Origin: Streptomyces sp. NBC_00259
Lineage (GTDB): Bacteria > Actinomycetota > Actinomycetes > Streptomycetales > Streptomycetaceae
Length of the DNA stretch: 64,000 nucleotides
Reading direction: 5' to 3'
NCBI RefSeq assembly: GCF_036181745.1
Contig: NZ_CP108080.1
Location: 7,691,501 to 7,755,500 of the forward strand
Shown: piece after piece, positions 1 to 64,000 of the stretch
How positions within the stretch are numbered: position 1 is the first letter of the stretch
Layout of the letters: each line of letters starts with the position of its first letter
The notes under the pieces: model-generated
What the model saw: only the letters and a program-made list of their open reading frames with translations
Database searches by the model: none
What the model was told of the DNA's origin: nothing
Program-made: the position numbers and the translations under genes

Positions 1-171
1 CACAACTCCACGCTGGCCATCATTGTCGGCGTCTCGGTGATCGGCGACGAAGTGATGGCCGTCCCCGCTGCTGTCTACGGAGTATTGATGTTCGTGCCGG
101 CGGGCCTCGCCGCCTACCTGTTCTCCCGGCACGCCGATCCGCTCGATGCGCCGGCTCCGGTACAGGGGTAG
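1..171 (+). CDS. C-terminal end of a membrane transporter, possibly bile acid:sodium symporter family (partial)
   Basis: An open frame enters from the left edge and stops with TAG at 169-171, giving the last 56 residues of a protein. The visible part starts HNSTLAIIVG, then has two hydrophobic stretches separated by GDEVMAVPAA, and ends with a short polar tail. An Asn-Ser-Thr-Leu-Ala segment followed by a last membrane helix is typical of the end of SBF/BASS sodium symporters, but an unrelated carrier cannot be excluded from so short a piece. If it is a symporter it may import the substrate of the catabolic genes that follow on the same strand. Confidence 0.45.
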   Translation, partial: HNSTLAIIVGVSVIGDEVMAVPAAVYGVLMFVPAGLAAYLFSRHADPLDAPAPVQG

Positions 172-258
172 TCCGGCTCTCGCCGAAACCTGACAGCGCT
201 GTCCATGCCCGATGCCCTCACATCGACCCCATGCCCTCACATTGAAAGGACCGATCAA

Positions 259-813
259 ATGACCGCACCCGTCTCTCCCGGCGTGGCCACCACCCGCAGC
301 GGCGCCCCGCTGCCGCTGGTCGCTCTGCCGCAGGGTGAGCTTCTGACCGTCAACATCGACCAGATTCCGCTGCTCAAGGACGCCATCGCCCCTGGCGTTC
401 ACATCCAGCCGCTGCGCCTGGACCCCGAGCGCGGCGAGTGGGTCGTCCTGGGCACCCTGGCGCCGGGTAGCGAGCTGCCCCTGCACTACCACACCGGCCC
501 GGTTCAGGTGTGGACGATCCAGGGTCGCTGGACGTACCGCGAGTACCCCGACCAGGTGCAGACGGCGGGCTCCTACCTGTACGAGCCCGGCGGCTCGGTG
601 CACACGTTCTACTGCCCGGAGGACAACACCGAGGACACCATCGCCCTGGCCTGGATCGAGGGCGCGGCAGTCAACTTCAACGAGGACGGCACCTTCCACT
701 CGGCCCTGGACGCGGTTTCCGCTCAGTACCGGACCGAGACCGTGTCGGCGGCGCAGGGCACCGGACCGATCCCCTACATCCACGGCGGCGCCGCCGGCGT
801 GATCAAGTCCTGA
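259..813 (+). CDS. Cupin-fold dioxygenase of the 2,4'-dihydroxyacetophenone dioxygenase type
   Basis: A 184-aa single-domain cupin. The family contains non-haem iron enzymes that cleave a C-C bond next to a ketone. Metal-ligand candidates are His77 and His79 in LHYHTG, Glu95, and His115 in GGSVHTF, the usual two cupin boxes. The frame is open from 205, but the ATG at 259 has GAAAGGA at 244-250 at proper spacing, so this start is preferred. It is first in a same-strand run with a CoA-transferase, two MaoC proteins and an AtuA-type protein, which suggests a ring- or ketone-cleaving step feeding CoA-thioester breakdown. The substrate is unknown. A small anti-sigma-type cupin is a less likely alternative. 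Confidence 0.7.
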   Translation: MTAPVSPGVATTRSGAPLPLVALPQGELLTVNIDQIPLLKDAIAPGVHIQPLRLDPERGEWVVLGTLAPGSELPLHYHTGPVQVWTIQGRWTYREYPDQVQTAGSYLYEPGGSVHTFYCPEDNTEDTIALAWIEGAAVNFNEDGTFHSALDAVSAQYRTETVSAAQGTGPIPYIHGGAAGVIKS

Positions 814-830
814 TCGGCAGGGGAGCAGCC

Positions 831-2045
831 ATGCGACCGGCGTTCGACGGCATCCGGGTCCTGGAACTGGGCCAGATCTACAACGGCCCCTATTGCGGGC
901 TCCTGCTCGCACAACTGGGCGCCGACGTCATCAAGGTCGAGCCACCCGGCGGTGAGCCACTGCGCTTCCGCTCGCACGAGCCGATCGAGTCCCACGAGTT
1001 CGTGATGCTCAACTCCCACAAGCGGAGTGTGGTGCTCGACCTGAAGACCGACGCCGGTCGCCAGGCGCTGCTCGACCTGGTCGAGACCGCCGACGTGCTC
1101 ATCGAGAACTACGCGCCGGGCACGATGGAGCGCCTCCGGCTCAGCCCGGCGCGGCTCCTCGAACACAACCCGCGTCTGGTCGTGGCCTCCGGCAAGGGCT
1201 ACGGGTCCACGGGCCCGTACGCACACATGTCGGCCATGGACATCACCGTGCAGGCGATGTCCGGCAGCGCCGCGTCCACCGGGGAGCCCGACGGGCCGCC
1301 GACCAAGGCCGGCGCCGCGTTCGTGGACTTCTCGGGCGGCATCCACCTGTTCGGGGCGATCAGCGCGGCCCTGTTCCAGCGCGAGCGCACGGGACGGGGG
1401 CAGATCGTCGAGGTCTCGATGCACGACACCATCTACCCGATGCTGGCATCCAGCCTGGGCGGCCTGCACAACAACCCCGGCCGAGAACTCCCCGAGCGCA
1501 CCGGGAACCGGCATTCGGGCATGGCGGTCGCGCCGTACAACATCTACGAGGCGAGCGACGGATGGCTGGCGATCATCTGCATCGCCGAGCGGCACTGGCG
1601 CGGCGTGGCAACCGCACTGGGCCGGCCCGAGCTGATCGACGACCCCAGGTTCCGCACGCAGAAGGACCGGGTCGCCCACATCGATGCGGTCGACGAGCAG
1701 GTCTCTTCCTGCACCAGGACCCGGACGCGTGCCGAGCTGGTGCGGGACCTGCAGGCCGCCGGTGTGCCCTGCGCGCCGGTCAAGTCGATCCGTGAGGTCG
1801 ACTCCGACGAGCACCTGATCCAGCGCGGCATGATCCAGTACGTCGAGCACCCGGCCAGGGGCCGGGTGCCGGTTGCGGGATGCCCTCTGAGGCTCAGCGA
1901 CTCGCCGGTGGGCCCGCTGCGGACCGCCCCGCCGCTGGGCCAGTCGACACGGGAGGTTCTCGCGGAGCTCGCCGGCCACGCGGATGCGGCCTGCGAAGCC
2001 GGCACCCAGATCAATGGTGAGGATCCCAAGCATGTTCACACCTGA
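831..2045 (+). CDS. Class III CoA-transferase (CaiB/BaiF family)
   Basis: A 404-aa protein of normal length for family III CoA-transferases, which move CoA between carboxylic acids through a covalent Asp intermediate. The start reads FDGIRVLELGQ, the classic N-terminus, followed by GADVIKVEPPGG. Asp137 in AMDITVQAMSG fits the catalytic aspartate position. The ATG at 831 follows GGGGAG by seven bases. The stop lies inside the next gene (14-nt overlap), so translation is probably coupled. In this operon it most likely activates an acid to its CoA ester for the following MaoC hydratase. Confidence 0.88.
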   Translation: MRPAFDGIRVLELGQIYNGPYCGLLLAQLGADVIKVEPPGGEPLRFRSHEPIESHEFVMLNSHKRSVVLDLKTDAGRQALLDLVETADVLIENYAPGTMERLRLSPARLLEHNPRLVVASGKGYGSTGPYAHMSAMDITVQAMSGSAASTGEPDGPPTKAGAAFVDFSGGIHLFGAISAALFQRERTGRGQIVEVSMHDTIYPMLASSLGGLHNNPGRELPERTGNRHSGMAVAPYNIYEASDGWLAIICIAERHWRGVATALGRPELIDDPRFRTQKDRVAHIDAVDEQVSSCTRTRTRAELVRDLQAAGVPCAPVKSIREVDSDEHLIQRGMIQYVEHPARGRVPVAGCPLRLSDSPVGPLRTAPPLGQSTREVLAELAGHADAACEAGTQINGEDPKHVHT

Positions 2046-2577
2046 ACCCGGTACTCCGCTGGCGGAGTACTACGACCAGACCCAGTCGCGGACCGGAGCC
2101 GTCCTCTCGCGCCGGAGCCTGGGCACGCTGGACGCGGTGAGCATCGGCCGGTACGCACTGACCATCGGCGCCGCGGACCCGGTCCACTACGACGCCGCGG
2201 CCGCACGTTCGGCCGGGTACGCGGATGTCGTGGCGCCACCGAACATGCTCGCCGCGATCGTGGAGTGGGGCATCGGCACCCCCGAGGCCCAGCTCCAGCC
2301 CGACGGAACCCCCCTCAGCGGTGACACACCCCTCGGTGACGGCGACCTCGGGCTGCGCGTGATGGGGGCCGGCGAGGAGATGGAGCTGGTCAGTCCCGTG
2401 ACCGCCGGCACGGAGGTCATGCTCGAAACCACCCTCGAGGCGGTCACTCCCAAGCAGACCCGCGTCGGCGACTGCGTGTTCGTCACCACCCTCCACACGT
2501 TCACGTCCGCCCAGGGTGCCGTCCTCAACCGCAACCGGCGCACCGTCGTGCTGCGCAACCCCTTGCAGGAGTCGTAG
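2032..2577 (+). CDS. MaoC-like dehydratase, N-terminal-type subunit
   Basis: A 181-aa hotdog-fold protein of the FAS1/MaoC N-terminal dehydratase type. It contains the conserved segment YALTIGAADPVHYD near residues 43-56 and APPNMLAAIVEWG, but it lacks the full Asp/His hydratase motif. Such subunits normally pair with a catalytic MaoC subunit, and one follows directly. The ATG at 2032 is preceded by GGTGAGGAT and overlaps the CoA-transferase end. The stop TAG shares one base with the GTG of the next gene, so the two are probably made in equal amounts as a heteromeric (R)-enoyl-CoA hydratase. Confidence 0.82.
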   Translation: MFTPEPGTPLAEYYDQTQSRTGAVLSRRSLGTLDAVSIGRYALTIGAADPVHYDAAAARSAGYADVVAPPNMLAAIVEWGIGTPEAQLQPDGTPLSGDTPLGDGDLGLRVMGAGEEMELVSPVTAGTEVMLETTLEAVTPKQTRVGDCVFVTTLHTFTSAQGAVLNRNRRTVVLRNPLQES

Positions 2578-3023
2578 TGTCCATCAACTACCAGGTCGGG
2601 GACACACTCCCACGGCTCAAGCACACGGCCACGACCTTTCAGCTGTTCCGCTACAGCGCGGTCACCTGGAACCCCCACCGCATCCACTTCGACGAGCCCT
2701 ACGCACGCGAGGAGGGCCACGGCGGTCTCGTGGTGCACTCCCACCTGCGAGCGGCGCTTGCCCTGCGCTGCGTCACCGAGGCTCTCGGCCCCAAGTGGCG
2801 CGTGACGAAGGTCGCCTACCGCCTGCGCAAGCCCGTCTGTGCGCCCGCCAACCTCGCCTACACCGCCCGGGTGACCCACATCGAGGGCGACAGCATGACC
2901 CTCGAACTGGCCGAAGAACACCCCTCCGGCGAGGTGGGGTTCGAAGGGACGGTACGGGTCAGCAGCGCCGAGGGAGAGAACAGCGGCGGTCTTCGCACCT
3001 CTACACCGGAAGAGTTGGCATGA
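2577..3023 (+). CDS. MaoC-like (R)-specific enoyl-CoA hydratase, catalytic subunit
   Basis: A 148-aa hotdog protein. The segment WNPHRIHFDEPYAREEGHGG (about residues 30-49) carries the Asn-Pro-x-x-x-His hydratase signature, followed by GLVVHSHL. It starts with GTG overlapping the previous stop and ends with an ATGA overlap to the AtuA-type gene. The family adds water to 2-enoyl-CoA esters. With the preceding subunit it would form an alpha/beta hydratase like those of steroid and terpenoid side-chain pathways. Confidence 0.85.
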   Translation: MSINYQVGDTLPRLKHTATTFQLFRYSAVTWNPHRIHFDEPYAREEGHGGLVVHSHLRAALALRCVTEALGPKWRVTKVAYRLRKPVCAPANLAYTARVTHIEGDSMTLELAEEHPSGEVGFEGTVRVSSAEGENSGGLRTSTPEELA

Positions 3024-4816
3024 CGTCAGCATCAGAACGGGGCCGGCGCCCCCTCCGCGTCGGGAACTGCTCCGGCTTCTACGGCGACCGCGCCTCGGCC
3101 ATGGCCGACATGGCCCGAGCGGGCGGCATCGACGTCCTCACCGGTGACTACCTCGCCGAGGTCACGATGCTGATCCTCGGGAAGGCGCGCGCCAAGGACA
3201 GCACGAAAGGCTTTGCGACCACCTTCCTGCAGCACCTCGACGCGGCGCTCGAGCACCTCGTCGCCAACCGGATCAGGCTCGTCGTCAACGCCGGAGGACT
3301 CAACCCCGCCGGGCTGGCCGCCGCGACGCGCGAACTGGTCACACGCCACGGTCACGACCTGCGGGTCTCCCACATCGAAGGCGACGATGTCTTCGGCAGC
3401 CTCGACGGTCTGCGGCAAGCGGGCCATTGCCTACCGCACCTGACGAGTGGTCAGCCGCTGTCGGACTGGCCGCACCAGCCGCTGACGGCCAACGCCTACC
3501 TGGGCGGCTTCGGCATCGCGCGCGCGCTCCACGAGGGCGCCGACATCGTCGTCACGGGCCGCGTCACCGACGCATCCCTGGTCGTCGGTCCCGCCGCCTG
3601 GTGGTGGGGTTGGACGCCTGACGACCACGACGCCCTTGCCGGCGCGGTCGCCGCCGGACACGTCATCGAGTGCGGGCCTCAGGCGACCGGCGGCAACTTC
3701 TCCGGGTTCCGTTCCGTCCCCGACCTCGTGGAGCCGGGGTTCCCGATCGCCGAGATCGCCGCCGACGGCTCCTCGGTGATCACCAAGAACCCGGGCACCG
3801 GCGGCGTGGTCACCCAGGACACGGTCACCGCCCAACTGCTCTACGAGATCGGTGAACCCGCGTATCTCAACCCCGACGTGACCGCCCACCTGGACACCGC
3901 GACGCTGACAGACCTCGGCGAGGACCGCGTCCGGATCAGCGGCGTGCGAGGTACGGCGCCGTCCAGGACGACCAAGGTCGCGATCACAGGGGTGGGAGGC
4001 TGGACGAACAGCGCGATCCTCGCGCTCACCGGCGCGGACCTCGACGCGAAGGCCGCCCTCGTAGAGCGATTCGTCCACCGCTACGCCGAGGCCGCCGACG
4101 GGCTCGACGCGGTCGCCGTCGAGCGCATCGGGCGGGCCCAGCCCGATCCCGACACCCAGAACGCGGGAACCGAGCTGCTCAGGATCACGGTGCAGGGGAC
4201 GCAGCAGGCCGCCGGGCGCGCCTTCTCGTCGCGCGTGGTCGAGCTGGCCCTGGCCGGCTACCCCGGGCTGTACTCCCTCGGCCCTCCGCAACCGGGGTCC
4301 GCATTCGGTGTCTACTGGCCCGCACTGCTCGACCAGCGGATGCTCCAGCACACGGTCCACCACTACGACGGCACGACCGAGATCATCGCCCCCGGCAACC
4401 CGGACGGAGCCGGTGGCGAGGCAATGCCGCAGACCGAGCCGGCGCTCGCGCCATCGGTGCCTGCGCCGCGGGCAGACGAACTCGTCGTCGCCCCACTCGG
4501 TGAGATGGTGCACGCCCGCTCCGGCGACAAGGGCGGCGACGCGAATCTGGGCGTCTGGGTACGCGACCGTGCGGCATGGGACTGGCTCAGGTCCACCCTC
4601 ACCGTCGACGAACTGCGACGCCTGCTTCCCGAAACACGCGCACTGGAGATCTCGCGCCACGAACTCCCCCACCTGGGCGCGGTCAACTTCCTCGTCCGAG
4701 GACTGCTCGGGACCGGAGCCACCTCGACACTGCGGCTGGACTCGCAGGCCAAAGCACTCGGCGAATGGCTGCGCTCCCGGAGCATCAAGGTGCCGCGATC
4801 TCTGGTGGGATCCTGA
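3020..4816 (+). CDS. AtuA-type protein (acyclic terpene utilisation family, DUF1446)
   Basis: A 598-aa protein. The large N-terminal domain begins VGNCSGFYGDRASAM and continues IDVLTGDYLAEVTM; TGRVTDASLVVGPAAWW follows near residues 175-195. A C-terminal AtuA-like domain (about residues 490-590) starts LVVAPLGEMVHARSGDKG. This two-domain form is normal for the family. AtuA is needed for citronellol/geraniol degradation in Pseudomonas, but its reaction is not firmly known. The start overlaps the MaoC stop as ATGA. It is the last gene of the operon, before a strong hairpin, and its presence points to a branched or terpenoid substrate. Confidence 0.85.
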   Translation: MTSASERGRRPLRVGNCSGFYGDRASAMADMARAGGIDVLTGDYLAEVTMLILGKARAKDSTKGFATTFLQHLDAALEHLVANRIRLVVNAGGLNPAGLAAATRELVTRHGHDLRVSHIEGDDVFGSLDGLRQAGHCLPHLTSGQPLSDWPHQPLTANAYLGGFGIARALHEGADIVVTGRVTDASLVVGPAAWWWGWTPDDHDALAGAVAAGHVIECGPQATGGNFSGFRSVPDLVEPGFPIAEIAADGSSVITKNPGTGGVVTQDTVTAQLLYEIGEPAYLNPDVTAHLDTATLTDLGEDRVRISGVRGTAPSRTTKVAITGVGGWTNSAILALTGADLDAKAALVERFVHRYAEAADGLDAVAVERIGRAQPDPDTQNAGTELLRITVQGTQQAAGRAFSSRVVELALAGYPGLYSLGPPQPGSAFGVYWPALLDQRMLQHTVHHYDGTTEIIAPGNPDGAGGEAMPQTEPALAPSVPAPRADELVVAPLGEMVHARSGDKGGDANLGVWVRDRAAWDWLRSTLTVDELRRLLPETRALEISRHELPHLGAVNFLVRGLLGTGATSTLRLDSQAKALGEWLRSRSIKVPRSLVGS

Positions 4817-4862
4817 CGACCCGCCATGACCCACGACGACGGCCTCACAGTTGGACGGGCAC

Positions 4863-4891
4863 GGCACGCCTGGTCCTCGACCAGGCGTGCC
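4863..4891. terminator. Strong hairpin after the AtuA operon
   Basis: GGCACGCCTGGTC at 4863-4875 pairs perfectly with 4879-4891 across a 3-base loop (13-bp stem). There is no U tract. It lies between two converging genes (AtuA-type and MarR) and can act on both. The rest of 4817-5145 shows no convincing gene. A minus-strand stretch around 4960-5090 reads like protein for about 45 codons but matches no family I know. Confidence 0.6.
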
Positions 4892-5145
4892 CTGCCGACG
4901 CTTGCTCGGCCTCGGCGTGCGGGCACCCGCGCGGCGGGGTCTCGCCGCTGACCCGGTCGAGGGCGAAGACCGTCGCCTCCCCCTGGGAGAGTTCGAGTGG
5001 CGATCGGTGTGGGCTCGGCGTCCGGCGGCGGTGTGGACGTACTCGGCGAGCTTGAGCGCGCCGCGGATCAGGTCGCGAACGGCGGCGAGCACGGCGGGCG
5101 TATTGCGGGCCCTGCCCGCCCGTCAGCGCGTAACCCGTTGCAGAG

Positions 5146-5613
5146 TCAGCCGCCGACAGCCGGGTGATCCGTGTGCAGATGGTCGAGGATGGCGCTGGAG
5201 ATCTCCGCGAGTTGGTCGATCTGCTCTGCTGTGAGACGGTCGATGACCAGGCGCCGCACCTCCTGGGCATGGCTGGGGGCTGCTTCTCCCAAGGCTGTGC
5301 GTCCTTCTGGCGTGAGCGCCGCATACATGGCGCGTGACGCGCCGCTCTGGCGCTCCACCAGGCCGCGCTTGCACATGCGGGTGAGCTGGTGGTGGAGGCG
5401 GCTCTTCTCCCAGCCCAGCTCATCGCTGAGCTCATAGGCACGCAAGCGCCCGCCCGGTGCTTCCGACAGGGCGACGAGTACCGAGTAATCAGCGTTCGAC
5501 AGGCCGCTGCCCGCCTGGAGCTGCTGTTCGATACGTGACCGCAGAACCTCCTGCATCTGAACGAACGCCCGCCAGGCGCGCAGTTCGCGCTCGCTCAATC
5601 CCTGCCGCTCCAT
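5146..5613 (-). CDS. MarR-family transcriptional regulator
   Basis: A 155-aa winged-helix repressor. It contains LSNADYSVLVALSEAPGGRL, then the recognition-helix region ELSDELGWEKSRLHHQLTRM and the wing GLVERQSGASRAMYAALT. The ATG at 5613 gives the usual MarR length; an in-frame ATG at 5640 is the alternative but lies inside the operator. It is divergent from the pirin gene, with two palindromic operators between them, so it probably represses pirin and itself and responds to a phenolic or oxidant ligand. Confidence 0.85.
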   Translation of the reverse strand: MERQGLSERELRAWRAFVQMQEVLRSRIEQQLQAGSGLSNADYSVLVALSEAPGGRLRAYELSDELGWEKSRLHHQLTRMCKRGLVERQSGASRAMYAALTPEGRTALGEAAPSHAQEVRRLVIDRLTAEQIDQLAEISSAILDHLHTDHPAVGG

Positions 5614-5630
5614 GGCCCCATCATACCTTT

Positions 5631-5679
5631 GAGTTGACATGTCTACTCGACCGAGTACTGTGAGGTGACACGTCAACTC
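5631..5679. promoter_or_regulatory. Two tandem MarR operators over the pirin promoter
   Basis: Two near-palindromic 18-mers, 5631-5648 (GAGTTGACATGTCTACTC) and 5662-5679 (GAGGTGACACGTCAACTC), share 15 of 18 bases and are centred 31 bp apart, three helical turns. TTGACA at 5634-5639 and TACTGT at 5656-5661 form a likely promoter reading toward pirin. The first site covers its -35 and the second lies just past its -10. A further palindrome, TACTCG-AC-CGAGTA, sits at 5644-5657. Confidence 0.7.
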
Positions 5680-5706
5680 GATGGTGTTTCTGAAGGGACG
5701 TAGGTC

Positions 5707-6591
5707 ATGGAAGCCCTGCAAGGCGCAGCGGAGCGTAGCGTCGTCCGCGTCGAGAGAAAGATGCATTTCGGAGGGGACACGCAGGTCGACGACAGGAACG
5801 TGGTCATCACTCCCATGCGGCCGGAACTCACGGATCCGTTCCTGCTGCTGAGCGAGGACTGGTTCTCCTCACCGGGCTTCGAATGGCATTCCCACCGCGG
5901 TCTCGAGACGGTCACACTGGTCCTCGACGGCGTCCTGGAGCACGGTGACAACATCGGTCATGTTGGCGCGCTGACCACTGGAGACGTGCAGTGGATGACC
6001 GCAGGGCGCGGAATCATCCATCGCGAGCTCGCCTTCCGCAACGAACGGGCGCACATCCTGCAGCTGTGGGTGAACCTGCCGGGCGAGATGAAGATGGTCG
6101 ACACCCGTTACCAGGACCTGCTGGCCGACCGTCGACCCGTCATCGAGACGGACGGCGCCCGCATCGACCTCATTTCGGGCGAGGCCGGCGGCGTCCGAGG
6201 CCCCGCACTGAACAACTGGCCCATCTCCGGAGCGGTGATCACCCTTGAGCCCGGCCGACGCCTGGATCATCTGCTGCCCGGCCGGGATCGTGCCTTCGTC
6301 TACGTCCTGTCTGGCAGGGTGACGGTCGCCGGGCGTCCCGTGCGCGCAGGGGAGATCGCCTGGTCCGACCCCCTTCCCCAGTCTTCGCTCTCGACCATCG
6401 CGCTTGAGACCACCGACGGCGACGAGCACAGCGTGGTCATGGTCTACAGCGGTGAGCCGATCGGTCAGCCGGTTACGATGGGGGGCCCGTTCGTCATGAA
6501 CAGCGCGAGCGAAATCGAGCAGGCCTTCCGCGACTTCCACAGCGGCGGGTTCGGCGACATCCCGAACCAGGCCCGCCTGCAGTTCCGCTGA
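5707..6591 (+). CDS. Pirin-family bicupin protein
   Basis: A 294-aa bicupin. The N-terminal cupin has FEWHSHRGLETVT and GDVQWMTAGRGIIHRE, giving the standard pirin metal site His61, His63, His105, Glu107. The C-terminal cupin (about residues 180-270) contains GRDRAFVYVLSGRVTV. Pirins bind iron; some act as quercetin 2,3-dioxygenase, others as redox-sensing partners. The ATG at 5707 lies downstream of the MarR-controlled promoter; an in-frame ATG at 5761 is possible. It is likely induced when the divergent MarR repressor is released. Confidence 0.88.
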   Translation: MEALQGAAERSVVRVERKMHFGGDTQVDDRNVVITPMRPELTDPFLLLSEDWFSSPGFEWHSHRGLETVTLVLDGVLEHGDNIGHVGALTTGDVQWMTAGRGIIHRELAFRNERAHILQLWVNLPGEMKMVDTRYQDLLADRRPVIETDGARIDLISGEAGGVRGPALNNWPISGAVITLEPGRRLDHLLPGRDRAFVYVLSGRVTVAGRPVRAGEIAWSDPLPQSSLSTIALETTDGDEHSVVMVYSGEPIGQPVTMGGPFVMNSASEIEQAFRDFHSGGFGDIPNQARLQFR

Positions 6592-6921
6592 CACCGGGGC
6601 ACCCGGCACCCCCGTCTTCCCAGTCCGTGTGCCCGCAGGCCCGGCGCGGCACGCATACTCCGGAGCCTTCACCTCCGGCTCCAGCCCAGGAATGGAGAAC
6701 CTCGGAACCCGCGCATCGCCGGCTCTGATGCACCTTGCCGTGGCCGCCGTGCTCATTCCGGGACTGGTCGGCACCCGTGTGAGCCGAAGCACGACAGCGG
6801 GCAGACGTGACCCGGCGGCGCCCTCCTGTTGAGGGCGATCCAGCAGGATCGGCGGCTCCGGCGTCAGCGGGCGGGTGCCGACACGGTGCGCTTTGGCCGA
6901 GCTCAGCACCATCCTCACGGC
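6592..6921. other. Intergenic stretch without a recognisable gene
   Basis: Convergent intergenic DNA between pirin and the next minus-strand gene. I see no supported frame, RNA gene or clear repeat here. Confidence 0.5.
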
Positions 6922-7629
6922 CTACAGGTCCGTATCGGCGTTGCCCTCGTCGTTCCAAGAGTCTCGCCGCTTGGTCTCGCTCTTGGCGGAAGCGCTCTTC
7001 TCCTGCCCCTCCAACAGCTCCAGGAGCGCAGCGTCTGCCTTTCTGCAGTCTTCCCTGGTCAGTTCGAGAGGGGCGTTGTTGCAGATGGTGTACCGGTCGG
7101 GATGAATGATGTTGGTGGTCCTCAACGTGAACGTCAGAAGCGAGCGCCACCCCTTGCGGTGGCCAACCCTCACTTGGATTCGGACCTTGTAGTCACGGGC
7201 CTCCGGAACCAACCCGGAAAACGGTGCCTCGAACTCGATGAAGAGTCGTTGCGCTTCTCTGCCGGCCACGATGAATCCGGCCGGCAACTCCGGTTCCTCG
7301 TCCGGCCCGGGTTGGAGACGGGATGGTGAAGACATCCACAGGAGTGGCAGATGAGAGGCGGGCTCATCAGGGAAGGTCAGCCTGAGATCCTGCACGACTA
7401 TCGGCTTGGCACCGGTGTTGTGAAGGATGAGCGGAAGCCGCAGGCGAACCATGGAGCCGTGGACGATCGCCGCAAAGGAATGAGGCTCCCACGACTCCAG
7501 GCGCCCCTGTCTGGCGTTGAGCCACCAGAACGAGGCGATGGTGAAGAGCAATGCGCAGATCGACAGCAAGCCCGCACCCGAAATCGATGAGGACGCATTC
7601 TGATCAGCAACGGCCATCATGAAAAGCAC
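6922..7629 (-). CDS. Membrane-anchored hypothetical protein (paralogue of the gene at 52260)
   Basis: A 235-aa protein with one N-terminal membrane segment (about residues 14-37, ending ASFWWLNARQG) and a soluble domain that includes PLILHNTGAKPIVVQDLRL and RTTNIIHPDRY. The tail is rich in Lys, Asp and Glu. The GTG start at 7629 has GAGGTG six bases upstream. I do not recognise a family; the domain might be a beta-sandwich facing the cytoplasm. A protein of the same length and about 80 percent identity is encoded at 52260-52967 in the opposite orientation, and the two also share upstream sequence. Confidence 0.75.
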   Translation of the reverse strand: MLFMMAVADQNASSSISGAGLLSICALLFTIASFWWLNARQGRLESWEPHSFAAIVHGSMVRLRLPLILHNTGAKPIVVQDLRLTFPDEPASHLPLLWMSSPSRLQPGPDEEPELPAGFIVAGREAQRLFIEFEAPFSGLVPEARDYKVRIQVRVGHRKGWRSLLTFTLRTTNIIHPDRYTICNNAPLELTREDCRKADAALLELLEGQEKSASAKSETKRRDSWNDEGNADTDL

Positions 7630-7721
7630 AAATTCACCTCAGGGTGGGCACGCTATCAGGGGTCGGTGAGGCGAGGGCCTCGAGCGACCCGGCGTCTTGA
7701 TGAGTGGCAGCTGGGCCGACT

Positions 7722-8144
7722 TCATCCTTCGGCGAGGAAGTGCGCCAGCGAAGCGTCGAAGTCGATGTGCCCGAGCTCGGCTCCCCGGGGCACCACGGCC
7801 TCCGTTCCCTCCAGGAACGTCTTGATTTCGTGCGTCCGGGCTTTGAGCAAGGCCGTACCAGCTGGCGGGTCGAGAAGGATGTACGAGTCGCAGCGGTCAG
7901 GCCCGTCGGCGGGCCATATGCGTATGTCCCCCTCGCCGGCGGGGCCTTCCAGCCCGTCGATCAGAAGATCTCGTCCAATGATCCATTCCACCGTCTCGTC
8001 GCTGTCGACAGCGGTGAATGCGGCACGGACGACATAGGGATCACTGGGCTCGTACCGCAGCCTCATGCTCACAGGCAAGGACAGCTCATGCGCAACGTCA
8101 AGTTGCACATGCAGCCCCTGAATCACGGTTCTCAACGACTTCAT
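7722..8144 (-). CDS. SsgA-like sporulation/cell-division protein (SALP)
   Basis: A 140-aa protein with the SALP pattern: MRLRYEPSDPYVVRAAF early, WIIGRDLLIDGL in the middle, then GDIRIWPADG and TEAVVPRGAE near the C-terminus. SALPs occur only in sporulating actinomycetes and help place septa and remodel the wall during sporulation. The ATG at 8144 has CAGGAG at good spacing. It is not next to other cell-division genes, so its specific role cannot be assigned. Confidence 0.87.
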   Translation of the reverse strand: MKSLRTVIQGLHVQLDVAHELSLPVSMRLRYEPSDPYVVRAAFTAVDSDETVEWIIGRDLLIDGLEGPAGEGDIRIWPADGPDRCDSYILLDPPAGTALLKARTHEIKTFLEGTEAVVPRGAELGHIDFDASLAHFLAEG

Positions 8145-8296
8145 TGGTCTTTACTCCTGCTGCCTCGAGTCATACCGGGAGGGCCATCGGAAGGGTCTGT
8201 CAAGGAGGCCTGAACAGAGAAGTGGGTACTACGGGGACCGGTGTCGGACGGCAGGAGAACGCTCGCAGGACTACATCTCCTGCCGTCGCGAGGGTG

Positions 8297-8348
8297 CCCG
8301 GCCGTCAGCAGCAGGCGAAGCCACCACTGACGGCCGGGAGCATCACAG
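8297..8348. terminator. Hairpin between two minus-strand genes
   Basis: CCCGGCCGTCAG (8297-8308) pairs perfectly with CTGACGGCCGGG (8337-8348), a 12-bp stem with a 28-nt loop. It lies just downstream of the Asp/Arg-rich protein gene and upstream of the SALP gene, and probably ends transcription of the former. Confidence 0.5.
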
Positions 8349-8406
8349 GGATGCAACCAACGTCGGTTGCCGGATCACGGCGACCTTCGTATCAGCGACC
8401 GGAGTT

Positions 8407-8832
8407 CTACCGGTCGTGGTGGCGGCTCACCTTGTCGCGGTCCCGGCGGTCGTCGTTGTGACCGTCCCGGCGGTCGTGGTCGCGGTCCCGGTCGTCGTCG
8501 TTGTGACCGTCCCGGCGGTCGTGGTCGCGGTCCCGGTCGTCGTCACAGTCCCAGCGGTCGTCGTCGCGACGGTCCCAGCGGTCGTCGTCACAGTCCCAGC
8601 GGTCGTCGTCGTAACGGACCCAACGGCCGTCGCCCCAACGGCCGTCGTCACGGCCCCAGCGGTCGTCGCCGCCCCAGCGGTGGTCGTTGGCCTCGACACC
8701 GGCGGCGGGGCGCTGGACGTGCGCTGACGTCGACGTCGCAGCCGACGCAGTACCCCCGGCACCAAGAACGGCTCCGCCGGCCACCGCCAGGGAGGCGATG
8801 GCGACAGACACGCGCTTCGCGAGGTAACTCAC
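8407..8832 (-). CDS. Secreted Asp/Arg/His-rich repeat protein
   Basis: A 141-aa protein. A GTG at 8832 with AAGGAGA at proper spacing is chosen over the more distant in-frame starts. The N-terminus is a signal peptide (KR, a hydrophobic core with AVAGGAVLGAGG, then TASAA). The mature part is low-complexity: first WG/DDRW units, then a 15-aa unit RDRDHDRRDGHNDDD repeated twice. No known domain is present. The alternating acidic, basic and histidine residues suggest metal or polyanion binding outside the cell, but this is inference. A second protein of the same design is at 35247-35717, and both have the same palindrome upstream. Confidence 0.72.
   Translation of the reverse strand: MSYLAKRVSVAIASLAVAGGAVLGAGGTASAATSTSAHVQRPAAGVEANDHRWGGDDRWGRDDGRWGDGRWVRYDDDRWDCDDDRWDRRDDDRWDCDDDRDRDHDRRDGHNDDDRDRDHDRRDGHNDDRRDRDKVSRHHDR
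8449..8538 (-). repeat. Two tandem copies of a 45-bp coding repeat
   Basis: Units 8449-8493 and 8494-8538 are near-identical and in frame with the secreted protein. Each encodes 15 residues rich in Asp, Arg and His. The preservation at DNA level implies recent expansion by slippage. It is not a CRISPR array. Confidence 0.7.
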
Positions 8833-9009
8833 AAGTTTCTCCTTCGGTTCAAAGCCATCCGTCAGTGCGACGGACGCCGAGATCACTAGTGCAATTCACT
8901 GGGATTGTTCGATGCAGCGGCGCGGGTCGCTCTCCTTCGTGAGCGTCAGCCGGCTCTGCACAGCGCCACCGGGCGCGATAGAGGTTGCCGATGCGGCAAC
9001 ACCCTCAGT

Positions 9010-9060
9010 TTCCATACAATGTATGAAACCTCCCTTTCAGTCATACCATACGCCGTATGG
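9010..9060. promoter_or_regulatory. Paired palindromic operator, consensus TTCCATAC-N3-GTATGGAA
   Basis: TTCCATAC-AAT-GTATGAAA lies at 9010-9028 and CCATAC-GCC-GTATGG at 9046-9060, about 34 bp apart and about 200 bp upstream of the secreted-repeat gene at 8832. The same palindrome occurs at 35888-35906 upstream of the other secreted-repeat gene. The remaining DNA from 8887 to 9644 shows no supported gene. Confidence 0.55.
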
Positions 9061-9644
9061 AAAGTCGATGGCGGCGCCACCAGCAGCGGGAGAGGCTCAC
9101 CTCTCGCTCGTGGTGGGCGGCGTCGCGGCGCAGGAACCCGGGCGTCGCACGGGAAGCCGGCACCCCGCGTGGCGAACTGGATCGCCGACTGGGACCTGCG
9201 CAGTGTCCGAGAACGGCCGTCACGGAACACCGAGGCACCACACGCAATCAACGAAGTCGAGATCTTCTTGATTGCGAACGTTGCTCGTGAGCAGTACAGG
9301 CTGCGGCCGCCATCCTCGAAGGCTGGTGCATGGCGCCCGGCATGAGGGGCAGGGGACGGCGACGTGCCCGGCACGTCAACGAGGCGCTCCCGCCCCGCCT
9401 GGCGTCAGGGGGCAGGAGAAGAAACTCCGGACATCGAGGAGTCAGTGGGGCAGTGGGACAGCCACCAGCTCCTCCTGGCCGTCCGTTTCACGCGGACCAC
9501 GCCCGGCAGTGGATGTCCGAGTGTGGGGGCCTGGATACGGGTCGCTTCCAACGGCGACACGACAGGCCACCACTCCCACGGAATCACCGAGCCCATGCCC
9601 CATCGGAGAAAACGCGCTCATCACACCGGAAAGACAACAGCTCC

Positions 9645-10364
9645 TCAGGCATTCCAGTGCGCCTCAAGGGCTGCGGCGACCTCGGCCGGCTTCTGGATCA
9701 ACGTCCAGTGGCTGCAGTCGAGTTTGACGACCCGGGACGCTCGCACAGCGTGGCCGAGTTCATCGGCGAACGCGATCGGACAGGCCGGGTCGAGCGTCCC
9801 CCAGAGGACCAGGGACGGCGCGGACACGTTCGCCAGTTCCGGTTCCCACTCCGCGCCCACCGTCACGGCGGAGCGGTACAGCTTGAGGATGCTGTCCCTC
9901 ATCGACCCGTCCACGCGACGGACCATTTCCTCGGCCACGTCAGCCGGGACATCGAGTTTGCTCAGGTCCTCGGCGAAGGACGCTGGGTCAAGCTCGTTCA
10001 TGAACCGGTCCCCCTCGACCGGGTCCTGCCAGATCTTGGCCAGCGGATGCCAGTCGTACTGAGCACTGACCGGAGCGCTGCTGCCGGCCCACGTACGAAC
10101 CAGGTCCGGCCGTATCGAAGCGACGCGCGCGGTGAGAATGCAGCCCCAGTCATGGCCGACCAGGTCCACCGGCTCGCCGACTTGCTCCAGCCGATCGATG
10201 AGCCAATCGACGTACTCCTCTTTGGTGGAGCCGAAGCCATGCGGCCGCGTTGCGCCGAAGCCGGGCAGGTCCCAGGCCGCGACGTCACTTCGGCTCAGGT
10301 GCTGGCAGACGCCGTCCCACACACGGTGGGTGTCGGGGACGCCGTGGATCAGAACTGCAGGCAT
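9645..10364 (-). CDS. Alpha/beta hydrolase
   Basis: A 239-aa hydrolase-fold protein. It has an oxyanion segment AVLIHGVPDTH at the start, the nucleophile elbow GHDWG (Asp, as in haloalkane dehalogenases and epoxide hydrolases), and a late His in DCSHWTLIQKP. The ATG at 10364 has GGAGGAG upstream. With an Asp nucleophile it is more likely an epoxide or halide hydrolase than an esterase. The substrate is unknown. The 550-bp region upstream contains an AT-rich stretch (10393-10440) suited to a promoter. Confidence 0.8.
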   Translation of the reverse strand: MPAVLIHGVPDTHRVWDGVCQHLSRSDVAAWDLPGFGATRPHGFGSTKEEYVDWLIDRLEQVGEPVDLVGHDWGCILTARVASIRPDLVRTWAGSSAPVSAQYDWHPLAKIWQDPVEGDRFMNELDPASFAEDLSKLDVPADVAEEMVRRVDGSMRDSILKLYRSAVTVGAEWEPELANVSAPSLVLWGTLDPACPIAFADELGHAVRASRVVKLDCSHWTLIQKPAEVAAALEAHWNA

Positions 10365-10860
10365 GGGACGAGCTCCTCCGTAGGACAAAAGCCTCATACA
10401 TGAGATTTTTATCATTATTAGTCCATTTGGTCCAGAAGTGCGAATAGGGGTCCTGGAGCCGACATGTCCCGTCCCCATGCCGTGAACGCACGGCGAACGC
10501 ATGGCCCAGGGGAGGGGCCACCGCTCCGGAGGCATCATCAGACCGCTGAACAAGGGACGACCACCGACAACCCGGCTGTCCGTCACAGCCTGCGGCCGGT
10601 GGCTGTGGTGGGGACGAGAAGGGCAGACGCACCCTTCGGTGGTGTGCCATGAATCGGTGGTGCCCGGCGAGCCCCCGTAGGGCCGCCTGTGCACCGAGAT
10701 CACCAGCGACTGGGCACCTGCCGGCGGCGGCGCCGGCCCTTCCGCTGCCGGCCCGGTCACCGCCTGATCGTGGGAATGCGATGCCTGCCGGACGTGGCGG
10801 TGCGCGTCAGACTGAGCAACAGCCCCGCGACCACGTCGGGCGATCACTCGGCTGTCGTTG

Positions 10861-10872
10861 TACTCGCGAGTA
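10861..10872. promoter_or_regulatory. Perfect 12-bp palindrome upstream of the broken hydrolase
   Basis: TACTCGCGAGTA lies 44 bp upstream of the ATG at 10916, followed by a possible -10 element TAGCGT. Its half-site TACTCG is the same as in the MarR/pirin intergenic palindrome at 5644-5657. Apart from this, 10365-10915 holds no supported gene. Confidence 0.4.
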
Positions 10873-10915
10873 GCGTGGGTTACGGACCAACCCACCGGGA
10901 AGGGGTGTGTGACCA

Positions 10916-11877
10916 TGGTCGAGCACCGCACCGTCACGGTTGGAGGGCGTCGGCTGCACATCGCGGAGGAGTGAAGGACCCCTGGTTCTCCTGCTCCACG
11001 GCTTTCCCGAATGCTGGTACAACTGGCGCCACCAGTTCACGCCCCTGGCCGGGGCCGGATACCACGTCGTCGCCGTTGACCAGCGCGGTTACGCCCGCAG
11101 CGACCGGCCAGCCGCGGTTGAGGAATACACCATCCTGCACCTCGTCGGCGACGCCATCGGCCTGATCCGCGAACTGGGCGCAGAGCAGGCCGTGGTCATC
11201 GGCCACGACCTGGGCGGCATGGTCGCCTGGTCCACCGCGCTGATGCGGCCCGATGTCGTCCGGGGGGTCGTGGGCCTCAGCGTCCCGCCGCCGCAGCGCG
11301 GTCCGGTTCCTCCGCTGCAGGCGATGCGCGAGCTGTTCGGCGGCCAGTTCTACTGGAACTACTTCCAGTCCCCCGGCGTCGCGGACGCCGAGCTCGCGAA
11401 GGACCCGCACGCCACCTTCCGTCGCGTGATGTACGGCCTCTGCGGCGACAACCGCACAGCGACCCGCCGGTCGAGCCGCTCGTCCCACCGGGCAAGGGAT
11501 TCCTGGACCTCTTCGAGGACCCCGAGGAACTACCCGCCTGGCTCACCGAGGCCGACATCGACACACTCGCGACGGAGTTCACCGAAGCCGGGTTCACCAG
11601 CGCACTCAACTGGTACCGCAACTTCGACCGCAATTGGCAGCTGACCGCCCCATGGGAGGGCGCACAGTACCGGATGCCCGGCCGCTACCTCACCGGCGAT
11701 CGTGACCTGGTCTATGGGTTCCCGGGGATGGACCAACTGATTCCCGCCCTGCCCACGGTCCACCCGGCCGTCGGACCGGCGCACATCCTGCCCGGCTGCG
11801 GCCACTGGATCGCCGAGGAACGCCCCGGCGAGGTGAATGCGGCGCTCCTGGAATTCCTCAGCGCCCTGAACACCTGA
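10916..11877 (+). pseudogene. Epoxide hydrolase-like alpha/beta hydrolase, two frameshifts
   Basis: The ATG at 10916 reads MVEHRTVTVGGRRLHIAEE and then hits TGA at 10973-10975. The protein continues in another frame as GPLVLLLHGFPECWYNWRHQ, with the elbow GHDLGGMVAWS, as far as YGLCGDN near 11455. There a single missing C (AACCGCAC for AACCCGCAC) shifts it to a third frame, which runs to TGA at 11875-11877 and has the catalytic His region GCGHWIAEERPGE. All three pieces together cover a whole epoxide hydrolase (about 320 aa), so decay is recent or these are assembly errors. Confidence 0.8.
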
Positions 11878-12624
11878 CGATCAGTCGGCTGCGGTCGAAG
11901 TCGGCACGTCTTTTGGTCGCTGTCCGCGGGAGCGGCGGGCGCCCACAGTGGTGCGGGCGCCGTCACAGTCTTGATCGCGGCCTGCGCTACAGCTGGCATC
12001 TCGACGACGTCACATGTTGCTCCTCGTCGCGTCGTCCGCGGATCGTCGAAGCCCTCATCGGCGCCCTGCGCCAGGCGACGGTCGAGAACCAACTCCTGCG
12101 CCAGCAGATGACAGAACGTACGGCCGTACTCCGCTCGCTGCCCAACAACATTGGCCCGGGACCATCAGTGGCACCCGACCGTGAGGTCCTTGAGGGTTGG
12201 TGACCGGGCGTGCAAGGCGTGATCAGCGGGCTCGGTCGGCCGGGCCTTATTGTCTCCACAGACGCTCCTGATCACGGTGGCCGCTTCCCTGCGGGCAGGC
12301 ACTCCGGAAGCCCCCGGACCTGCACGAACCGGTCAGTGATCAAGAACGACAGCTGCCCTGAGAGATGTCTTCCGTAACAGCGGATTTGCGGTCGTCGGAA
12401 GACGGGGCGAGGATTTTTTTAGGAGCGGAACGGCCGAGGCGAACCTTGATGCCGACGCAATCGAATGTGTATGGCCTTCGGACTGACGCTCACCGGCAGT
12501 AAGCGTCACCGCGAAGGTGCCGCCGTGGCGAAGAAGATCGAACATACGGGTGCTCAGCCGATGGCGTCGGCGGGGGCGACGGGTGGGCTGTCCAGCTGGG
12601 CGGCAGATCGGAAGGAGTCTGCCC
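11878..12624. other. Intergenic stretch with a gene fragment and an inverted repeat
   Basis: A plus-strand stretch at about 12040-12150 reads as an amphipathic helix (VEALIGALRQATVENQLLRQ) and may be the tail of a lost transposase helper or regulator; I cannot name it. TGACGCT at 12484-12490 and AGCGTCA at 12502-12508 form a perfect inverted repeat about 120 bp before the ferredoxin gene, a candidate operator for the P450 operon. Nothing else is supported. Confidence 0.35.
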
Positions 12625-12843
12625 ATGCGGATCGCCGTGGACCTGAATCGGTGCCAGGGATACGCACAATGTGTGTATTTGGCGCACGAGGTCTTCAGAT
12701 TGACTGGTCAGGAGGCGCTCACCTACGAGCCGAACCCCGAGGACGAGAGGCGCCTGCAGGTTGAGCGAGCCGCTGCGGCGTGTCCGGTGCAGGCGATCGT
12801 GCTCGACCGCTTGGACGGCGCGGAGGGGAGCGCGACGTCATGA
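12625..12843 (+). CDS. 3Fe-4S ferredoxin
   Basis: A 72-aa ferredoxin. The cluster motif is CQGYAQC with a later CPVQA. The middle cysteine of the 4Fe-4S pattern is replaced, which is the mark of the 3Fe-4S ferredoxins that feed electrons to bacterial P450s. The ATG at 12625 follows GGAAGGAG. Its stop overlaps the reductase start as ATGA. It is the electron carrier between the reductase and the P450 encoded next to it. Confidence 0.9.
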   Translation: MRIAVDLNRCQGYAQCVYLAHEVFRLTGQEALTYEPNPEDERRLQVERAAAACPVQAIVLDRLDGAEGSATS

Positions 12844-14243
12844 CGGTGCCGGCAACGGTCGCAGAGCTGGTGCGCGAGTTCAGGGCCAACGGCCGGATCG
12901 TCATCGTCGGTGCGTCCCTGGCGGGACTGCGGGCCGCCGAAGCCCTGCGTGAAGAGGGCTTCACCGGGTCTTTGACCATCATCGGGGACGAGCCGTACGA
13001 GCCCTACGACCGTCCTCCGCTGTCCAAGCAGGTGCTCAAAGGCTGGGTGCCGGCCGACCACACCATGCTGCCCCGCCTGCGAGAAGTGAATGCGGAGTGG
13101 CGGCTCGGGGTGGCCGCCACCGGGTTGGACCGGGCCGCGAAGCAGGTCCGCCTGGCCGACGGCGAGCAGATCCCGTACGACCGGTTGCTGATCGCCACCG
13201 GCACCCGGGCGCGACAGTGGCCGAACCCGGACGAGGCCGCCCTGGACGGGGTCTACACACTGCGCTCGCGTGATGATGCCGCACGGCTGCAGAAGGCGCT
13301 GGCCGCGCCGCCGTCACGGGTCATGGTCATCGGGGCCGGGTTCATCGGCTCGGAAGTGGCCTCCGTCTGCCGGGAACTCGATCTCCCGGTGACCGTCGTC
13401 GAGCGGGGCTCGGCGCCGCTGGTCGGCGCGCTCGGCGGGGTGATCGGTGAGATCGCCGCGGAGATGCAGCGCGACCACGGCGTGGACCTGCGCTGCGGGC
13501 TGGGCGTGTCGTCACTGGAGGGCGACTCCGGCGGGCACGTGCGGCGTGCTCATCTTTCGGACGGAACCACCGTCGACGCCGACGTGGTGGTGGCCTCGCT
13601 GGGGTCGATCCGCAATGTGGAATGGCTGGAGGGCGCCGGGCTGGCGTCCGGTTTCTGGGGCGTCGGCTGCGACGCCGGCGGTCGCGCCTTCGACGTCAAC
13701 GGCGTGATCACCGACAGCATCTACGTGGCAGGGGACGTGGCGCGCGCGCCCCACGTGCTGTACGAGTACCAGTTCCTCGCGATGGAGCACTGGGACAATG
13801 CCGTGCTCGGCGCCGAGGTCGCGGCCCACAACATGGTGAACCTCGAGCCCCACTATCGCCCGCATCTGTTGCTGCCCGGCTTCTGGTCCGGTCAGTTCGG
13901 CGTCAACATCAAGTCCGTCGGCGTGCCTCCTTTCGGTGACGAGATCGTCTTCACGCAGGGGTCCGTCAAGGAGCGCCACTTCGCCGCTGCCTACGGTCGC
14001 CGGGGCCGCATCGTCGCCGCCGTCACCTTCGATCACGGCAAGTGGCTGGAGTACTACGGGAAGCTGATCGAGCAATCGGGTCCGTTCCCGCCTCCGCCGC
14101 CGGGCTGGGACCAGCCCCCCGGCATGAAGCCGATCCCGGCCGAGTTCCCGCAACCCGGCGTCCCCACGGCGGTCCCCGACGTCGTCCTGACCGGCCACGA
14201 CCCGAGCGAGCGGAGGGCCGAGTTCCGGTCTCGCCCCCGTTGA
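12840..14243 (+). CDS. FAD-dependent ferredoxin reductase
   Basis: A 467-aa flavoprotein of the putidaredoxin-reductase type. It has an N-terminal FAD site (IVIVGASLAGLRAAEAL, about residues 20-36), the motif YDRPPLSKQVLKG, a second Rossmann motif VMVIGAGFIGSEVASV near 163, and the FAD-binding IYVAGDVARAP near 300. It should move electrons from NAD(P)H to the ferredoxin. It is longer than usual at the C-terminus, with a proline-rich tail (PFPPPPPGWDQPPG) of unknown use. Translation is coupled to the ferredoxin by overlap. Confidence 0.9.
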   Translation: MTVPATVAELVREFRANGRIVIVGASLAGLRAAEALREEGFTGSLTIIGDEPYEPYDRPPLSKQVLKGWVPADHTMLPRLREVNAEWRLGVAATGLDRAAKQVRLADGEQIPYDRLLIATGTRARQWPNPDEAALDGVYTLRSRDDAARLQKALAAPPSRVMVIGAGFIGSEVASVCRELDLPVTVVERGSAPLVGALGGVIGEIAAEMQRDHGVDLRCGLGVSSLEGDSGGHVRRAHLSDGTTVDADVVVASLGSIRNVEWLEGAGLASGFWGVGCDAGGRAFDVNGVITDSIYVAGDVARAPHVLYEYQFLAMEHWDNAVLGAEVAAHNMVNLEPHYRPHLLLPGFWSGQFGVNIKSVGVPPFGDEIVFTQGSVKERHFAAAYGRRGRIVAAVTFDHGKWLEYYGKLIEQSGPFPPPPPGWDQPPGMKPIPAEFPQPGVPTAVPDVVLTGHDPSERRAEFRSRPR

Positions 14244-14302
14244 CGCGCGCGCCGGGTCGGGCGTGCAAGCCGACAGCATCGACAGGAATGGAGGGGAGCC
14301 TC

Positions 14303-15571
14303 GTGGTCGAGGAAACCCCCTGGCAGCAGGCCCTCCGCTACGCCAACCGCGCCAATCCGTACCCGTTCTACGAGGAACTCCGCAGGACACCGGTGGCGCG
14401 GCAGCCGGACGGCACCTACGTCGTCAGTACCTACCAAGAGATCGTCGCGCTGCTGCACGACCCCCGGGTCAGTTCGGATCCCAGGAAGCTCCCTGTCCCG
14501 GTCGCGGCCCCCGCCGAGGGCTCGGCGGAGGCCGAGCCGATCACGGAGGCGGTCATCTCCTTGGAGCCGAACATCATCACCCAGGATCCACCCGAGCACG
14601 ATCGAGATCGCCGGATGATGACGCCGCATTTCGTCGGCCCGCCCCATTCCCCTCACATGATCTCCGACCTGGAACCCGAGATCCGCCGCATCGTGGACGG
14701 CCTTCTGGACAACATGCAGGGCAAGACCCGGATCGATGCCGTCGACGAGTTCGCCTACCCCCTGCCGGTGAGCGTGATCTGCAAGGTCCTGGGCGTGCCG
14801 CTGGAAGACGAGTCACGCTTCCACGGCTGGATCGAGACGGCCCTGGACTCTTTGGATTTCGGCCCCGAGGCTGCCTCCGAGGAGATGCAGAGCCGACTGG
14901 CCGGGGGTCGCGAGGCCGTGGAGGAGTTCGGGCGGTTCGCAGCCGAGTTGCTCGACCGGTACGCCCAGCAGCCCGGCCCGGGCATGCTCTCGGCGATGGT
15001 GCACGAGGACGGCGCGGAGGGAGGGATGTCCAAGGGCGTGCTCGTGAGCAATGCCTTGCTCCTGATTTTCGCCGGGCATGAAACCACGGTCAATCTCATC
15101 GCCCACAGCGTGCTCACCCTGCTGCGGCACCCCGACGCGCTGGAGAAGCTGCGCCGCCGGCCCGAGCTGATCGTGCCCGGGGTCGAGGAGTTGCTGCGCT
15201 TCGAGTCGTCGGTCCAGTTCTGGCACACCCGCTCCGCCGTGGAAGACATCGATATCGCAGGCACCACCATCCCGAAGGGCGCGCCGATCTTCCTCGCATA
15301 CGGCTCGGCGAACCGCGACCCGAAGCGGTTCGCCAACCCTGACGAGCTTGACCTCGAACGCCCCGACAACCAGCACCTCGGGTTCAGCCAGGGCATCCAC
15401 TTCTGCTTCGGCGCTCCGCTCGCGCGGCTCGAGGTCCAGGTCGCCGTCGGCGAGTTCATCCGCCGGGTGGAAAACCCCCGGCTCGTGGAGGACCCACCGC
15501 CGTACCGCCACAACCAGATCTTCCGCGGCCCGCGCCACGTCCTGGTCGACATCGACGGGATCCGCGACTGA
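14303..15571 (+). CDS. Cytochrome P450
   Basis: A 422-aa bacterial class I P450. The I-helix motif AGHETT is at 257-262, ExxR at Glu296-Arg299, and the haem-binding loop GFSQGIHFCFG carries the axial Cys368. The GTG at 14303 sits five bases after GGAGGGGAG and is preferred over an ATG at 14288. With its own ferredoxin and reductase upstream and an alcohol dehydrogenase downstream, it probably hydroxylates a hydrophobic substrate whose alcohol is then oxidised. A terpene is plausible given the AtuA-type operon nearby, but this is inference. Confidence 0.92.
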   Translation: MVEETPWQQALRYANRANPYPFYEELRRTPVARQPDGTYVVSTYQEIVALLHDPRVSSDPRKLPVPVAAPAEGSAEAEPITEAVISLEPNIITQDPPEHDRDRRMMTPHFVGPPHSPHMISDLEPEIRRIVDGLLDNMQGKTRIDAVDEFAYPLPVSVICKVLGVPLEDESRFHGWIETALDSLDFGPEAASEEMQSRLAGGREAVEEFGRFAAELLDRYAQQPGPGMLSAMVHEDGAEGGMSKGVLVSNALLLIFAGHETTVNLIAHSVLTLLRHPDALEKLRRRPELIVPGVEELLRFESSVQFWHTRSAVEDIDIAGTTIPKGAPIFLAYGSANRDPKRFANPDELDLERPDNQHLGFSQGIHFCFGAPLARLEVQVAVGEFIRRVENPRLVEDPPPYRHNQIFRGPRHVLVDIDGIRD

Positions 15572-15594
15572 ATCGGCGTGCGTAAAGGATCGCT

Positions 15595-16641
15595 ATGCGG
15601 GCTTTTCAACTGGTCGGATGGCAGCAACCGCCCGAGCTGCGCGAGGTGCCGGTGCCCGAGCCCGGGCCGGGGCAGGTCCTGGTGAAGGTCGGGGGCGCCG
15701 GTGCGTGCCACTCAGATCTGCACATCATGGAGGCACCCGGACCACCACCAGGGTTCGCCACGGGACTGCCCTTCACGCTCGGCCATGAGAATGCGGGATG
15801 GGTGGAGAGGCTGGGATCGGGTGTCACCGGGTTCGCGCCCGGAGACCCTGTGATGGTCTACGGTCCCTGGGGCTGTGGGGTGTGCGCCAACTGCCGGGAG
15901 GGCCGGGAGAACTACTGCCAGAAGGGCAGTGGTCAGGGCGGGGGCCTGGGAGGTGGTCACGACGGCGGAATGGCTGAGTACCTGCTGGTCCCGGCGGCGC
16001 GATTCCTGATTCCGCTGGGCACCCTCGACCCCCGCCAGGCGGCCCCGCTCAGCGACGCGGGGCTGACCAGCTATCACGCCGTCAAGCGATCGCTGCACCT
16101 GCTGGGGCCGGGCTCGACCGCGGTGGTGATCGGAGTGGGCGGTCTGGGCCAGATGGCGATCCAGATGGTCCGCGCGCTCAGCGCGGCGACCACCGTCGTC
16201 GCCGTGGACACCGATGCCGGCAAGCTGGAAACCGCCAAGCGCATGGGCGCGGACGAGGTGCTGCTCTCGGGCGAGGAAGCGGTCACGCGCATCAAGGACA
16301 TGACGGGGCAGCAGGGCGCTCAGCTCGTGCTGGACATGGTCGGCATCGACCCGACTCTGCGGATGGCTGCTCAGGTGGCCAGGGTGCTCGGCCACCTGAC
16401 CATCGTCGGTCTCGGCGGCGGAGCCCTGCCAGTCAACTTCTCGAGCCCGCCGCACGAGTGCGCGGTCGCCTCGCCCTACTGGGGCTCCCTTCCCGAACTG
16501 ATGGAAGTGATCACCCTCGCCCAGCAGCAAAAGATCAAGATGCTGGTTGAACGCTTCCCCTTGGAACGCGCCAACGAGGCATACCAGCTCCTGCACGACG
16601 GCAAGATCCAAGGACGCGCCGTCATCGCCCTCCGCCCGTGA
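15595..16641 (+). CDS. Zinc-dependent alcohol dehydrogenase
   Basis: A 348-aa medium-chain dehydrogenase. Catalytic zinc ligands are Cys38 (GACHSD) and His64-Glu65 (LGHENAG). Structural zinc cysteines are 94, 97, 100 and 108. The cofactor fold reads VVIGVGGLGQMAIQM. The ATG at 15595 has AAAGGA upstream, 23 bases after the P450 stop, so it is last in the P450 operon. It probably oxidises the P450 product to an aldehyde or ketone. Confidence 0.9.
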   Translation: MRAFQLVGWQQPPELREVPVPEPGPGQVLVKVGGAGACHSDLHIMEAPGPPPGFATGLPFTLGHENAGWVERLGSGVTGFAPGDPVMVYGPWGCGVCANCREGRENYCQKGSGQGGGLGGGHDGGMAEYLLVPAARFLIPLGTLDPRQAAPLSDAGLTSYHAVKRSLHLLGPGSTAVVIGVGGLGQMAIQMVRALSAATTVVAVDTDAGKLETAKRMGADEVLLSGEEAVTRIKDMTGQQGAQLVLDMVGIDPTLRMAAQVARVLGHLTIVGLGGGALPVNFSSPPHECAVASPYWGSLPELMEVITLAQQQKIKMLVERFPLERANEAYQLLHDGKIQGRAVIALRP

Positions 16642-16737
16642 GTACCGTCATTTCGACAACGGTCCGCATCTTCACCACTTCCTCCGTTGTCTCACCCCCT
16701 CTTCCCGCATAAGGGCGGAAGGGGACGCACGGCGACT

Positions 16738-17470
16738 GAGGGTGTGTCAAGTTAATGGCTGATCTTGGTTGTTGAGTTATCGCTGGTCGGTGGGGGTCAG
16801 GCGGCCGTCGAAGGCGATCTGGAAGGCGTTGAGCGGGGCCTTCCAGCGCATCGTCCAGCGGCGTCGGCCCTTGCCGGTCGGGTCCAGGCTCATCAGCGCC
16901 ATGTAGACGCACTTCAACGCGGCGGCCTCCGACGGAAAGTGGCCGCGAGCCCGGACGGCCTTGCGGATGCGGGCGTTCACGCTCTCGATCGCGTTCGTGC
17001 TGCAGATGACCTTGCGGATCTCGACGTCGAAGGACAAGAAGGGCACCATCTCGGCCCAGGCGTCGGACCACAGCTTGATCACGGCCGGATACTTGGAGCC
17101 CCATTTCTCGGAGAACTCCAGGAACCGCTCGGTCGCGGCGGCCTCCCTCGGGGCGGTGTAGACGGGCTTCAGGTCCTTGGCGACCTTGTCCCAGTCCTGT
17201 CGGGCGCAGTAGCGGATGCTGTTGCGAATCAAGTGAACGATGCAGGTCTGCACGACCGTGCGGGGCCAGACGGACTCGACCGCGTCCGGCAGCCCCTTCA
17301 GTCCGTCGCAGACGAGCATCAGGACGTCCTCAACTCCGCGGTTCTTCAGCTCGGTGAAGACCTGGAGCCAGTGCTTGGCGCCCTCGCCGCCGTCGCCGGC
17401 CCAGATCCCGAGGATGTCGCGGGTGCCCTCGACGGTCACCGCCATCGCCACGTAGATGGGACGGCGACAG
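16738..17470 (-). mobile_element. IS256-family transposase remnant (C-terminal part and one end)
   Basis: The minus-strand frame from about 17465 to the stop at 16777 encodes the last 225-230 residues of an IS256/MULE-type transposase, with GIWAGDGGEGAKHWL, LMLVCDGLKGLPDAVESVW, STNAIESVNARIRKA and a normal C-terminus. The first part of the protein is gone. Beyond the stop, GGGTGTGTCAAGTTAATGGC near 16742-16761 looks like the terminal repeat. The broken side joins directly to a dehydrogenase gene at about 17460-17475, so a deletion removed both the transposase front and the dehydrogenase front. Confidence 0.85.
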
Positions 17471-18098
17471 CCTCCCCTTCGACCAGGCCGCGATCATCCC
17501 CGACGCGGTCTCCACCCCCTACGCCGCCGTCGTCACCACCGCGGGCGTCCGCCCCGCCCAGTCCGTCGGCATCTGGGGCGTGGGCGGAGTCGGCGCCCAC
17601 AACGTACGCCTCGCCCGCCTGGTCGGCGCCGCGCCGATCATCGCCATCGACCCACTGCCCAGCGCCCGCAACCGCGCCCTGGAATTCGGCGCGGACTTCG
17701 CCCTCGACCCGGCCGCCGACGACTTCGCCGACCAGGTCCGCGCGGCCACCGCCGGACGAGGCCTCGACTTCGCCTTCGACTGCGCCGGCGTGCCCGCCGT
17801 CCGCGAGCAGGCCGCCGCCGCACTCGGCCTGGGCGGCTCCCTCATCCTGGTCGGCATCACGCCCAAGCCCCTCACCATCACCGAGGGCCTGACCTTCAAC
17901 TACATGATGAAGCAGGTCCGCGGCCACTACGGCGCCACCCCCGAGGGCGTCACCGAGCTGGTCCAGCTGGCCTCCAACGGGCGCCTCGACCTTGCCCCCT
18001 CCATCACCGACCACATCCCCCTCGCCGACGCCGCCGACGCGGTCAACCGGCTGGAGAACAAGATCGGCGACCCGATCCGCCTCATCCTCGTCCCCTGA
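17466..18098 (+). pseudogene. Zinc alcohol dehydrogenase lacking its N-terminal part
   Basis: From DSLPFDQAAIIPDAVST at the IS junction, the frame runs 211 codons to TGA at 18096-18098. It includes the Rossmann fold GIWGVGGVGAHNVRLARL and the end NRLENKIGDPIRLILVP. The catalytic domain with all zinc ligands is missing. The remaining part is closely similar to residues 137-348 of the intact dehydrogenase at 44724-45770, so this was a second copy destroyed by the IS256-linked deletion. An internal ATG at 17580 cannot give an active enzyme. Confidence 0.88.
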
Positions 18099-18142
18099 CA
18101 ACTCTGCAGAAGGACGACCACAACCACCTCGGGCAGGGGTGA

Positions 18143-18186
18143 GTGGGCGCCGGTGCTTGAGGGAACACCGGCGCCCACGGCTTTTT
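18143..18186 (+). terminator. Rho-independent terminator
   Basis: GTGGGCGCCGGTG (18143-18155) pairs perfectly with 18166-18178 across a 10-nt loop, followed by TTTTT at 18182-18186. It ends the truncated dehydrogenase transcript. The 12-base core of the stem is repeated in the hairpin at 29536. Confidence 0.8.
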
Positions 18187-18378
18187 GCTCAAGGCCCCCT
18201 GGACCACGGACTGCTTCGACTTCCAGCAGCTCTGCGCGGGACGGCACGCAGCCCGACCGACGTCCGGTGACACCACCAGGTCCGTGTGGTTCAAGGTGGG
18301 CGGCACACCTCCTGCCACCGGCGTCGCGGTGTCGGTCGCCGTCGTGCCGGATCACCGGCGGGGCGTGCGGGCCGGAGG

Positions 18379-18945
18379 TCAGATGTCCCACCAGTCGAAG
18401 GAATGGGTGGGCACGTGCCTGCCGCAGGCACGATCGAGGCGGACCAGTTGGCCGCGGTGGAAGATCAAGGGTTTGCGGGGGCCGCCGGCCGCGGCCAGAC
18501 GCTGCACTCGGCCCACCACCGCTACGTGGTCGCCTGCGGGGAAACTGTCCTCCACGTCACACTCGATCCAGGCCGCCGCCCCGCCGAGGCGCGGAGCCGC
18601 CTGGTCCGTCAGTTCCCAGTCGCCGGTGGCGAACCGGTTGGCCGAGCGGCCTGCGAAGGCCGCGCACACCTGCTGCTGGTCTTCGGCCAGCACGTTCACG
18701 CAGAAGTGCCCTGAGCGGATGATCGCCTCTGCGCTGGCTGACTGCCGGCCGCAGTAGAAGACCACGAGAGGCGGGTCGAGGGAGACGGAGGTGAAGCTGC
18801 CTACCGTGACGCCCACCGGGCCCTGCGGCGTCGTGGCGGTCACCACGCACACCGAGGTCGGTACATGGCCGAGTACGCGGCGGAACACCGCGGGCTCGGC
18901 CGTGGTGGCGGTCGGGTCTGTTGCGGCAAGGGCGGTTGCGGACAC
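18379..18945 (-). CDS. Flavin reductase of a two-component monooxygenase
   Basis: A 188-aa flavin reductase-like (split barrel) protein. It has TSVCVVTATTPQGPVGVTVG and SVSLDPPLVVFYC, the FMN-binding signature, then HFCVNVLAEDQQQV. The GTG at 18945 has CTGGAGA at good spacing and gives the usual family length. It is divergent from an HsaA-like oxygenase gene at 19255, so it is the probable NADH:flavin partner that supplies reduced flavin to that oxygenase. Confidence 0.85.
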   Translation of the reverse strand: MSATALAATDPTATTAEPAVFRRVLGHVPTSVCVVTATTPQGPVGVTVGSFTSVSLDPPLVVFYCGRQSASAEAIIRSGHFCVNVLAEDQQQVCAAFAGRSANRFATGDWELTDQAAPRLGGAAAWIECDVEDSFPAGDHVAVVGRVQRLAAAGGPRKPLIFHRGQLVRLDRACGRHVPTHSFDWWDI

Positions 18946-19254
18946 AGCAATCTCCAGGGGAGCGGGAGCCGGACCATGCGCCGCCTGCCGTCGCTCGCGG
19001 CGTCGGCGGCGCGGGTTTCGCTCCAGTGAATCCACAGTTGCCTCCGCATGGCATTGGGCCGGGCGGCCAAGTCGGGCGCACGACTTAGGGCCACGGAATC
19101 AAGTTGTCGCCGAACTGGTCCGGCAGCCCAACCGGCAAGACGAACTCTGCGGTCCCGGACACACGACAGCGATGCGGACCGGGCGTGGAATGCCGGGAGC
19201 GGCACCTCGCCACGTGAGGTGCGCCAGATGAGCCGCGAAACTCCGGAGGACCCC

Positions 19255-20463
19255 ATGACCACGACCACATCCGCCCCGCAGGTGACCGCCGCGTCCGCCG
19301 CGGCGCTGAAGGAGAGTGCGGCGGCACTGGTGCCCTTGCTGCGCGAGAACGCCGCCCGCACCGAAGCGGACCGCAAGGTGGCCGAGGAGAACATCGCGGC
19401 CCTGTCCGAGGCGGAGCTGTTCCGGTTGACCGTGCCGCGGCGCCTTGGCGGCCACGAGGCCGGCATCAGGACATTCCTGGAGATCACCTCCGAGCTCGCG
19501 CGCGGATGTGGTTCCACGGCCTGGGTGACAACGCTGATCAACGTCTGCAACTGGATGGTCGGTCTCTACCCCGAGCGGGCCCAGCAGGAGGTGTGGGGCG
19601 AGAACCCCGACGCGCGGGTGTGCGGAGTGCTCGCCCCCAGTGCCACCAGCCGGGCCGTCGAGGGCGGACTGGTCGTCACCGGACGCTGGGGCTTCGCCTC
19701 GGGCAGCCTGCACTCCCAGTGGGCGTGCCTCGGCATGCCCGTCGTGGACGCCTCCGGACAGCAGATCGACCAGGGCTCCGCTCTCATCCCGATGGAGGAG
19801 CTGACGATCGAGGACACCTGGTACGTGGCCGGCATGCGGGGCACGGGCAGCAACACCCTCGTCGCCGACGAGGTCTTCGTACCCGCGCACCGCATCCTGT
19901 CGGTGACCCAGGGCGTGCAGGGCACCTATGCGACCGAACGCAAGGACGAGGCGCTGTACCGCTCGGCGCTGGTTCCGGTGCTCGCGCTGGTGCTGGCGGG
20001 CCCGCAGGTGGGCCTGGCGCAGGCCGGCCTGGATGTGGTCACCGCCTCCCTCGCCAAGGGCAGGGGCATCTCCTACACCTTCTACGAGCGCGCCAGTGAG
20101 GCCCCGTCCACGCAGATCCAGCTGGCCGAGGCGGCCCAGCTGATCGACACCGCCCGCCTGCACCTGATGCGGGCCGCGGACGACATCGACAGCTGTGCTG
20201 CCCACGGCGAGTACATGCCTTTCGAGACTCGGGCCCGGGTGCGGATGGACACCGGCTACGTGGCCCGCCGCTCCCGTGAGGCCCTCGATCTGCTGCTGAG
20301 CATCCAGGGCGCCGGCAGCTTCGCCGAGGCCAATCCGCTGCAGCGGATCTGGCGGGACCAGGAGACGGGCAGCCGGCATGCGGTGATCAACCCGGCCATC
20401 GCCGGCGAGTTGTACGGGCGGGCGCTGCTGGGCATCGAGGAGCAGGTCACTCCCCTGATCTGA
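19255..20463 (+). CDS. Flavin-dependent monooxygenase, acyl-CoA-dehydrogenase fold (HsaA-like)
   Basis: A 402-aa oxygenase. It contains ELFRLTVPRRLGGHEAG, GCGSTAWVTTLINVCNWMVG, VTGRWGFASGSLHSQWACLG and a C-terminal SIQGAGSFAEANPLQRIWRD, all typical of the group that includes HsaA and p-hydroxyphenylacetate hydroxylases. These hydroxylate phenols ortho using free reduced flavin. The ATG at 19255 follows GGAGGACCCC. With an extradiol dioxygenase 2.5 kb downstream, it likely makes a catechol for ring cleavage. Confidence 0.87.
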   Translation: MTTTTSAPQVTAASAAALKESAAALVPLLRENAARTEADRKVAEENIAALSEAELFRLTVPRRLGGHEAGIRTFLEITSELARGCGSTAWVTTLINVCNWMVGLYPERAQQEVWGENPDARVCGVLAPSATSRAVEGGLVVTGRWGFASGSLHSQWACLGMPVVDASGQQIDQGSALIPMEELTIEDTWYVAGMRGTGSNTLVADEVFVPAHRILSVTQGVQGTYATERKDEALYRSALVPVLALVLAGPQVGLAQAGLDVVTASLAKGRGISYTFYERASEAPSTQIQLAEAAQLIDTARLHLMRAADDIDSCAAHGEYMPFETRARVRMDTGYVARRSREALDLLLSIQGAGSFAEANPLQRIWRDQETGSRHAVINPAIAGELYGRALLGIEEQVTPLI

Positions 20464-20481
20464 GCGAATCAGCCGTGATCG

Positions 20482-21825
20482 TCAGGAGCGTCGGGAAGCA
20501 CCGTCATGCGAGCCGTCTTCCTCCGGTCGGAGCACGGCGGGGCCCAGCGTCTGCGCGGCCTCCAGGGCGGTCATCAGCTCGGGCAGTCGGTCCGTCAGGT
20601 CGTGCCCGAGCAGTTCCTGAGCACGCTTGACCCGGTAGGTGACGGTGTTGCGCGCCACGTGCAGCTGCGTCGCGGCGACCGTCAGGCTCCGCTCGTTGCG
20701 CAGGTACAGGCGCAGCGTCCGGCGCAATTGGCCCGCGTGCCGGCTGTCCGCCGCCAGCGCCCCCAGCTCGTCACTCACGAAGCGGCGCAGGGCGGGCAGG
20801 TCGGCCGAGACCAGGGCCGCCAGCTCGACATCCGGGTAGTCGACGACCGAGCCCGTGCTGCCGGGATTGAGCTGCATGACTCGGACCGTGTGCTGGGCGT
20901 CCTCATGCGACTGGCGGAACCCCGGCAGCCCGTGCCGTACCGAGCCGCAGGCGAAGCGGATGCCTTCCTGGTACGGCAACTCACCCGGCGTGCCGGTCGG
21001 GGGCGCGGCGTGCGGTTCTCCCCACGCCGACACAGTGGTCCGGCCGGTGGGGATGACCAGGGTCGACGTGCAGCCGCGCCGGTGCAACAGTTCGGCCGCC
21101 GCCCGCTGCAGATCGCCGGCGGCGTCCGCGGTCGGGCTGTCACACCAGGCGATGACGGCGAGATGGCGGCCCTCCAGCCGGTAAGCGAGGAGCTCACTCG
21201 CGGCTTCCTGCCGTACCGGTTGACCGCCGAGGATCAAGCGGACGGTCTCCTCGCGGGCTGCGGCGCCGCTGGTGAGCCAGCGGTCGTGCTCGGCCAGGTA
21301 CTCGGCGGTCATCCGCGAGGAGAACTCGTCGACAAAGCCGAAGAGCAGCTCGGAGACGCGGCGGAACTGCTCCGCGCGTTCGGGCAGCGGAACGATTTCC
21401 TGGCACGCGGCCATCAGGGCGTTCGTCAGCGCAGCGTGGGCGACGCGGATGCCGCGCAGCACCTTGTCCAGGCCGAGGCGCCTGCGAGCGAACTCGCGGT
21501 CGCCCAGCAGGGATTCCTCCGGGACAACCCGGTCGGCCGCAGGGTCGGCCAGCAGGAGCAGCGCGTACAGCGTCGCGGCTTCGGTCCCCATCCGGAGCGT
21601 TTCGTAGGGCGCCGGTCCGCCTCCCAGTCCGGGAACCTCGTGGATGATGACACGGGCCAGCTCGTCACCGACAGCGATGGCCCAGGCCACGGGCTGGGGG
21701 CCGAGGCGGTCGGTCGCCTCGGTGATGCTCTGCGCCGAACTGGCGGGAGTACGCGGCGCGTCCCCACGGCCGGGAGCGAGCCGGTAGATCCAGTCGGCGG
21801 GACCGGATGTGTGGTGAGCCGTCAT
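20482..21825 (-). CDS. PucR-type transcriptional regulator
   Basis: A 447-aa protein with a C-terminal PucR helix-turn-helix: LRRTLRLYLRNERSLTVAAT then LHVARNTVTYRVKRAQELLG (about residues 385-425). The central region (about 200-330) is of the GGDEF-like PucR type with LLAYRLEGRHLAVIAW. The ATG at 21825 is preceded by AAGGGCGG. It converges with the oxygenase gene and probably activates this catabolic cluster in response to a substrate or CoA ester. Confidence 0.85.
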   Translation of the reverse strand: MTAHHTSGPADWIYRLAPGRGDAPRTPASSAQSITEATDRLGPQPVAWAIAVGDELARVIIHEVPGLGGGPAPYETLRMGTEAATLYALLLLADPAADRVVPEESLLGDREFARRRLGLDKVLRGIRVAHAALTNALMAACQEIVPLPERAEQFRRVSELLFGFVDEFSSRMTAEYLAEHDRWLTSGAAAREETVRLILGGQPVRQEAASELLAYRLEGRHLAVIAWCDSPTADAAGDLQRAAAELLHRRGCTSTLVIPTGRTTVSAWGEPHAAPPTGTPGELPYQEGIRFACGSVRHGLPGFRQSHEDAQHTVRVMQLNPGSTGSVVDYPDVELAALVSADLPALRRFVSDELGALAADSRHAGQLRRTLRLYLRNERSLTVAATQLHVARNTVTYRVKRAQELLGHDLTDRLPELMTALEAAQTLGPAVLRPEEDGSHDGASRRS

Positions 21826-22177
21826 GACGCCGCCCTTGCCGTCGTGAGAGCAGCATGCGCTGCTGTGCCTTGCGGAGCTCCTGTGGTGAACGACTCGTCT
21901 TGGAGGACAAGCCGTTCTACCGGAGCTCCGCTTCCTGCGTCCGCCCAACCGCGAGATCCACAGCCGACCTTGCGATCAGGCACAACGCCGTAACTTCACG
22001 GCCTTGTCCCAAAGGCCGCTGCGGTGCCGAGTGCACAGCCGGCCCCGGCTGCGACACCGTCACCGGCCTCGACTCGCCCATCGCGGGCGTCGACGCGGCC
22101 CTGGCGGCCATGAAGTAGCCGCCCAGCGCAAACACGCGGCCCCCGGCATCCCTTCTGGACGCCGGGCCCCTGAGGTG
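21826..22177. other. Intergenic stretch between two regulators
   Basis: A plus-strand stretch ending at 22118 (ending SPIAGVDAALAAMK) reads like a protein tail but has no credible start and matches nothing I recognise. A GC-rich imperfect hairpin at about 22138-22171 may terminate the TetR-family gene. Nothing else is supported. Confidence 0.35.
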
Positions 22178-22813
22178 TCAGTCGAGGCCGGGCAGGGTGC
22201 GCCGGGTGACCTCATGGGCGTCCTCCGGCGGGACGCCGAGCATGCGCAGGACCATCTCGGCCAGGTCCGAGGCGGCCTCGTCCCCGTCGAGGTCGGGGCG
22301 GGCCAGCCGCAGCGCCACGAGGGACATCAGGGTGCCGCCCAAGGCGGACAGGGCGGTGGTCGCGTTGCGGCAGGTGAAGCGGCCCGAGGCGATGCCGTTC
22401 TCCAGGTCGCGCAGGGCTCGATGGGCGAGGCCCCGGTCGGTGTGGATCTGGGCCAGACCGCGGTCACGCAGGATCCGCATGAGTTCAGGGTGGGAGTCGG
22501 CCATCCGGGCGGTGAGCCGGAAGCCCACGGCGACGAGCTCGGCCGGGTCGTCGATTCCTTGTACGCGCTCGTCGATGACCTGCCCGAACTCGTCCAAGGC
22601 GTCTGTCACCGCGGCGTCGAACAGCTCCGTCTTGGACTCGAAGTGGTTGTAGAAGGAGCCGAAACCGACGTCCGCGCGCTCGGCGATGGCCTGGATGCTG
22701 GCGCTGGTGTCCCCGGTCTCCGCGAGGATCTGCCGGGCCGCACGGACGAGCGCCTGACGGGTCTCGGCGCGGCGCCGCTCGAAGCGGTTCTTGGGCGGGG
22801 CTGACGTCGGCAT
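22178..22813 (-). CDS. TetR-family transcriptional regulator
   Basis: A 211-aa repressor. The N-terminal helix-turn-helix is clear: RQALVRAARQILAETGDTSA then AIAERADVGFGSFYNHFESK (about residues 19-60), followed by an all-helical ligand domain. It is divergent from the extradiol dioxygenase operon with two TGATGA-based inverted repeats between, so it most likely represses that operon and itself. The ligand is probably a pathway intermediate. Confidence 0.88.
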   Translation of the reverse strand: MPTSAPPKNRFERRRAETRQALVRAARQILAETGDTSASIQAIAERADVGFGSFYNHFESKTELFDAAVTDALDEFGQVIDERVQGIDDPAELVAVGFRLTARMADSHPELMRILRDRGLAQIHTDRGLAHRALRDLENGIASGRFTCRNATTALSALGGTLMSLVALRLARPDLDGDEAASDLAEMVLRMLGVPPEDAHEVTRRTLPGLD

Positions 22814-22853
22814 ACGGCGAGTGTAACAACCGTCGCGATCAGTCTGCCATTAC

Positions 22854-22926
22854 TGATGAGATCATCAAATATTTGGGTCCACCCTATTGACGATGGGTAA
22901 CGGCAAAGTTGATGATTTCCTCATTA
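22854..22926. promoter_or_regulatory. Candidate TetR operators and dioxygenase-operon promoter
   Basis: TGATGA-GA-TCATCA (22854-22867) is a perfect palindrome; a weaker copy, TGATGA-N5-TCATTA, lies at 22910-22926. TTGACG (22887-22892) with GATGAT (22911-22916) could be the promoter for the gene at 22951, with the second operator over its -10. Confidence 0.5.
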
Positions 22927-22950
22927 CAGCAGTGTTGCTTGGAGGACACC

Positions 22951-24096
22951 ATGTCCCACACTCCCGTTAACAGGGCCGCTCCCCAGACGCCCCACCAAGA
23001 CCTCCACAGTGAGCAGGGCGCCTCGCGCGGAGAGCACCCCGGACGGTCCCGGAATCCCGTGGTCAAGGTGGCCGACCTGGCCTGGCTGGAGTTCGAGAAG
23101 CCCGACCTGGACCGGGCCGAGGTCTTCGCCCGTGACTTCGGCTTCGCGATCGCCGCCCGCACCGAGCGCGAGCTGTGGCTGCGCGGCACGTTCGCCGGCT
23201 CGCCGTGCATGGTGATCCGCAAGGGGCGTACATCCCGCTTCATCGGCCCGGCGTTCCGCGCGGCCGAACGGGCCGACCTGGACCGGCTGGCCCGCGCCAC
23301 CGGCAGTACCGTCGGGGACATCGGCGTACCGGGCGGTGGGCAGTCGGTCGCCCTGCTCGATCCCTCGGGCCTGCCGGTCCGGGTCGTGCACTGCGCCGAG
23401 CAGCTGCCCGCGCTGCCCGAGCAGGAGCCGCTGATCCTCAACTTCGGTACCGATCACCGTCGTACGAACGCCACCCAGCGTCCGCCCCGTGAGCCGTCCC
23501 GTATCCAGCGGCTGGGCCATGTGGTGCTGGAGACACGGGTGTTCGCCCGCACCCTGGACTGGTACCTGGACACCCTCGGGATGATCGTGTCCGACTTCCT
23601 GTTCCTGGACGGGCAGCGCGAGCGCGGGCCGACGATGGCGTTCATCCGGTGCGACCAGGGGAGCGTGGCCGTCGATCATCACACGCTGGCCCTGCACCTG
23701 GGGCCCGGTACCGGCTACGTCCACTCGGCCTATCAGGTCACCGACCTCGACGCGATCGGCGCCGGTGGGGAGTACCTGGCCGAGCGCGGCTACAAGCGCA
23801 GCTGGGGCATCGGCCGGCACATCCAGGGCAGCCAGCTGTTCGACTACTGGCGCGACCCCGACCACTTCATGCTGGAGCACTTCGCCGACGGCGACCTCTT
23901 CTCCTGCGACCTGGAGCCCGGCTGGGCACCGATGTCGGCGAGCGGCCTGTCCCAGTGGGGCCCGCCCGTCACCCGCGACTTCCTGGGCACCAGCCCGTCC
24001 CCCGCCAAGCTGCGCGAGGTCATGGCGGCCCTGCGCGGCGACAACGAACTCGACCCCGCACGCCTGCTGGGCCTGATGAAAGCGATGAGCTCATGA
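22951..24096 (+). CDS. Extradiol ring-cleavage dioxygenase (type I, two VOC domains)
   Basis: A 381-aa protein with two VOC domains. The C-terminal domain carries the iron ligands His190 (RLGHVVLE), His258 (YVHSAYQV) and Glu309 (FMLEHFADGD). It resembles HsaC and 2,3-dihydroxybiphenyl dioxygenases but has a longer N-terminus. The ATG at 22951 follows TTGGAGGAC. It should open a catechol ring meta to a hydroxyl and hands the product to the FAH-type hydrolase whose gene overlaps its stop (ATGA). Confidence 0.88.
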   Translation: MSHTPVNRAAPQTPHQDLHSEQGASRGEHPGRSRNPVVKVADLAWLEFEKPDLDRAEVFARDFGFAIAARTERELWLRGTFAGSPCMVIRKGRTSRFIGPAFRAAERADLDRLARATGSTVGDIGVPGGGQSVALLDPSGLPVRVVHCAEQLPALPEQEPLILNFGTDHRRTNATQRPPREPSRIQRLGHVVLETRVFARTLDWYLDTLGMIVSDFLFLDGQRERGPTMAFIRCDQGSVAVDHHTLALHLGPGTGYVHSAYQVTDLDAIGAGGEYLAERGYKRSWGIGRHIQGSQLFDYWRDPDHFMLEHFADGDLFSCDLEPGWAPMSASGLSQWGPPVTRDFLGTSPSPAKLREVMAALRGDNELDPARLLGLMKAMSS

Positions 24097-25031
24097 GCAC
24101 CAACGTTCTGCGCACCTCCGACGGCTGGTGGGTCGTCCGCGACGAGCGCGCCGTCCGCGTCGAGACCAAGGCGGCCACCACCGCCGAGCTGCTCGCCGAC
24201 CGGGACGCGGTCCGCGAGGCCGCTGCCTCCGCCGAGAGCGGCACGCCCGTCGACGACCTGGTGGCGCTGCCTCCGGTCACCACCCCGTGCCGGGTGGTCG
24301 CCCAGATGGTCAACTACCGTAGCCACGCCAAGGATTCGGGCTTCACCGGCGACATCCCGCCCACCTTCTTCCGCAAGGCGTCCGGCTCGGTCAGCGGCCC
24401 CCGTGACGCGATCATCCGCCCCGCGCACGTGAAGTTCCTCGACTACGAGGTGGAACTCGGCCTCGTCATGGGCGCGACCCTGCCCGTGGGCACCGTCGTC
24501 GAGGAGCAGGACCTGCCCCGTTACGTCGCCGGCCTTGTCCTGACCAACGACGTCAGCGCCCGCGACGTCCAGCTGACCAAGACCCAGTTCTACGAGAGCA
24601 AGTCCTATCCGACCTTCACGCCGACGGGGCCGTACCTGGCCCTGCTGGAGCCCGAGGACTTCGCCCTGCTGCTCAACCTGCGGCTGCGGCTGTCGGTCAA
24701 CGGCGTGTCGCGCCAGGACCGCACGCTCGCCGACATGATCGTACGGCCCGCGCAGGCGCTCACCCTGCTCGCCCGCTTCCAGACCCTCGACCCGGGCGAC
24801 CTGCTGCTGACCGGCACGCCCGGCGGCACGGCCCTGAAGGCCCCGCCCAAGCCGATCGCGAAGATCAGTGCGTTGCTGTCGCCCGCGGTGAGGTGGAAGG
24901 CGTTCTTCAAGAGCCAGGCCAAGAACCCCCTTTACCTGCGCGACGGTGACCTCATCACCGCCACGATCGCCAGTCCCGACGGGCAGATCGACCTCGGCGA
25001 GCAGCGGACCCCCGTTACGGACGCACCATGA
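24093..25031 (+). CDS. Fumarylacetoacetate hydrolase-family protein
   Basis: A 312-aa FAH-fold protein. It has the metal-site segment KFLDYEVELGLVMG, TNDVSARDVQLTKTQFYESK and the late LLTGTPGGTALKAPP. Such enzymes hydrolyse C-C bonds in beta-diketones or hydrate/decarboxylate meta-cleavage products. It overlaps the dioxygenase upstream and the FAD hydroxylase downstream (ATGA at both ends). Here it probably processes the ring-cleavage product in place of an HsaD-type hydrolase. Confidence 0.87.
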   Translation: MSTNVLRTSDGWWVVRDERAVRVETKAATTAELLADRDAVREAAASAESGTPVDDLVALPPVTTPCRVVAQMVNYRSHAKDSGFTGDIPPTFFRKASGSVSGPRDAIIRPAHVKFLDYEVELGLVMGATLPVGTVVEEQDLPRYVAGLVLTNDVSARDVQLTKTQFYESKSYPTFTPTGPYLALLEPEDFALLLNLRLRLSVNGVSRQDRTLADMIVRPAQALTLLARFQTLDPGDLLLTGTPGGTALKAPPKPIAKISALLSPAVRWKAFFKSQAKNPLYLRDGDLITATIASPDGQIDLGEQRTPVTDAP

Positions 25032-26641
25032 AGGCCGTATCCCGGATACCGGTGGTGATCATCGGTGCCGGACCCGTCGGGGTCACGGCCGCCCTCCTGC
25101 TCGCCCGGCACGGAGTGCGCAGCGTCGTCCTGGAACGCCACCGGGACGTCTACCCCCAGCCGCGCGCCGTCGTCGTGGACGACGAGATCCGCCGGATCCT
25201 GCAGAGCGTCGGTGTCCACGAGGAGTTCGCCGCCCTCGCACGCCCGGCGCGCGGGCTACGGCTGCTCGATGCCAAGCGCCGCATGATCACCGAATTCCCG
25301 CGGTCCCTGCACGGGCACCACGGCTTCCCGCAGACCAGCATGTTCGACCAGCCCGAGCTGGAACGCCTGCTGCGCGACGCCCTGGCGCGCCGCCCCGAGT
25401 GCGAGCTGTGGGGCGGGGTGGAGGTCGTGTCCGTCACCCAGGACACCGACGGATCGAACGATCCCACGGGTCCGGTCCGGGTCACCTTCCGCCGCGACGG
25501 CAGCGACGAGGTGGAGCACGTGTGGGCCGATGCCGTCCTCGGCTGCGACGGTGCGGGCAGTCTCACCCGAGACGCCATCGGCGCCGTGTGGGAGGACCTG
25601 CACTTCGAGGAGAGCTGGCGGGTCATCGACGTGCGCACCAGCCGCCCGGTACGCACCTGGGAAGGCGCCGAGCAGATCTGCTGCGCCAACCGGCCGGGCA
25701 CGTTCATGCGCGTCGGCGAGGACCGCTACCGCTGGGAGTTCCGGCTGGCCGAGGACGAGCACCTGGACGGCCCGGACGGGTGGGGGCGCCTGCGCGAGCT
25801 GGTCGCCCCCTGGGTGGACCTGCCGCCCGATGTCTCGGCGGCCGACGACTTCGAGGTGATCCGTCAGGCGCAGTACACCTTCCGGGCCCGTCTCGCCGAC
25901 CGGTGGCGCCGGGGGCGTGTCTTCCTGCTGGGCGACGCCGCCCACCTCACCCCACCCTTCGTCGGGCAGGGTCTGTGCGCGGGCCTGCGCGATGCCTACA
26001 ACCTCACCTGGAAGCTCGCCCGCGTGCTCCAACAGGGCGTACACGAGGGGCTGCTGGACACCTACGAACGCGAGCGCAAGCCGCACGCCCGCCATGTGAT
26101 CCGCGTGGCGGTCGCCGTCGGCTGGGCCATGACCGGCGGGCAGGACCGAGGTGCGGCGTTCCGCCGGGCCGTGGTGGGCACGGTCTGTCGCATCCCTGGC
26201 GTGACCGCGGCGGTGAGCCGTGACCTCAGCCCCGCCCTGACCGCCGGTCCACTCGTACGGCGCCGCCCCAGGCTGACCGGCCGCGTGCTGGCCGGCACCT
26301 TCTGCCCGCAGCCCTGGGTACGGCACGACGGCAGGCGAGTGCGCCTCGATGACGTCCTCGGGGACTCCTTCGCCGTCCTGACCGCTGTGCCGCCCACGGC
26401 GCAGATGACGGCCGTGGCCACGGCACTGGGCGCCCCGACGATCCACGTCGACGACCTGGGCGACGACGACACCCTGGCCGGCTGGCTGGCACGCGGGCGG
26501 GCCGATGCCGTCCTGCTGCGCCCCGACCGGGTCGTGATGGACACCGTCCGGACCGGCACCGGCGACTTCACAGACACCGCCGCCTGGGCTCCCCTGCTGC
26601 ACACGGTCCGCCATACCGCCGATGTCCGGCGCGTCTCCTGA
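25028..26641 (+). CDS. FAD-dependent aromatic hydroxylase (MhpA-like)
   Basis: A 537-aa class A flavoprotein monooxygenase. It has the FAD motif VVIIGAGPVGVTAALLLA at residues 9-26 and the second FAD/NADPH motif FLLGDAAHLTPPFVGQG near 299-315 (Gly302-Asp303). The C-terminal thioredoxin-like domain is present (LAGTFCPQPWV onward). It resembles 3-(3-hydroxyphenyl)propionate hydroxylases and probably adds a hydroxyl to a phenol before ring opening. It may act on a different intermediate than the HsaA-like oxygenase. Confidence 0.87.
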   Translation: MKAVSRIPVVIIGAGPVGVTAALLLARHGVRSVVLERHRDVYPQPRAVVVDDEIRRILQSVGVHEEFAALARPARGLRLLDAKRRMITEFPRSLHGHHGFPQTSMFDQPELERLLRDALARRPECELWGGVEVVSVTQDTDGSNDPTGPVRVTFRRDGSDEVEHVWADAVLGCDGAGSLTRDAIGAVWEDLHFEESWRVIDVRTSRPVRTWEGAEQICCANRPGTFMRVGEDRYRWEFRLAEDEHLDGPDGWGRLRELVAPWVDLPPDVSAADDFEVIRQAQYTFRARLADRWRRGRVFLLGDAAHLTPPFVGQGLCAGLRDAYNLTWKLARVLQQGVHEGLLDTYERERKPHARHVIRVAVAVGWAMTGGQDRGAAFRRAVVGTVCRIPGVTAAVSRDLSPALTAGPLVRRRPRLTGRVLAGTFCPQPWVRHDGRRVRLDDVLGDSFAVLTAVPPTAQMTAVATALGAPTIHVDDLGDDDTLAGWLARGRADAVLLRPDRVVMDTVRTGTGDFTDTAAWAPLLHTVRHTADVRRVS

Positions 26642-26657
26642 CGAGGAACACCACTCC

Positions 26658-28676
26658 ATGACCAGCCCGCACCTCACGCCGTACCCGGAACCCTTCTTCA
26701 CCCCCGACCCGAAGACGGCCGCCCGCAGCCGCATCGCGGACTTCGCCCGATGGGCGGCCCGGCACCAGGGCGCCGAAGGGATCCAGGACCCCACCGACTA
26801 CCAAGCCCTGTACCGCTGGTCCGTCACCGACCTGGAAGGGTTCTGGGCCGCGGTGTGGGAGTACTTCGACATCGACGCGACGACCGAGTACGAGCGGGTG
26901 CTGGCCGAGGAGACCATGCCCGGCGCCCGCTGGTTCCCCGGCGCCACCCTCAACTACGCTCACCACGCGCTGCGCAACCTGCAGCCGGACGCTCCCGCCA
27001 TCACCGCGCTGGACGAGACCGGAGCCGGCTACGAGATCACGGGCCGGGAACTGCGTGCCCGGGTCGCCTCCGTCGCAGCCACCCTGCGTGACCTGGGCGT
27101 CGGACAGGGCGACCGGGTGGTGGGCTATCTGCCCAACACCCCCCACGCCGTCATCGCCTTCCTCGCCACCGCCAGCCTGGGCGCGGTGTGGTCGGTGTGC
27201 GGCCAGGACTACGCACCCAAGGCCGCCGCCGACCGCTTCGCCCAGCTCGAACCCACGGTGCTGATCACCGCGGACGGCTACCTCTTCAACGGCACCACAC
27301 ACGACCGCCGGACCGCCTCGCTCGAACTGGCCGCCGCCCTGCCGACGCTGACGGCCACGGTGCTCGTGGAGCACGTGGGCCTTGCCTGGCCCGAGGGCGG
27401 GCACCCGGGGCTGACGGTTCCCTGGGAGGACGCCGTCACCCGCACCGAGTACCTCACCATCGTCCCGGTGCCGTTCGACCACCCTTTGTGGGTCGTCTTC
27501 TCCTCCGGCACCACCGGAGTGCCCAAGGGCATCGTCCACGGGCACGGCGGGATCCTGCTCGAACACCTCAAGATGCTCGGCCTGCAGACTGATCTGGGCA
27601 CCGGGGACCGCCTGCTGTGGTACACCACCACCCACTGGATGATGTGGAACCTGGTCGTCTCCACCCTGCTGACCGGCGCGACCACCTGCACCTACGACGG
27701 CAGCCCGGCGCCGCTCGCGCGACCGGACATCCTGTGGGAGCTGGCGGCCCGCCACAAGGTCACCGTCTTCGGCACCAGCCCCCAGTACCTGCTGGCCATG
27801 AGCAAGCTGGGCATCGAACCCTCCGTGCACGACCTCTCGGCCGTCCGCGTCATCGGCTGCACCGGCTCCGCTCTGCCCGCCTCCGCCTACCCCTGGGTCC
27901 GTGACCATGTGGGCCCCGGTGTCCAGCTGGCCTCCACCAGCGGTGGCACGGACGTCGTCTCCGGCTTCGCCGGCAGTGCCGCCACGACCCCGGTCTGGGC
28001 GGGGGAGCTGTCCGCCCCCGGCCTGGGCGTGGCGCTGGCCGCCTACGACGACCAGGGAGCGCCGGTTCTCGATCAGGTCGGCGAACTGGTCGTCACCCGG
28101 CCCATGCCGTCCATGCCGCTGTACTTCTGGAACGACCCCGACGGCAGCCGCTACCGCGACGCCTACTTCGGCGCCTACCCCGGTATATGGCGGCATGGCG
28201 ACTGGATCACGCTCACCTCGCACGGCTCGGTGATCGTCCACGGCCGCTCCGACGCCACCCTCAACCGCAACGGCGTGCGCCTGGGCAGTGCCGACATCCA
28301 CGATGTCGTCGAGCGCCTCCCCGAGATCACCGAGGCCCTCGTCATCGGCGCGGAGGAACCCGGCGGCGGCTACTGGATGCCGCTGTTCGTGGTCCTCGCC
28401 GACGGGGTCGGCCTGGACGATTCCCTGCGCGACCGGATCCGCGACACGATCCGCGCCGGCGCCTCACCCCGCCACGTGCCCGACGAGATCCTCGCCGTAC
28501 CGGCTCTCCCGCACACGAAGACCGGCAAGAAGCTCGAGGTTCCCGTCAAGCGCCTGCTCCAGGGTGCTCCCGCCGAGCAGGTCCTGAACCCTTCGGCGGT
28601 CGACAACCCCGACCTGATCGCCTTCTTCGCCCGCCTGGGCGCGGAGCGGAACAAGCGGTCAGCAGACCACACATGA
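26658..28676 (+). CDS. Acetoacetyl-CoA synthetase-type ligase
   Basis: A 672-aa adenylate-forming enzyme. The N-terminus has the ACAS form (DYQALYRWSVTDLEGFWAAV), the P-loop SSGTTGVPKG begins near residue 282, STSGGTDVVSGF follows, and the C-terminal lysine motif HTKTGKKLEVPVKR has the likely catalytic Lys624. The family activates acetoacetate and other short 3-oxo acids with ATP and CoA. In this operon it probably captures a keto-acid released by the ring-cleavage steps. The ATG at 26658 is 16 bp after the hydroxylase stop. Confidence 0.9.
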   Translation: MTSPHLTPYPEPFFTPDPKTAARSRIADFARWAARHQGAEGIQDPTDYQALYRWSVTDLEGFWAAVWEYFDIDATTEYERVLAEETMPGARWFPGATLNYAHHALRNLQPDAPAITALDETGAGYEITGRELRARVASVAATLRDLGVGQGDRVVGYLPNTPHAVIAFLATASLGAVWSVCGQDYAPKAAADRFAQLEPTVLITADGYLFNGTTHDRRTASLELAAALPTLTATVLVEHVGLAWPEGGHPGLTVPWEDAVTRTEYLTIVPVPFDHPLWVVFSSGTTGVPKGIVHGHGGILLEHLKMLGLQTDLGTGDRLLWYTTTHWMMWNLVVSTLLTGATTCTYDGSPAPLARPDILWELAARHKVTVFGTSPQYLLAMSKLGIEPSVHDLSAVRVIGCTGSALPASAYPWVRDHVGPGVQLASTSGGTDVVSGFAGSAATTPVWAGELSAPGLGVALAAYDDQGAPVLDQVGELVVTRPMPSMPLYFWNDPDGSRYRDAYFGAYPGIWRHGDWITLTSHGSVIVHGRSDATLNRNGVRLGSADIHDVVERLPEITEALVIGAEEPGGGYWMPLFVVLADGVGLDDSLRDRIRDTIRAGASPRHVPDEILAVPALPHTKTGKKLEVPVKRLLQGAPAEQVLNPSAVDNPDLIAFFARLGAERNKRSADHT

Positions 28677-28823
28677 CGTCGGCGGGGCCACAAGCCCACG
28701 TGGCAGCACCGGGTCCTTGTGCCCCGCCCGGCTCCGCAAACCCGGTCCCCACCACGTGGTGCCGGGGCGGTCAACCCGCCCCGGCACCGCACCCCCGCAC
28801 AACCGAAGTAAGAGAGAGAAACC

Positions 28824-29447
28824 ATGAGCACGACCGACCGCGAACCGCAGGCCCTCGATGTCCTTGACGACGGAGGGCGAAAGGTGCTGTTCACCGAGGC
28901 CCGCACCGCGAACACCTTTGCCGCAAGGGCTGTTGCGGACGACGAACTCGCCATGATCTGGGAACTCGCCCGCTGGTCGCCGAGCGCCGCCAACGGTCAG
29001 CCTCTGCGTGTGCTCTTCGTGCGCACCCGCGAGGGCAAGGAGCGACTGGTCCGGCACCTCGACGAGGGCAACAGGGCCAAGACGCTCAGTGCACCGGCCG
29101 TGGCGATCCTGGCGTACGACGTCGACTTCCACGAGCAGATGCCGACCGTCTTCCCGGCCCGCGGCGAGATGCTGCGAGCGGCGTTCGCCGACCTGACGGA
29201 GAAGCGCGAGAGCCTCGCGGCCTACAACTCGGCATTGCAGACCGGGGTCTTCCTGCTCGCGGTGCGCGCAGCGGGGCTGGCGGCCGGCCCCATGGCGGGC
29301 TTCGACCGGGCCGGCGTGGACGAGGAGTTCTTCGCCGGTACCAGCTGGCGCTCGCATCTGGTGGTCAACATCGGCCACCCCGGTGCCGACCCGTGGTTCC
29401 CGCGGCTGCCCCGCGTGCCTGTCGAGGACGCCGTTGCCTGGGCCTGA
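28824..29447 (+). CDS. Nitroreductase-family protein (malonic semialdehyde reductase type)
   Basis: A 207-aa FMN oxidoreductase. It has ARTANTFAARAVADDELAMI, then ARWSPSAANGQPLRVLFVRT and GFDRAGVDEEFFAGTSWRSH, the layout of RutE/HadB-type malonic semialdehyde reductases. AAGTAAGAGAGAG precedes the ATG. It lies 147 bp after the synthetase gene and may belong to the same transcript, reducing a 3-carbon semialdehyde made in the pathway. The exact substrate is not shown by the sequence. Confidence 0.82.
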   Translation: MSTTDREPQALDVLDDGGRKVLFTEARTANTFAARAVADDELAMIWELARWSPSAANGQPLRVLFVRTREGKERLVRHLDEGNRAKTLSAPAVAILAYDVDFHEQMPTVFPARGEMLRAAFADLTEKRESLAAYNSALQTGVFLLAVRAAGLAAGPMAGFDRAGVDEEFFAGTSWRSHLVVNIGHPGADPWFPRLPRVPVEDAVAWA

Positions 29448-29535
29448 CGGCACCGCCGCCGCCTGGTTGCGTGGGATCGAGATCCGAAGTCCTAGTACCC
29501 GAGCGCGGTCGGCGTAGAGGTGAAAGTGCTATGCC

Positions 29536-29571
29536 GTGGGCGCCGGTGCTCTCCTGAGTACCGGCGCCCAC
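29536..29571. terminator. Bidirectional hairpin between nitroreductase and rpsR
   Basis: GTGGGCGCCGGT (29536-29547) pairs perfectly with 29560-29571 across a 12-nt loop, with converging genes on both sides. The stem core is the same as in the terminator at 18143. Confidence 0.65.
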
Positions 29572-29583
29572 TTCCCCTGTCGC

Positions 29584-29832
29584 CTACTGCGCGCCGGCGC
29601 GGGCGGCGTACGGCAGGAGTGCCATCTCGCGGGCGTTCTTGATCGCTGCGGCGATCTGCCGCTGCTGCTGGGCGGTGACGTGGGTGACGCGGCGGCTGCG
29701 GATCTTGCCGCGGTCGGAGATGAACTTCCGCAGCAGGTGGGTGTCCTTGTAGTCGATGTATGTGATCCCGGCCGCGTCCAGGGGGTTGGGGCGGGACGTG
29801 ATCGGTTTGCGGGGGTCGTGGCGGCGGGCCAT
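29584..29832 (-). CDS. rpsR: Ribosomal protein bS18, zinc-independent paralogue
   Basis: An 82-aa S18: [20 protein letters not shown], then [20 protein letters not shown] and [20 protein letters not shown]. It has no cysteine, unlike the zinc-type copy. It is last in a minus-strand run S18 / COG0523 / L31 / L33 that reads from the Zur-type box at 31512. The role is to replace the zinc-binding S18 in the small subunit when zinc is scarce. Confidence 0.93.
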
Positions 29833-29882
29833 GGGTGCTCCTGTTTCGGTGCGGACTTCGGACGGGTGTCTGGTGCCGGGGG

Positions 29883-31037
29883 TTATGAGACGGGGGCGAG
29901 GAGGGTGTCGAACGCGGCCGGCAGGTGCTTCCACGCTTCGGGGCCGGCGGCGTACTCGTCGTCGGTGAGCAGGCAGGACTCGAGGAGCTGTGTCAGGCCG
30001 TCGCGGTCGAGGCCGGGGGAGGTGAAGACGAGGTGCTGGCAGCAGTCGCCGTGCTCGGGGTGCCAGTCCAGGGCGGCAGCGGCCCGGCGGATCGGGGGCA
30101 CCATGTCCCATGCGGCGTCGGGCAGGGAGGCCAGCCACGGGCCGGCGTTCTCCACGCACAGCGCGCCGCCTGCGGCGTCCCAGGCGAGGAGTGTGTCGGG
30201 GCGGTCGGCGAGCCAGAACCGGCCGCGGCTGCGGGCGGCGCTGCAGCAGAGGTCTTCCAGTGCCTGGTAGAGGCGTTCGGGGTGGAAGGGGCGGCGTCGG
30301 TGCCAGACGAGGGTGGCGACTCCCGCTTCGTCCGCGTCCTGGGGCAGCAGGGCGCAGGCCGGGTGCTGGGCGGCGGCTGCCGCTTCCACGTCGAAGCCGG
30401 CGAAGGCCAGTTCGGCGAGTTCACCGGACCCGGCGGGCACCCGGCGGGCAGTGGGGTGGAGTTGGGCAAGGAGGGCGTGGTCCTCGTCGCCGGCGTCCTC
30501 GCTGTCGACGAGAACAAGCACGGGCGCGTACTCCAGCTGTCGGGCCCAGGTGTCGCCGACCGTGCGCTGGTCGGTGGCCGCGGCGGCGAGACCGGCTTCG
30601 GCCAGGTCGTCGCCGTTGGCGAGGTAGGGCAGGACGAGCGAGACGTCAACGGCGGTCATGACGTTGGTGAGTTCGAGGGCGTCGCCGCCGTGCGCGACGA
30701 CGACCTCGGCCATCGCCTTGGGCTCGACGGAGTCCCACAGTTCGACGATCGCGAGTCGGGCCAGACCGTCGGCGGCCAGGCGCTCCAACTCGGGGACCAG
30801 GTCTTCGCGCAGCGCGCAGCAGGCGCAGTCGTTGACGAGCGGGGCATCGCCGTACGACAACTCGCCCGAGGAGTCGCGCACCAGGCGCCGCAGGGTGCCT
30901 TCGGCCGCCGTGGCCAGATCATGGTGAAGGGCGACGCTGCCGGGAACGGTGCGCAGGAGACGGTCGACTACTTCCTTGCGGGCATCGGAATGGAGCCCGC
31001 CGACGATCACGACGGGCAGTCGGGGCCTGTTCTGCAT
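29883..31037 (-). CDS. COG0523 (CobW-like) protein lacking a normal P-loop
   Basis: A 384-aa COG0523 homologue. The metal-binding motif is present as Cys71-x-Cys73-Cys74 ([12 protein letters not shown]), and the CobW C-terminal domain is visible ([16 protein letters not shown] near 250-270). The Walker A site, however, reads [10 protein letters not shown] where GFLGAGKTT is expected, so GTP binding is doubtful. Its ATG overlaps the L31 stop. Genes of this kind travel with cysteine-free ribosomal proteins in Streptomyces, so a role in zinc delivery or scavenging is likely; the mechanism without a P-loop is unclear. Confidence 0.82.
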
Positions 31038-31291
31038 CAGTTCGCCCCGCCGCGGCCGTAACGGCGCTCGAATCGCTCGACGCGGCCGGCAGTGTCCAGG
31101 ACGCGGGCGGTGCCGGTGTAGAAGGGGTGGCTCACGTTCGAGATCTCGACGTCGACCACGGGGTAGGTGTTGCCGTCCTCCCACTCGATGTTCTTGTCGC
31201 TGGTCATGGTGGAGCGGGTGAGGAAGGCGGAGCCGGCGGCCTTGTCGCGGAAGACGACAGGGCCGTACGGGGGGTGGATTCCGGGTTTCAT
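31037..31291 (-). CDS. rpmE2: Ribosomal protein bL31, type B (zinc-independent)
   Basis: An 84-aa type B L31 with [60 protein letters not shown]. There are no cysteines. The overlap with the COG0523 gene implies coupled translation. It replaces the zinc-type L31, releasing zinc from old ribosomes. Confidence 0.95.
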
Positions 31292-31333
31292 GACGGTGTC
31301 CTTCTGGGCCGGGTCAGGGACAGGGTGGTGGGG

Positions 31334-31498
31334 TCAGCGTTCTTCGCGGAAGTCGACGTGCTTGCGTGCGATCGGGTCGAACTTGCGCAGGACCATGCGG
31401 TCGGGATCGTTTCGCCGGTTCTTGCGGGTGACGTAGGTGTAGCCGGTCCCCGCGGTGGAGCGGAGCTTGATGATCGGGCGTACTTCGTTGCGGGCCAT
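31334..31498 (-). CDS. rpmG: Ribosomal protein bL33, zinc-independent
   Basis: A 54-aa L33: [40 protein letters not shown], then [14 protein letters not shown]. It has no cysteine in the places where the zinc form has CxxC pairs. It is the first gene on the minus side of the divergent promoter with the Zur-type box, about 14 bp from the box. Confidence 0.95.
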
Positions 31499-31511
31499 GG
31501 GCGCTAGTATA

Positions 31512-31532
31512 TGACAATGGTTTCCATTACCA
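31512..31532. promoter_or_regulatory. Zur-type box between divergent ribosomal genes
   Basis: TGACAATGG-TTT-CCATTACCA, with AATGG/CCATT arms around TTT. It sits in the 68-bp gap between rpmG (minus) and rpmB (plus), so zinc-loaded Zur would silence both directions. The same pattern recurs at 34622 and, weaker, at 47313. Confidence 0.8.
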
Positions 31533-31566
31533 AGAAGAAGCCGTCTGAAGAGAGGCAGGTAACACC

Positions 31567-31803
31567 TTGTCCGCCCACTGCCAACTGACCGGCGCCCAGC
31601 CGGGCTTCGGCAACAACATCTCCCATTCGCACCGGCGTACGTCCCGGCGCTTCGACCCCAACATCCAGCGCAGGCGGTACTGGCTGCCGAGCGAGGGCAG
31701 GCATGTACGCCTGACGCTCAGCGCCAAGGCGATCAAGACGATCGACAGCATCGGTATCGAGGCGGCCGTGGCCCGCATCCGCGCCCGGAGGGTGAAGGTC
31801 TGA
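31567..31803 (+). CDS. rpmB: Ribosomal protein bL28, zinc-independent
   Basis: A 78-aa L28: [40 protein letters not shown], ending [13 protein letters not shown]. Only one of the zinc-site cysteines (Cys5) remains. The likely start is TTG at 31567, with GAGGCAGG upstream; no ATG or GTG fits. The stop overlaps the S14 ATG. Confidence 0.92.
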
Positions 31804-32108
31804 TGGCCAAGCAGAGCAAGATCGCGAAGAACGAGAAACGCAAGGCGATCGTCGAGCGGTACGCGGCCCGGCGGGCCGAACTGAAGGAGACCATCCGCCG
31901 CCCGGACACCCCGGAGGCGGAGCGGGCCGCTGCCCTGGCGGAGCTCCGGCGGCAGCCACGCGATGCCAGCGCGACCCGGGTACGCAACCGGGACAGTGTC
32001 GACGGCCGGCCCCGGGGGCACCTGCGGCGATTCGGGCTGTCCCGCGTCCGTATGCGCGAGCAGGCCCACGCCGGCTTCCTCCCCGGAGTCACCAAGTCCT
32101 CCTGGTGA
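31803..32108 (+). CDS. rpsN: Ribosomal protein uS14, zinc-independent
   Basis: A 101-aa long-form S14: [40 protein letters not shown], then [20 protein letters not shown]. No zinc cysteines. It is co-translated with rpmB and followed by a perfect hairpin at 32131. Confidence 0.95.
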
Positions 32109-32130
32109 TCCTCGCAATCGATGCGCTGTC

Positions 32131-32156
32131 GGCCGTGACTCGGCGGAGTCACGGCC
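32131..32156 (+). terminator. Terminator hairpin after rpsN
   Basis: GGCCGTGACTC (32131-32141) pairs perfectly with GAGTCACGGCC (32146-32156) across a 4-nt loop. Confidence 0.65.
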
Positions 32157-32239
32157 GGCAGCGTGCCGGAAACCGCCCTGTGGACGCCCCAATGCGGCCG
32201 TCACGCTGGGCTCTTCCGTGCGGCGTGCGTCAATGCACC

Positions 32240-32990
32240 CGACGGTCTTCCAGAGGAGCCGCCCTCAGCTCCTCTGTCGTGCGGGGCAGATGGTGGTTGA
32301 CCAGTCGGGCCGAGTTCCGACGACCGCGATGCTGCTCGTGTTGTGGAGCAGGGCCGCGAGGACGGGATTCATGGATCCGCCCGCGCTGGCGAGCAGACCG
32401 GCGAGGTTGACGCCGATCGCCAGGCCGTAGTTTGCCGCACGACGCGCAGTGTGTGCCGGTTGAGTTCGAGGAAGGCGGCGACCTGGCGCAGGTCGTTGCC
32501 GGCGAGGCGAGGGCGAGGCCGAGGGCGGAGTCGGGGGCGAGGACGAGGGCGGGGGCGTCATAGGTGCCGTCGCCGACCATGGCGACGGTGTGCCCTTCGC
32601 CCTGCAGGTCGCGGATCAGTTGGAGTTGGGCGTGGACTTCCGTGATGCCGAGGGTGTCGGCGACTACCTGTGCGGCCTCGGGTGCGTCGCCGGTGAGCAG
32701 CACCAGGCGGGAGACGCCGAGATCTCACAGCTGCTGGATGACGGTCCCGGCCTCGGAGCGTACGGCGCGGAGACCCCGAGCAAGCCGATGAGGTCTTCGT
32801 CGTGGGCGAGACAGATGAAGGTCTCGCCGCCCCGTCGGAGCCGTTCGGTCCATCCCTGGGCCTCGTCGGTCAGAGCGACGCCTTTGTGGCCGAGCAGTGC
32901 GGGGTTGCCGACCAGTAGCCGGGTGCCGTCCAGTTCGGCGCGCATGCCCATGCCGAGGACGACCTCGCAGGCATGGTGGATCGGCACGGA
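32240..32990 (-). pseudogene. P1B-type metal ATPase fragment (zinc/cadmium exporter type)
   Basis: Pieces of the ATP-binding and C-terminal part appear in shifted frames: CEVVLGMGMRAELDGTRLLV near 32970-32910, DLGVSRLVLLTGDAPEAAQV near 32730-32670, the hinge as GDGTYDAPAL (normally GDGxNDAPAL) near 32580, then NYGLAIGVNLAGLLASAGG and LAALLHNTSSIAVV near 32430-32320. There are several frameshifts, a stop after VIQQL, and no phosphorylation domain or membrane front. It is the remnant of a heavy-metal pump inside the zinc-starvation locus. Confidence 0.8.
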
Positions 32991-33192
32991 TCTTCAGCAA
33001 CCCGTCGGGTTCGTTCACGTCGGCTCGCGGTTGTCTGGGAGAGGCGTCACGATAGCCGTGGGATCCGCTGCTCCCAGAGGTTGGTCGATCCCGCGATCGT
33101 CGGCACACGGTCGAACCGGCATGGCAGCCTCTACTACCCCCGTACCGGGTTGGGCAGTGCCGTGGCTGCGACCACTGCCCAACCCGGAGGCT

Positions 33193-34407
33193 TTACATCC
33201 GCGGTACGAGCTCGGCGTGCTCGTGGCCGCGACCGTGCCCGTACCCCTGCTCGGACACGTGCTCGTGCTCGCATGCGTCGTCGATGCCGTAGGTGTCCCA
33301 CGCGGGAAACGGATCGACGGCCGGGAGGCTCTCGCTTTCCTCCATGAGGCAGTCGGTGAGGGCGGCCTGGAGTGCCTCGGTGCGCAGGCCGGTGCCGATG
33401 AAGACCAGTTCCTGGCTCTGGGCGTCGCTGTCCGCGTCCCGGATGCCCGAGGGTTCGAAACGGGCTACGGAGCCGGCCTGCGACCACAGTCCCGTCACGT
33501 GGGGACGGCTCGCCAGCCGGAAGAAGCCCTTGGAGCGCAGCATCTGTCCGAAGGTTCCGCTGTCGAGTTCCTCGGTGACGAACGTCCACAGGCGGCCCGG
33601 GTGGAACGGCACCTCGGAGCGGAAGACCATGCTGGAGATGCCGTACTCCTCGGTCTCCGGGACGTGGTCGCCGTTGAGTTCCATGACCCAGCCCGGGGCC
33701 TGCTGCGCACGCTCCAGATCGAAGAGGCCGGTGCCGAGCACATCGCCGAGGCCCACCCGCCCGCGGGTGGCAGCCACGATCCTGGCCGCCGGGTTGAGAC
33801 GAGTGAGAGCCGCCCGGAGCCGGTCGGCGGCCTCCGCATCGACAAGGTCGAGCTTGTTGAGCACGATGACATCGGCGAACTCGATCTGGTCCATCAGCAG
33901 GTCGCTGACGGTGCGTTCGTCGTCCTCGTACTGCTCGAGTCCCCGCTCGACGAGCCCGTCCCCGCTTTCCAGTTCCGGCAGGAAGTTGGCGGCGTCGACG
34001 ACCGTGACCATGGCGTCGAGGCGGGCCAGGTCGCCGAGGGTGGCACCGTCTTCGCGTGGGAAGGTGAAGGTCGCTGCGACGGGCATCGGTTCGGAGATGC
34101 CGCTGGACTCGATGAGGAGGTAGTCGAAGCGGTCCTCGCGGGCGAGGCGGTCGACCTCCTTGAGCAGGTCGTCGCGCAGGGTGCAGCAGATGCACCCGTT
34201 GGTCATCTCGACCAGGTGTTCCTCGGTCCGCGACAGGGCGGCCTCGCCGCCGCGCACCAGTGCGGCGTCGATGTTGATCTCGCTCATGTCATTGACGATG
34301 ACCGCGACGCGCAGACCTTCGCGGTTGCTCAGAACGTGGTTGAGCAGAGTGGTCTTGCCCGCTCCGAGGAAGCCGGACAGGACGGTGACGGGCAGTCGTT
34401 CGGCCAT
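33193..34407 (-). CDS. COG0523 GTPase metallochaperone with His-rich tail
   Basis: A 404-aa CobW-type GTPase. Walker [10 protein letters not shown] is at 12-20, the metal motif Cys72-x-Cys74-Cys75 (GCICC), and the NKLD base-recognition site is present near 190. The C-terminal domain ([14 protein letters not shown] onward) ends with a histidine-rich tail ([20 protein letters not shown]). Family members hand zinc or other metals to client enzymes. It starts six bases after the L32 stop, so both are read from the second Zur-type box. Confidence 0.92.
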
Positions 34408-34412
34408 GCCCG

Positions 34413-34583
34413 TCAGCCTTCAGGGCGCAGCAGACCGCGCTCGTACGCCTTGGCCAGTCGCTGCGGCACCAGATAGGCGACGCCGTCGACCGTGATCGGC
34501 ACGAGCTGCGGCGTGATCGCCTTCCACTGAGCGCGGCGGTGACGGGTGTTGCTGCGGGACATCTTCCGCTTGGGTACAGCCAT
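34413..34583 (-). CDS. rpmF: Ribosomal protein bL32, zinc-independent
   Basis: A 56-aa L32: [56 protein letters not shown]. The CxxC pairs are absent. It is the first gene after the Zur-type box at 34622 and is followed at once by the COG0523 GTPase. Confidence 0.94.
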
Positions 34584-34621
34584 GGTTCGGGTCCTCTCTG
34601 GGCGGCGACGCAGACGCTACA

Positions 34622-34642
34622 TGAAAATGGGTTCCATTTCCA
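34622..34642 (-). promoter_or_regulatory. Zur-type box upstream of rpmF
   Basis: TGAAAATGG-GTT-CCATTTCCA; the two 9-bp arms match as inverted repeats at 8 of 9 positions. It lies 39 bp upstream of the rpmF ATG and directly after the remnant of an acetyltransferase gene. Confidence 0.8.
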
Positions 34643-34662
34643 ATGAAGGCGTTGTGTCGCTG

Positions 34663-35055
34663 AGGCATCGGGACCTCGAAGTGCACCGTGCGGAAACCGG
34701 GACCGTGCTCACCGGTCGTCCGGGCATCGATGACCTCCTTGGCCATGGCTCCGCCAGAAAGCTTCGGCTCCCTCCGCATGGCATTGGTGTGCAGATAGAG
34801 GCTGTCGTAGCCCGGGGTGGTGGCGAAGTCGCATGCCCTGCGCACCAGGGCCCGAGCCAGACCGTGCCGCCGGTGCTCGCTTTGACGCAGATACGGACGA
34901 TCTGCGCGGTCGAGCCCGGCGGGTAGCGCTGGGCGAGCCGGCGCGGGTGCAGTGGACGAGCGGACCGGCCGATCGCACGCCGGTCGTGGCCACCACCTCG
35001 CCGCCCTGCACGGCCACCAGCAGCAGATGCCGGGGGTTGTCCAGATCTGGCGTCG
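34663..35055 (-). pseudogene. GNAT acetyltransferase remnant, frameshifted
   Basis: Reading the minus strand, three frames together resemble the acetyltransferase at 46770-47306: DNPRHLLLVAVQGGEVVATTG, then RLAQRYPPGSTAQIVRICVK, then FATTPGYDSLYLHTNAMRRE ending VHFEVPMP. At least two frameshifts break it, the N-terminal third is missing and the stop is lost. Like the intact copy, its 3' end is directly followed by a Zur-type box. Confidence 0.75.
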
Positions 35056-35090
35056 AACGGCACCGGCAAAATCGCGGAGGTTACGACGAA

Positions 35091-35129
35091 GGCAGGCAGG
35101 AGGGTGCCGTTGAGCCCCTCCTGCCTGCC
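35091..35129. terminator. Long perfect hairpin
   Basis: GGCAGGCAGGAGGG (35091-35104) pairs perfectly with 35116-35129 (14-bp stem, 11-nt loop). It lies about 120 bp downstream of the secreted-repeat gene and likely ends its transcript. Confidence 0.6.
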
Positions 35130-35246
35130 GCCCCGGACACGGTCAGGAGTCGCTGATCCTTAAATCAGCTCGCCGCCTCCCTACCGCCAACGGGTATCAC
35201 CGGCGACGTGCACGGTCTGAGGCCACCCGTGCCAACGGCGCCTGTC

Positions 35247-35717
35247 TCACCGGTTGTCGCGGCCCCGGTCGGACCGGTTCGAGTCGCGGTCGTTCCGCTC
35301 CCAGTCGCGGTCGGACCGGTTCGAGTCGCGGTCGTTCCGCTCCCAGTCGCGGTCGGACCGGTTCGAGTCGCGGTCGTTCCGCTCCCAGTCGCGGTCGGAC
35401 CTGTCGTGCTTCCAGCCGCAGTCCTCGTCATCCCAGTAGTTGAAGTGACCGCGACGGTCGTACTGGTCCGAGTTCGCGTAACAGTCGCTGTGGTGTCGGG
35501 TGTTATACCCGTCCCAGCGGTAGTCCACCTCGGAGTCGTGCCGGTAGGCAACACGGTCCCCGCGGTGGTCGTCGGTCTTGACGCCGACGGTCGGGCGCTG
35601 CACGTGCGCAGACTCAGGAACCGCGGCCGAGGCGGTGCCCCCGGCGCCGAGTACGGCTCCACTCGCGACCGCGGCGGAGGCGGCAGCGAGAGAAATGCGC
35701 TTCGTGAGCTTCCTCAT
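35247..35717 (-). CDS. Secreted Asp/Arg/Asn-rich repeat protein
   Basis: A 156-aa protein with a signal peptide (MRKLTKRISL, a hydrophobic core AVASGAVLGAGG, cut near TASAA) and a mature low-complexity part. Three copies of a 14-aa unit (SDRDWERNDRDSNR) sit near the C-terminus; a middle part contains two Cys (SDCYAN, DEDCGW). AAGGAGATATCC precedes the ATG. It has the same overall design and the same signal-peptide end (GAVLGAGGTASAA) as the protein at 8407-8832, and a matching upstream palindrome. Function unknown. Confidence 0.75.
   Translation of the reverse strand: MRKLTKRISLAAASAAVASGAVLGAGGTASAAVPESAHVQRPTVGVKTDDHRGDRVAYRHDSEVDYRWDGYNTRHHSDCYANSDQYDRRGHFNYWDDEDCGWKHDRSDRDWERNDRDSNRSDRDWERNDRDSNRSDRDWERNDRDSNRSDRGRDNR
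35266..35391 (-). repeat. Three tandem 42-bp coding repeats
   Basis: Units at 35266, 35308 and 35350 are essentially identical and in frame, each encoding 14 residues (Ser, Asp, Arg, Trp, Glu, Asn). A partial fourth unit begins at 35392. Confidence 0.8.
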
Positions 35718-35887
35718 GGATATCTCCTTCGTGTTGGCGTTGTCCGCAAACCCAGCGATTGATCATGCAATTGGTGCGGTGCGCCATCTATGTCTAAGCC
35801 GTTATCGGCGAGGTTCACCCTTGTCAGGGCACAGCCGGCGGCCACCAGTCGAAACAGAGGCCGCCTTCTGGCGGCACTCCTTCTGCG

Positions 35888-35906
35888 TTCCATACGCTGT
35901 ATGGAA
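35888..35906. promoter_or_regulatory. Palindromic operator TTCCATAC-N3-GTATGGAA
   Basis: A perfect 8-bp inverted repeat around GCT, 180 bp upstream of the secreted-repeat gene at 35717. It matches the paired palindromes at 9010 and 9046. The rest of 35718-36150 has no supported gene. Confidence 0.55.
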
Positions 35907-36172
35907 GTACAGTGATATCAGAGTATGTCCGGAAATGTCCAACTCGGGGTTCGCGGAGTCGAGGTGCAGCTGGCTGAATCTGGTCGCGACCTGGGTGTGC
36001 GAGCCTGTCGAGTAGTCGAGGCGTGGTTTGCGGCGGACCGGCGGTCGTGCGGTGTCGGTCCGCCCTGCTGATGGCATCCCCGGTCGACGCGCCGATCTGG
36101 CTGGGGATGCCAGGGCTGCCTGCTTCTGTGACCGCATGCGACTGAAGGGGCCGGTGTGACGCAGGTCACTTT

Positions 36173-36215
36173 GAGACAAGTTGACTCATAGGCTCTCTGT
36201 GAGTCAATCTGTCTC
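36173..36215 (+). promoter_or_regulatory. GAGAC...GTCTC operator/promoter, copy 1
   Basis: Arms 36173-36188 (GAGACAAGTTGACTCA) and 36200-36215 (TGAGTCAATCTGTCTC) match as inverted repeats at 14 of 16 positions. TTGACT at 36181 is a likely -35. From GAGAC to GTCTC spans 43 bp, exactly as upstream of the gene at 53206. Confidence 0.7.
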
Positions 36216-36309
36216 ACACAAGGGTTCGCGAAAGGCTAGATATCGCGACTATCCACAGATATCGCTAATGCCGTCGCATTCGCGCATGAGGTCTCTAATG
36301 GAGGAAACC

Positions 36310-36939
36310 ATGACCGCTACGACCACGACGAAGGCGGGCAAGGGCAACACCGACGGAGTCGTCTCCGAGATGGCCACCTACTTCCACGTCAAGCCGGGGC
36401 ACGAGCAGGAGGTGGCGGCGGCCTGCCAGCGGATGGTCGAAGCCCTGAAGCAGGCCCCCATGGCCGCCACCATCAAGACCGGTCTGCGGGACACCCGCCA
36501 CGTGCTCTTCAACAACGGCACGGAACTGCTGTGGGCCACCACCTTCGAGACCGAGTGGGCCCCCTACATCGACGACGCGTTCCTGACCGTCGGCTTCGAG
36601 CACTTCGTGGACTGGATGCAGCACACCACCGAGTGGGAAACCAAGATCGCCCCGTGGATCGAGGAGTCCGGCGGCCTCGAGTCGCTCACGGGCGACAAGA
36701 CGCGCGAGGGCTTCGAGGAGCACATCCTCGCCAACATGGCCGGCATGAGGCAGATCCTGCAGGACGGGCAGCAGAAGGCCGCCGCCTACTGGAACCCGGT
36801 CAGCTTCCTGACGATGTCGGAGATCACCAAGGCCGACCGGATCAACGCCGCCTTCCAGGAGGTCCTGGACGACCCCGCCGCCGAGGAGGCCCTCCAGCAC
36901 CCGGCCCTCCAGCCGCTGCTCGCCCAGGCCGCCAGCTGA
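36310..36939 (+). CDS. 209-aa hypothetical protein, ABM-like fold (copy 1)
   Basis: A soluble 209-aa protein. The first half reads like a dimeric alpha/beta-barrel (ABM-type) domain: MATYFHVKPGHEQEVAAACQ, then TGLRDTRHVLFNNGTELLWA and FVDWMQHTTEWETKIAPWIE. The second half is helical (EEHILANMAGMRQILQDGQQ). I do not know a named family. The ATG at 36310 has GGAGGAAACC. An identical protein is encoded at 40154-40783. Its operator and its neighbours (MFS exporter, TetR, DyP peroxidase) suggest a stress or detoxification role; a haem- or small-phenol-handling function is a guess. Confidence 0.85.
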   Translation: MTATTTTKAGKGNTDGVVSEMATYFHVKPGHEQEVAAACQRMVEALKQAPMAATIKTGLRDTRHVLFNNGTELLWATTFETEWAPYIDDAFLTVGFEHFVDWMQHTTEWETKIAPWIEESGGLESLTGDKTREGFEEHILANMAGMRQILQDGQQKAAAYWNPVSFLTMSEITKADRINAAFQEVLDDPAAEEALQHPALQPLLAQAAS

Positions 36940-36952
36940 CCCACCACACACC

Positions 36953-36982
36953 CCGGAGGGGGCACCATCCCGCCCCCTCCGG
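36953..36982 (+). terminator. Hairpin after copy 1 of the 209-aa gene
   Basis: CCGGAGGGGGC pairs perfectly with GCCCCCTCCGG (11-bp stem, 8-nt loop). The same hairpin follows copy 2 at 40797-40826, where it precedes the DyP gene and would act as a partial terminator. Confidence 0.6.
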
Positions 36983-37110
36983 CCCCCACCCCCTCCACAA
37001 CCCACGTGAGCACGTCGACACCCTGCCCACCCTCCAGGAGTGGGGCCTCGACCACGGGTGAGTCGCGGGCGACAACGCGCCCAGGTCCCGACCTGGCCGC
37101 CGGAGAGGGC

Positions 37111-37240
37111 GCGTAGTGCCAGCCCAACGAGCAGCGCGCCGTACGTCAGGCCTCGGTGCTCGCCGACAACGTGGTCGCGGCTCTGTGCGGCAGGCCGCTG
37201 AAGGAGTTGCGGCACAAGGACCTGGGCGCGGCAGCCGTCT
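37111..37240 (+). pseudogene. Fragment of an NADH dehydrogenase-like flavoprotein
   Basis: One frame reads NEQRAVRQASVLADNVVAAL followed by CGRPLKELRHKDLGAAAV, which looks like the segment of NDH-2-type enzymes just before the C-terminal part. No start, FAD site or C-terminus is present. The remainder of 36983-37452 is otherwise without a gene. Confidence 0.4.
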
Positions 37241-37452
37241 GCCGACGCTGATCCGCGAGATGCCCGTGTTCGTGGGCTGGATCTGGCCTCCCTGCTGAAT
37301 CGGGAAACCGCCGGCTTCATCGAACTGGACCAGCCGCGCGCCCCGTTCACCGAGGCGGCTACGCCGTCCCACAGTCGTACCTGATCTCTCCGCCCGTTCT
37401 TTCCTTTTCTCTTTCCGTCATACCCCCGTCCGCTGTCTGGAGGGCTGTCCCC

Positions 37453-38964
37453 ATGTCCCAGAACGTCATCGCCGCCGCTCGCGGCGCTGAGACCGCACCT
37501 GAGAATTCGCCCGTCGAACCGTCACACCAGCGCCGCTGGTGGATCCTGGTGGTCATTTCCCTCGCCCAACTGATGGGCGTCCTCGACGGCACGATCGTGA
37601 ACATCGCCCTGCCGTCCGCCCAGCGCGACCTGGGCTTCTCGGACGCCGACCGGCAGTGGGTGGTCACCGCCTACGCGCTGGCCTTCGGCAGCCTGTTGCT
37701 ACTCGGCGGCCGGGTCGCAGACCTGGTCGGGCGGAAGGTGACCTTCCTGGTGGGTCTGACCGGGTTCGCGGCCGCTTCCATACTGGGAGGCGCGGCGAAC
37801 GGATTTGGCATGCTCGTCACCGCGCGCGCGATCCAGGGCCTGTTCGCTGCCCTGCTGGCCCCGTCCGCGCTGTCGCTCCTGATGACCACCTTCACCGATC
37901 CTCGCGAGCGGGCGAAGGCTTTCACCGTCGCAGGCTCGGTCGCAGGCGCGGGTGGAGCCATCGGCCTGATCCTCGGCGGGGTGCTGACCCAGTACCTGGA
38001 CTGGCGCTGGACCATGTACGTCAACGTGGCGTTCGCGGTGGTGGCATTCGTCGGTGGCGCAGCCCTGCTGCACCGCACCCCGCGGGACGCATCCTCGAAG
38101 CTCGACGTCCCCGGCACCATGTTGGTCTCCGCCGGCCTGTTCTGCCTGGTCTACGGTTTCTCGAACGCCGAGACGCAAGGCTGGGGTTCGGTGGCGACCT
38201 GGGGCATGCTGGCGGCCGGTGCCGTACTGGTGGCCCTCTTCGTCTGGCGGCAGAGCAGGGCGGCATATCCGCTGCTGCCCTTGCGGGTCCTGCTGGACCG
38301 TAACCGCGGCGCCTCCTTCGCCGCCCTCTTCGTCACTGGCGCGGGCATGTTCGGCGTGTTCCTGTTCCTGACCTACTACCTGCAGCAGGGCCTCGGTTAC
38401 AGCGCCCTGAAGACCGGCTTCGCCTTCCTGCCCATGATCGTGGCATCGTCGTCTGCCTCCGCCGTGGCCAACAACGTCCTGGTGCCCCGCATAGGACCCA
38501 AGCCGGTGGTACCACTGGGCATGGCCATTGCGGCCGCCGGCCTGGTATGGATGACCACGCTGGACCTGAACAGCGGATACATGACGCAGGTACTGCCGCA
38601 GCTGGTGCTGGTCGGCGTAGGGCTGGGCACGGTCATCGCGCCCGCGATAAGCCTGGCCACCTCCGGCGTGGCCGCGGCCGACGCCGGATCCGCGTCCGCC
38701 GCCGTCAACACCGTCCAACAGGTCGGCGGATCCATCGGCGTCGCCCTGCTCAGCACGATGGCCTCCGAAGCAGTGACCGACTACCTCTCAGACCGCAACC
38801 CCAAGGACCCCGGCGTCCTGGCCCAGGCCGGCCTGGAGGGCTACTCCACCGCTTACTGGTGGTCGGCGGCCATCTTCGTCATCGGCCTGGGCGTGACCGC
38901 CCTGCTCTACCGCCGCGGTGTGCCCCAGCAGGACGAGAACGTTGCACCCGTCGTTCACATGTGA
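37453..38964 (+). CDS. MFS drug exporter, DHA2 (14-helix) family
   Basis: A 503-aa transporter with 14 predicted membrane segments. Helix 1 carries QLMGVLDGTIVNIALPSAQR, followed by RQWVVTAYALAFGSLLLLGG RVADLVGR, the DHA2 signatures, and motif C is visible as AGSVAGAGGAIGLILGGVLT. The ATG at 37453 follows CTGGAGGGCTG. It lies between copy 1 of the 209-aa gene and the TetR gene on the same strand, so it is probably the exporter of the compound sensed by that TetR. Confidence 0.9.
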   Translation: MSQNVIAAARGAETAPENSPVEPSHQRRWWILVVISLAQLMGVLDGTIVNIALPSAQRDLGFSDADRQWVVTAYALAFGSLLLLGGRVADLVGRKVTFLVGLTGFAAASILGGAANGFGMLVTARAIQGLFAALLAPSALSLLMTTFTDPRERAKAFTVAGSVAGAGGAIGLILGGVLTQYLDWRWTMYVNVAFAVVAFVGGAALLHRTPRDASSKLDVPGTMLVSAGLFCLVYGFSNAETQGWGSVATWGMLAAGAVLVALFVWRQSRAAYPLLPLRVLLDRNRGASFAALFVTGAGMFGVFLFLTYYLQQGLGYSALKTGFAFLPMIVASSSASAVANNVLVPRIGPKPVVPLGMAIAAAGLVWMTTLDLNSGYMTQVLPQLVLVGVGLGTVIAPAISLATSGVAAADAGSASAAVNTVQQVGGSIGVALLSTMASEAVTDYLSDRNPKDPGVLAQAGLEGYSTAYWWSAAIFVIGLGVTALLYRRGVPQQDENVAPVVHM

Positions 38965-39124
38965 CCGATGGCCGGGTCTGTCTGAAAGGGCGCGGGCCGT
39001 GTTGCAGTCACCTGCTGCGACCATCTGCCGTGCACGCGGAAGCAACGACGGAGGTGGCAGGGCGCCTTTGACGGGGCAGCCCCGGGAGAGTCGTGCAGAT
39101 TCGCTGCGCCTTACCTCTCTTTCC

Positions 39125-39171
39125 CTATGAGACGTGATGTCTCATAGTAAACTGCAAGCCGTATCGTCTCA
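39125..39171 (+). promoter_or_regulatory. TetR self-operator
   Basis: CTATGAGAC (39125-39133) and GTCTCATAG (39139-39147) form a perfect 9-bp inverted repeat around GTGAT; an extra half-site GTCTCA lies at 39166-39171. The span from the first GAGAC to the last GTCTC is 42 bp, close to the 43 bp at the other sites of this set. Confidence 0.72.
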
Positions 39172-39189
39172 CAGAAGGGAAACGGAGAG

Positions 39190-39777
39190 GTGGAAGACAG
39201 AACCGATCCGCGTCTGTTGCGCAGTCGTGAGGCCATGGTCTCGGCGGCCACCGCGTTGCTCACGGAAGGCGGGCTGGAGGCCGTGACGCATCAAGCGGTT
39301 GCCGCCCGGGCCGGCGTTGGCAGGGCCACCGTCTATCGGCACTGGCCCGGCCTTCTCGACCTGCGGCTGGCCGCGCTGGAAGCCGGCATGCCGCCTCTGC
39401 CTCCAATGCCTGAGGAGCTTCGGGTCGCTTCGGGCAACGATCCGCGAGCCGAGCTCGTTCACCGTCTGGGCGTGCTTGCCGAGCGATGGGACGACGAGCG
39501 AGCAGGCGCCGTCCTCGCTGCGGTCCTCGGCGGCTCACGGCATGACGAAGGCATGCGTCGCCTCCGCGATTCGCTGCTGAACCAGATCGCCGATGCCCTG
39601 CGTCCCGCTGTTGCCGAGGCCGTGAAGCGCGGCCAGCTCCGGCCCGACGTCACCCCCGAAACCTTTGCCATGGCCACCGCGGGGCCCCTGTTCTTCGAGC
39701 GCTTTCTCGCCGGGAACCGCCTGGGGCGTGACACCGTGGACGCCGTTGTGGATGCCGCCATGCGGGGCTGGTCCTAG
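39190..39777 (+). CDS. TetR-family regulator of the GAGAC regulon (inferred)
   Basis: A 195-aa TetR protein: LLRSREAMVSAATALLTEGG, then AVAARAGVGRATVYRHWPGL as helix-turn-helix, and a helical ligand domain. The GTG at 39190 starts 19 bp after the last half-site; the Shine-Dalgarno is weak (AAGGGA or GGAGAG). The perfect palindrome just upstream is its best self-operator, and related half-sites in front of the 209-aa genes and the gene at 53206 are likely further targets. Confidence 0.87.
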   Translation: MEDRTDPRLLRSREAMVSAATALLTEGGLEAVTHQAVAARAGVGRATVYRHWPGLLDLRLAALEAGMPPLPPMPEELRVASGNDPRAELVHRLGVLAERWDDERAGAVLAAVLGGSRHDEGMRRLRDSLLNQIADALRPAVAEAVKRGQLRPDVTPETFAMATAGPLFFERFLAGNRLGRDTVDAVVDAAMRGWS

Positions 39778-40016
39778 CGTCGTTGAATCCCCGGCGTGGC
39801 TGAATGTCCGCCGTTCGGCCGGGGCTCATCGAGGTGGCAGTCCTTCGCATCCGTGCAGGGCTGCGAGGGTCCTGTCACCTCGGGTTCCCCCACGCTTCAG
39901 TAGCGGCCGGCCGGCCTGTCGGCACCAACCGATCGGCTCGCAGTCCGTCGCGGGCGGGTGTCACCGATCCGATCATGCGCACCTTCGAACTGAACCGGTG
40001 TGACGCAGGTCACTTT

Positions 40017-40059
40017 GAGACAAGTTGACTCATAGGCTCTCTGTGAGTCAATCTGTCTC
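40017..40059 (+). promoter_or_regulatory. GAGAC...GTCTC operator/promoter, copy 2
   Basis: Same arms as copy 1 (40017-40032 and 40044-40059), unchanged. It would control the 209-aa gene and, by read-through, the DyP/DUF4331/TPR genes. Confidence 0.7.
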
Positions 40060-40153
40060 ACACAAGGGTTCGCGAATAGCTAGATATCGCGACTATCTAC
40101 AGATATCGCTAATGCCGTCGCATTCGCGCATGAGGTCTCTAATGGAGGAAACC

Positions 40154-40783
40154 ATGACCGCTACGACCACGACGAAGGCGGGCAAGGGCAACACCGACGG
40201 AGTCGTCTCCGAGATGGCCACCTACTTCCACGTCAAGCCGGGGCACGAGCAGGAGGTGGCGGCGGCCTGCCAGCGGATGGTCGAAGCCCTGAAGCAGGCC
40301 CCCATGGCCGCCACCATCAAGACCGGTCTGCGGGACACCCGCCACGTGCTCTTCAACAACGGCACGGAACTGCTGTGGGCCACCACCTTCGAGACCGAGT
40401 GGGCCCCCTACATCGACGACGCGTTCCTGACCGTCGGCTTCGAGCACTTCGTGGACTGGATGCAGCACACCACCGAGTGGGAAACCAAGATCGCCCCGTG
40501 GATCGAGGAGTCCGGCGGCCTCGAGTCGCTCACGGGCGACAAGACGCGCGAGGGCTTCGAGGAGCACATCCTCGCCAACATGGCCGGCATGAGGCAGATC
40601 CTGCAGGACGGGCAGCAGAAGGCCGCCGCCTACTGGAACCCGGTCAGCTTCCTGACGATGTCGGAGATCACCAAGGCCGACCGGATCAACGCCGCCTTCC
40701 AGGAGGTCCTGGACGACCCCGCCGCCGAGGAGGCCCTCCAGCACCCGGCCCTCCAGCCGCTGCTCGCCCAGGCCGCCAGCTGA
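40154..40783 (+). CDS. 209-aa hypothetical protein, ABM-like fold (copy 2)
   Basis: Identical at the protein level to the copy at 36310-36939, with the same GGAGGAAACC before the ATG. It is followed by a hairpin and, 106 bp later, by the DyP peroxidase gene. Being first in this operon suggests that it works with the peroxidase, for example as a small-molecule or haem handling partner; this is inference. Confidence 0.87.
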   Translation: MTATTTTKAGKGNTDGVVSEMATYFHVKPGHEQEVAAACQRMVEALKQAPMAATIKTGLRDTRHVLFNNGTELLWATTFETEWAPYIDDAFLTVGFEHFVDWMQHTTEWETKIAPWIEESGGLESLTGDKTREGFEEHILANMAGMRQILQDGQQKAAAYWNPVSFLTMSEITKADRINAAFQEVLDDPAAEEALQHPALQPLLAQAAS

Positions 40784-40889
40784 CCCACCACACACCCCGG
40801 AGGGGGCACCATCCCGCCCCCTCCGGCCCCCACCCCCTCCACAACCCACGTGACGACTCCGTCCACGCAAGACAGTTCTGGAAGGCATC

Positions 40890-42218
40890 ATGAGCATCGA
40901 TCAGGGCAGCGCCCTAGAGCTCGGCGACATCCAGGCCGCTGCTCTCCAGCCACGGCCGACGCCCTACGCGGGCTTCTACCTCGCCCTGCGCATCGACGAC
41001 CGGCGGCAGGGGCGCGAGCTTCTGCGGCGGCTCACCCCTGTCCTCGACTCGGTGGCCTCGTTCGACCTCGAGCGTCAGGTCTCGCTCGCCGTGGCACTCA
41101 GCTTCCAGGGCCTGAAGGCCTTGGGGGTGCCCGAGGAGTCGCTGGCCACCTTCCCGGAGGAATTCCGGGAGGGCATGGCCGCGCGGGCGGAGTACATCGG
41201 GGACGTTGGAGAAAGCGCGCCGGAGAACTGGGAGGGCCCGCTCGGTTCAAACGACGTGCACCTCATCCTGGCCGGACTCGCCCCGGATGCAGCCCGCCTG
41301 GAGACGGTCCTCCTCCTGGCCCGCGACGCCCTGCGCGATCTGCCCGGCGTCGTTGCCATCTGGCAGCAGGAGGTGCACGTCGGACCGGACGAGAAGGAGC
41401 CGTTCGGTTTCCGGGACGGCATCGGTCAGCCGGCGATCGAGGGCACGGGGATCCCCGGCACCAATCCGTACGAAGAGCCTCTCAGGGCAGGCGAGTTCGT
41501 TCTCGGATACAAGGACGAGACCCACGGCATCGCACCCGTTCCGCAGCCCGCGGTGCTTGGGCGCAACGGAACGTACGTGGCCTTCCGCAAGCTGCACACG
41601 CGAGTCGCCGACTTCCGTCAGTATCTCCGCGACCGTGCCAAGGACCCCGCCGACGAGGAGCTGCTGGCGGCCAAGTTCGTCGGTCGCTGGCCCAGTGGTG
41701 CCCCGTTGACGCTGACGCCGGACAAGGACGACCCGGAACTCGGTGCCGATCCCGAGCGCAACAACGCGTTCATGTACGGCGACGACCCGGAGGGCCTCAA
41801 GTGCCCGGTGGGCGCACACGCCCGGCGGATGAACCCGCGGGACGCGGTCGTCACCGGTGAGGTGCGTCTGCACCGCATGATCCGGCGCGGTACGACCTAT
41901 GGCCCGCCGCTGGCCAAGGGAGTGCTGGAGGACGACGGCACCGACCGCGGCATCATGTTCGCCTTTGTCGGAGCGCATCTGGACCGGCAGTTCGAGTTCG
42001 TCCAGCGGCAGTGGGTGAACGACGGCAAGTTCATCGGGGCACCCGCGGAGAAGGACCCGCTGATCGGCGTGAACGACGACGGCGGCTTCACGGTCCCGCG
42101 CCAGCCGATCCGCCGCCGCTTCAAGGGACTGCCGCCGTTCGTCGTCAACCGGGGTGGCGAGTACTGCTTCATGCCCGGACTGTCGGCGCTGCGCTGGATC
42201 GCCGACCTGGACACCTGA
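40890..42218 (+). CDS. DyP-type haem peroxidase
   Basis: A 442-aa dye-decolourising peroxidase. The GxxDG motif FGFRDGIGQP has the catalytic Asp176, and CPVGAHARRMNPRD has the proximal haem ligand His310. No Tat or Sec signal is seen, so it should be cytoplasmic. GGAAGGCATC precedes the ATG at 40890. It uses hydrogen peroxide to oxidise phenols or dyes. No encapsulin gene is nearby. Confidence 0.9.
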   Translation: MSIDQGSALELGDIQAAALQPRPTPYAGFYLALRIDDRRQGRELLRRLTPVLDSVASFDLERQVSLAVALSFQGLKALGVPEESLATFPEEFREGMAARAEYIGDVGESAPENWEGPLGSNDVHLILAGLAPDAARLETVLLLARDALRDLPGVVAIWQQEVHVGPDEKEPFGFRDGIGQPAIEGTGIPGTNPYEEPLRAGEFVLGYKDETHGIAPVPQPAVLGRNGTYVAFRKLHTRVADFRQYLRDRAKDPADEELLAAKFVGRWPSGAPLTLTPDKDDPELGADPERNNAFMYGDDPEGLKCPVGAHARRMNPRDAVVTGEVRLHRMIRRGTTYGPPLAKGVLEDDGTDRGIMFAFVGAHLDRQFEFVQRQWVNDGKFIGAPAEKDPLIGVNDDGGFTVPRQPIRRRFKGLPPFVVNRGGEYCFMPGLSALRWIADLDT

Positions 42219-42254
42219 CATCTCTCACGATCAACACGACAAGGAGCGTTTCTC

Positions 42255-43424
42255 ATGGCTGACCACTTCTCCGGGCCGCGTGCCATCGCCGACCCTGCGT
42301 CCGACATCTGCGACGTGTACGCCTTCCCGAGTCCGGAGCGGCCGGGGAAGCTGGTGCTCGTCCTCAACGTGCTCCCGGCCTCGGCCCCCACGGCCCTGTT
42401 CTCCGACGCGATCACTCACCGTTTCCGCGTCCGGCCGATCACATCCGTGAGCGAGGGTGCCGCTGCGGCATTCAATGTCGGCGCGGACGAGTACGTCTTC
42501 GACTTCACCTTCGACGCCCCCCAGAAGGTCGACGGCACGGACACCCTCGTGCAGGTGGGCACGTGCCAGGCGCCCGACGGCCGGAAGGTCGCCTTCCAGG
42601 TCGGCAACGAGGTGCCCACCGAGGCCGAGGGACTGAAGATCTTCGCCGGATCGCGGCTCGACCCGTTCTTCATCGACTTCGTGGGCGTGATGGTCACCGA
42701 GGCGACGGGGAAGCTGGGCTTCAGGTCTGATGCCAGCAACGTTCTGGAGGGCCTGAACGTGCTGAGCATCGTGCTTGAAGTCGACGCCGCGGTGCTCGGT
42801 CCGGCCGCCGGCTCGCTGGTGGCGGTCGTCGGCGAAACGGTGACTTCCGGCGGGCGCCCGTACCGGCTGGAGCGCATGGGCCGGCCGGAGATCAAGAACG
42901 TCGTCATGTCGCCCAAGAAGTTCGACACCGTCAACAGCGATCTGGAGATCCGCGACCTCTTCAACGAGGAGGACGCCTTCAGCATGCGGCCGGACTATGC
43001 GGGCACCTACCGCGCACGGCTCAATGCCAACCTGGCCTTCTACGACGGCCTGGACGGCAAGACCGCTTGGCCGCTGGACGAGCAGGGTGCTCACCCGTTG
43101 ACCGAGCTGCTGATGGCGGACTTCCTCGTCGTCGACCTGTCCAAGCCCTATTCCGAGGACGGCTGTTTCGAGATCGAGACGGCCCTGCTCGCTGGCCGCC
43201 CGCACACGACCTGCGGTGGCCGGTCGTTCAACGACGACATCGTGGACACCCTCTTCACGCTGCTGGTGGGCGGCATCGACGGCGAGCGCATCAGGGACGG
43301 CGTCGACCACCCGACGCAGCTGGCCACCCGCAGCTTCCCCTACCTGAACGCTCCCAACCCGACCCCGCCGGACCTGGGGGCCCGCCTGGCCGCGCTGGCC
43401 CCTCCCGGGGAGGCAGCGGCATGA
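42255..43424 (+). CDS. DUF4331 protein
   Basis: A 389-aa protein of the DUF4331 family: MADHFSGPRAIADPASDICD and YAFPSPERPGKLVLVLNVLP, then VGADEYVFDFTFDAP and GRPYRLERMGRPEIKNVVMS. The family function is unknown; members often occur beside peroxidases or TPR proteins. There is no signal peptide here. AAGGAG stands before the ATG, and the stop overlaps the TPR gene start (ATGA), so the two are co-translated. Confidence 0.85.
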   Translation: MADHFSGPRAIADPASDICDVYAFPSPERPGKLVLVLNVLPASAPTALFSDAITHRFRVRPITSVSEGAAAAFNVGADEYVFDFTFDAPQKVDGTDTLVQVGTCQAPDGRKVAFQVGNEVPTEAEGLKIFAGSRLDPFFIDFVGVMVTEATGKLGFRSDASNVLEGLNVLSIVLEVDAAVLGPAAGSLVAVVGETVTSGGRPYRLERMGRPEIKNVVMSPKKFDTVNSDLEIRDLFNEEDAFSMRPDYAGTYRARLNANLAFYDGLDGKTAWPLDEQGAHPLTELLMADFLVVDLSKPYSEDGCFEIETALLAGRPHTTCGGRSFNDDIVDTLFTLLVGGIDGERIRDGVDHPTQLATRSFPYLNAPNPTPPDLGARLAALAPPGEAAA

Positions 43425-44494
43425 CCGGGGCGTCTCTCCAGGAGTGCGAGCCGGTGACGACGAGTGGCACCATCGCCGTAGCGAATCTGCACGGGCAGAT
43501 CGACGGCCTGGCCGTACGGCTCAGCCGTGCGGGTACCGGGGAGAGGCCGGCGGCTCCATCGGCGGTGGCGCAAGGGGCGAGTCTGATCGACCTTCTCAAC
43601 CTCCGAGGCCACATTCTGGGCCGCGTTGCCGACTACGAGCGGGCCGCGGAACTCGCTGAGCGGCTCGTGCACGTTGCACCCGAGGACGGCACGGCCCTGC
43701 TCGCCCGCGCCAGGACGCGGGCGACCCTGCACCGCTTCGCCGAGGCCGTTGCCGACCTCGGCGAAGCGGGCCGGAGCGGCGCCGACGAAGCCGCACTGGA
43801 CGCCGAACGCGCCGTCGTCTTGCAGGCCCTCGGCTACTACGCGGATGCCATGGCCCTGATCCGCAAAGGCGCTGACCGGCAGAGCGACTTCACGACGCTC
43901 GGCGCGCTCGCCGTACTTCAGGCCGAGCGCGGGGAGGTCACCGAGGCAGAGGATCTGTTCGGCGACGCGAGGCGCCACTATCGGGGGACCTCGCCGTTCC
44001 CACTCGCCCAGCTGGACTTCCGACGCGGTGTGATGTGGCACCGCGAGGGCGACCTCGATGCGGCCCGCGCATGCTACGAGGCCGCCCGGCGCCGTGTGCC
44101 CGACTACGCGCCGGCACTGGGCCACCTTGCCGAGGTCGAGCTGCTGCGCGGAAGCCCTCCGGCCGCGGTCGCCCTCCTGCGTCCCCTCACCCGGACCAGC
44201 GACGACCCCGAGTACGCCAGTCACCTCGCGGCCGCGCTGCACGCAGGCGGCCGCGTCCACGAGGCGCAACAGTGGCGCGAGCGCGCTGTGACGGGTTACG
44301 ACGATCTGGTGGTGCGCCACCCGGAGGCGTACGCCGACCACGCGGCCGAGTTCTGGCTCACCGTGGGGGCCGATGCCGACAGAGGGCTCGAGCTGGCTCT
44401 GCAGAACCTCACATTCCGTCAGACGGCCCGTGCACATGCTCTGTTCCAGCGAGCTGTCCTCGCGCAGAACTGGGTTGCAGAGGCTGCTCCATAG
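43421..44494 (+). CDS. TPR-repeat protein
   Basis: A 357-aa helical repeat protein with several TPR-like units, for example RVADYERAAELAERLVHVAP, GYYADAMALIRKGADRQSDF and GDLDAARACYEAARRRVPDY. It is probably a scaffold. It is last in the operon with the peroxidase and DUF4331 genes and may assemble the other products. Confidence 0.82.
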   Translation: MTGASLQECEPVTTSGTIAVANLHGQIDGLAVRLSRAGTGERPAAPSAVAQGASLIDLLNLRGHILGRVADYERAAELAERLVHVAPEDGTALLARARTRATLHRFAEAVADLGEAGRSGADEAALDAERAVVLQALGYYADAMALIRKGADRQSDFTTLGALAVLQAERGEVTEAEDLFGDARRHYRGTSPFPLAQLDFRRGVMWHREGDLDAARACYEAARRRVPDYAPALGHLAEVELLRGSPPAAVALLRPLTRTSDDPEYASHLAAALHAGGRVHEAQQWRERAVTGYDDLVVRHPEAYADHAAEFWLTVGADADRGLELALQNLTFRQTARAHALFQRAVLAQNWVAEAAP

Positions 44495-44531
44495 CCGCCG
44501 AACGGCGATGTCGGCGATAGGGGGCACCGAC

Positions 44532-44572
44532 GGGGTCGGCCGGACGGACCGGCATGCCGTTCGGCCGACCCC
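44532..44572 (+). terminator. Terminator hairpin after the DyP operon
   Basis: GGGGTCGGCCG (44532-44542) pairs with CGGCCGACCCC (44562-44572); an inner stem ACGG/CCGT extends it. Confidence 0.6.
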
Positions 44573-44723
44573 GCACCAGCCGGCCGGGGGCGATCGTGGC
44601 CCGGCTTCTCACCGGCTGCGCCCTCGTCTCTCGACCCTTCGCAGCGTCCCTCACACCTCTGTGGTCCCACGGACTGCCACAGCCCTCCGAATCCGCAACC
44701 ACCACTCGAGAAAGCGCACAACG

Positions 44724-45770
44724 ATGGACACCATGCTGGCAGGACGCGTCCACCTGGACACGAAGAAGTTCGTCATGGAGGAGATTCCCGTACCCGTACC
44801 CGGACCGGGTGAAGTACTGATCGAGGTGAAGGCGGCGGGCGTGTGCCTCTCCGACCTCCACCTCATCGACGGAAGCATCTCTCCGCTGCACCTGAACTCC
44901 AATGTGCTCACCCTCGGGCACGAGATCTCCGGTGTCATCCATTCCCTGGGACCCGGCCTCAAGCGGGACCTGACCGTCGGCACACGCGTCGCCCTTCAGG
45001 CGGGGCAGCCCTGCCGCGAGTGTGCCACCTGCGTCAGGGGCGGCACGTGCACGTCGTTCCGCGGCCGAGGCGTCGACTACGACGGTGGCTGGTCCCAGTA
45101 CACGATCGCCCGTGAGGACACCGTCGTCCCCATCCCCGACACACTTCCCTTCGACCAGGCGGCGATCATCCCGGACGCCGTCTCCACCTCGTACGCGGCC
45201 CTGGTCGAGACCGTGCAGGTGCGTTCCGCCCAGGCCGTGGGCATCTGGGGAGTCGGCGGGGTGGGCGCCCACGCTGTCCGGCTGGCCCGCATGATGGGTG
45301 CGACGCCGATCATCGCCGTCGACCCGCTGCCCAATGCGCGTGCGCGAGCCCTCGCGTTCGGCGCCGATATCGCGCTCGACCCGACCGATCCTGGTTTCGC
45401 CGAAGCCGTGCTGCGGGCCACCGACGGCCTGGGCCTGGACTACGCCTTCGACTTCGCGGGCGTTCCCCGGGTCCGGGAGCAGGCGTCGCCCCTCCTCGGT
45501 GACCACGGTTCGCTCGTCCTGGTGGGTATCACCATGGAGCCGCTGAAGATCTCGGAGAAGATGACCTTCAACCTGAAGAACAAGAAGGTGTACGGACACT
45601 ACGGATCCTCGTTCGACCACGTCTACGAGCTGATCCGGCTGGCCGGCAGCGGCCGTCTCGACCTGGCCCCATCCATCACCGACCACATCTCCCTGCCTGA
45701 CGCCCCCGAGGCGCTCCACCGCCTGGAGAACAAGATCGGCGATCCGATCCGCCTCATTCTCGTTCCCTGA
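44724..45770 (+). CDS. Zinc-dependent alcohol dehydrogenase
   Basis: A 348-aa medium-chain dehydrogenase with full zinc sites: Cys41, His66-Glu67 (catalytic), Cys97, Cys100, Cys103, Cys109 (structural). The NAD fold reads GIWGVGGVGAHAVRLARMMG. The C-terminal two-thirds are closely similar to the truncated gene at 17466-18098, so this is the intact paralogue. The ATG at 44724 is used; an in-frame ATG follows at 44733. It is 93 bp before a ribA-type gene. The substrate is unknown. Confidence 0.88.
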   Translation: MDTMLAGRVHLDTKKFVMEEIPVPVPGPGEVLIEVKAAGVCLSDLHLIDGSISPLHLNSNVLTLGHEISGVIHSLGPGLKRDLTVGTRVALQAGQPCRECATCVRGGTCTSFRGRGVDYDGGWSQYTIAREDTVVPIPDTLPFDQAAIIPDAVSTSYAALVETVQVRSAQAVGIWGVGGVGAHAVRLARMMGATPIIAVDPLPNARARALAFGADIALDPTDPGFAEAVLRATDGLGLDYAFDFAGVPRVREQASPLLGDHGSLVLVGITMEPLKISEKMTFNLKNKKVYGHYGSSFDHVYELIRLAGSGRLDLAPSITDHISLPDAPEALHRLENKIGDPIRLILVP

Positions 45771-45863
45771 CGACTCGACCGAGCGCGTGGGCCGCCCCGG
45801 CAACGGCGTCGGCCCATCGCGCGACGAACACTCGCAACCGCCACCGCGGAGAAGCAGACCGAC

Positions 45864-46541
45864 ATGCCCGACTCACGCAACGCCACCGCACCCAGCGACA
45901 GCAGCCATCCGACCGGCTTGTCGGCAGCCGCGGTGCGCACCCGCGTGACGGTCCCGCTCCGCTTCGGCGATGGCTATGCGGTGACCGCCGACCTCGCCAC
46001 CTTCCACCACCTCGCCGACGGCCAGGAACACGTGGCCGTCATTCTCGGCGAACCTCCCGCCGACCGGCCCCCGCTGGTGCGCCTGCACTCCGAGTGCCTG
46101 ACCAGCGACGTCCTCGGCTCGGCCCGCTGCGACTGCGGTCCTCAGCTGCGCGAGGCGGTCGAGCGCATCGCCGCCCGCGGTGGCATTCTGCTCTACCTCC
46201 GCCAGGAGGGCCGCGGCATCGGCCTCTACAACAAGCTCGACGCCTACGCCCTCCAGGACCAGGGCCTCGACACGTACGAGGCCAACACGGCCCTCGGCCT
46301 CCCCGAGGACGCCCGCGACTAAACCGCCGCGGCGCAGATGCTCGCCGCTCTCGGCATCTCTGAGCTGGACCTGCTGTCCAACAACCCGGACAAGGCGGCC
46401 CAGCTGCGCACCCTGGGCCTTACCGTGACCCAGCACGTTCCCACGGGCGTCTTCACCACGGCCCACAACGTCCACTACCTCCGTACCAAGGTGGTCCGCA
46501 CTCAGCACACACTGCCGCTGACGGAGCTGACGGCGGGCTGA
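45864..46541 (+). pseudogene. ribA: GTP cyclohydrolase II with one in-frame stop codon
   Basis: The frame starts at ATG 45864. The zinc site is intact: Cys78 in HSECLTSD, then Cys89 and Cys91 in SARCDCG, and [20 protein letters not shown] follows. At codon 153 (46320-46322) GEDARD-type sequence ends in TAA, where homologues have Tyr or Phe (ARDY/ARDF). The same frame continues without shift as TAAAQMLAALGISELDLLSN to a natural stop at 46539-46541. One C/T-to-A change thus splits a 225-aa enzyme. The first part alone lacks the GTP-contact C-terminus and is likely inactive. Confidence 0.85.
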
Positions 46542-46769
46542 CGGCCGACTCCCATCACATCATGGCCCAGCCCTGTCGTCACCGCGATGCCACGTGTGAC
46601 CAGGCAGCTGGGCCGCGTCGCCGAGCTGGTGGGGGCCGCGACGAGGCGAGCCACTGCAACCACGACCACCCAAGTTCATCGGGCGCCGGACCTGCCTCCG
46701 CGTGGAAGACCCTTCCGTACGCAGGGCAGCTCCAGCCACACCGATGGGCTTACCTGATGGGATTTGCAG

Positions 46770-47306
46770 ATGCCCACTTATCGCATCAGAGCCGCGACCA
46801 CAGACGACATCGACGGGGCTCGGGCCGTGATGCTCGACACCGTCTACCGGGACTTCGGTACCGGGTATGTGCCCCGCTGGCACGGCGACATCATCGATCC
46901 GGAGTGCTTCTACCTGGCCCCGCCCCGGCACACGCTGCTGGTGGCGATAGATGAGCGGGACGGGGCGGTGGCTGCAACGGCCGCGCTGGACGCGCGTGGT
47001 CCTGCCCATCCACCGAACCCCCGCTGGCTGGCGGAGCGTTACCCGTCGGGCGAGACCGCGCAGCTGCGGCGGGTGTACGTACGGACCGAGCACCGACGGC
47101 GCGGGCTGGCCCGGCGGCTGGTGGCCGAACTGCTGGAATTCGCGCAGGCCGACGGCGGCTACCGGTCGGTCTACCTGCACGCGTATCCGGACTCGCCCGG
47201 CGCGATGGACCTGTGGCGGTCGCTGGGGAAGGTGGTGTGCGACGAGCGTGACGGGGTGCTCGGCGGGGGTACCGGGATCGTCCACTTCGAGATCCCGACG
47301 GCTTGA
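46770..47306 (+). CDS. GNAT-family N-acetyltransferase
   Basis: A 178-aa GNAT protein. The acetyl-CoA site is LRRVYVRTEHRRRGLARRLV (about residues 96-115); YRIRAATTDDIDGARAVMLD is the usual N-terminus, and it ends VHFEIPTA. The ATG at 46770 has GATGGGA upstream. A broken homologue lies at 34663-35055. Both are directly followed by a Zur-type box, so the pairing is probably old. The acetyl acceptor is unknown. Confidence 0.85.
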   Translation: MPTYRIRAATTDDIDGARAVMLDTVYRDFGTGYVPRWHGDIIDPECFYLAPPRHTLLVAIDERDGAVAATAALDARGPAHPPNPRWLAERYPSGETAQLRRVYVRTEHRRRGLARRLVAELLEFAQADGGYRSVYLHAYPDSPGAMDLWRSLGKVVCDERDGVLGGGTGIVHFEIPTA

Positions 47307-47312
47307 CTGCCA

Positions 47313-47333
47313 GCTAAATGGAAACGGTAATCA
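47313..47333 (+). promoter_or_regulatory. Zur-like box upstream of an ABC transporter set
   Basis: On the minus strand it reads TGATTACCG-TTT-CCATTTAGC. The right arm and the TTT centre match the boxes at 31512 and 34622; the left arm matches less well. A possible -10, TAGATGAT, follows at 47344. It lies about 80 bp before the binding-protein gene. Confidence 0.5.
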
Positions 47334-47410
47334 CTTACTCTGGTAGATGATCCCTTGATCGACACACCCGAAAGACAAGAACGCGAACGAGAACTTCCTG
47401 TCGTCGGCTG

Positions 47411-48892
47411 GTGGCCGGCCTGCTGCTCACCCCGCTGCTCTCCGGCTGCTTCGCCTCCGGCGGCGCCTCGCTGTCCTCGGATTCGTCAGGCCCGGCCGAG
47501 GGCGGACGCCTGCGTGTGGCGCTGGCCTTCACGCCGACACAGAACTTCTCCCCGTACGGCGGCGACGCCCTCCACCTGTCCCGGCTGGGTGTTGCCGAGG
47601 GGCTGACCCAACTGGACGCCGACGGCACTGCGGTCCCCGCGCTCGCCGAGTCATGGAACAGCGAGAAGGACGGCAAGAGTTGGCTGTTCACGCTGCGGCG
47701 AGCCAAGTTCCAGGACGACACCGAGGTCACCGCGAAGGCCGTCGCCTCCGCTCTCACCCACGCCGCCGCGGCCGAGCCGGCGCCCGCCGCTCTGTCAGGC
47801 GTGAAGGTGACCGCCCAGGCGGTGGGCGAGGACCAGGTCCGGGTCGGCACCGGCGAGGCCGACCCGGTGCTGCCGCTGCGTCTGTCGAACCCGAGCCTGG
47901 CGGTGTTCTCCCCGAAGGCGTACGGGAAGAAGGGCGCCGTGAACCCAGTGGGCACCGCCACAGGCCCCTTCGAACTCACCAAGATCACCGGCGATACGGC
48001 AGCCACCCTGGACCGCTTCCACGACTACTGGGGCGGCCGCGCCCAAGCCTCCGGCGTCGACGCGAGGTTCATCGCTGACGGCACCGCTCGTGCCAATGCC
48101 CTGCGCACCGGCCAGACGGACATCGCCGAGGCGATCCCCGTCGCGCAAATCGCCTCCATGGACAAGGACACCGTCCACGAGACGAACACGCCCCGTAACG
48201 TCAGCCTGCACCTCAACACCAAGTCCGGCGTGTTCACCGACGGCGGCCTCCGGGCCGCCGCACACAAGGCGATCGACACGTCCGTCATCGCCAAGGACGT
48301 GTACGAGGGGTACGCCGAACCCGGCCAGGGCATCTACGGCCGCGCCCTGACCTGGGCGGCCGGCAAGCACGTCGAGGCGACCGGTCGGGCGACGGCCACC
48401 GATCCCGACGGCGAGAGCATCACCATCGCCACCTACAGCAGCCGTCCCGAGCTGGCCGAGGTGGCGCAGGTGCTGCAACAGCAGCTTCAGAAGGCCGGGT
48501 TCGGGGTGAAACTGGAGGTGCGCGACTACGCACGCCTGGAAGGCGACCTGCTGGCCGGGAAGTTCGACGCCGCCGTCGCAGCCCGCAACATGATGCTCGA
48601 CACCGGCGATCCCGTCTCCATCCTTACCAGCGACTTCACCTGTGACGGCACGTACAACCTGTCGCTGCTGTGCGACAAGAACGTCGACAAGGCCGCCGCC
48701 GAGGCCCAGGCCCTCTCCGGCAGCGCCAAGCGGCAGGACGCCGCCATGAAGGCAGAGGCGGCGATCCTCCGTACCGACGCGGTGATCCCCCTCGCCCACC
48801 TGAAGGTCGTCACCGGCATAGGTACGTCGGTGAAGGGCGCGCTGCTCGACCCGTACGAGCGGAAGATCATCGGAACAGGAACCCGGCGCTGA
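47411..48892 (+). CDS. ABC transporter substrate-binding lipoprotein (family 5, nickel/peptide type)
   Basis: A 493-aa extracellular binding protein. The lipobox LLSGC is near the start (Cys about residue 13). The domain features are VALAFTPTQNFSPYGGDALH-like entry, KSWLFTLRRAKFQDDTEVTA and NPVGTATGPFELTKI. The GTG at 47411 is the only usable start, but it lacks a good ribosome site and leaves no positive N-region. Upstream codons (encoding RTRTRTSCRRL) would supply one, so a small indel near the start is possible. It probably binds an oligopeptide, nickel or a metal-metallophore complex. Confidence 0.85.
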   Translation: MAGLLLTPLLSGCFASGGASLSSDSSGPAEGGRLRVALAFTPTQNFSPYGGDALHLSRLGVAEGLTQLDADGTAVPALAESWNSEKDGKSWLFTLRRAKFQDDTEVTAKAVASALTHAAAAEPAPAALSGVKVTAQAVGEDQVRVGTGEADPVLPLRLSNPSLAVFSPKAYGKKGAVNPVGTATGPFELTKITGDTAATLDRFHDYWGGRAQASGVDARFIADGTARANALRTGQTDIAEAIPVAQIASMDKDTVHETNTPRNVSLHLNTKSGVFTDGGLRAAAHKAIDTSVIAKDVYEGYAEPGQGIYGRALTWAAGKHVEATGRATATDPDGESITIATYSSRPELAEVAQVLQQQLQKAGFGVKLEVRDYARLEGDLLAGKFDAAVAARNMMLDTGDPVSILTSDFTCDGTYNLSLLCDKNVDKAAAEAQALSGSAKRQDAAMKAEAAILRTDAVIPLAHLKVVTGIGTSVKGALLDPYERKIIGTGTRR

Positions 48893-48897
48893 GCCGC

Positions 48898-50784
48898 ATG
48901 TCCGGCCGTCCCGGCGTCCGCTCCGCCCTGCTCGCTCTCGCGCGGGGCGGTGGCCTCACGATCTTGTGGCGAGCCGCGCTCACCGCCGCCCTGGTGTGCG
49001 GGATCGGCCTACTGCCATGGCTGTCGCGCACCGACCCCGCGCTGACCGTGCTCAAGGCACGGTCAGCGGAGCGCGATCCAACTCCTGGGGCACTGCGGGC
49101 CGTACGACGCGAACTCGGCCTGGAAGACGGTCCGCTGCGGCTGCTCGGTGGCTGGCTCGGCGGGCTTCTGCACGGGGATGCGGGCCGGTCCTGGGTCTCC
49201 GGCAGCGAGGTGCTGCCGTCCACCGCGCAGGCCCTCGGAGTCTCTCTGCTGCTGATGGCCGGGGCCCTCACCGTGGCGGTATGCACGGCCGTGGCCGTCT
49301 GCGCCCGCACTCTGTGGCTGGGCTCGCGGCGTCGGCTCGGCGGACAGGTGCCGGGCGGCGCGGCATCAGGGGTTCTGGCCGCGCTTCCCGAGTTCCTGGT
49401 CGCCTCCATGCTGGCCTCGGTCATCGGCGTACAACTGGGCTGGCTGCCCGCCCTCGGCTGGTACGGGCCGCAGTGGATGATCCTGCCTTCCCTCGCCCTT
49501 GGCCTGCCCTCCGGCGCGGTTCTTGGGCGAATGCTGGACGACCTCTTGCCTGCCGCGTTCGCCGAGCCGTGGGCGATGGCCGCCGCCGCCCGCGGCCTGC
49601 AGCCCAACTCCGTGGCCCGCAAGGTGCTGCGGGGCTGCGTGCCCGGGCTGCTGCCCAGCCTGGGCTTGTTCACGGTCGGCTTGACCGGCGGAGCCGTCGC
49701 TGTGGAGCAGATCTTCGACATCCCCGGCCTCGGCCGACTCATCCTGCGCGCCGCCCTCGCACAGGACCTGCCCGTGCTCCAAACCGGCACACTTGCCCTC
49801 GTCCTGCTCGCGGCAGCCGCGGGCGCCCTGGCGCGGGTCGCTGCCCACGTGCTGATCGGGCCGGCCCTGCGCGACGGCGCCCTGCACGCCCTGAAGCCGC
49901 CCGTCCCCCGCGCGCGCGGCATCCTGCCCTTGCTGTACGGGGCGCTGCTTCTGGCCGTCATCGGCTACGGCCTGCCACGCGACCCGCTCGCGCTGAACAC
50001 CGGCGCCCGCCTCCAGGCCCCTTCCTGGTCGCACCCGTTCGGCACCGACGCCCTCGGCCGTGACCTCCTGGCCCGCGTCGCCCACGGCGCACTGAGCACC
50101 CTCGGCATTGCCCTCGCGGTGAGCGCCGCCGCCCTGGTCATGGGGGTGCTGTTGGGCCTGGTACCACGGTTCTCCGGCCCGGTGGTGGACACAGTCAACG
50201 CCGTACCGCCTGTCCTGGCGGGCCTCCTCGTCACCGGTGCCGCCGGCAGCGGACCGTGGACCCCTACGATCGCGGTGGCCGTCGTCGCCTGGTCCCCGTT
50301 GGCCACTCACACATCTGCCATCCTCCGGCAAGAACGCGCCACTACCCACCTGACCGCCACCCGCGCTCTGGGGGCCGGAGAGTGGTACCTGCTGACCCAC
50401 GAACTGCTGCCGGCCGTCGTGTCACCGGTTGTCCGTCACGCCCTGGTCCGACTGCCCGGCAACGCCCTGTCCCTGGCCGCCCTCGGCTTCCTGGGCCTGG
50501 CTGCCCAGCCGCCCTCCCCCGAGTGGGGTCTGCTCCTCGCCGAGAACCAGCCGACCGCCGAGCGTGCCCCCTGGGCAGTCCTCGCCCCGGCCGCCGTCCT
50601 CGCCCTGCTCGGCGCGCTCGCCGTGACGGCGGGCGGCATGCGTCTGCCCCGGCTGCGGAAGCGGTCCGGGGCTCGCCCCGGTGCACCCGCCGAGCAAGTC
50701 CCGCCTACGCCGGAGTCGGCGGGCGCGGACACACGCCTGTACCCCGCCCCTGCCTCACCGATCTCCCGGGCAGAAACCCGATGA
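48898..50784 (+). CDS. Fused ABC permease (DppB- and DppC-type domains in one protein)
   Basis: A 628-aa membrane protein. Residues 1-330 have the DppB/NikB layout (GLEDGPLRLLGGWLGGLLHG, then EQIFDIPGLGRLILRAALAQ). Residues 340-600 have the DppC/NikC layout (SHPFGTDALGRDLLARVAHG). The two are usually separate genes. The EAA-type loops for ATPase contact are present in both halves. No ATPase gene lies within this run, so one must be shared from elsewhere or lost. It starts six bases after the binding-protein stop and overlaps the MFS gene by ATGA. Confidence 0.87.
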   Translation: MSGRPGVRSALLALARGGGLTILWRAALTAALVCGIGLLPWLSRTDPALTVLKARSAERDPTPGALRAVRRELGLEDGPLRLLGGWLGGLLHGDAGRSWVSGSEVLPSTAQALGVSLLLMAGALTVAVCTAVAVCARTLWLGSRRRLGGQVPGGAASGVLAALPEFLVASMLASVIGVQLGWLPALGWYGPQWMILPSLALGLPSGAVLGRMLDDLLPAAFAEPWAMAAAARGLQPNSVARKVLRGCVPGLLPSLGLFTVGLTGGAVAVEQIFDIPGLGRLILRAALAQDLPVLQTGTLALVLLAAAAGALARVAAHVLIGPALRDGALHALKPPVPRARGILPLLYGALLLAVIGYGLPRDPLALNTGARLQAPSWSHPFGTDALGRDLLARVAHGALSTLGIALAVSAAALVMGVLLGLVPRFSGPVVDTVNAVPPVLAGLLVTGAAGSGPWTPTIAVAVVAWSPLATHTSAILRQERATTHLTATRALGAGEWYLLTHELLPAVVSPVVRHALVRLPGNALSLAALGFLGLAAQPPSPEWGLLLAENQPTAERAPWAVLAPAAVLALLGALAVTAGGMRLPRLRKRSGARPGAPAEQVPPTPESAGADTRLYPAPASPISRAETR

Positions 50785-52091
50785 CGGGCCTCCTTTCCCG
50801 TGTCCTGACCCGCCGACCCGTCGACACGACGAAATCGCGGACACCGAAGTCCCCACGCGAGCGGACCTGGAAGTACCTGTCACCGCTGCTGCGGCTGCTG
50901 ATCCTGACGCAGCTCGCCTTCAACATCGGCTTCTACGCCGTCCTGCCGTTCCTCGCCGAGCACCTCGGCACCGCGATCGGTATGGCGGGCTGGCTGGTCG
51001 GGTTCGTCCTCGGCCTGCGCACCTTCAGCCAGCAGGGCCTCTTCGTCGTCGGCGGCTGGCTCGCGGACCGCTACGGGGTACGCCCGGTCGTCCTGGCCGG
51101 CTGCGCGCTGCGGATCGCCGGGTTCGCCTGGCTGGGATATGCGGAGCAGACGTGGGCGGTGATCGGCGCGGTGCTGGCCATCGGCTTCGCCGCAGCGCTG
51201 TTCTCCCCGGCGGTGGAGTCCGAAGTGGCCCGGCAAGCAGTGGTCTGGGAGCAAGAAGGCCACGGCGCCAGGACCCGCGTCCTGGCCCTGTTCTCCGCAG
51301 CGGGCCAGGCCGGCGCGTTCGTCGGCCCGCTGCTCGGCGGCCTGCTGCTCGCCGTGGACTTCCGCACCGCCTGCCTCGCCGGGGCAGCGGTCTTCGTCCT
51401 CGTGCTGGCCGGGCACGCGTGGCTGTTGCCGCAGCACATCCCCGGCCGGATCCGCACCAGGCAGCGGGGCGGGGTCCGCGGGCTGCTGCGCAACCGCCGC
51501 TGCCTCGCCCTGTGCTGCGCATACGGCAGCTACCTGCTCGCCTACAACCAGCTCTACCTGATCCTGCCGGACGAGGTGCAGCGCGCGGCGGGCTCCCAGG
51601 CGCCCCTGCCTTGGCTGTTCGCGCTGTCGTCCCTGCTGGTCGTCTTCGCCCAACTCCCGGTCACTCGCTGGGCGGGCGACCGGCTCGATCTTCGCCGTTC
51701 CATGGCTACGGGGCTGCTGCTCGTCGCGGCCGGTTCGGCGGTCGTCGCTGCCGCGCGCCCTGCCGACTGGACGGGCATCACCGGGCTCCTGCCCGCCGCC
51801 GGTTACGTCGTGCTGCTCACTCTGGGGCAGATGCTGGTCGTCCCGGCCGCCCGCGCCTGGGTGCCCGACCTCGCCGATGACGGCCGCATCGGCCTGTACA
51901 CCGGCGCGCTGTCCTCGGTCTCCGGCCTGATCGTCCTCATCGGCAGCTCAGCCATCGGGTCGCTGCTCGACCTGGGCCTCCCGGCCGCCGTACCCTGGCT
52001 GGTCCTCGCCGCCGTACCCGCCCTGACGGTGGCCCTGCTGCCCCACCGCCCGGAAAGGGCCGAGCGGGCGGAAGAAGCGGACCCGGCATGA
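50781..52091 (+). CDS. MFS transporter, possible metallophore exporter
   Basis: A 436-aa 12-helix MFS protein. It has YAVLPFLAEHLGTAIGMAGW and GGWLADRYGVRPVVLAGCAL (motif A). Its start overlaps the permease stop. An exporter translationally coupled to an ABC importer recalls opine-metallophore systems, where an MFS protein releases the chelator and the ABC system returns the metal complex. That assignment is inference; a simple drug exporter is the alternative. Confidence 0.82.
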   Translation: MTGLLSRVLTRRPVDTTKSRTPKSPRERTWKYLSPLLRLLILTQLAFNIGFYAVLPFLAEHLGTAIGMAGWLVGFVLGLRTFSQQGLFVVGGWLADRYGVRPVVLAGCALRIAGFAWLGYAEQTWAVIGAVLAIGFAAALFSPAVESEVARQAVVWEQEGHGARTRVLALFSAAGQAGAFVGPLLGGLLLAVDFRTACLAGAAVFVLVLAGHAWLLPQHIPGRIRTRQRGGVRGLLRNRRCLALCCAYGSYLLAYNQLYLILPDEVQRAAGSQAPLPWLFALSSLLVVFAQLPVTRWAGDRLDLRRSMATGLLLVAAGSAVVAAARPADWTGITGLLPAAGYVVLLTLGQMLVVPAARAWVPDLADDGRIGLYTGALSSVSGLIVLIGSSAIGSLLDLGLPAAVPWLVLAAVPALTVALLPHRPERAERAEEADPA

Positions 52092-52259
52092 TGACGGCGT
52101 CACGGTCGGTTACCTGCCGGCGGTGTCCCCGCCGCCTTAAGGACACTCAGGCGGCCCAGGGTGGCCCAGCTGCGACGCATCGAGAGGCTGGGTCACTCAA
52201 GGGTCCCTCGTCATCGAGTCCTATTAGCGTGCCCACCCTGAGGCTGGCACACTGAATTT

Positions 52260-52967
52260 GTGCTTCCGCTGATGGCCGCTGCTGATCAGAATGCGTTCTC
52301 ATCGCTTTCTGCTGCCAGCGTTGTGTCGGTCAGCGCATTGGTCTTCACCGTTGCCTCATTCTGGTGGCTCAACGCCAGACAGGGGCGCCTGGAGACGTGG
52401 GAGCCTCATTCCTTTGCGGCGATTTGCCACGGATCCATGGTTCGCCTGCGGCTCCCGCTCGTCCTTCACAACACCGGTGCCAAGCCGATAGTTGTGCAGG
52501 ATCTCATGCTGAGCTTCCCCGATGAGCCCGCCTCTCATCTGCCACTCCTGTGGACGTCTTCACCATCCCGTCTCCAGCCCGGGCCGGACGAGGAGCGGAA
52601 GCTGCCGGCCGGATTCGTTGTGGCTGGCAGAGAAGCGCAACAACGCTTCATCGAGTTCGAGGCGCCGTTTTCCGGGTTTGTTCCGGAGGCCCGTGACTAC
52701 AAGGTTCAAATCCAAGTGAGGGTTGGCCACCGTAAGGGCTGGCGCTCGCTTCTGACGTTCACCTTGAGGACCACCAACATCATCTATCCGGACCGGTACA
52801 CCGTCTACAACAACGCGCCTCTCGAACTGACGAAGGAAGACCAGAAGAAGGCAGACGCTGCGCTCCTGGAGCTCTTGGAGGGGCGGGAGAAGGGCCCTTC
52901 CGCCAAGGACGAGACCGAGGGGCGAGGCTCTTCGAACGACGAGGGCGACACCGGCACGAATCGCTAG
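52260..52967 (+). CDS. Membrane-anchored hypothetical protein (paralogue of the gene at 6922)
   Basis: A 235-aa protein, one N-terminal membrane segment and the same soluble domain (PLVLHNTGAKPIVVQDLMLS, RTTNIIYPDRY) as the minus-strand gene at 6922-7629, about 80 percent identical. The upstream sequence TAGCGTGCCCACCCTGAGG is shared. The GTG start has a more distant GAGG here than in the other copy. Function unknown. Confidence 0.75.
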   Translation: MLPLMAAADQNAFSSLSAASVVSVSALVFTVASFWWLNARQGRLETWEPHSFAAICHGSMVRLRLPLVLHNTGAKPIVVQDLMLSFPDEPASHLPLLWTSSPSRLQPGPDEERKLPAGFVVAGREAQQRFIEFEAPFSGFVPEARDYKVQIQVRVGHRKGWRSLLTFTLRTTNIIYPDRYTVYNNAPLELTKEDQKKADAALLELLEGREKGPSAKDETEGRGSSNDEGDTGTNR

Positions 52968-53106
52968 AGCGGGAAGGCGGTCCCGGGCTTCGCCGTGGCG
53001 AATGTGTCAGCGCCCGCCCGCTGCGGTCGGAGCCGGTCAGGCTGCGGCCGGTGGGTAGACCGTGGCCCGGCGCCGGCTGCCTGCTGCCGACGACGTCACT
53101 CGACAT

Positions 53107-53154
53107 CTATGAGACGACTTGACTCACAAAGTATCTCCGATACATACTGTCTCA
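53107..53154 (+). promoter_or_regulatory. GAGAC...GTCTC operator/promoter of the DUF1269-type gene
   Basis: CTATGAGAC (53107-53115), three bases, then TTGACTCA (53119-53126), and TGTCTCA (53148-53154). GAGAC to GTCTC spans 43 bp, and the order GAGAC-N3-TTGACTCA is the same as in the duplicated blocks. An inner palindrome GTATC-TCC-GATAC lies at 53131-53143. Confidence 0.68.
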
Positions 53155-53205
53155 CAGGCGAGGCTCCCGCCGATTACAGGACCTATGAGCAGTTGAGGAG
53201 TGGCA

Positions 53206-53817
53206 ATGGACAGGACCGAGAACATCGTCGTCTTCCGCTTCACCGAGCAGGCCTCCGCCTACCAGGCGCTCAGTGAGCTGCAGCGGCTTGGCAGCTCGAC
53301 CGTGGAGGTCCGGGGCGCGATGCTCGTCGAGCGCCAGGAGGACGGGACGGTGCGGATTCCGGAGGGCGTGGACACCAGGGCGGGAGAGGGCACCCTGGTC
53401 GGCGGGCTGGTCGGTTCGGTGGTGGGCCTGCTGGGCGGACCGCTTGGCGTGGTGCTGGGCTGGGGCACCGGCGCCCTGGTGGGCGGCGGCGCCGACTGGC
53501 GGCGGGCGACGGAGAGTTCCGGCTTGGTGGCCCTGGTGGCCGACGAGGTCAGCGCTGGCAGCACGGTGCTGGTTGCCGAGGTCGCCGAGCGCGACACGGC
53601 AGCGATCGACGTGTTCGCCATGCGATTCGGTGCGGTGCTTGAGCGCAGGCCGGCGGAGCGGGTGCGAGCCGAGGTCAAAGCGGTCCGCGAGGCGGAGTCG
53701 GCGGCGGAACGCCATGCCGCCAAGGCACGCCGGGAGCAGAAGAAGGTCCAGTTGGAAGCGACGATGGAGGCGCGCGGGAAGGCGCTCAAGCAGCGGTTCC
53801 AACGCCCCGCCGCCTGA
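53206..53817 (+). CDS. DUF1269-type protein with glycine-rich membrane segment
   Basis: A 203-aa protein. The N-terminal domain (ENIVVFRFTEQASAYQALSE) is followed by a glycine-zipper-like hydrophobic stretch (LVGSVVGLLGGPLGVVLGWG, about residues 65-95), and a long charged coiled-coil tail (AERHAAKARREQKKVQLEAT). GAGGAG precedes the ATG at 53206. Membrane stress proteins have this form. The shared operator links it to the 209-aa genes and the TetR regulator. Confidence 0.8.
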   Translation: MDRTENIVVFRFTEQASAYQALSELQRLGSSTVEVRGAMLVERQEDGTVRIPEGVDTRAGEGTLVGGLVGSVVGLLGGPLGVVLGWGTGALVGGGADWRRATESSGLVALVADEVSAGSTVLVAEVAERDTAAIDVFAMRFGAVLERRPAERVRAEVKAVREAESAAERHAAKARREQKKVQLEATMEARGKALKQRFQRPAA

Positions 53818-54277
53818 CTCGCTCACACGTCATCACAGGCAGGGCCCAGGCCGCGGGCCCAGATCCTGTTGCTGTTCGGATGATTCCCGCCTTGCGACAC
53901 CAGTCGGTGCCCGACCGGTGTCCCCGTACCGATGTGGCCCGGGTTGCCTCCCACGTCCAGGAGGCAGTGGGCCGGACCGTGGCGTATGCCGGCCCCAGGA
54001 ACGCGAGGGCGATGGCCCTGCTCGGCACCTCGTCCAGGCCAGTCACTACGCACCGGGGGTGGGACGACCCTGGTGCGGCGATGTCCGGCTCAGTCCTGGA
54101 AGGCTGGAGCTGACAGCTTCCACGCCACATGAATCGCGGCCGCGACTGTCCTGGTGCCGGGCCGAGGCCTGACTTCGTGGGAACTCGGCCGACCACACGC
54201 CCCGCAACCCCGAGCAGCGCGAGAACGGCTGCCCGGCTGATCACCCTTTTCATCCTTTCTCATGGAGGTGTTGTGCC
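53818..54277. other. Intergenic stretch with a possible decayed secreted-protein gene
   Basis: On the minus strand, ATG at 54253 opens a signal-peptide-like start (MKRVISRAAVLALLGVAGRV), but the frame then loses coding character. Another minus-strand frame near 53830-53930 looks more protein-like and ends near 53823. They may be parts of one broken small secreted protein. Nothing else is supported. Confidence 0.3.
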
Positions 54278-55153
54278 GTGCGCACAGCCAATTTCAACGG
54301 CCGTCTGGTGCTCGTCCTCGACAACGGTGTGGTGGACGTCGAGAAGGCCAGCGACGGGCTGTTCTCCTCGGACCCGCAAGCAGTCTTCGACCGCTGGGCC
54401 GAGTTCCGCCACTGGGCCCGGTCCGCGGCCGCGACCGGCCACCAGCGGACGCCTTTGGAGGAGCGGCAGTTGGGCGCGCCGGTTCCGCGTCCGCGGCAGG
54501 TCTTCGCCGTTGCCTTGAACTACGCCGACCACGTAACGGAGTCGGCGACCGCCGTACCGGAGCGTCCCGCTGTCTTCACCAAGTACCCCACGTCCCTGAC
54601 CGGGCCCTACGACACGATCGCGCTGCCGAGTGCCCTGGTGGACTGGGAGGTCGAGCTTGTAGCGGTGATCGGTCGCGAGGCGTACCAGGTCGCCGTCCCG
54701 GACGCGTGGCATCACGTGGCCGGTCTCACGCTCGGCCAGGACCTCTCGGAGCGCGGCGTCCAGTTGCAGGGGCCGGCGCCCCAGTTCTCGCTGGGCAAGT
54801 CGTTCCCCGGCTTCAGCCCGACCGGGCCGGTGCTGGTCACCCCGGACGAGTTCGACGCCCCCGACGACCTCGCACTCGGCTGCTCGGTGGACGGCGAGAC
54901 CATGCAGGACTCGCGCACCTCCCAGATGATTTTCTCGGTTTCCCAGCAGATCGCCTGGATCTCCGCGATCTGCCCGCTGCTGCCCGGCGACCTGGTCTTC
55001 ACCGGCACACCGGCCGGCGTGGGCGGAGCCCGGAATCCGCGCCGCTTTCTCGCCCCTGGTGAGGAACTGCGCAGCTGGATCGAAGGCATCGGCGAACTGC
55101 GCAATCCGCTGATTGCCGGCCCCAGCTATCCCGAAGGCCCGCAGGCCGCCTGA
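54278..55153 (+). CDS. Fumarylacetoacetate hydrolase-family protein
   Basis: A 291-aa FAH-fold protein: VDWEVELVAVIGREAYQVAV (metal-site Glu residues), LTLGQDLSERGVQLQGPAPQ, FSLGKSFPGFSPTGPVLVTP and LLPGDLVFTGTPAGVGGARN. The GTG at 54278 has TGGAGGTG upstream. It is a paralogue in role of the gene at 24093 but only distantly similar. With the next two genes it forms a second, smaller ring-cleavage set. Confidence 0.87.
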   Translation: MRTANFNGRLVLVLDNGVVDVEKASDGLFSSDPQAVFDRWAEFRHWARSAAATGHQRTPLEERQLGAPVPRPRQVFAVALNYADHVTESATAVPERPAVFTKYPTSLTGPYDTIALPSALVDWEVELVAVIGREAYQVAVPDAWHHVAGLTLGQDLSERGVQLQGPAPQFSLGKSFPGFSPTGPVLVTPDEFDAPDDLALGCSVDGETMQDSRTSQMIFSVSQQIAWISAICPLLPGDLVFTGTPAGVGGARNPRRFLAPGEELRSWIEGIGELRNPLIAGPSYPEGPQAA

Positions 55154-55215
55154 CGCGCGGCCCATCGACCTGCTGCGTACATCACCGCCCACTGAAGCTT
55201 TTCGAGGAGACTGCC

Positions 55216-56136
55216 ATGGCCCTGCACCGCGTGGCACACATCACGATCGGCGTTCCCAATGTGGCCGCCACCTCCGCCTACTACGCCGATTTCGGGCTGA
55301 CCGACCTCGGCGACGGCCGTTTTGCCACTGCTGACGGTGGCGAACAGCTCAAGATCATTCACGCGGCACGACGCCGCCTGGAGGAGCTCACCCTGAGCGC
55401 CGACGACCCCGACGACCTGAGTCGGATCGCCTCCGCACTGAACCGGCTGGAGAAGCCGTTCGTCCGGGACTCCCACCGCCTGCGCGCGGTCGACCCGGGC
55501 ACCGAAGTGACGGTGACCGTGGAGGTGCAGCCGCGCATCGTGCAGTCCCCGGCCGCCCCGGTGCCCTACAACGGCCCCGGGCGGGTCGAGCGGGCAGGCA
55601 TGCGTGCCCCCGGTGTACTGCGTGAGGGGCCGGTGCGCGTCCGTCGCCTGGGACACGTCGTCCTGGGCTCCACCGACCAGAAGGCTTCCCAGCGCTTCTT
55701 CACCGAAGGGCTCGGCTTCAAGGTCAGCGACCTGGTACCGGGCGCGGCGTTCCTGCGCTGCTCCACCGACCACCACAACGTCCTCGTCCAGAAGGCCCCC
55801 ATCTCCTTCCTCCACCACACCTCCTGGCAGGTGGACGACGTGGATGAGGTCGGACGCGGCGCCACCCGGATGCTGGAAGGCCACCCCGAGCGCCATGTGT
55901 GGGGTCTGGGCCGTCATCACCTGGGGGCGAACTTCTTCTGGTACCTCAAGGATCCGGCCGGCAACTTCTCCGAGTACTACTCCGACATGGACTGCATCGT
56001 GGACGACCAGCTGTGGACCCCCGAGACATGGGAGGGTGCCAGCGCCCTGTACAGCTGGGGCCCGCCCGTGCCGCCGTCCTTCATCCGCCCCGACGACCTC
56101 GCCGCAATGATGACCGGCGCGCACGGCGGCAGCTGA
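55216..56136 (+). CDS. Extradiol dioxygenase-like VOC protein
   Basis: A 306-aa protein with two VOC domains. Candidate iron ligands His147 (RLGHVVLG), His201 (HHTSWQVDDV) and Glu253 (NFSEYYSDMD) are in place. The ATG at 55216 follows GAGGAGACTGCC. It probably cleaves a catechol whose product goes to the FAH-type enzyme upstream. Confidence 0.85.
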   Translation: MALHRVAHITIGVPNVAATSAYYADFGLTDLGDGRFATADGGEQLKIIHAARRRLEELTLSADDPDDLSRIASALNRLEKPFVRDSHRLRAVDPGTEVTVTVEVQPRIVQSPAAPVPYNGPGRVERAGMRAPGVLREGPVRVRRLGHVVLGSTDQKASQRFFTEGLGFKVSDLVPGAAFLRCSTDHHNVLVQKAPISFLHHTSWQVDDVDEVGRGATRMLEGHPERHVWGLGRHHLGANFFWYLKDPAGNFSEYYSDMDCIVDDQLWTPETWEGASALYSWGPPVPPSFIRPDDLAAMMTGAHGGS

Positions 56137-56183
56137 ATGAAAGGAACGGAACAGGTCATGCTCACCTGTGCCCAAGGTCGCGC

Positions 56184-56320
56184 CGCGGATGCATACGACG
56201 TGCCGTCGTCGGCGCCGGTCCGGTCGGGCGGACCACGGCCATCCAGCTGGCCACGCGAGGCCGGCGGGTCGACGACGCCGACCCACCGGCCGCTGCCCTC
56301 CCCGGTCGCGAACGTGCGCC
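56184..56320 (+). pseudogene. N-terminal stub of an FAD-dependent hydroxylase
   Basis: The frame at 56199 reads RAVVGAGPVGRTTAIQLATRGRRV, the FAD motif of class A hydroxylases, then loses similarity after about 40 codons. No credible start or downstream domains remain up to 56582. It follows the dioxygenase as the intact FAD hydroxylase does in the 22951-26641 operon. Confidence 0.7.
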
Positions 56321-56582
56321 GAGCGATGGCAGGCAGAGGTGTTGACCGCGCGAGGGAAGCTGCGCGAAGTGGTGTGGATCAATGTGACCGTGTCATCGGT
56401 GAACAGTTGATCGCTTCGGCCAGCCAGACCGAGGTGGTGCTTGATGTAGATCGAGGGCGGCCAGAACCGTGAGTTCCGTCGTACGGCGGAGGGCGGGCCG
56501 GCCCGACCAGGAGAGCGAATCCTGGTCCACCGACGGCGGCCAACTGACGAAGCCAGCGGATGGAGCACGAAACCGCACTGGG

Positions 56583-57736
56583 TTACTTGTTGCCGCCTAT
56601 CTGCGCAACCTCTGATTCATGACACTCGCTCTCGTTCAGCTCGGCCCAGACCGTCTTGCCGTGGCGGGCGTGGCGCGTTCCCCAGTGCTCGGCGAGCTGG
56701 GCGACGAGGAGCAGGCCGCGCCCGCCCTCGTCGAAGACACGGGCACGGCGCATGTGCGGGGTGGTGCTGCTGCAAGGAGCAGATCGTCGTCGTAGAGGTC
56801 GGGGTTGCGGTCGCGAGAGAACTGCGCGACGCCCAGCGTGGTGCCACGGGCGCACAGGGGCGCGACCAGCGTCGAGTGGACCGGCTGGGCGTCGACAGCG
56901 CGGTTGAGTTCCGGGTTCACCGCCGAATGGTCGGGAGGCCCGCCGAGGTGGTGCCGTGAGGGTTGCCCGGTGGTCAGGGCGCGGTCCGGCGGCGATCCGC
57001 CAGGGTAGGTGTGAAGCTGCTGCGGCGCGATCGTCGATTCCGGGTAACCGTCGGTCACTGATCGCTGGGTGAGCCGGCGCAGCAGGAGCGGGTCCTCCGC
57101 CGTAGTGGTGTGTCCGTGGAGTGCGGACTCCAGCAGATCGACGGTGACGAGGTCGGCGAAGTGCTCGGTGGCGACGTCCGCCAACTCCTGAGTGGTGCGG
57201 GCGATGTCCAGCGTGGTGCCGATGCGCATTCCCGCCTCGTTCACCACCGTCAGCCGCCACCGCAGCCGACGGTCCCGCTCCTCCTGGAACGCCACGACGC
57301 CCTGCTCCGACGTGCGGTCCATGTACCCGGTCATTGTCGCGATCAGCTGGCGCGCCCCTGCGCTGATCAGCTCGGGATCGCTCGTCAGCCGGGGCAACTT
57401 TTCGAGCAATCTGTCGAGAGCGATGCCTTGTGCGAGCCTGTGAGCGCGCAGCACCGCGCTGACGGGTATCCCACGCCGGGCCAACCGCCGCGCCCGTTCC
57501 ACGTCGGCGACGGGCGGATCGATCCGGCTCGGCTCGATTGCGTGCTCGAGGCCGGCCAATATGCCGACGATGTGCTCGGTGATGTTCTCCGATGTCATGC
57601 GGGCGATGTCCGAGGTTTCCCACAGTTCGGGGACTTCACGTCGCAGGCACTGTGCCACCTCTGCGCTCAGCCTGTCCGCGCTCGTGCTGAGCTCGTGCGC
57701 GGCACGGTACACAATGCTGTCCGCGGTAACGTCCAC
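56583..57736 (-). pseudogene. GAF-containing SpoIIE-type regulator with an internal deletion
   Basis: From ATG 57736 the protein runs through a helical sensor region (MTSENITEHIVGILAGLEHA, SAVLRAHRLAQGIALDRLLE) and a GAF domain (VHSTLVAPLCARGTTLGVAQ) to DLYDDDLLL near 56790. There it joins, out of frame, to the last part of a HATPase domain (MRRARVFDEGGRGLLLVAQL ... GKTVWAEL), ending at 56583. The PP2C phosphatase and most of the kinase-like domain are missing. The end resembles the intact phosphatase at 62907-64000. Confidence 0.78.
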
Positions 57737-58110
57737 AAGGACGACGTTACGCCGTACAGGCGAGTGCGCATCGCCGGGAGGCGCCCTCTTCGAGATCCGT
57801 CAGCGTGCGCTCGCCAATGAGCGCAGCAATCGGACGGCCATGATCGACAACACTGTCGGCCTCGCAGAGAGCCTTCCCCTCCCGGCCCATCGCGCAGGCA
57901 GCCGAAGCGGCATGGACCCGCCCGGCTGCTGAGGGGACGTGCCGGTGCCCGCCCGACGCGAGGGACGCCAGCCCGTGGAGTGCCGGTCTTAAGGGTCTCG
58001 ACTCGGTGGCGTTCTTGGAGTACCGCAGACTGTCCTAGCTGTACTGCCCAGGCAGTCGTGGAGCGTGCCTTGATGGTGCCCGCCGGGGCACGAGTCGAGG
58101 CGGGCTGTGG
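57737..58110. other. Intergenic stretch without a recognisable gene
   Basis: It lies between two minus-strand genes and should contain the promoter of the GAF gene. I see no supported gene or repeat. Confidence 0.45.
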
Positions 58111-59349
58111 CTACAGGAAACGGCGGATGGGCTGGACGGCGACTTCCCGGGCCCGCTGCAGGACAGAGCGTCTCTTCCATCGGCCCTCCCGGATCAGTTC
58201 GCTGGCCGCCCTGTCCGTCTCGAAGTCCTCATCCAGTGTTGCGGTGAAATCCTGGTCCAGCACCGCGAGCATCACCTCCTCGTCATGGTCGAGGGAGCGG
58301 CGGTTGAAGTTGGTCGAGCCGATGAGAGCGGCGACGTGGTCGACCGTGATGACCTTGGTGTGCATCATCGTGGGCTGGTACTGGTAGATCTTCACTCCGC
58401 ACGCGGTGAGCTTCTCGTAGTGGTGCTGGCCGGCCAGCAAGGAGACCCGCTTGTCGGTATGCGGCCCCGGTAGCAGGATCTCCACCTCGACGCCGCGCCG
58501 CACGGTGGCACACAGCAGCTCGACGAAGTACGTGTCCGGCGAGAAGTAGGCGGTGGTCAGCCGGAAGCGTTCCTCGGCGGATTCCAGCATCACGCGGATC
58601 AAGGTCTGCATGTCCTGCCAGCCGAAGCCGGCCGAGCCGCGGACCACCTGCACGACGACATCGCCCTGCGGGCGGTGCTCGATGAACCGGTCCCGCTCGT
58701 CGAAGAGTTCGTCGTGGCACTCGGCCCAGTTCTGCGCGAACGCGGCAGCGATCCCGTCCACCGCCGGCCCGCGGACCTCGACGTGCGTGTCGCGCCACTC
58801 GCTCTCGTCGCGCGCATCGCCGCACCACTCCTTGGCGATCCCCACCCCGCCGGTGAACGCGGTCTCCTCGTCGATGACCAGGACCTTGCGGTGGCACCGG
58901 TGGTTCTGTTTGAGGGGAGAGAGATACAGCGGCTTGCGGAACCACGCCACCTCGACCCCGGCACGCTCCATCGCATCCAGCTGCTCGGTCTCGATCAGCC
59001 GGCTGCCGAACCCGTCCAAGAGCAGCCGCACCCGCACACCGGCACGGGCTCGCTCCGCGAGTGTCTGGGCGAACTGGCGGGCTATGTCACCCTTCCAGTA
59101 CACGAACGTCATCATGTCCACGGTGCACTCGGCGCGGCGGATCCCGGCCAGCATCGCGCCGAAGATCTCATCCCCGTTGCGCAAGGGAACGAGACTGTTG
59201 CCCTCCGTCGCCGCGATCCCTATCAGCCGCTCCAGACGCCGCCGTATCCGCACCACGCGGGCCTGCACGACGCGGGCCTCAAGGTACGACGCGTCCGGTG
59301 CTTCGGGGTCCTGCTGGGTCAGCTCGGAAGGTTCTTGCGTACCGGTCAT
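58111..59349 (-). CDS. Phospholipase D-family protein (cardiolipin synthase-like)
   Basis: A 412-aa protein with two HKD motifs: HRKVLVID (His153, Lys155, Asp160) and HTKVITVD (His330, Lys332, Asp337), each followed by GG(V/S)N-type turns (TGGVGIAKEW, IGSTNFNRRS). The ATG at 59349 follows CAGGGGG. There is no N-terminal membrane helix, unlike classical cardiolipin synthases, so it may act at the membrane surface on phosphatidylglycerol or as a stress-related phospholipase. Confidence 0.87.
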   Translation of the reverse strand: MTGTQEPSELTQQDPEAPDASYLEARVVQARVVRIRRRLERLIGIAATEGNSLVPLRNGDEIFGAMLAGIRRAECTVDMMTFVYWKGDIARQFAQTLAERARAGVRVRLLLDGFGSRLIETEQLDAMERAGVEVAWFRKPLYLSPLKQNHRCHRKVLVIDEETAFTGGVGIAKEWCGDARDESEWRDTHVEVRGPAVDGIAAAFAQNWAECHDELFDERDRFIEHRPQGDVVVQVVRGSAGFGWQDMQTLIRVMLESAEERFRLTTAYFSPDTYFVELLCATVRRGVEVEILLPGPHTDKRVSLLAGQHHYEKLTACGVKIYQYQPTMMHTKVITVDHVAALIGSTNFNRRSLDHDEEVMLAVLDQDFTATLDEDFETDRAASELIREGRWKRRSVLQRAREVAVQPIRRFL

Positions 59350-59475
59350 CGCATCCCCCTGGCCGGAACACAACAGGAACCGTCGGACCGCGGCACCCGG
59401 TCCGGCACGGGCTGGAGCGGCGAGCAGACTGTACCTCCGACCCCCGGCAGACGGGGCCCAGGGAAGGCCACGGTG

Positions 59476-59577
59476 ATGGTGGGCATGGTCGCCGTATGTC
59501 TCGTCCTGGCCAGCCCTGCCGCCTTCGGGCTCCTGGTCCAACACCCGCGATCGCAGACGGGGCTCGACGGAAGGTAG
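59476..59577 (+). pseudogene. Short relative of the small membrane protein at 60693
   Basis: A 33-codon frame, MVGMVAVCLVLASPAAFGLL followed by VQHPRSQTGLDGR and TAG. The start resembles the membrane helix of the 80-aa protein at 60693-60935 (MVVGIIAVCIVLAVLAFFVP). The rest is missing, so it is likely a decayed copy, though a real micropeptide is possible. Confidence 0.4.
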
Positions 59578-59633
59578 TTCTCCGCAGAGCCCCGATCTGT
59601 ACATGGCGCGTCGCCGTGTGGTCACCGCTTCGT

Positions 59634-59789
59634 CTAGAAGTAGTGCTTGCGCCTACCGACGGTGCGTCCAGTCGCTCCGAGGATCCAAAGGATCGCGCCG
59701 ACCAAGATGAGTACGCCGCCCACTGTCGTCAGCAGCGATATGCCCATCAGCATCCCTATGATGAGCAGAATCAGCCCAAGAACAATCAT
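59634..59789 (-). CDS. Small hydrophobic membrane protein (DUF6131 type)
   Basis: A 51-aa protein with two membrane helices (MIVLGLILLIIGMLMGISLL, then VGGVLILVGAILWILG) and a basic end TGRTVGRRKHYF. This form is common in Streptomyces. The ATG at 59789 has GGAG at good spacing; in-frame codons upstream are not needed. Function unknown. Confidence 0.75.
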   Translation of the reverse strand: MIVLGLILLIIGMLMGISLLTTVGGVLILVGAILWILGATGRTVGRRKHYF

Positions 59790-60049
59790 GACCACTCCGA
59801 TTTGTCGAGTCACTTCGACGTGTGGACCTGCTTCTTGGCAGCCCACAGCGTCCCGTTTCCATCGGTTTCCTGATCCGGATCGGGTGCAGTTTCCGCCAAC
59901 CACGCTCGGCGGCTGCCAGGCGGCCTGTGTCGTGCTCCCTCCGTGTGCCCCGCTCTCGACCGCTCATGCGCATCGGATCACCGCTTCCAGCCAGGTCGCC
60001 TCCCGCCAAGGCAGCTCGCCCGGGGCTGCGGTCGGGCTAGGGTCCCGAC

Positions 60050-60409
60050 ATGAGCACAGTGGACCCCCTCCTGAAGAGGCTGACCGACCGCGTGGAGCGA
60101 GAACAACTTGCTCTGCCGATCACCCTCGTCATCCACGGCACCACCATCACCGGAGAGGTGGTGCCACACGCCGTCTGGGCCAAGCACATCGCCGATCAGC
60201 TCTCCCGCTCGGAGAGCCGGGCGAGCATTTTCGCCACCGACTTCGTGTGGGAGCACGACCAGCCCGAGCGCGACGGCAACTACCTTCATCTGAGCGGCGG
60301 CAAGGTCGTCAGCGCCGGCACCGCGTACCCGGAACACGGTGGGCTGTTCCGTATTGGCATCGACGCGGTGAGCGGGTGGTTCCTGGGGGAGATTCAGGTA
60401 CACCCGTAA
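60050..60409 (+). CDS. Hypothetical protein, 119 aa
   Basis: A small soluble protein: MSTVDPLLKRLTDRVEREQL, ALPITLVIHGTTITGEVVPH, AVWAKHIADQLSRSES. No family is recognised with certainty. There is no Shine-Dalgarno; instead TAGGGT at 60038-60043 sits six bases before the A of the ATG, which fits a leaderless mRNA starting at the start codon. Confidence 0.65.
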   Translation: MSTVDPLLKRLTDRVEREQLALPITLVIHGTTITGEVVPHAVWAKHIADQLSRSESRASIFATDFVWEHDQPERDGNYLHLSGGKVVSAGTAYPEHGGLFRIGIDAVSGWFLGEIQVHP

Positions 60410-60692
60410 GGTCGGCACGCGCTCCGGACCTGCGCGCAATCGGCTTCGGTGGCCCCGAGTCGCCGCGCCGCATGAACACGTGCCAAGGGCGGTACCTGCT
60501 CGTCCGGGCGGGGATCGGAGACATCCCCTTGGGGCCTGCACACGGCGAGGAAACGTCAGGCCGCGGTGCCCGGTCCGGCAACGGGCTGAGCGGCGCGGCG
60601 ACCGTATCCCTGGGGCGGGCGGCACGAGCCAGGCGCATGGTCCTGGATCCGCAGGGCAAACGGAGGGGCACACCTCAACTCAGGGAGCCTTC

Positions 60693-60935
60693 ATGATGGT
60701 TGTTGGGATCATTGCTGTCTGTATCGTCCTCGCCGTTCTCGCCTTCTTCGTACCTCGTCTGTCCCGGCACCCCGAACGTGGCACCCAGCGCACCCTGGGA
60801 GCCGGATCACGCGCTGGGGCCAAGGCCCCCGGCATCCTGGGACGGATCTTCAGCAAGCCCTTCCGCAGCAGCTCCAAGGCCGTGGGCCGTAGCGGTTCCG
60901 CGGGTCGTCGTGCCCGAGGTCGCATGCCGTTGTGA
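60693..60935 (+). CDS. Small membrane protein with basic tail
   Basis: An 80-aa protein with one N-terminal membrane helix (VVGIIAVCIVLAVLAFFVPR) and a long Arg/Lys/Ser/Gly-rich tail (FSKPFRSSSKAVGRSGSAGR). AGGGAG precedes the ATG at 60693. Such short proteins next to sigma-B-like genes are common in Streptomyces stress regions; function unknown. The 283 bp upstream hold nothing else. Confidence 0.7.
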   Translation: MMVVGIIAVCIVLAVLAFFVPRLSRHPERGTQRTLGAGSRAGAKAPGILGRIFSKPFRSSSKAVGRSGSAGRRARGRMPL

Positions 60936-61045
60936 GATCAGGCTGCCGCCTCGTCTCATCTTCCTGCCGCAGGTCAGGCGTGCGCGCGCCGTCCCGGGGC
61001 AGGAGCGGTCCAGGAAGAGCGCACCACCAGGGGAGGGATGGGGAC

Positions 61046-61939
61046 ATGGCAGCGACGTCTGCGCCGATCACCGATACCGAGCGGGCCGATGCAGCAGAGC
61101 TGCGTACGCCGGGTGCATCGGCCGCAGCCACCGTCGGCCTGCCCTGGGTCGAGGACGCGGGCAAGATCGCGCCCAAGGATGCCCGGGCTCTGTCCAAGCT
61201 GTTCCTCGACGAGCTTCAGGTGCTGGAAGAGGGCACGCCCGAGTCCCAGTACGCCCGCAACACCCTCATCGAGATGAATCTCTCCCTGGTCCAGTTCGCG
61301 GCCCGTCGCTTCCGCAACCGCGGCAGCGGCGACATGGAGGACATCATCCAGGTCGGCACCATCGGCCTGATCAAGGCCATCGACCGCTTCGACCTCTCCC
61401 GCGAAGTGGAGTTCACGACCTTCGCCGTGCCGTACATCGTCGGTGAGATCAAACGCTTCTTCCGTGACGCCAGCTGGGCCGTCCACGTGCCCCGCCGCCT
61501 CCAGGAACTGCGTGTCGACCTGGCCCAGGCCAAGGAGCAGCTCGCCACTCGCCTGGACCGCGACCCGACCGTCAAGGAACTCGCCGATCACCTGCGGCTG
61601 AGCGAGGACGAGGTCATCGAAGGCATGGTCGCCGCCAACGGCTACACCGCCGGCTCGCTGGACATGCCCGGCGACAGCGACGACTCGTACAGCACCACTC
61701 GCTCCTACACCGACGTCATCGGAGAAGCAGACCCGGCCATCGAGCTGCTGGAAGACCTGCACACGCTGGCCCCGCTCATCGACCAGCTCGACGACCGGGA
61801 CCGACGCATCATTGAAATGCGCTTCGGCCAGGAGATGACCCAGTCCCAGATCGGCGCCGAACTCGACATCTCCCAGATGCACGTCTCACGCCTGCTGTGC
61901 CGCGCGCTCACCCAGCTACGCACCGGCATGTCCGCCTGA
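61046..61939 (+). CDS. RNA polymerase sigma factor, SigB/SigF family
   Basis: A 297-aa group 3 sigma factor. Region 2 reads QFAARRFRNRGSGDMEDIIQ and VGTIGLIKAIDRFDLSREVE; region 3 VPRRLQELRVDLAQAKEQLA; region 4 LDDRDRRIIEMRFGQEMTQS then IGAELDISQMHVSRLLCRAL. The ATG at 61046 follows GGGAGGGATGGGG. The N-terminal 45 residues are an extra, low-complexity part. Paralogues in Streptomyces direct osmotic, oxidative and sporulation responses under anti-sigma kinases. A phosphatase of the partner-switch type is encoded nearby on the other strand. Confidence 0.92.
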   Translation: MAATSAPITDTERADAAELRTPGASAAATVGLPWVEDAGKIAPKDARALSKLFLDELQVLEEGTPESQYARNTLIEMNLSLVQFAARRFRNRGSGDMEDIIQVGTIGLIKAIDRFDLSREVEFTTFAVPYIVGEIKRFFRDASWAVHVPRRLQELRVDLAQAKEQLATRLDRDPTVKELADHLRLSEDEVIEGMVAANGYTAGSLDMPGDSDDSYSTTRSYTDVIGEADPAIELLEDLHTLAPLIDQLDDRDRRIIEMRFGQEMTQSQIGAELDISQMHVSRLLCRALTQLRTGMSA

Positions 61940-62424
61940 GCCCCATACCGCCGCTCCTCGCGCGCACGCCGCGTCGAGGGGCCGGCGGCGAGAACGGCTG
62001 CCTCGCGGAGCACGACAAGCGTGCCGCTCCCTGCGACCTGAACCGACGAGGGCGCGGCAGGTTCACCCCGTTCGTACCCGTGGCACTGGGGCAAGGGGCG
62101 AGTGCTGATGCTCTTGGTGGCGGCGACGAAGCGCAGGACGACGTTGATCCTCTCGAGCCCCGCCCGGCCCGCCCACGTTCACGGCGAGCGCCTGCGCGAT
62201 CAAGCCGAGTGGGAGGCGTGACGGCGTCTGACACCGCCGTCCCGATCCGCTACGGGGCCTGCAGGCGGGCGTCAACTTCTCCGCGGGAACGCCGGGTTTC
62301 CGGTGACGAGGCGAGCGTGGTCGGGTAGTCGGTCGTCGATGTCCTGCGCTGTCACGGGGCCCGACGAGCAGCGAGTGGCGGGACGTTGGCCCGGGAATGG
62401 TCCGGATCTTCGGGACCTCAAGGC
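61940..62424. other. Intergenic stretch without a supported gene
   Basis: High-GC DNA with no frame that looks like protein on either strand for more than about 30 codons; one minus-strand stretch near 62110-62150 (RINVVLRFVAATKS) may be a trace of a lost gene. Confidence 0.35.
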
Positions 62425-62842
62425 TCAGCGGAGGTCGAAGCGTTCGAGGTCCATCACCTTGTTCCGCGCGACCACGAGGTCAAGGGCGAGATTCGAGCGC
62501 AGGCCGACCGGGATCACCGACGGTGACGGTGTGCCAGGTGCCGTCCGGCGGGATGTCGGCGCGCGCGGCGGCGTCGAGGCGATGGTCGAAGAAGCCCGCC
62601 GACTCGCGGGGCCGCACGGCGTGTCCGGGCAGCGGCAGCGCGGCCACCGCTTCGGCGCGGCGGCGCTGCTCGGTGGCCACCAGGTCGTCGGACTCCGCCC
62701 GGTTCCGGGAGGGCGTCCGGCTCCTGGATCCGAGTGAGGCGAACGGAAGACAGACGACGGGCAGAGCCCGTGCCAGGCCCGATGAGCGGATCGGGCGCAG
62801 GGTGAAGGGGAGTCGGACGGGGAGGTCTCCGTCTGCAGGCAC
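62425..62842 (-). pseudogene. Probable remnant of a DUF4139 (MuiA-like) protein
   Basis: The minus strand reads RPRESAGFFDHRLDAAARAD and IPPDGTWHTVTVG, which resembles the entry of the DUF4139 domain, then shifts frame and ends with VGLRSNLALDLVVARNKVMD and LERFDLR at a stop at 62425. The rest of such a protein (usually over 500 aa) is absent. The assignment rests on a short match. Confidence 0.4.
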
Positions 62843-62906
62843 GATGCCGCCCTCGGTCAGCAGGACCGTGCGTGACCGGCGAGGTGCTGATTGCCGCGGG
62901 CTGCGC

Positions 62907-64000
62907 TCAACGGAGCATCCCGCCGCCGACTCCGGCAGAGGCCTTGGGGATGGCCAGCTCGGCCCAGATCGTCTTCCCGGTGGAGGTGTACCGCGTGCCC
63001 CAGCGCTGGGACATCTGGGCGACGAGGAACAGGCCGCGGCCTCCCTCGTCGTCCCGGCGCGCTCGCCGCAGGTGTGGTGCGGTCTGCGCGCTGTCGGAGA
63101 CCTCGCACAGCAGGCAGCGATCCCTGATCAGTCTCAGCACGACCGGTCCGGTGGCGTACCGGATGCCGTTGGTGACCAGTTCGCTCACCACGAGTGAGGC
63201 AGTGAACGACAGCTCGGACAGGCCCCAGGTCTCCAGTTGGCGCTCGGTGAGCATTCGCGCCTGAGCCACCATGGCCGGGTCGGACGGCAGCTCCAGGTCC
63301 TCCACATGGTCGGCGTCGAGCCGCCGGGTGCGGACGAGCAGCAGCGTGGCGTCGTCCACCTGTGGTCCGGGCGGCAGGGCCGACAGCGCTCGGTCGCACA
63401 GTTCCTCCAGCGGGCATCGCTGCCAGGTGAGCACCTCGGCCAGCCGGTCGATCCCGCTGTCGATGTCCTGGCCCCGATCCTCCACGACGCCGTCGGTGAA
63501 GAACGCCAGCACGCTGCCGTTGGAAAGGTCCAGATCAACGTCCTCGTACGGCAGGCCGCCCAGCCCCAGGGGCGGTCCCGGCGCCAGAGCGGACATGGCC
63601 ACCGAGCCGCTCGCATCGGCCACTATCGGCGGGGGATGGCCTGCGCTGGCCCAGACGCACCGGCCGCTGACCGGGTCGTAGATTGCATACAGGCAGGTCA
63701 CCACCATCGCCTCGCTGCCCAGCCCGTCCTCCGCGTCGGGCTCCGATTCCTGCGTCACCAGGTCGTCCAGCCGTGTGAGCAACTCGGCCGGGTCCAGGTC
63801 CAGCAGAGCAAGGGTCCGTACGGTGGAGCGCAGTCGGCCCATGGTCGCGGCGGCGTGCATACCGTGGCCCACCACGTCACCTACGGTCAGTCCCACTCTG
63901 GCCCCGGACAGCGGAATCACGTCGAACCAGTCGCCGCCCACGCCCACGCGGCTGTCGGCAGGCAGGTAGCGGTACGCAACGTCGACCGCGCTCTGCTGAG
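62907..64000 (-). CDS. SpoIIE-type PP2C phosphatase with HATPase domain (partial, runs off the right edge)
   Basis: At least 364 residues. The phosphatase domain begins at the edge (VGVGGDWFDVIPLSGARVGL, VGDVVGHGMHAAATMGRLRS) and has SAGHPPPIVADASG and FFTDGVVEDRGQDIDSG. The C-terminal kinase-like domain has SLVVSELVTNGIRYATGPV and DDEGGRGLFLVAQMSQRWGT. This combination acts in partner-switching control of SigB/SigF-type factors by dephosphorylating an anti-anti-sigma and phosphorylating it again. The sensor part lies outside the window. Confidence 0.9.
   Translation of the reverse strand, partial: QQSAVDVAYRYLPADSRVGVGGDWFDVIPLSGARVGLTVGDVVGHGMHAAATMGRLRSTVRTLALLDLDPAELLTRLDDLVTQESEPDAEDGLGSEAMVVTCLYAIYDPVSGRCVWASAGHPPPIVADASGSVAMSALAPGPPLGLGGLPYEDVDLDLSNGSVLAFFTDGVVEDRGQDIDSGIDRLAEVLTWQRCPLEELCDRALSALPPGPQVDDATLLLVRTRRLDADHVEDLELPSDPAMVAQARMLTERQLETWGLSELSFTASLVVSELVTNGIRYATGPVVLRLIRDRCLLCEVSDSAQTAPHLRRARRDDEGGRGLFLVAQMSQRWGTRYTSTGKTIWAELAIPKASAGVGGGMLR

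Follow-up and report, generated by a model that had tools for sequence, protein, structure and literature searches.

Encapsulin-DyP systems are a known comparison for a DyP-type peroxidase (DyP) that is partnered with another protein. Purified on its own, DrDyP of Deinococcus radiodurans (DR_A0145, PDB 8RE2/8RE3) was reported to lack activity at physiological pH, its authors speculated that other proteins govern it, and the natural role of DyPs was described as an open question (PMC10820274). We analyzed a 64,000-nucleotide stretch of DNA (the window) from Streptomyces sp. NBC_00259, whose genome is one 8.16-Mb contig, in which a relative of DrDyP is encoded 3' of a gene for a 209-aa protein, here called P209. 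The locus resembles encapsulin-DyP systems in that DyP behavior in the cell may hinge on a second protein, as the DrDyP authors speculate; it differs in that members of the P209 family are ~160-245 aa in size, or a fused domain, and a Pfam search of P209 gave no shell-protein match. A literature search, largely of papers available without subscription, yielded no account of P209 as a partner, of an operon joining DyP with DUF4331, or of P209 fusions, and none of the papers it covered named DUF4331; the reference-list and table entries matched in PMC13210998 mention neither P209 nor a DyP operon. The window contains the following blocks and genes.

36151..37009, + strand, repeat block copy 1 (859 bp, 3 mismatches versus copy 2)
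36310..36939, + strand, P209 copy 1, 209 aa (630-bp coding sequence)
36953..36982, + strand, hairpin 3' of P209-1, found by folding
37453..38964, + strand, DHA2/EmrB-type MFS exporter (TIGR00711, 241.6 bits, cut-off 230.2)
39190..39777, + strand, TetR regulator, 195 aa (TetR_N and TetR_C_11 both above cut-off)
39995..40853, + strand, repeat block copy 2 (859 bp, direct orientation, offset 3844 from copy 1)
40154..40783, + strand, P209 copy 2, 209 aa (coding sequence identical to copy 1)
40797..40826, + strand, hairpin between P209-2 and DyP, letters identical to the copy-1 hairpin
40890..42218, + strand, DyP-type peroxidase, 442 aa (TIGR01413; PDB 8re3/8re2; D176, H310, R332)
42255..43424, + strand, DUF4331 protein, 389 aa (PF14224, 104.4 bits versus cut-off 27)
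43421..44494, + strand, TPR protein, 357 aa (Pfam search)
44742..45770, + strand, zinc-type alcohol dehydrogenase, 3' of the operon and of uncertain membership in it

The resulting order (P209-1, exporter, TetR, P209-2, DyP, DUF4331, TPR) confirmed the layout described in an earlier note on this DNA, with the exporter and TetR genes between near-identical direct blocks and copy 2 leading into the DyP, DUF4331 and TPR genes. The copy-1 hairpin has an 11-bp stem and a folding energy of -28.1 kcal/mol (z -5.2; 0 of 200 shuffles equally stable), and the hairpin of copy 2 of NBC_01549 was folded as well. No T run follows the P209 hairpin; scans of 35900-41000 returned 0 intrinsic-terminator sites and no match to a Sigma-70-like promoter.

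The window DyP scored above the Dyp-type superfamily model (TIGR01413, 102.6 bits versus a cut-off of 100.5) and below that of Pfam DyP_N (22.6 versus 27.5 bits). At each of D176, H310 and R332, which we take to be the GXXDG aspartate, the proximal histidine and the distal arginine, the residue was conserved in 80 of the 81 sequences aligned, and the last showed a gap. By family model and catalytic residues the protein is a Dyp-type peroxidase, with predicted haem binding and activity. Its closest solved relative was DrDyP (phmmer E 6.7e-129), which has the same catalytic Asp, His and Arg; position five of GXXDG is Met in DrDyP, whereas it is Gly in the window DyP. The protein encoded at the P209-adjoining Deinococcus locus is the same as the 8RE2/8RE3 chain, and its gene starts one base 3' of a P209-family gene, with a catalase-family gene downstream. 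On this sequence evidence, DrDyP belongs to the P209-linked DyP clade. The effect of pH on DrDyP may be unrelated to any partner protein.

P209 and this DyP clade were linked in both directions. A DyP gene lay within 3 kb of P209 on the same strand in 68 of 70 actinobacterial loci, and the remaining two loci end at contig edges; P209 came first in 63 of the 68 linked loci, all 68 having both genes on one strand. The 70 loci comprise the window and stretches around P209 matches (L096 and L098 being contigs of L020 and L021), with the plasmid loci, L020-L022, L034 and L035 kept out of the count. In 47/47 plasmid records DyP adjoined or was fused to P209; coordinates placed it within 3 kb in 41, a second copy supplied the link in two and tblastn in four, and some of these DyP genes are partial or in pieces (NZ_CP048637; L157, L160). 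Conversely, 150 Streptomyces genomes contained 25 full-length DyPs of the clade (identity 42% or higher), every one with P209 within 1.2 kb; the figure is 25 of 28 if three high-identity fragments of 183-651 bp without P209 are counted; these clade counts used 52 of 90 DyP matches, the 38 weakest (short, E 1.6e-6 or worse) being excluded. By contrast, none of the 24 other Streptomyces DyPs (29-38% identity) adjoined P209, and when the 21 genomes that encode them were searched with a P209 profile, just one had P209, on a different contig. The earlier note had made its proposal depend on P209 associating elsewhere with DyP, DUF4331 or this TetR; the first association was borne out in the loci and plasmid records, and the second held for part of the family (11/70 loci) without being general. 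Natural fusions were also found, a 976-aa P209-DyP protein and a 1423-aa P450-P209-DyP protein, and two Skermanella plasmids carry P450, P209 and DyP as separate genes. The P209 and DyP distance matrices correlated at 0.80 over 68 pairs, where none of 999 permutations exceeded 0.13, and at 0.50 over 17 non-redundant pairs (best permutation, 0.33), a co-divergence that is partly shared ancestry. Because P209 is the near-constant companion of one DyP branch and is sometimes fused to it, P209 is probably a missing working partner of that branch. We favor, with rather more confidence than doubt, the interpretation that P209 is a dedicated partner subunit of the distinct DyP clade that includes DrDyP, together with the TetR-controlled mechanism set out below. 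A family linked both ways to one DyP clade, and fused to it in some bacteria, makes the partner idea directly testable.

Searches with P209 itself gave no match above threshold in Pfam, NCBIfam, PHROG or the PDB, where sequence and profile searches returned only matches at E above 0.6. The ABM-type barrel proposed in the earlier note traces to a sub-threshold Pfam match of the N-terminal third to ABM (PF03992; 27 residues, E 0.0099, 16.5 bits versus a cut-off of 23.1), a similarity that profile-profile comparison (hhalign) with nine ABM domains of the same genome did not bear out, at a probability of 0.7%. The analysis gathered 89 P209-family and 81 DyP sequences. Hhalign detected no homology of P209 to the DyP halves or to the catalase-like, DUF4331 or X families, and no relative was confirmed in the viral contigs searched. 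AlphaFold2 models were too uncertain to use, with a mean pLDDT of 40.5 for P209 (4-sequence alignment) and 31.7 for DUF4331 (3-sequence alignment).

The third component of the operon varies among a catalase-like protein, DUF4331 with TPR, a P450 and an unnamed family of 337-346 aa (X). The commonest is the catalase-like protein, missed by the earlier note and present at the DrDyP locus; the window operon has DUF4331 and TPR in that place and lacks a catalase-related gene. The best-scoring PDB relatives of the catalase-like component (E 2.1e-6, with ordinary catalases about equal) were 3e4w/3e4y, small catalase-related proteins with organic-hydroperoxide activity. DUF4331 occurred in 11 of the 70 loci, accompanied by TPR in 10, and the X gene lay within 5 kb in 19. 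Eight loci were scored as having no third component and may hide diverged members, because the tblastn counts used few seed sequences. The window DUF4331 protein falls well within PF14224 (see the list above). Among 150 Streptomyces genomes there were five close DUF4331 relatives (at least 46% identity over at least 160 residues), four of them beside P209-DyP and the fifth a partial copy that has TPR but neither DyP nor P209; weak relatives occurred in 48 of the 150. Judged by these distributions, DUF4331 on its own lacks specificity as a marker, and it gains genomic context from the P209-DyP loci. The P209-DyP association itself reaches beyond DUF4331 and Streptomyces, to Deinococcus DrDyP and the fusions, a breadth that the earlier note overlooked.

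All three block mismatches (36233, 36234 and 36254) fall in the leader, and a DNA search of the genome itself returned both P209 copies and two further, short matches, 89 and 40 bp long. The megaplasmids of NBC_01549, NBC_01562 and NBC_01340 share the two-copy layout; it is ~8% diverged from the window, yet the copies are nearly identical inside each genome, with 0-2 differences per 630 positions within genomes versus 48-50 between them. The comparison indicates that the duplication is older than the split from the megaplasmid lineage, which rules out the very recent duplication first proposed, and that gene conversion maintains the similarity of the copies, the alternative that the earlier note had also named. 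Exceptions to this homogenization are MAG pieces that are 83-85% identical and the copy-1 leader of NBC_01562. An assembly artefact is unlikely because the genome is one contig and the megaplasmids share the layout. The doubled gene might be mainly a recombination substrate or a chance survivor, its identity maintained by gene conversion with no need for dose. The homogenization of the blocks in two lineages and the retention of MAG copies despite their divergence are consistent with this explanation, which we consider rather unlikely; frames and palindromes are intact in both copies in 4/4 full-layout genomes (the window and the three megaplasmid genomes), and the explanation touches the duplication alone, leaving the P209-DyP link aside.

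The regulatory features are palindromes, located by motif scan.

36170..36190, unstranded, palindrome O1 of copy 1, putative TetR operator
36198..36218, unstranded, palindrome O2 of copy 1
39126..39146, unstranded, perfect palindrome 5' of tetR
40014..40034, unstranded, palindrome O1 of copy 2
40042..40062, unstranded, palindrome O2 of copy 2
53108..53128, unstranded, sixth palindrome
53206..53817, + strand, 203-aa protein 3' of the sixth palindrome (weak DUF1269 match under cut-off)

These six sites are the only ones in the 8.16-Mb genome (control, 0), and they mark tetR, both P209 copies and one further gene. The palindrome also occurs at the tetR, P209 and DUF4331 promoters of diverged loci whose TetR is 72-75% identical. 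The sharing of so specific a palindrome between tetR's own promoter and its target promoters supports the TetR control suggested in the earlier note and points to an autoregulated repressor, with TetR as the predicted binding protein. Of 86 stretches that were scanned, window included, only 11 contained the palindromes, and TetR control is therefore not a feature of the family.

In the mechanism that we propose, a small molecule would relieve TetR and derepress tetR, both P209 copies and the P209-2/DyP/DUF4331/TPR operon, with the exporter gene placed after P209-1. P209 most likely binds the peroxidase and activates or feeds it: it would dock on DyP and either open the haem pocket or present the substrate, conceivably a hydrophobic one such as an organic hydroperoxide or a lipid-like compound. 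The exporter would remove the parent compound or the product, and DUF4331 and TPR would occupy the slot held elsewhere by the catalase-like protein, the P450 or X. We advance tentatively, as a possibility somewhat short of an even chance, that DyPs of this widespread clade function solely within a multi-component haem system, with P209 as a subunit that they cannot do without, either to activate them or to present the substrate, and with an interchangeable second module; if true, this would explain the inactivity of DrDyP alone at neutral pH and give DUF4331 a functional context. P209 might instead act in the same pathway without touching DyP, as an independent small-molecule binder or enzyme (e.g., one handling the peroxidase product), the linkage reflecting co-regulation only. 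We regard this as unlikely, since single-protein fusions and the confinement of P209 to one DyP clade favor contact; it accords with the weak ABM-like match, with the X gene, which in L108-L123 mostly lies between P209 and DyP, and with copy 1, which in the window and the NBC megaplasmids neighbors the exporter and is separated from DyP. NBC_01446 (L022, outside the 70) retains a truncated P209 and the exporter but lacks any DyP across 20 kb. Such occurrences of P209 away from DyP count against the partner interpretation.

A reading along the lines of the earlier note, export-led antibiotic or toxin resistance with TetR and the exporter as the core and P209 and the peroxidase operon as auxiliary detoxifiers of one compound class, fits the shared palindromes and an exporter whose family model is the tetracenomycin/lincomycin efflux type of DHA2 (TIGR00711), and is improbable given that MFS matches at least 85% identical to this exporter occurred in just the window, L096 and L136 among the 70 loci, P209-DyP persisting elsewhere without such exporters. 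A zinc-type alcohol dehydrogenase gene also lies 3' of the operon in the NBC megaplasmids.

The duplicated 209-aa protein (P209) belongs to a family without a name. The window P209 had no above-threshold family match in Pfam, NCBIfam, PHROG or the PDB, and seven divergent members tested gave no Pfam match. The family core is a GTLHDARxVxFDNDTxLLFATxFDGxWDxYIDDF-type motif; Arg63 is present in all 87 aligned sequences having a letter at that position. For the ABM-type barrel suggested in the earlier note, we obtained a sub-threshold Pfam score, an hhalign value of 0.7% and an unusable AlphaFold2 model. The window spans bases 7,691,501-7,755,500 of an 8.16-Mb chromosome assembled as one contig and contains the following features.

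Features of the window
35247-35717, minus strand: small protein containing a tandem repeat (35257-35404; copies shifted 21 nt, best match at 42)
36151-37009: first repeat block
39995-40853: second repeat block (859 positions, 3 differences from the first, all within the leader)
53108-53817, including the preceding palindrome: 203-aa protein, weak DUF1269 match, 8.6 kb beyond the TPR gene

Each block holds two palindromes, a P209 gene and a stable hairpin, and the blocks are separated by two genes, encoding an exporter of the DHA2 type and a regulator of the TetR family. Copy 2 is followed by genes for a dye-decolorizing peroxidase (DyP), DUF4331 and TPR proteins, in that order; on sequence grounds we judge the locus to be a putative TetR-controlled, partnered DyP system. 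The copy-2 hairpin, located between P209-2 and DyP and kept in Streptomyces NBC_01549, might keep P209 in excess over DyP.

The genomic link between P209 and DyP is very strong. The window P209 alone as query matched 10 of 150 Streptomyces genomes, and a P209 profile matched 45/392 Streptomyces genomes and 11/396 genomes of the phylum (the window's own genome being counted in both profile totals). When the neighborhoods of the matches were fetched, a DyP gene was present within 3 kb of P209 in 68 of 70 loci, the two others being MAG contig ends; the genes shared a strand in 68/68 loci, with P209 first in 63. The reverse test retained 52 DyP matches from 150 Streptomyces genomes: P209 was found within 1.2 kb of all 25 full-length DyPs of at least 42% identity, of none of 3 short high-identity fragments, and of 0/24 DyPs at 29-38% identity. 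A control search with the P209 profile, covering the 21 genomes that hold those 24 DyPs, matched only one (G033), on a different contig and adjoining its clade DyP. In the plasmid collection, P209-family matches occur in 47 records, and all 47 have DyP adjacent or fused (41 within 3 kb by coordinates, 4 upon reading the records, and 2 NBC megaplasmids via the second P209 copy), with hosts including Rhizobium, Sphingomonas, Nostoc, Deinococcus, Acinetobacter, Rhodococcus and Streptomyces. Exceptions are copy 1 of the two-copy layout and NBC_01446, where a truncated P209 stands with the exporter and no DyP within its 20 kb. The P209 family tracks one DyP clade, and the association with DyP elsewhere, whose absence the earlier note named as a refutation, is borne out. 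Diverged P209-like genes in tandem adjoin DyP at three loci (L085:4848-6131, L144 and L134) and possibly encode a heteromeric partner.

A Rhizobium leguminosarum plasmid encodes a 976-aa protein joining a P209-like domain to DyP, a Pararhizobium plasmid (L146:2661-6932) encodes a natural fusion protein of 1423 aa with P450, P209-like and DyP parts, and two Skermanella plasmids carry P209-like, DyP and P450 as three successive genes. Among the sequence arguments here, gene fusion would be the strongest for physical cooperation. P209 and DyP are likely physical partners, and as the P209 mechanism we would bet on activation or substrate delivery.

The solved structures nearest to the window DyP are 8RE3 and 8RE2. 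PMC10820274 reports that the Deinococcus enzyme (DrDyP; gene DR_A0145) shows no activity at physiological pH and has a six-coordinate low-spin heme; its authors speculate on in vivo control by other proteins, e.g., encapsulin, and the terms "operon" and "catalase" are absent from the paper's text. On a D. radiodurans replicon, the gene for the same DrDyP protein follows a P209-family gene at a distance of one base and is itself followed by a catalase-family gene.

The gene slot accompanying P209 and DyP varies in content.

Third part within 5 kb, 70 loci
Catalase-like only: 32
X family (unnamed, 337-346 aa): 19
DUF4331 with TPR: 9
DUF4331 alone: 1
Catalase-like, DUF4331 and TPR: 1
No listed third part: 8

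The catalase-like profile scored highest in the PDB against 3e4w (E 2.1e-6), a small catalase-related organic hydroperoxidase, with ordinary catalases close behind. Family X had no Pfam or PDB match; its members (L081:5487-6500, L083:6819-7859 and relatives) have numerous invariant residues of the types His, Asp and Arg. Bradyrhizobium has a fusion of DUF4331 with a Polyketide_cyc2 domain, with TPR coming next. Of the 70 loci, 19 include SfLAP membrane proteins, and lipid-type enzymes lie near the loci of Deinococcus, Sphingomonas, Rhizobium oryzihabitans and Acinetobacter; this context points only circumstantially to a hydrophobic DyP substrate.

The two-copy layout is common to NBC_01549, NBC_01562 and NBC_01340, the latter two records being linear megaplasmids; four flanking genes compared between NBC_01549 and NBC_01562 were all identical, so these are not independent of each other. 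Counted over 630 positions, the two P209 coding sequences within a genome show 2, 2 and 1 differences, respectively, and 0 in the window, whereas the window differs from the NBC genomes at 48-50/630, similar to flanking genes (6.4-8.0%). This pattern argues that the duplication predates the window/megaplasmid split and that the copies were homogenized in both lineages; of the earlier proposal of very recent duplication or gene conversion, homogenization agrees with these counts and recency does not. Exceptions are the diverged copy-1 leader of NBC_01562 and the MAG SH_71_13, with copies merely 83-85% identical. Dose, or equal control of the exporter and peroxidase arms, are candidate reasons for the kept identity. 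In NBC_01562 (L034:15800-18600), tetR to P209-2 spans 2.8 kb versus 0.4 kb in the window, with open-frame pieces resembling a transposase by eye.

The palindrome TNTGAGNCN5GNCTCANA occurs at six sites in the 8.16-Mb genome (one at tetR, two per P209 copy and one at 53108) and its reversed control at none; one mismatch added 4 sites versus 2 for the control. The core motif was found in 11 of 86 stretches scanned, including the window. In the megaplasmid lineage it stands at tetR and P209, in L021/L098 (one contig) at P209, and in L103 and L104, with a TetR 72-75% identical, between P209 and TetR or DUF4331; the MAG pieces L135 and L136 also hold it. The motif was absent from the other 75, so this TetR belongs to part of the P209 family, the palindrome being its putative operator.

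Several minor observations concern the surroundings. Between P209-1 and the exporter, 37010-37452 holds a remnant with a 76% DNA match to positions 3141067-3141155 of the same genome; the corresponding position in NBC_01562 has a 174-aa open frame resembling, by eye, an NAD/FAD oxidoreductase end. A shorter stretch at 17466-18095 is 70% identical to the alcohol dehydrogenase gene at 44742-45770, downstream of the operon. A CobW GTPase gene lies close to a ribosomal protein S14 gene (31803-34407), a pairing associated with zinc-limitation regulons.
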